This document shows, piece after piece, positions 1 through 12,659 of a DNA stretch of 12,659 bases; positions within the stretch are counted from its first letter, which is position 1; every line of letters starts with the position of its first letter. The stretch is from contig JBAWVS010000059.1 of assembly GCA_037147175.1 (NCBI GenBank), forward strand, positions 1 through 12,659, written 5' to 3'. Below the pieces are notes generated by a model, which did no database searches, was not told the DNA's origin, and worked only from the letters and a program-made list of their open reading frames with translations. Source of the DNA: a bacterium (lineage in GTDB: Bacteria > Cyanobacteriota > Vampirovibrionia > Gastranaerophilales > UBA9971). Made by a program: the position numbers and the translations under genes.

Positions 1-8
1 ATGAAAGG

Positions 9-75
9 ATGATAACTTATATTTTTTTCTGTCCGATTTCTACGGCATATTATAGCTCAAGAAGAGGCACGCTTA
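9..75 (+). pseudogene. Likely missing N-terminal segment of the Clp_N-TIR gene, separated by a 1-nt frameshift
   Basis: The ATG at 9 opens a frame reading MITYIFFCPISTAYY up to position 53. From position 55 the next frame reads AQEEAR and joins the annotated gene. Clp N-domains usually have about 15 residues before the AQEEAR motif, and ISTAYY sits where this helix should be. Skipping a single base (A54 in tattata) joins the two pieces at exactly this length. It may be a real mutation, a programmed shift or an assembly error. No clear ribosome binding site is visible before position 9, so the window may also begin inside the gene. The purine-rich GAAGAGG at 61-67 could alternatively serve the ATG at 76. 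Confidence 0.4.
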
Positions 76-1014
76 ATGGGTCATAATTTTGTCAGCACTG
101 AACAAATTTTATTAGGACTCCTTAACATAAAAGATAATATTGTTTCAAAATCATTAAATAACTATGGTTTAACAATCCTCTCTACAAGAGAAGCTGTTGA
201 AAAAATTATAGGTAGGGGAAATGACCTTATTGGAATAGAGATACCATTTACGCCTTTAGCTAAAAAATTACTTGAATTGTCTTTTAATAAATCTAAATCA
301 TTAGGCATAAAGTATATCGCACCCGAACATCTCTTATTAGCGTTATTGGAATTAGATGAGGGTGTGGCAATTGATACTTTGAGAAATTCAAATATTAATA
401 TTAAATCATTAAAAAATTCAGTAACTACACTAATGAATCGACAAATTTTAGTTAAAACTGTCGAAGCTACTAAACCATCAATTGTTTTTAATAATTCAAA
501 TAGAGAAAATAAAGAAATTAAAGAAATTAAAGAAAAGTTGGAAAAATTAGAAAAACAATTTCAAAAAACCGCTACTGATGAAAAAATTATTAAGTGTAAC
601 TGTATTTTTATAGGACATGGGAGAAGCCCTCTTTGGAACAGGATAAATACTTGGTTAAAAGATAGTTTGAAGTTAAATGATGTAATTTATTTTGAATCAG
701 AGTGCCGAGCAGGGCATCATGTAGGCAATATCCTTAATGAATTTTTAGATAAAGCTACTTTTGCTATTATTATTATGACGGCAGAAGATGAAACGGCTGG
801 AGATGAAGTAAGGGCAAGACAAAATGTGATACATGAAATAGGTCTGTTTCAAGGGAAACTAGGCTTTAATAAAGTAGCAATCCTTAAGCAAGATACGGTT
901 CAACCCTTTTCTAATATTGATGGTCTTCAATATATCCCTTTTACAGGTGATAATATTCCACAAACTTTTTGGGAACTCCAAGAAATGCTAAAAAGAGAAG
1001 GCTTCTTGAATTAA
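76..1014 (+). CDS. Clp N-domain / TIR-like effector fusion protein (probable defence protein), 5' end probably frameshifted
   Basis: Seen: 312 residues from ATG 76. Residues 1-45 are the rest of a first ClpC-type N-domain repeat (GHNFVSTEQILLGLL). Residues 55-120 are the second repeat (IPFTPLAKKLLEL, then PEHLLLALLELDEGVA). Residues 143-165 are a charged coiled coil rich in K, E and I. Residues 174-310 match the TIR-like nucleotide-binding domain of CAP12/Pycsar-type effectors (Pfam PF10137): FIGHGRS at 178-184, ATFAIIIMTAED at 227-238, ARQNVIHEIGLFQGKLG at 247-263, with E254 the candidate catalytic glutamate. Known: TIR effectors of this kind hydrolyse NAD+ or bind nucleotides; Clp N-domains bind substrates or adaptors. 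There is no AAA+ module, so this is not a ClpC chaperone. Inference: a sensor-effector abortive-infection protein. In-frame similarity (AQEEAR) continues upstream of ATG 76 from position 55, so the true start is probably further left. Its stop overlaps the hsdS stop on the other strand. Confidence 0.85.
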   Translation: MGHNFVSTEQILLGLLNIKDNIVSKSLNNYGLTILSTREAVEKIIGRGNDLIGIEIPFTPLAKKLLELSFNKSKSLGIKYIAPEHLLLALLELDEGVAIDTLRNSNINIKSLKNSVTTLMNRQILVKTVEATKPSIVFNNSNRENKEIKEIKEKLEKLEKQFQKTATDEKIIKCNCIFIGHGRSPLWNRINTWLKDSLKLNDVIYFESECRAGHHVGNILNEFLDKATFAIIIMTAEDETAGDEVRARQNVIHEIGLFQGKLGFNKVAILKQDTVQPFSNIDGLQYIPFTGDNIPQTFWELQEMLKREGFLN

Positions 1015-2225
1015 ACTTTCGCCAAAGCCTCTTCCCTAAACTCCAACTCGCCTTTAAAAGCCCGCTGAAGCAGGGAATTGAATAAATCATCAAGCTTTAC
1101 GGCGGATGCTTCATTTTTCTTTTTCAGATCTTCAACTTTTTCGACTATCTGAGCAAATTCGTTTTGAAGTCCGATAGGGGGAAGATATATTTCAAAGTTT
1201 TTAACCATTGAAAGGTTTAAATTTGGTTGATTGCCACCCCTACCTAATTCTCTTAAAGTATTATATTGAGCTTTTAACAAATTAAATAAAAATTCGTGAT
1301 TTATTTTTTCAGAAGGCAAAATTGCACTGCAAGCTTGATTAGTAGTCGCTTTCTTTTTCAAAATAGCCGCTCTTCCTCTGGTATAGCCCTGTCCATACAT
1401 TGCAACCAGAATAGTATTCTGTGGAAATAATTTGCAATTACTTTTATTAATAGCTTCTTGAGTTATATGCTCCTCCGTATCATAGATATAAGAGTTTATA
1501 ACTTCTCCCGTTTTAACCCAAGGAATATCACCATTATAATATTCAGGTTTTTCTCTACTAGGAGTACTTCCTGTCTGAACTGCACAAATATCAACTATTT
1601 TGCATTCTTTCCATCCCTTCGAATTCTTAGTAGGGTCGCCGAACATATCAAGAAAAACCGACTGCAAAAACTCATCAAGCTTGGCATTTGCCTGTTTGCG
1701 TTTTTGGCGGAGTTCGTCAGCTTTGTCCAGCACCGCAGCGATTTGTTTCTGGGTTTCGAGAGGAGGAAGGGGAATTTTAAACTCTCTAACCGCATTTACA
1801 TTTAAATTTTGAACACCAATCCCTGTTGTACTACTTATTGCTAATTGTTTAAAACGCTCAGAATTAAGTAAATACATAAGATAATAACTGTAAACTAATT
1901 CCTTAATTGGTTTAATTAGGGTTAAGCTTACAAAAATACTGAATTCCTCATCAAAATCTATAACCGCAGCATCCCCAAAGCTACCAACTCTTGTATAGAG
2001 TATATCCCCTTTTTCAGGTTTATTCTTTTTGGTTAATTGATTGTGCGTTTCCTCGGAAATACAGTTAAAATTCTGAAAAAATATTTTATTTGCTTTTACA
2101 TTCTTAGACGATAAAAAAGGCACACCTTCCTCGATATACTCTGGTCTGGCTGCAACTCCACATGTGATAAGGCTTGTTACTTCCGTTAATTTAACTTCTT
2201 TCCAACCTTCAGGTAATTTTTTCAT
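1011..2225 (-). CDS. hsdS: Type I restriction-modification specificity subunit HsdS
   Basis: Selects the bipartite DNA recognition sequence for the type I methyltransferase/restriction complex. Seen: 404 residues with the canonical two-repeat plan. The first target-recognition domain (about 5-150) starts LPEGWKEVKL and ends IPLPPLETQKQIAAVLDKAD; a helical conserved spacer (155-198, ending FLDMFGDP) follows. The second target-recognition domain (about 203-347) starts GWKECKIVDI and ends YLPPIGLQNEF, followed by a terminal coiled coil (355-392, QRAFKGEL). Full length for the family, with no internal break. The start codon overlaps the hsdM stop in an ATGA arrangement, so the pair is translationally coupled. 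The 3' end overlaps the convergent Clp_N-TIR gene by 4 nt. The two TRDs differ from each other, so the target should be an asymmetric bipartite site, which cannot be predicted here. Confidence 0.96.
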   Translation of the reverse strand: MKKLPEGWKEVKLTEVTSLITCGVAARPEYIEEGVPFLSSKNVKANKIFFQNFNCISEETHNQLTKKNKPEKGDILYTRVGSFGDAAVIDFDEEFSIFVSLTLIKPIKELVYSYYLMYLLNSERFKQLAISSTTGIGVQNLNVNAVREFKIPLPPLETQKQIAAVLDKADELRQKRKQANAKLDEFLQSVFLDMFGDPTKNSKGWKECKIVDICAVQTGSTPSREKPEYYNGDIPWVKTGEVINSYIYDTEEHITQEAINKSNCKLFPQNTILVAMYGQGYTRGRAAILKKKATTNQACSAILPSEKINHEFLFNLLKAQYNTLRELGRGGNQPNLNLSMVKNFEIYLPPIGLQNEFAQIVEKVEDLKKKNEASAVKLDDLFNSLLQRAFKGELEFREEALAKV

Positions 2226-3694
2226 GCAAGTAAAGCCTCTAGCTCTTTTATACCTTGCTGAATTTTAGATTCAAGAGTGCTGACTTCTTCAAGAATTTTC
2301 TTAGGCGAATTATACTGCACTTCTTCATAAACAACTTCTTTATACCTGTTTATGCTTAAATCATAACCATTTGAGATAATTTCATCTTTCGGAACAAAGA
2401 AAGACTGATCCGTTCTTGTTCGGGATTCCTCTGCTTGCAAATTCTTATAACGATTAATAATATCGGGAAGATTATTGCATTCGTGTTTTGTCGAATCCAA
2501 CTCTGTTCTTTTCTCATCAAGGCTGAGTCCGTCTGCCTGCATATCATAGTACCAGACTTTATCAGTACCGCCTGAATTAGTTTTTGTAAAAATTAATATC
2601 CCCGTTGAAACTCCTGCATAAGGTTTAAACACTCCTGAAGGCATAGAAATAACTGCCTCAAGTTTATGCTGGTCGACAAGAATCTTTCTTAAATCTTTAT
2701 GAGCGTTAGAAGCCCCGAACAATACACCGTCAGGAACAATTACCGCACATCTTCCGCCTGTTTTAAGCAATCTGAGCATTAAAGGCAAAAACAAAAGTTC
2801 TGTCTTGGAAGTGCTGACTTCCGAAAGAAGGTTCTTCGCAATGGCTTTCTTGTCAATAGACCCTTTAAACGGGGGGTTTGCCAATACGCAAGTGCATATA
2901 TCAGCTTCGTGAGAACTGTCTTCAGATAAAGAATCTTTGTACTGAATATTCGGATTTTCTATGCCGTGCAAAATCATATTCATACAGCCGATTCGGAGCA
3001 TTGTCACATCAAAATCAAACCCGTGAAACATTTTTTCGTTAAAATGGTGCATTAATTCTTGATTGGAAAAGATTTCAGGGTGTTCTTTTCTTAAGTATTC
3101 TCCCGCTGCTACAAGAAAACCGCCCGTACCGCAAGCAGGGTCACAAATAACATCATCGGGCTTAATCTGCATCAGTTCAACCATCATATTTATAATATGC
3201 CTCGGAGTTCTGAACTGCCCGTTTACCCCTGCCGAGGCTATTTTGGAAAGCAAATATTCATAGAGATCGCCTTTGGTATCTCTGTCTTCCATAGGGATAT
3301 CATTAATCATATCAACAGCTTCAACCAACAAAACAGGCTTTTGTATCATAAAGATTGCATCTTTCATATACTTTGCATATGAAGAGCCGTCATTGCCTAT
3401 CTTTTTTATAAAAGGGAAAACTTCATTCATTACAACAAAGTGCATTTTTTCAGGGTCGAAATCTTTAAATTGTGACCAGCGAAGGTGATTTTGTTCAGGT
3501 GAAAAGATAGGATTTTCAATATCACGCTTAAGTCTGTGAGCCTTCTTTTCTCTCGCCGTATGAATATCATCAAGTCTTTTTATGAATAATAAATATGAAA
3601 TCTGTTCCATAACCGTTAAAGGGTTTGAAATCCCGCCACTCCAAAAGGTATCCCAAAGTCTGTCAACTTTTGATTTTATTTCACCCACAATCAT
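2222..3694 (-). CDS. hsdM: Type I restriction-modification DNA methyltransferase subunit HsdM
   Basis: N6-adenine methyltransferase of a type I system; with HsdS it forms the M2S1 methylase and, with HsdR, the restriction complex. Seen: 490 residues. The N-terminal helical domain (5-130) begins EIKSKVDRLWDTFWSGG; the catalytic N6_Mtase domain follows, with SAM-binding motif I DPACGTGGF at 185-193 and catalytic motif IV NPPF at 273-276; the FRTPRHI motif at 161-167 and PSGVFKPYAGVSTGILIF near 352-369 are typical. Length is normal. The ATG at 3694 has a purine-rich GGGA directly against it; an in-frame GTG two codons later has that GGGA at better spacing, so the exact start is uncertain by two residues. 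Forms an operon with hsdS. No hsdR is visible on either side within the window. Confidence 0.96.
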   Translation of the reverse strand: MIVGEIKSKVDRLWDTFWSGGISNPLTVMEQISYLLFIKRLDDIHTAREKKAHRLKRDIENPIFSPEQNHLRWSQFKDFDPEKMHFVVMNEVFPFIKKIGNDGSSYAKYMKDAIFMIQKPVLLVEAVDMINDIPMEDRDTKGDLYEYLLSKIASAGVNGQFRTPRHIINMMVELMQIKPDDVICDPACGTGGFLVAAGEYLRKEHPEIFSNQELMHHFNEKMFHGFDFDVTMLRIGCMNMILHGIENPNIQYKDSLSEDSSHEADICTCVLANPPFKGSIDKKAIAKNLLSEVSTSKTELLFLPLMLRLLKTGGRCAVIVPDGVLFGASNAHKDLRKILVDQHKLEAVISMPSGVFKPYAGVSTGILIFTKTNSGGTDKVWYYDMQADGLSLDEKRTELDSTKHECNNLPDIINRYKNLQAEESRTRTDQSFFVPKDEIISNGYDLSINRYKEVVYEEVQYNSPKKILEEVSTLESKIQQGIKELEALLA

Positions 3695-3737
3695 TCCCAG
3701 CTTTCCCTTTATATTGCTTATTATTTTATATATTTTG

Positions 3738-3743
3738 ATTATA
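3738..3743 (-). promoter_or_regulatory. Candidate -10 element for hsdMS
   Basis: On the minus strand the sequence reads a perfect TATAAT about 45 nt upstream of the hsdM start. No good -35 box lies 16-18 nt upstream, so this rests on the -10 and position alone. The long AT-rich stretch raises the chance of a coincidental match. Confidence 0.3.
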
Positions 3744-3928
3744 TTACAAATACATCAGGGAAAAACTTGTTAAGAGTTTAAATTTAATTGATTTTCTTTT
3801 ACGCAAAACTTTTAAAACCTGCCAAATTTGTATTTACTTGATACGAGGCTATTTACAGCCAAGAGGTAAAGAGTTTAATACCTCCTATAGGTTTTGGTTT
3901 TTGAAAAATACTAATATGGCTTTAAACG

Positions 3929-3944
3929 TGTACAGGTTAGATAA
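3929..3944. repeat. Candidate attachment site, left copy
   Basis: TGTACAGGTTAGATAA here and TGTACAGATTAGATAA at 12590-12605 match at 15 of 16 positions in direct orientation. This copy lies just beyond the integrase gene and its terminator, where an att site is expected. On the minus strand it reads as codons L-S-N-L-Y, and the mismatch changes AAC to AAT, both Asn. Short direct repeats occur by chance in AT-rich DNA, so the call depends on position and on the synonymous mismatch. Confidence 0.5.
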
Positions 3945-3945
3945 A

Positions 3946-3977
3946 CAAAAGAAAAACTCCTGCTAAATACAGGAGTT
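3946..3977 (-). terminator. Rho-independent terminator after the integrase gene
   Basis: Perfect 8-bp stem AACTCCTG (3955-3962) / CAGGAGTT (3970-3977) with a 7-nt loop. On the minus strand it is followed by a T-rich tract, the complement of AAAAGAAAA at 3946-3954. It lies about 25 nt past the integrase stop codon and fits the end of the ardC-xis-int transcript. Confidence 0.85.
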
Positions 3978-4001
3978 GGGAGGAGGTAAAAGTATGAATG
4001 T

Positions 4002-5033
4002 TTATCTGAAATTTGCCAACGCCTCAATAGCCATCCTTTTACGCTCTGGAACAGGGTGAGCATACCGCATAGTGGTAGTAATTTGCGAATGCCCGAGAAT
4101 ATCCTGAACAATAACCAATTCTACGCCCATAGCGACCATTCTTGTAGCTGCTGTGTGCCTTAAATCATGAAATCTTAATTTCTCAATACCTGACTTACTG
4201 CAAAGAGTTAAAAAGCTCTTTTTTATGTCTTTATAAGGCTGTTGAGTAATCGGGTTTGTAAAAACATATTCTGATTGCCTGTTATTATAAAGTTCTTTTA
4301 AATGTTCCGTTAATGCAGGACTTATAGGAATATTTCTGTTCTTTCCGCTTTTGGTCATGGTTACAGTAATAAACCCCTCTTGTAAGTTCACATGAACCCA
4401 TTTCAAGTTTAATATCTCCCCTCTTCTCATCCCTGTGTGCAGAGCGCATATAAGCAGAGGCTTCATGTACATTTGTGCTCCGACACAGTTATTTAACAAC
4501 CTTTCTTCTTCATCTGACTGCAAATAACGCTCCAATTTGGTTTCTTCTTTAAGTTTTTTTACAGCACGACAGGGATTTGAAAGAATCCAGCCGTTTTCAA
4601 GAGCAATAGAGAGCATCTTACTTAAAATTGACACTTCACGATTAATTGTTGCACCTGATAGAGGCTTACCGTTCTTTTTAGGCATCCTTTGCCGTTCAGA
4701 TCGATATCTTGAAATCAAATCGGGAGTTATTTCTTTCAGCTTACACTTTCCGAAGAAAGCACTTAACTTCCTGATTTTACTTTGTTCTTCCTTCCAGCCT
4801 TTCTTGGCTGACATTATATATTCTTTATAAGTTTCATTTAGCTTAGGGAAAGGCATTTCGCCTATTCCCTCTACTAAACTGTACTTACCTTGAAGAAGTT
4901 GGGCTTTAATTATTATTTCAGCTTTTTCCGCATCTTTTTTACTTGTTGCTTCAGGAACCGCCCTATGATACCTTTGACCTCGTATCATAAGGTTTATATA
5001 CCATTTATTACTATCAGTTTGATATACAGGCAT
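4002..5033 (-). CDS. int: Tyrosine recombinase / phage-type integrase
   Basis: Catalyses site-specific integration and excision of the element. Seen (numbering from ATG 5033, 343 aa): an N-terminal arm-binding-like region (1-60), a SAM-like core-binding domain (about 65-160, NETYKEYIMSAKKGW then SGATINREVSILSKML), and a catalytic domain with all expected residues: R203 in TGMRRGEIL, K228 in TKSGKNR, H289 and R292 in HDLRHTAATR, H315 in LGHS, nucleophile Y324 in MRYAHP. Full length and intact. A TTG at 5048 would add five residues (LWVTK) but overlaps the xis gene and has its AGGA too close; the ATG at 5033 starts one base after the xis stop with GTGGG about 8 nt upstream, so I prefer it. Probably translated from the same message as xis; a terminator follows. 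Confidence 0.95.
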   Translation of the reverse strand: MPVYQTDSNKWYINLMIRGQRYHRAVPEATSKKDAEKAEIIIKAQLLQGKYSLVEGIGEMPFPKLNETYKEYIMSAKKGWKEEQSKIRKLSAFFGKCKLKEITPDLISRYRSERQRMPKKNGKPLSGATINREVSILSKMLSIALENGWILSNPCRAVKKLKEETKLERYLQSDEEERLLNNCVGAQMYMKPLLICALHTGMRRGEILNLKWVHVNLQEGFITVTMTKSGKNRNIPISPALTEHLKELYNNRQSEYVFTNPITQQPYKDIKKSFLTLCSKSGIEKLRFHDLRHTAATRMVAMGVELVIVQDILGHSQITTTMRYAHPVPERKRMAIEALANFR

Positions 5034-5034
5034 T

Positions 5035-5274
5035 TTAGTTACCCACAATTCCTAAAGTTTTTTCCATTTTTGCCCCTGACAAGAGCCATTCCATTAACTT
5101 CGGCTTAATAAACAATACTTTTCTTCCGATTTTTAAATAAATTTCTGAAGGAAACTTGTTTCTTGGCTTGCTTCCTTTAGCACTTATGTAGGTGTAAATG
5201 CTCTTGGTTGTGCTTTTTAGGATGTCGGCTACTTCTTCAACGGTCAATAAATCTGTGGTTTCTAGGTTTTGCAT
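5035..5274 (-). CDS. Excisionase-like HTH (MerR/HTH_17 type) DNA-binding protein
   Basis: Seen: 79 residues. TVEEVADILKSTTKSIYTYI (11-30) is a helix-turn-helix of the excisionase/HTH_17 class, followed by the typical wing FPSEIYLKIGRKVLFIKPKLMEWL (41-64), where the residues after the helix contact DNA and L-x-x-WL closes the fold. Known: such proteins, encoded directly upstream of a tyrosine integrase, act as directionality factors that bend DNA at att sites, or as regulators of int. The stop codon is one base from the preferred integrase start, which supports joint expression. Ribosome binding site AAGGA about 8 nt before the ATG. An inverted repeat lies in the short gap upstream. Role as Xis is inferred from fold and position. 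Confidence 0.85.
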   Translation of the reverse strand: MQNLETTDLLTVEEVADILKSTTKSIYTYISAKGSKPRNKFPSEIYLKIGRKVLFIKPKLMEWLLSGAKMEKTLGIVGN

Positions 5275-5300
5275 TTTATTTTCCTTTTTAACTCTTTTAC

Positions 5301-5320
5301 AAATTTATGTACGTAAATTT
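5301..5320. promoter_or_regulatory. Inverted repeat upstream of the excisionase gene, candidate operator
   Basis: Perfect 7-bp arms AAATTTA (5301-5307) and TAAATTT (5314-5320) around TGTACG, in the 91-nt gap between ardC and xis, 27 nt upstream of the xis start. Without a T-tract it is not a terminator. Its position fits autoregulation by the HTH protein, but AT-rich palindromes arise easily. Confidence 0.35.
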
Positions 5321-5365
5321 TAATTTTTCTTGTGCGAGCTTGATGATTTTTGACGATAATCTTTT

Positions 5366-6178
5366 TCAAAACTTTTGGATATAACTTACGGCTTCGCTTG
5401 CCTTCCCCGAAGCCTTGAAGATGTAGTTTTTATCTTTCTTTAAATTTTCAAGCCAACTTTCTATATAGCTGGCTGTATTTTCAATATCAACAGAAATTCC
5501 GTACTCTGCACTTAGGAAGCTAGAACCTATTTCAGCAACAAGCTCTTCAAAGGCTCTGTCTTTCTTGTCCTTCAATTCAAGTCTGTTCAGCCTGCTTTCA
5601 TGACCTGTCCAGTGAGTAAGTTCGTGAAACAGAGTTGAGTAATACCCTCGTTCATCTTTGAACTTAGACTTATACGGCATATTTATAAAGTCTTCTTTTA
5701 TGTCAAAGTAGGCTCTTTCTCCCTGATGTCTTAAAGAAGCCCCTGTTGATGAAATAAAAGTTTCTATTTCTGCTACTGATTTTATTTCGGGATTTTCTGT
5801 TTCTGCTTCCAAGTTTTCTATCTGGTCAATATTGAAAACATAATCCGTTTTAAAAAAGCGGGTGATGAGTTCTTCATCATTCCCGCTTGCATCACCTTTT
5901 TTCTTTGCCGTCTGGCATACTATTATCGGAGTTCCTTTTTCTCCTTTCCTGACTTTGCCCCCGAGTGTCCTTGCTTGTGCAAACCCTAACCAGTAATTGC
6001 TTGTATATCCGCTTAACTTTGAAGTAAGCCATAGGCACAAAGTGTTTATACCGTTATAATTATTTTTTGTTTTTAAATTTGTCGGCAAAGCTGTTCTTTC
6101 AAAAGGGCATCTCCAAGGAGTAACACCACTTTCAAGGGCTAATATTATTTTATCTGTCATATTTTGTCTTATGTCCAT
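5366..6178 (-). CDS. ardC: ArdC-type antirestriction protein (ssDNA-binding domain plus zincin metallopeptidase)
   Basis: Known: ArdC proteins of plasmids and integrative elements bind single-stranded DNA and protect incoming DNA from type I (and some other) restriction. Seen: 270 residues. The ArdC N-terminal domain (1-120) has the hallmark GVTPWRCPF (18-26), YNGINTLCLW (41-50), YWLGFAQARTLGG (62-74) and VRKGEKGTPIIV (76-87). The C-terminal peptidase domain (140-270) has HELTHWTGH (185-193), whose H185, E186 and H189 form the HExxH zinc site, and EELVAEIGSSFL (211-222), supplying the distal glutamate E216. Length is near the family norm and all motifs are intact. Ribosome binding site AAGGA about 9 nt upstream. 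It is 27 nt downstream of the OB-like gene and in its operon. Its proximity to the hsdMS block is notable, but whether it targets that system is inference. Confidence 0.93.
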   Translation of the reverse strand: MDIRQNMTDKIILALESGVTPWRCPFERTALPTNLKTKNNYNGINTLCLWLTSKLSGYTSNYWLGFAQARTLGGKVRKGEKGTPIIVCQTAKKKGDASGNDEELITRFFKTDYVFNIDQIENLEAETENPEIKSVAEIETFISSTGASLRHQGERAYFDIKEDFINMPYKSKFKDERGYYSTLFHELTHWTGHESRLNRLELKDKKDRAFEELVAEIGSSFLSAEYGISVDIENTASYIESWLENLKKDKNYIFKASGKASEAVSYIQKF

Positions 6179-6205
6179 TTTTATTTTTCCTTCTATCAGT
6201 AGCTT

Positions 6206-6643
6206 TTAAACATTTCTTACAGACTGCAAGAAGATAGTTGTTGTTATCGACCTTAAACTTTCTTCCGTTTTATACTCTTTTATCGTCTGCCGTACCAAAG
6301 CATCACAGGATTCATAAAAAGCTATGAGGTTGGAAGCCTTTAGATTCAGCTTATTCTTTTCTTCTTCGCCCCAAATTTCAGGTTTTAAATTATTATTAGA
6401 AACTTCCGTATTAACTGATTGTTCTTCTTTGTTGAATACTATTTTTACTTTGTTGTCCTGCTCTTTTACAAGCGTTACTTTTTGATTTCTCCTTAAACTG
6501 CACAGGGTTGTATCCTCAGGCTTTCCCCATTGAGTTATCTGCTCACCCTCGTTAGTAACAAGTACGACATTTACTCTTTTACCGTAACGGGTTTCGACTT
6601 CTCTCATAGGGTATTTAACTGTCGCCTGTATCAATGCGCTCAT
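6206..6643 (-). CDS. Small OB-fold-like protein of unknown function, possible ssDNA-binding accessory
   Basis: Not confidently recognised. Seen: 145 residues in two parts. Residues 4-70 are strand-rich with a pattern suggesting an OB barrel: IQATVKYPMREVETRYGKR, NVVLVTNEGE, ITQWGKPED, QKVTLVKEQDNKVKIVF. An acidic and Asn-rich linker (71-96) follows, then a helical tail (97-145, NLIAFYESCDALVRQTIKEY). The RYGKRVNVVL-plus-W pattern recalls short OB proteins encoded beside ardC or replication genes on plasmids. It has a very strong ribosome binding site (AAAGGAGG, 6-nt spacing) located inside the end of the preceding 48-aa gene, and shares one base with that gene's stop (TAATG), so it is probably highly and coupledly translated. 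A role in ssDNA handling is inference from fold impression and neighbours. Confidence 0.8.
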   Translation of the reverse strand: MSALIQATVKYPMREVETRYGKRVNVVLVTNEGEQITQWGKPEDTTLCSLRRNQKVTLVKEQDNKVKIVFNKEEQSVNTEVSNNNLKPEIWGEEEKNKLNLKASNLIAFYESCDALVRQTIKEYKTEESLRSITTTIFLQSVRNV

Positions 6644-6789
6644 TATCTGCCTCCTTTAACATAGTTTGTCTGATAAAAATAGATGTCTGCTTCAAGTTGT
6701 TCTAACCTGTTTTCCTCATACTCGGTCAGGTCAGTTCGACAGCTCAATTCCTCCAGTTCGTTATAATCCGACTGAATAATCCAATTCAT
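6643..6789 (-). CDS. Small 48-aa acidic protein, unknown function
   Basis: Seen: ATG at 6789, 48 codons, stop TAA at 6643-6645 sharing one base with the ATG of the next gene. AAGGAG lies at 6799-6804 with 9-nt spacing, a good ribosome binding site. Sequence is acidic with tyrosines (begins MNWIIQSDYNELEELSC; the middle LTEYEENRLEQLEADIYFY predicts a helix). It is the first gene of the ardC operon, after a promoter with an overlapping palindrome. I do not recognise a family. It may be a leader protein whose translation opens the strong site of the OB-like gene, or a small anti-defence or regulatory protein; the acidity would fit a DNA mimic or an inhibitor but this is only a guess. Confidence 0.65.
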   Translation of the reverse strand: MNWIIQSDYNELEELSCRTDLTEYEENRLEQLEADIYFYQTNYVKGGR

Positions 6790-6820
6790 ACACACTTTCT
6801 CCTTGTGTTTTCTACCAACC

Positions 6821-6863
6821 ATAAGGTGTAAATACCTTATATATCTAATAGAACACCTGTAAA
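6821..6863 (-). promoter_or_regulatory. Promoter with overlapping palindromic operator for the 48-aa/OB/ardC operon
   Basis: On the minus strand: -35 TTTACA (6858-6863), 16-nt spacer, -10 TATAAG (6836-6841), each matching consensus at 5 of 6. The -10 is embedded in a perfect inverted repeat ATAAGGT (6821-6827) / ACCTTAT (6834-6840) with 6-nt spacer. A repressor bound there would cover the -10 and start site. The 14-nt stretch 6829-6842 recurs exactly at 10096-10109, at the -10 of the candidate helicase promoter. Confidence 0.65.
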
Positions 6864-6952
6864 TCTGTGGTGTATATATAAATTCTGCGTATATTGCACA
6901 TTTGTAACTATATGTTAAGGACTAAATCCATTAAACAAGTTTTATACAGTAC

Positions 6953-6996
6953 AAAAAAGCACTCTAAAGGAGATAAGTCCTGCTAGAATGCTTTTT
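6953..6996 (-). terminator. Rho-independent terminator after the clamp-like gene
   Basis: Long interrupted hairpin: AAAAAGCA (6954-6961) pairs TGCTTTTT (6989-6996), TCTA (6963-6966) pairs TAGA (6984-6987), AGGA (6968-6971) pairs TCCT (6978-6981), loop GATAAG. On the minus strand it ends in a run of Ts (complement of 6953-6958), about 20 nt after the stop at 7016. The stem also ends in T5 on the plus strand, so it may work both ways. It insulates the helicase-clamp unit from the ardC operon. Confidence 0.8.
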
Positions 6997-7015
6997 ATTA
7001 ACTATATTGTTATTA

Positions 7016-8371
7016 TTAACGATTTTTTAAAATAAATTTTAGTTTTTCATCTGAACAATTTATTAAAAGTTCATTTTTCTCATTAATTGATACAGCTCCA
7101 TTGTCTAATTTTTTAAAGACAGAGAATAATTTTATCAATGTATTTAACTCATATGAAATTGTAAAAGAACTTTCTTTATTAGTTTTACCAATTTTTTCTT
7201 TGAATTTTTTGCCTTGTTCTGTTAACGATTCGATATATAAAACTTTATCTTCAACAAATAATTTGACTATATTTAGATGAGTTGACTCTTTTACCATTTT
7301 TAAAATAATTTTTATTTTTTCAAGTTCTATATCATAAACCAAGGTCGTATCAGTGTTATTTTGATTAAATTTTGATTTGATTAAATTAAAATTTTCATTA
7401 TCTAAATATTCAAGTGGTAAAATCAAACTAAAATATTGTGAATCAATGAAAATCTTTTTTTTATCGATTTTACAGTATTTTAATGAAAAAATGCTCAAAT
7501 CAGAATTGTTTTTAATACCTTCTGTTTTCTTATAATGTTTTTTTATTTGATTTGTAGCTTGAATGAAATTTTTTATTAAGTCTACAGACCCCTTTGAAAG
7601 AACCATTTTCTCTTTAACATCAGTATCTTCCAGCTCAATAATCCCTAAAGCCGCTTCATAATAAGCTTTATTCTCTTCTAACATGATAAAAGCACTTTCA
7701 TTCACTGGCGGTTTAATTAAACCTGATAACTTAGAACTTTGTTTCAAAAATTTATTAAAATCTTCAATATTTAAATCTATTAAATTATTTTTGAATTTCT
7801 CTTTCGTATTAAAAAATTCTTCTTGTTTATCTATAAATGATAGATTATTCTTAAAAATATCATCCAAAGGGAAATTTTTAAAATACGGGATGTTTATAAA
7901 AATTTCGTTGCCGACTTTTTTAAAAGCAATTTTATCGTCATCCTTAATAGATTTTAAAATTGCCAAAAGATTTTTAAAATTTGTTAAAATAGCTTCTCTT
8001 AAAATTTTACTATTATCAGTTGTTATTGTAGGTATTCTTAATTCACATGAAAAATTTGAATTGTATAAATAAATATTAATAAGACCTTTTTGAGCTGTTA
8101 AGTAAATATTTTTAAAGGAATCTTGGGCTTTATCTACGAATTTATCTAAATACATTAGAAAAGTTTTTATTACAATTACATAGAAAACAAAATGTGGCTC
8201 TGAAGGGTTATACGGGTCTTCTTCTTTTGGGGAATTCATTAGCTCATAATCAATATCTTCTGCTGAAAAGATATCATCAAGGTAGTTCTTTGGCTGTTCA
8301 TTCATAATTTTTAATTCCTCTGATGCTGTATTTACGTTAATTATTGAGTTTAGAGTGTTTGTATTGTTCAT
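7016..8371 (-). CDS. Candidate divergent DNA sliding clamp (beta clamp / DnaN-like), element-encoded
   Basis: No confident family match; my reading is a three-domain sliding clamp. Seen: 451 residues, very AT-rich and Lys/Asn/Ile-rich. After a low-complexity N-terminus (1-58) come three segments of about 105 residues. Segment 62-170 reads like a clamp domain: a helix (VIKTFLMYLDKFVDKA), strands to FSCELRIPTI, a second helix (NFKNLLAILKSIKDDDKIAF), then NEIFINIPYFKNFPLDDI, resembling the clamp motif that ends in eeFP. Segment 222-322 is weaker. Segment 345-451 repeats the plan: KIKIILKMVKE, VLYIESLTEQGKKF, SFTISYELNTLIKLF, ending LKFILKNR, as beta clamps end in a strand with a basic residue. 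Ribosome binding site GAGGT 6 nt before the ATG. It lies 94 nt after the helicase with no terminator between, so probably the same operon. If correct, it holds a polymerase on element DNA. Function is inferred from pattern only. Confidence 0.6.
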   Translation of the reverse strand: MNNTNTLNSIINVNTASEELKIMNEQPKNYLDDIFSAEDIDYELMNSPKEEDPYNPSEPHFVFYVIVIKTFLMYLDKFVDKAQDSFKNIYLTAQKGLINIYLYNSNFSCELRIPTITTDNSKILREAILTNFKNLLAILKSIKDDDKIAFKKVGNEIFINIPYFKNFPLDDIFKNNLSFIDKQEEFFNTKEKFKNNLIDLNIEDFNKFLKQSSKLSGLIKPPVNESAFIMLEENKAYYEAALGIIELEDTDVKEKMVLSKGSVDLIKNFIQATNQIKKHYKKTEGIKNNSDLSIFSLKYCKIDKKKIFIDSQYFSLILPLEYLDNENFNLIKSKFNQNNTDTTLVYDIELEKIKIILKMVKESTHLNIVKLFVEDKVLYIESLTEQGKKFKEKIGKTNKESSFTISYELNTLIKLFSVFKKLDNGAVSINEKNELLINCSDEKLKFILKNR

Positions 8372-8465
8372 CGGTTACCTCATTTCTGTTATTTAAACTT
8401 ACTTACTTTTATTTTTTATATTTGACCTAAATTAGCCGGCTGAATTGGCATATTTGGCAGAAGGT

Positions 8466-9815
8466 TTAATATGCTTCTCTTCTTGCTCCTTTGATAAAAA
8501 GTCCGCTAACGGCTCTTTTGTTACCTATCCGTATTTTTTCATAGCCTTTTGCCTTAAGTGATTCGACAAATCTTATTTGTGTCAAGGTTTTATAACCGTT
8601 TTCCCTGCAAAACTCTGTATAGCACTCATGCAGTTGTGTTGTTGATATACTTTCTTCTTGGTCTTTAATACATTTTTCTTCGATAAATTTGAAAACATTA
8701 TCCATTTGTTCTTTATAGGCAGTAGTTTCAGACCTTATTATCTCAGGGGGATTTAAGCTACCGTCATCCCTCCATTTTTGGTAACCCTCAAGAGCCCATT
8801 TAAGAATTCCTGCACCTTCATTCTTTAATTTTTCAAAAAGGAAAATGTCTCTATCGGCTTCTGAAATTTCAGCAACAAACGGTATAATCTGAACCCTGCG
8901 CCAAATTGCATCGGTTGATTCTTTTATTTCAGGCTTGGTATTTGTAATAATAAAAATTTTTGATTTATTTTTAAATTCCAGAGTTTCATTGCCGACATTG
9001 ACTGCAAAGGTATCATTTCCTGACATAATTTTTATGGTTTTTGCGTTTATACAGCTGTTTTCTTCTACTTCCGACAAGATAGCTAGGCGTGAAGTCAAAA
9101 AATTAAGAATATCGTTATTTAAATTGTGTTCCTTTTCATTTAAAATGAATGAGCGCGGTGCTGAACAAGCATAATCACCAAAAACGTATCTTAACGTTTC
9201 TACGAATACTGTTTTTCCGTTCATTCCGTTTCCGTACAAAATAAAAAAGCATTGCTCATTTGCATAACCTGAAAGACAATAGCCGATGACTCTTTGTAAA
9301 TAATCAATTAATTCTTGATTACTACTGGTAATAATGTTTAAGAACTTAAGCCACTCGTCACATGAACTTTTTTTAATTATTTCTGCGCACGTGCTGTTTT
9401 TGATTATTTCTACATTTGAAACTTTTGTTATTAAATAATCTCTGTTATGCTTGGTTGATTTTTTTGCATCAAGCTTTATAGTTCGATTCTTACAGTTGAA
9501 TAAATTATCATCTTTATTCAAATCGCAGAGGTTTACGGCTAAGAACGGTTTCATTAACTCAATAATTTTCAAAATTTTATTATAAGCTGTGAACTTTAAA
9601 TACGGGCTATTCTCTGAATTAGCTGTTTTTTCAGAAATAAATGAAATAATTTCTTTTAAAACTTTCCCGTCTTCATCAAAATCCCATTTTGTGCCGTTAT
9701 ACACAATCCATTTTCTCAAAGCGCAGACATATTTAATTTTTGTTTTAAACAGGTCAACAATTTCTGTCTTAATTTGCATTTCTGTGACTTTTGAACTTGT
9801 AAATTCTTTTGTCAT
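8466..9815 (-). CDS. Phage/plasmid-type SF3 helicase (D5/P4 family replication protein), lacking the primase domain
   Basis: ATP-driven hexameric helicase that would unwind the element's origin. Seen: 449 residues. The D5_N-like region (about 30-185) includes FLAVNLCDLNKDDNLFNCKNRTIKLD (91-116) and a helix before the core. SF3 core: Walker A YGNGMNGKT (194-202, K201), Walker B-like AILSEVEE (245-252), motif C with sensor asparagine IFIITNTKPE (287-296, N292), arginine finger in WRRVQIIPF (305-313). The C-terminus (360-449) is a winged-helix-like tail with QLHECYTEFCRENGY. Family members often carry an N-terminal primase-polymerase domain; it is absent here and no separate primase is seen, so priming may depend on the host. 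Ribosome binding site GGAG 7 nt before the ATG. Upstream is a 1-kb gene-free region; downstream the clamp-like gene is probably co-transcribed. Confidence 0.93.
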   Translation of the reverse strand: MTKEFTSSKVTEMQIKTEIVDLFKTKIKYVCALRKWIVYNGTKWDFDEDGKVLKEIISFISEKTANSENSPYLKFTAYNKILKIIELMKPFLAVNLCDLNKDDNLFNCKNRTIKLDAKKSTKHNRDYLITKVSNVEIIKNSTCAEIIKKSSCDEWLKFLNIITSSNQELIDYLQRVIGYCLSGYANEQCFFILYGNGMNGKTVFVETLRYVFGDYACSAPRSFILNEKEHNLNNDILNFLTSRLAILSEVEENSCINAKTIKIMSGNDTFAVNVGNETLEFKNKSKIFIITNTKPEIKESTDAIWRRVQIIPFVAEISEADRDIFLFEKLKNEGAGILKWALEGYQKWRDDGSLNPPEIIRSETTAYKEQMDNVFKFIEEKCIKDQEESISTTQLHECYTEFCRENGYKTLTQIRFVESLKAKGYEKIRIGNKRAVSGLFIKGARREAY

Positions 9816-9836
9816 ATTATTTCTCCGTTATCTACT

Positions 9837-9852
9837 TGGGCTAAATAGCCCA
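9837..9852. repeat. Hairpin just upstream of the helicase gene
   Basis: Perfect 6-bp stem TGGGCT (9837-9842) / AGCCCA (9847-9852), AAAT loop, 22 nt upstream of the helicase start codon and just before its ribosome binding site. It could influence translation or be a protein site; no T-tract follows, so it is not a terminator. Confidence 0.4.
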
Positions 9853-9955
9853 CATATATCTCTACGTATTTTTGTTAAAAACTTCGCTGAGTAAGGCACG
9901 TATATGGCACAAAATATCTTTATGTATTTCTACAAATCCTTGCTGTGCAAGGATT
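9851..9955. repeat. Imperfect tandem repeat of about 58 bp upstream of the helicase gene
   Basis: Two units start with CACA at 9851 and 9908. Their cores, 9856-9871 and 9914-9929, match at 14 of 16 (ATATCTyTAyGTATTT), and similarity decays through GCTG and AAGG further on. The second unit ends in a perfect hairpin: AATCCTTGC (9935-9943) / GCAAGGATT (9947-9955) with TGT loop. If the promoter at 10095-10131 is used, all of this lies in the leader of the helicase mRNA. Alternatives are origin iterons or an old duplication. Confidence 0.5.
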
Positions 9956-10094
9956 ATGCTTCTAAAAAATTCGTATTTACATTTCGTTACAATTAGGCGC
10001 AAAATCCACGAATATAGAAATATGATTTAGCTTATGATTACTAAAAACATTTATATTTTATCTGTTTTTTAATTAAATCAGACCTCAAACAAAA

Positions 10095-10131
10095 TTAAAT
10101 ACCTTATATGCAAGCACACAAGGTATTTAAA
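10095..10131 (-). promoter_or_regulatory. Candidate promoter with operator for the helicase-clamp operon
   Basis: On the minus strand: -35 TTTAAA (10126-10131), 17-nt spacer, -10 TATAAG (10103-10108). The whole site is bracketed by perfect 11-bp inverted arms TTAAATACCTT (10095-10105) and AAGGTATTTAA (10120-10130) with a 14-nt spacer. The 14 bases 10096-10109 are identical to those at the ardC-operon promoter (6829-6842). Use of this promoter gives a leader of about 280 nt before the helicase start. Confidence 0.5.
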
Positions 10132-10308
10132 GAATAGATATAGATTTTAAATCAACTATTTTCGAGTTTAAGTATAAAAAATTACTTGTTAGCTCAATTA
10201 TAGTTGGCAAGTTGACGGAAGCTGGCTTGTTTAATATTTAATCTGTCAGTTTATTGAAGCTTTGCTTGAAATCTTACAAGTCAGATTCTAACTTTGAAGA
10301 TATATTCG

Positions 10309-10479
10309 TTATAAAAACAAATTGTGTTTTATAAATTATCTCTTATCTTCATAAGTGGGATATTAAAATATCTAACACATTGTTCTTGAAGGTATTTAGG
10401 TACCTGTATATTGATGCAAATAGCATTATGCTTATGCATCAATAAAACAGGCAGTTCTTTTTATAGCTCAAATGAGCTA
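10309..10479. repeat. Cluster of four hairpin-forming inverted repeats
   Basis: Seen: 10309-10334, arms of 10 bp with one bulged A and loop AATTG (TTATAAAAACA/TGTTTTATAA); 10359-10372, GATATT/AATATC with 2-nt spacer; 10412-10441, outer arms TTGATGCA/TGCATCAA enclosing an inner palindrome AGCAT-T-ATGCT, a two-tier stem; 10464-10479, TAGCTCA/TGAGCTA with 2-nt spacer. None is followed by a T-tract. AGGTA/TACCT (10390-10394, 10401-10405) is interleaved. Such clustering suggests cruciforms or initiator sites, or a structured RNA. Confidence 0.55.
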
Positions 10480-10577
10480 CACTGTGGGCACTATGCAGGT
10501 GTACTTTCTACATAGTTGTAAGTTTCTGGTAACTTAAATAAGTAAACTTATAAATCTTATTTAATATGGTATAAAGG

Positions 10578-10706
10578 TCTTCACCTATCTAAAACATTCA
10601 ATCAATCAAAAATAAAAATAAATAAAAATAAATAAAATAAATAAAATAAACAAAATAAACAAACAAAAAAACAAAATAAAAATAAAAATTCTTTTCTTTA
10701 TTATTA
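10578..10706. repeat. G-free, A-rich tract with 9-10 bp phased A-tracts; candidate DNA unwinding element
   Basis: The plus strand has no G for 129 nt. Within it five near-identical units occur at 10610-10619, 10620-10629, 10630-10638, 10639-10647 and 10648-10656 (AAATAAAAAT, AAATAAAAT, last one AAACAAAAT), a 9-10 bp period close to one helical turn, so the DNA is likely bent and easily melted. It lies downstream of the HD gene and next to the hairpin cluster. Confidence 0.6.
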
Positions 10707-10818
10707 GTATTTATATAAAAATTGTCTAATCTCTTTCGAGCGACTTCAATAAATTATACGAAAATTATTTAAAAATACACACGGGCAATTTCAAAGATTT
10801 TACAAGTATCTTGAAGCT

Positions 10819-11436
10819 TTATATCTGCCTTAAATCTTTACTCAGAAGTTTATTGGCATAGAAATAACTGTTATCATCTTTTAATATTCTATTTTCCTCA
10901 TAAATATGTGCTGTCCAATAGTCCGCCCAATGAACTAGTAAAGTTAGCGGTTCTTCTTTATGAGCCACACATTTATTTTCAGCTATATACTGACCGTCAT
11001 GATATGTTATAGCTTGTGCTTCTGAATCAGAAAGAGGAATGTATTTTGAAATCAGGTACAGACTTCTTACGGCAAGCCCCATTTCTGTTACTTGAGGATT
11101 AATTACATAGTTGCTCTTACTTTCGGTGTTGCAATTCTTTAGATATCTGGGCTTTTGGGGCATACCGATTTTACCGACATCATGAAAAAGCCCGACAATT
11201 ACACAACTTTCTTCTGAAATTATAGGGGCAAAAGTTTTACGGAATTCAAGAAGAGTTAAAGCAACGCCGACGCTGTGTTTTAACAAACCTCCTTCTTCGC
11301 AAAGATGATATTTACAGCTTGCAGGACTTGTTAGCCAGCTTGTTTCATTTTCAAGAAAGGATATAAACCTGTTAAAATCCTCTTTCCTGCTTCTAACTTT
11401 ACCTTTTAGATTTTCATATTCTTTTTCAAAATTCAT
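10819..11436 (-). CDS. HD-domain phosphohydrolase
   Basis: Seen: 205 residues with a metal-binding HD fold: EEGGLLKHSVGVALTLLEF (47-65, H54), GLFHDVGKIG (82-91, H85 and D86), ITYHDGQYI (143-151, H146), LLVHWADYWTAH (166-177, D172). The H...HD...H...D order is complete, so it should be active. The region around 44-90 resembles the HD part of YhaM-type exoribonucleases and HD proteins common on plasmids, but there is no OB domain. Known: HD enzymes cleave phosphoester bonds in nucleotides or nucleic acids; the substrate here is unknown. Ribosome binding site AAGGAG 5 nt before the ATG. It starts 12 nt after the stop of the nuclease gene, so the two form an operon; a nucleotide- or nucleic-acid-degrading pair used in defence or in element replication is inference. 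Confidence 0.85.
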   Translation of the reverse strand: MNFEKEYENLKGKVRSRKEDFNRFISFLENETSWLTSPASCKYHLCEEGGLLKHSVGVALTLLEFRKTFAPIISEESCVIVGLFHDVGKIGMPQKPRYLKNCNTESKSNYVINPQVTEMGLAVRSLYLISKYIPLSDSEAQAITYHDGQYIAENKCVAHKEEPLTLLVHWADYWTAHIYEENRILKDDNSYFYANKLLSKDLRQI

Positions 11437-11448
11437 AAATTCTCCTTT

Positions 11449-12390
11449 TTATAAATATCTTTCACTTATGTAATTACTCCACGGCTTTAATTCAGGCGGT
11501 GCATCATACTTCTGGAAGCATAAATCCCAATATTCGCCTATAAACCTATGTTTATGACTTTCACTTAACAAGCTGTGCCATATCTCGTGTATTTCTTGTC
11601 CTATGTATTTTTCAAAACCCTTTGAATACTCCGCTTGGCTTGCTGTTAAGACATTAAGCTTCTTGTTTTGGCTGTGGCTTAGGTGCATTACAATGTAGTC
11701 TTCTACATAGTGATCTCCGAACTTAACACCTAGTGTCTGTTGAGCTAACAGATGTTGCCTTAACAGTTGATAAAACGGCTCATAGCAAATATCATATAAT
11801 CCCCAAGTATCCATTTCCTGCATGTTGAATAATATTTCGTTGCCGTATTCCCTTTCTTTCGCTATTATCGGGGCATATCTGGCAAGTCTTTCTATGCCTT
11901 TTGCACCCAAGAACTTCCCTGTATTGTGTCTTGATGCGTATGATTCTGTAAACTTCCACTCTATAAGTATTTGAGTGTTCTTGCCGTTTACTTTTGCTAA
12001 GATGTAGGCATCAATGCTTGTTCTGTGGCAACCTCTCATATAGCCGTCATTTTCCCCGATTGGCGAACGTATAGGACCTATCCATTCAAACAAAACGTTT
12101 CCGCTGTCAGGATAAACGCAATCGTAGAAGGTCGAATTAGGCTTAAATGATAAAATTTTCTCTGCTTTTATCCCGAAAACTTCAAGGAAATCTCTTAAAT
12201 TTTCTTTCTGCTCCTCTGCAATAAAGGGATACCAAAAGTTCATACAACAAGCCTGACTGCTTATAGGGCTGTTAATTCCTGTGTGTGCCGTAATTCTGTT
12301 CTTTTTCAGGATTCCCCACATTTTAGGTGAAATTAAATTGTTTCCCTGCCATTTTTCTTGATAATCTTTTGTTAATACGCCGGTACTCAT
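11449..12390 (-). CDS. PD-(D/E)XK-like nuclease, possibly of the PGN_0703 putative restriction endonuclease type
   Basis: Seen: 313 residues. The core at 118-150 (MRGCHRTSIDAYILAKV, then ILIEWKFTESY) gives D127 followed by E144-x-K146, the spacing and strand pattern of a PD-(D/E)XK active site; the IEWKFTE signature recalls the PGN_0703 group of putative restriction endonucleases. The N-terminus (20-110) has WGILKKNRITAHTG and FWYPFIAEEQ; the C-terminus (190-313) is helical with YEPFYQLLRQHLLA and no membrane segment. No methylase partner is adjacent. Ribosome binding site AAGGAG 7 nt before the ATG. It is the first gene of a two-gene operon with the HD protein, at the end of the element opposite the integrase, the usual place for cargo. 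Family assignment is from motif memory; nuclease fold is fairly sure, target and role are not known. Confidence 0.75.
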   Translation of the reverse strand: MSTGVLTKDYQEKWQGNNLISPKMWGILKKNRITAHTGINSPISSQACCMNFWYPFIAEEQKENLRDFLEVFGIKAEKILSFKPNSTFYDCVYPDSGNVLFEWIGPIRSPIGENDGYMRGCHRTSIDAYILAKVNGKNTQILIEWKFTESYASRHNTGKFLGAKGIERLARYAPIIAKEREYGNEILFNMQEMDTWGLYDICYEPFYQLLRQHLLAQQTLGVKFGDHYVEDYIVMHLSHSQNKKLNVLTASQAEYSKGFEKYIGQEIHEIWHSLLSESHKHRFIGEYWDLCFQKYDAPPELKPWSNYISERYL

Positions 12391-12566
12391 AGATTTTCTC
12401 CTTCTTCTTCAACACAAACTCCCCTCTGTAGAAATTACAAAGTAAGTCAATAATTATTTGATTTTGAAATAATTCTTTGCGGTAAAACCTTTAAAAATCC
12501 ATTTTGCGAAACTCTGACGGCTATATAAGGGGCTTTTTGTGTACTAAATGGGTTTTGGGGTTTCGG
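12391..12566. other. Non-coding upstream region of the nuclease-HD operon
   Basis: Contains the AAGGAG ribosome binding site (12398-12403) and, on the minus strand, a -35-like TTGACT (12445-12450) with no convincing -10 at 16-18 nt. CTATATAAGG at 12522-12531 is a partial match to the element's promoter-operator sequence but lacks a partner arm. No gene is supported. Confidence 0.35.
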
Positions 12567-12659
12567 TTATATAATAGTAGCTAAATGACTGTACAGATTA
12601 GATAATATTTTGAGCTTTTCAGAATTTCCCTTTAAATTCAACAGATACACTTTATTTAT
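12567..12659 (-). CDS. Possible 3' end of a gene running off the window, candidate integration target
   Basis: On the minus strand a frame is open from the window edge for 30 codons and ends ...KILSNLYSHLATII at TAA 12567-12569. The other two frames are closed at once. The right attachment repeat lies within it, encoding L-S-N-L-Y, and the left copy encodes the same residues with a synonymous change. Tyrosine integrases often target the 3' end of a gene and restore it. Thirty open codons can occur by chance in a random frame, and I do not recognise the product. Confidence 0.35.
   Translation of the reverse strand: MNKVYLLNLKGNSEKLKILSNLYSHLATII
12590..12605. repeat. Candidate attachment site, right copy
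   Basis: TGTACAGATTAGATAA, 15 of 16 identical and in direct orientation to 3929-3944. It lies 200 nt beyond the start of the last element gene. Together the copies delimit about 8.7 kb in which all genes are on one strand and the integrase sits at one end. Confidence 0.5.

Follow-up and report, generated by a model that had tools for sequence, protein, structure and literature searches.

We propose, at a probability of roughly 0.6, that the 451-aa protein called X here is a sliding-clamp-like protein of the beta type, with three domains and a highly divergent sequence, that it belongs to the replication cassette of a small integrative element in a Gastranaerophilales-type host, and that its partner surface has been rewired. 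The window, meaning the whole stretch of DNA that was analysed, corresponds to one complete contig (C59; 12,659 bp) from a metagenome-assembled genome of 2.66 Mb. An original prediction, made from the letters of the sequence, had already taken X for a possible divergent clamp; the coordinates and length that it gave for the gene were correct, and the ORF list shows an intact reading frame on the minus strand. The features of the element, by position in the window, are:

3927–3942, minus: att-like repeat ATCTAACCTGTACACG, an imperfect repeat outside the integrase
4002–5048, minus: tyrosine integrase (PF00589)
5035–5274, minus: helix-turn-helix/excisionase-like protein (PF12728, phrog_66)
5366–6178, minus: ArdC-type antirestriction protein (PF08401, PF18818)
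6206–6643, minus: 145-aa conserved element protein, present in related elements of the order, with no convincing family match
6643–6822, minus: 59-aa ORF (ORF list), no assigned family
6948–7012, minus: terminator-like hairpin just 3' of X (fold z = -5.05; A and U runs flank the hairpin)
7016–8371, minus: X, 451-aa clamp-like protein (ORF, with a syntenic homologue in genome G006 and a distant homologue, P1)
8466–9815, minus: SF3/P4-type helicase, 449 aa (D5_N PF08706; Pox_D5 PF03288; TIGR01613, 3.3e-72)
9816–10818, minus: candidate origin, an AT-rich intergenic stretch of 1 kb upstream of the helicase, proposed by inference
10819–11436, minus: HD-domain protein (PF01966, phrog_28876)
11449–12390, minus: REase-ARP type PD-(D/E)XK protein, the conserved end gene of the element family (PF22558; alignment)
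12588–12603, minus: att-like repeat ATCTAATCTGTACAGT, an imperfect repeat outside the REase

The SF3 helicase that had been reported to adjoin X is there: its gene lies directly upstream on the same strand, with a gap of 94 bp, and carries the D5_N and TIGR01613 matches. No profile matched a primase domain in this 449-aa protein. On the other side of X, the hairpin folds 5 standard deviations better than its shuffled versions. We infer that X is co-expressed with the helicase, and the operon order of helicase, X and terminator was counted in favour of the replication-cassette reading.

The two imperfect repeats bracket the genes from the integrase to the REase and lie approximately 8.7 kb apart. 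Their positions set the size of the element at about 8.7 kb, in keeping with the sub-10-kb element of the original prediction, and leave hsdM/hsdS and a TIR gene outside. In the corresponding element of G006, imperfect repeats (84 nt, 71%) also lie outside the integrase and REase. Within the candidate origin there are A/T-rich repeats at 10600–10686 and a palindrome with 16-bp arms at 10095–10130. The element has no recognised gene for a polymerase, clamp loader or primase and would have to use those of the host; packaging genes were not seen either. The 145-aa protein was considered as an SSB/OB-fold protein, and this was rejected as searches gave no support. Outside the element the window holds type I hsdS and hsdM (1011–3694, minus), with no hsdR within the window, and adjoining them a fusion of Clp_N to a CAP12/Pycsar-type TIR domain (76–1014, plus; PF02861 and PF10137; PADLOC PDC-S35, PycTIR), which is a candidate defence effector. 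An hsdR-M-S set is found beside the integrase of the G006 element.

X is a real, conserved protein with two homologues in the same slot. G006, from the same family (L044/L015), encodes a 449-aa protein that is 29% identical to X over its full length, next to a helicase 47% identical to that of the window. In the G222 element the slot is filled by P1 (427 aa), whose reading frame and the end of the helicase gene overlap. BLAST did not detect a relation between X and P1; profile alignment gave a score of 35.7 over approximately 150 collinear residues, whereas none of 106 unrelated proteins scored above 25.1 and none of 60 shuffles of P1 above 24.5. An X-type gene adjoins the helicase in all three elements that carry one, and in all three it has the lowest G+C among the genes measured (23.6, 27.1 and 25.3%). 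In searches for further relatives, IMG/VR yielded none when scanned with X, the X alignment, the helicase, the REase, P1 or the 145-aa protein, tblastn found none for X in phages and plasmids or for the G006 homologue and P1 in phages, and genome searches across the class and order returned only X and the G006 homologue, plus weak chance matches.

Related elements in the order share a common plan of REase-helicase-145aa-ArdC-HTH-integrase. The REase-ARP nuclease is 54–81% identical to the window copy across these elements; it is the most conserved of the aligned genes of the element family and a good search marker. In most of the related elements no gene lies between the helicase and the 145-aa gene, and no remnants of X were found in these gaps in the elements that lack it. 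Within the genus of G222, the 145aa-ArdC-integrase backbone is nearly identical from element to element but the helicases differ greatly, those of the G222, G144 and G098 elements being 32–35% identical. It seems that the helicase part is a swappable cassette, the replication module being exchanged as a unit. The loci L018, L020 and L035 have near-identical 145aa-ArdC-HTH-178aa-Int backbones with unrelated helicase cassettes and different neighbour genes.

At the level of the whole protein, searches did not recognise X as a clamp. Pfam, PHROGs and NCBIfam did not recognise X at all, and none of the DnaN profile families (Pfam, TIGR00663, PHROGs) matched X, at E up to 1 or 10, so the sensitive DnaN/PCNA profile search that had been suggested as a check was negative. 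The DnaN profile that misses X does recover the chromosomal DnaN of the host. Among PDB sequences nothing was found with X, and against 30 DnaN sequences the whole-protein score was at noise. The parts of X, as presently read, are:

8207–8371, minus: acidic tail, residues 1–55, net -9 (composition; lowest model confidence)
7832–8206, minus: presumed clamp domain I, residues 56–180, with H58–78, EEE and H122–140 (order of helices and strands, low-confidence model)
7856–7876, minus: NFPLDDI, residues 166–172, an EFP-like motif where domain I is presumed to end (translation)
7358–7789, minus: presumed clamp domain II, residues 195–338 (order of helices and strands, conservation)
7019–7339, minus: clamp-type domain III, residues 345–451 (AF2, Foldseek, controlled profile alignment)

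The evidence for a clamp comes chiefly from the last of these. When residues 345–451 were modelled alone by AF2 from three alignment rows, the model had a pLDDT of 55.9 and the order H-EEE-H-EEE; because P1 often fell out of register in three-row alignments, its well-aligned tail was the only part of it added (A12). In a Foldseek search of this model against the whole PDB, the top match was DnaN (6man_B; probability 0.84, E 0.039), and DnaN chains from about 11 species made up 36 of the first 50 rows (hand count), against a share of DnaN in the PDB of roughly 0.03% (about 360 of 1.06 million chains). No match was individually significant, with no E below 0.001 and a TM of at most ~0.37. VIA-align placed T4 gp45 first (Z 4.8), with PCNA, 9-1-1 and KSHV PF-8 also present and DnaN rows mapping onto the residues of X domain III, all at Z below 5. 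A viral structure library gave no clear match, the iridovirus PCNAs ranking 3 and 15 among noise.

The full-length model, built by AlphaFold from two alignment rows, was unusable at pLDDT 33. Neither the matches that VIA gave for it (ribosome hibernation factors, PqiC) nor its Foldseek list (mostly glyoxalase-fold proteins) were trusted. As helices and strands follow one another in the modules of glyoxalase-type proteins just as they do in clamp domains, the comparison was made domain by domain, with profiles of the domains of X and P1 set against the DnaN domains and 29 glyoxalase-family proteins. X domain III scored 19.5 against DnaN domain III, aligned over 81 columns with an offset of 1; against DnaN domain I, in the equivalent second half, it scored 20.4 (offset 2). 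P1 domain III scored 23.6 against DnaN domain III over 57 columns (offset 0). Column shuffles against DnaN domain III reached at most 18.1 for X and 19.2 for P1 (n = 150 each), and segments of unrelated proteins at most 22.3 (n = 300), three of them scoring 19.5 or above. The P1 score thus exceeded all 450 controls (150 shuffles and 300 segments). An in-register alignment, of at least 50 columns and within 5 residues, was seen for both X and P1 and in 0 of 600 controls, although these tests were picked after the first alignments had been seen and, X and P1 being related, are not fully independent. The best-matching stretch reads IVKLFVEDKVLYI in X, IVKMKIKNNTMFL in P1 and IVKMNFNDNKLKL in the host DnaN.

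The last domain of X is similar to DnaN domain III, and it probably has the clamp fold. The same comparison bears on the proposal that X has some other fold with this alternation of helices and strands, for instance paired glyoxalase (VOC)-type modules, and acts as a DNA-binding accessory of the helicase. VOC and clamp domains share the order beta-alpha-beta-beta-beta, and VOC proteins make up most of the Foldseek list of the full-length model; that list comes from the pLDDT 33 model, whereas the better model of domain III gives DnaN. Against glyoxalase/VOC profiles (PF00903 family) the domain III scores of X and P1 were at noise (hhalign 9.4–10.0) while DnaN domain III stood out, and hmmscan against Pfam gave no VOC match for X. 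We therefore regard a VOC-type fold as unlikely.

For the remainder of the chain the clamp reading is drawn from the order of helices and strands, from spacing and from the EFP-like motif, on which domains I and II are presumed. NFPLDDI was confirmed at residues 166–172, as was the terminal strand LKFILKNR at 444–451. Pro168 and Asp170 are kept in the G006 homologue, and the proline is not kept in P1. The motif lies 108 residues from the first helix in X and approximately 110 in the host DnaN (hand count). The longest run conserved with the G006 homologue, ILPLEYLDN (317–325), falls in presumed domain II. The six longest helices of the full-length model (58–78, 122–140, 202–211, 260–283, 350–362 and 409–420) follow a clamp-like order, while profile comparison of domains I and II with DnaN domains gave no significant match. 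The presumed pore helices of X have a charge of +12, a figure left unused in view of the poor model and the acidic nature of the G006 homologue. Residues 1–55 are probably disordered, and this tail is mostly absent from P1. The three segments of ~105 residues originally described were only roughly right, since in the low-confidence model the first helices of the three presumed domains are 144 and 148 residues apart and follow the 55-residue tail, and it is the third segment (345–451) alone that has support beyond order and motif. Two lines of different method, the Foldseek enrichment for DnaN and the controlled profile alignment, support the proposed clamp architecture for the C-terminal domain, with which the whole chain is compatible. 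That X is a three-domain clamp is likely.

The partner surface of X probably differs from that of a cellular clamp. In DnaN two subunits of three domains each join head to tail, and all known partners bind one pocket to which Val360, Met362, Pro363, Met364 and Arg365, close to the C-terminus, contribute (PMC11139829). The pocket residues of the canonical C-terminus (Val-x-Met-Pro-Met-Arg) are absent from X, which ends LKFILKNR, from the G006 homologue (AKIVWCNNY) and from P1 (IKFIIYHSK); host and prophage DnaN retain the IMP core. The original prediction suggested that X could selectively recruit the host polymerase, compete with the host clamp or inhibit a helper phage; with the pocket residues lost, it is less likely that X simply recruits Pol III of the host. 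A clamp-binding motif, for which the neighbouring helicase had been singled out, was not found: strict scans for QL(S/D)LF-type, QxxLxF-type and PIP-type motifs gave no match in the element proteins of the window, helicase included, and loose scans gave isolated matches in homologous elements only. The altered C-termini, together with the lack of a binding motif in the element, point to a clamp-like protein whose partner surface has changed. As two defining features of DnaN (the profile match and the C-terminal pocket) are absent, X was not filed as a member of that family.

In the model that we favour, X would be made together with the SF3 helicase and would tether a partner on DNA at the replication fork of the element, acting either as an open clamp or as a homodimeric ring. 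Its binding surface would have diverged from the canonical DnaN pocket, and the partner could be the helicase, the host polymerase through other contacts, or the machinery of a rival. A role in replication of the element is somewhat favoured on this view of the cassette. A minimal replisome is a more tentative extension, in which the rewired clamp and the SF3 helicase would operate without polymerase, loader or primase, the clamp perhaps partnering the helicase and either loading itself or hijacking the host loader.

X could instead be a clamp-fold decoy or inhibitor that assembles into mixed or competing rings, or ties up the clamp loader, and so blocks replication of the host or of a competing phage. 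Phages of the clade carry their own DnaN, X lacks the canonical C-terminal pocket and related elements manage without X, all of which would suit a decoy; its coupling to the replication helicase in 3/3 elements, unlike a stand-alone cargo gene, makes this improbable. A loader-independent, monomeric or C-shaped processivity factor (UL42/UL44/PF-8-like), acting with the helicase or host polymerase, is very improbable, as the G006 homologue has a pI of 5.5 and the length of X corresponds to three domains and not to two, even though no loader is recognised in the element, the core pI is 8.9 in X and 9.1 in P1 against 4.8 in host DnaN, and positively charged, loader-free viral clamps have been described (PMC9690074).

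Virus-borne clamps are already known, since phages of this clade encode DnaN. A prophage in the same host order (L102 8016–9140, G028:C3) carries a second DnaN (366 aa, counted from its ATG) next to a short SSB-like ORF. Another locus (L103 7150–8208, G509) encodes a very divergent phage clamp of 352 aa beside phage-type genes, of which the DnaN profile finds part only. Compared with DnaN (TIGR00663, prophage-borne members included), X is alike in its three-domain length, predicted order of helices and strands and offset of the EFP-like motif, and its domain III aligns in register; it differs by the 55-residue acidic N-tail, by inserts, by the missing Val-x-Met-Pro-Met-Arg and profile recognition, and by its place on an 8.7-kb element without a recognised polymerase or loader. 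The probable clamp fold would be common to X and T4 gp45, which is the best VIA match of domain III, and to PCNA, PF-8 and UL42, though T4 gp45, PCNA and the herpesvirus factors have two domains per chain, against the three presumed in X. T4 and the herpesviruses are clamp-encoding viruses with their own polymerase.

P4-type satellites and SaPI-like islands combine their own helicase-type replication protein with the host polymerase. The window element shares with them an integrase, an excisionase-like gene, a P4/D5 helicase, small size and presumed use of the host polymerase, and differs by the clamp-like gene, by having no packaging genes seen and by a helicase in which no primase domain was recognised. 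Clamp genes normally belong to cells, or to viruses that have a replicase as well; satellites and plasmids presumably rely on the host clamp, and one of their own is not expected in elements so small. Searches of the open-access literature turned up no clamp carried by a satellite or plasmid together with an SF3 helicase. What is unusual here is a clamp-like gene beside an SF3 helicase, on an 8.7-kb element without a replicase and diverged past library recognition. If our reading is true, the element would exemplify a replication strategy by which a small parasite supplies its own tethering ring, tied to its helicase, and the changed binding surface would make it testable whether X recruits, redirects or sabotages polymerases.
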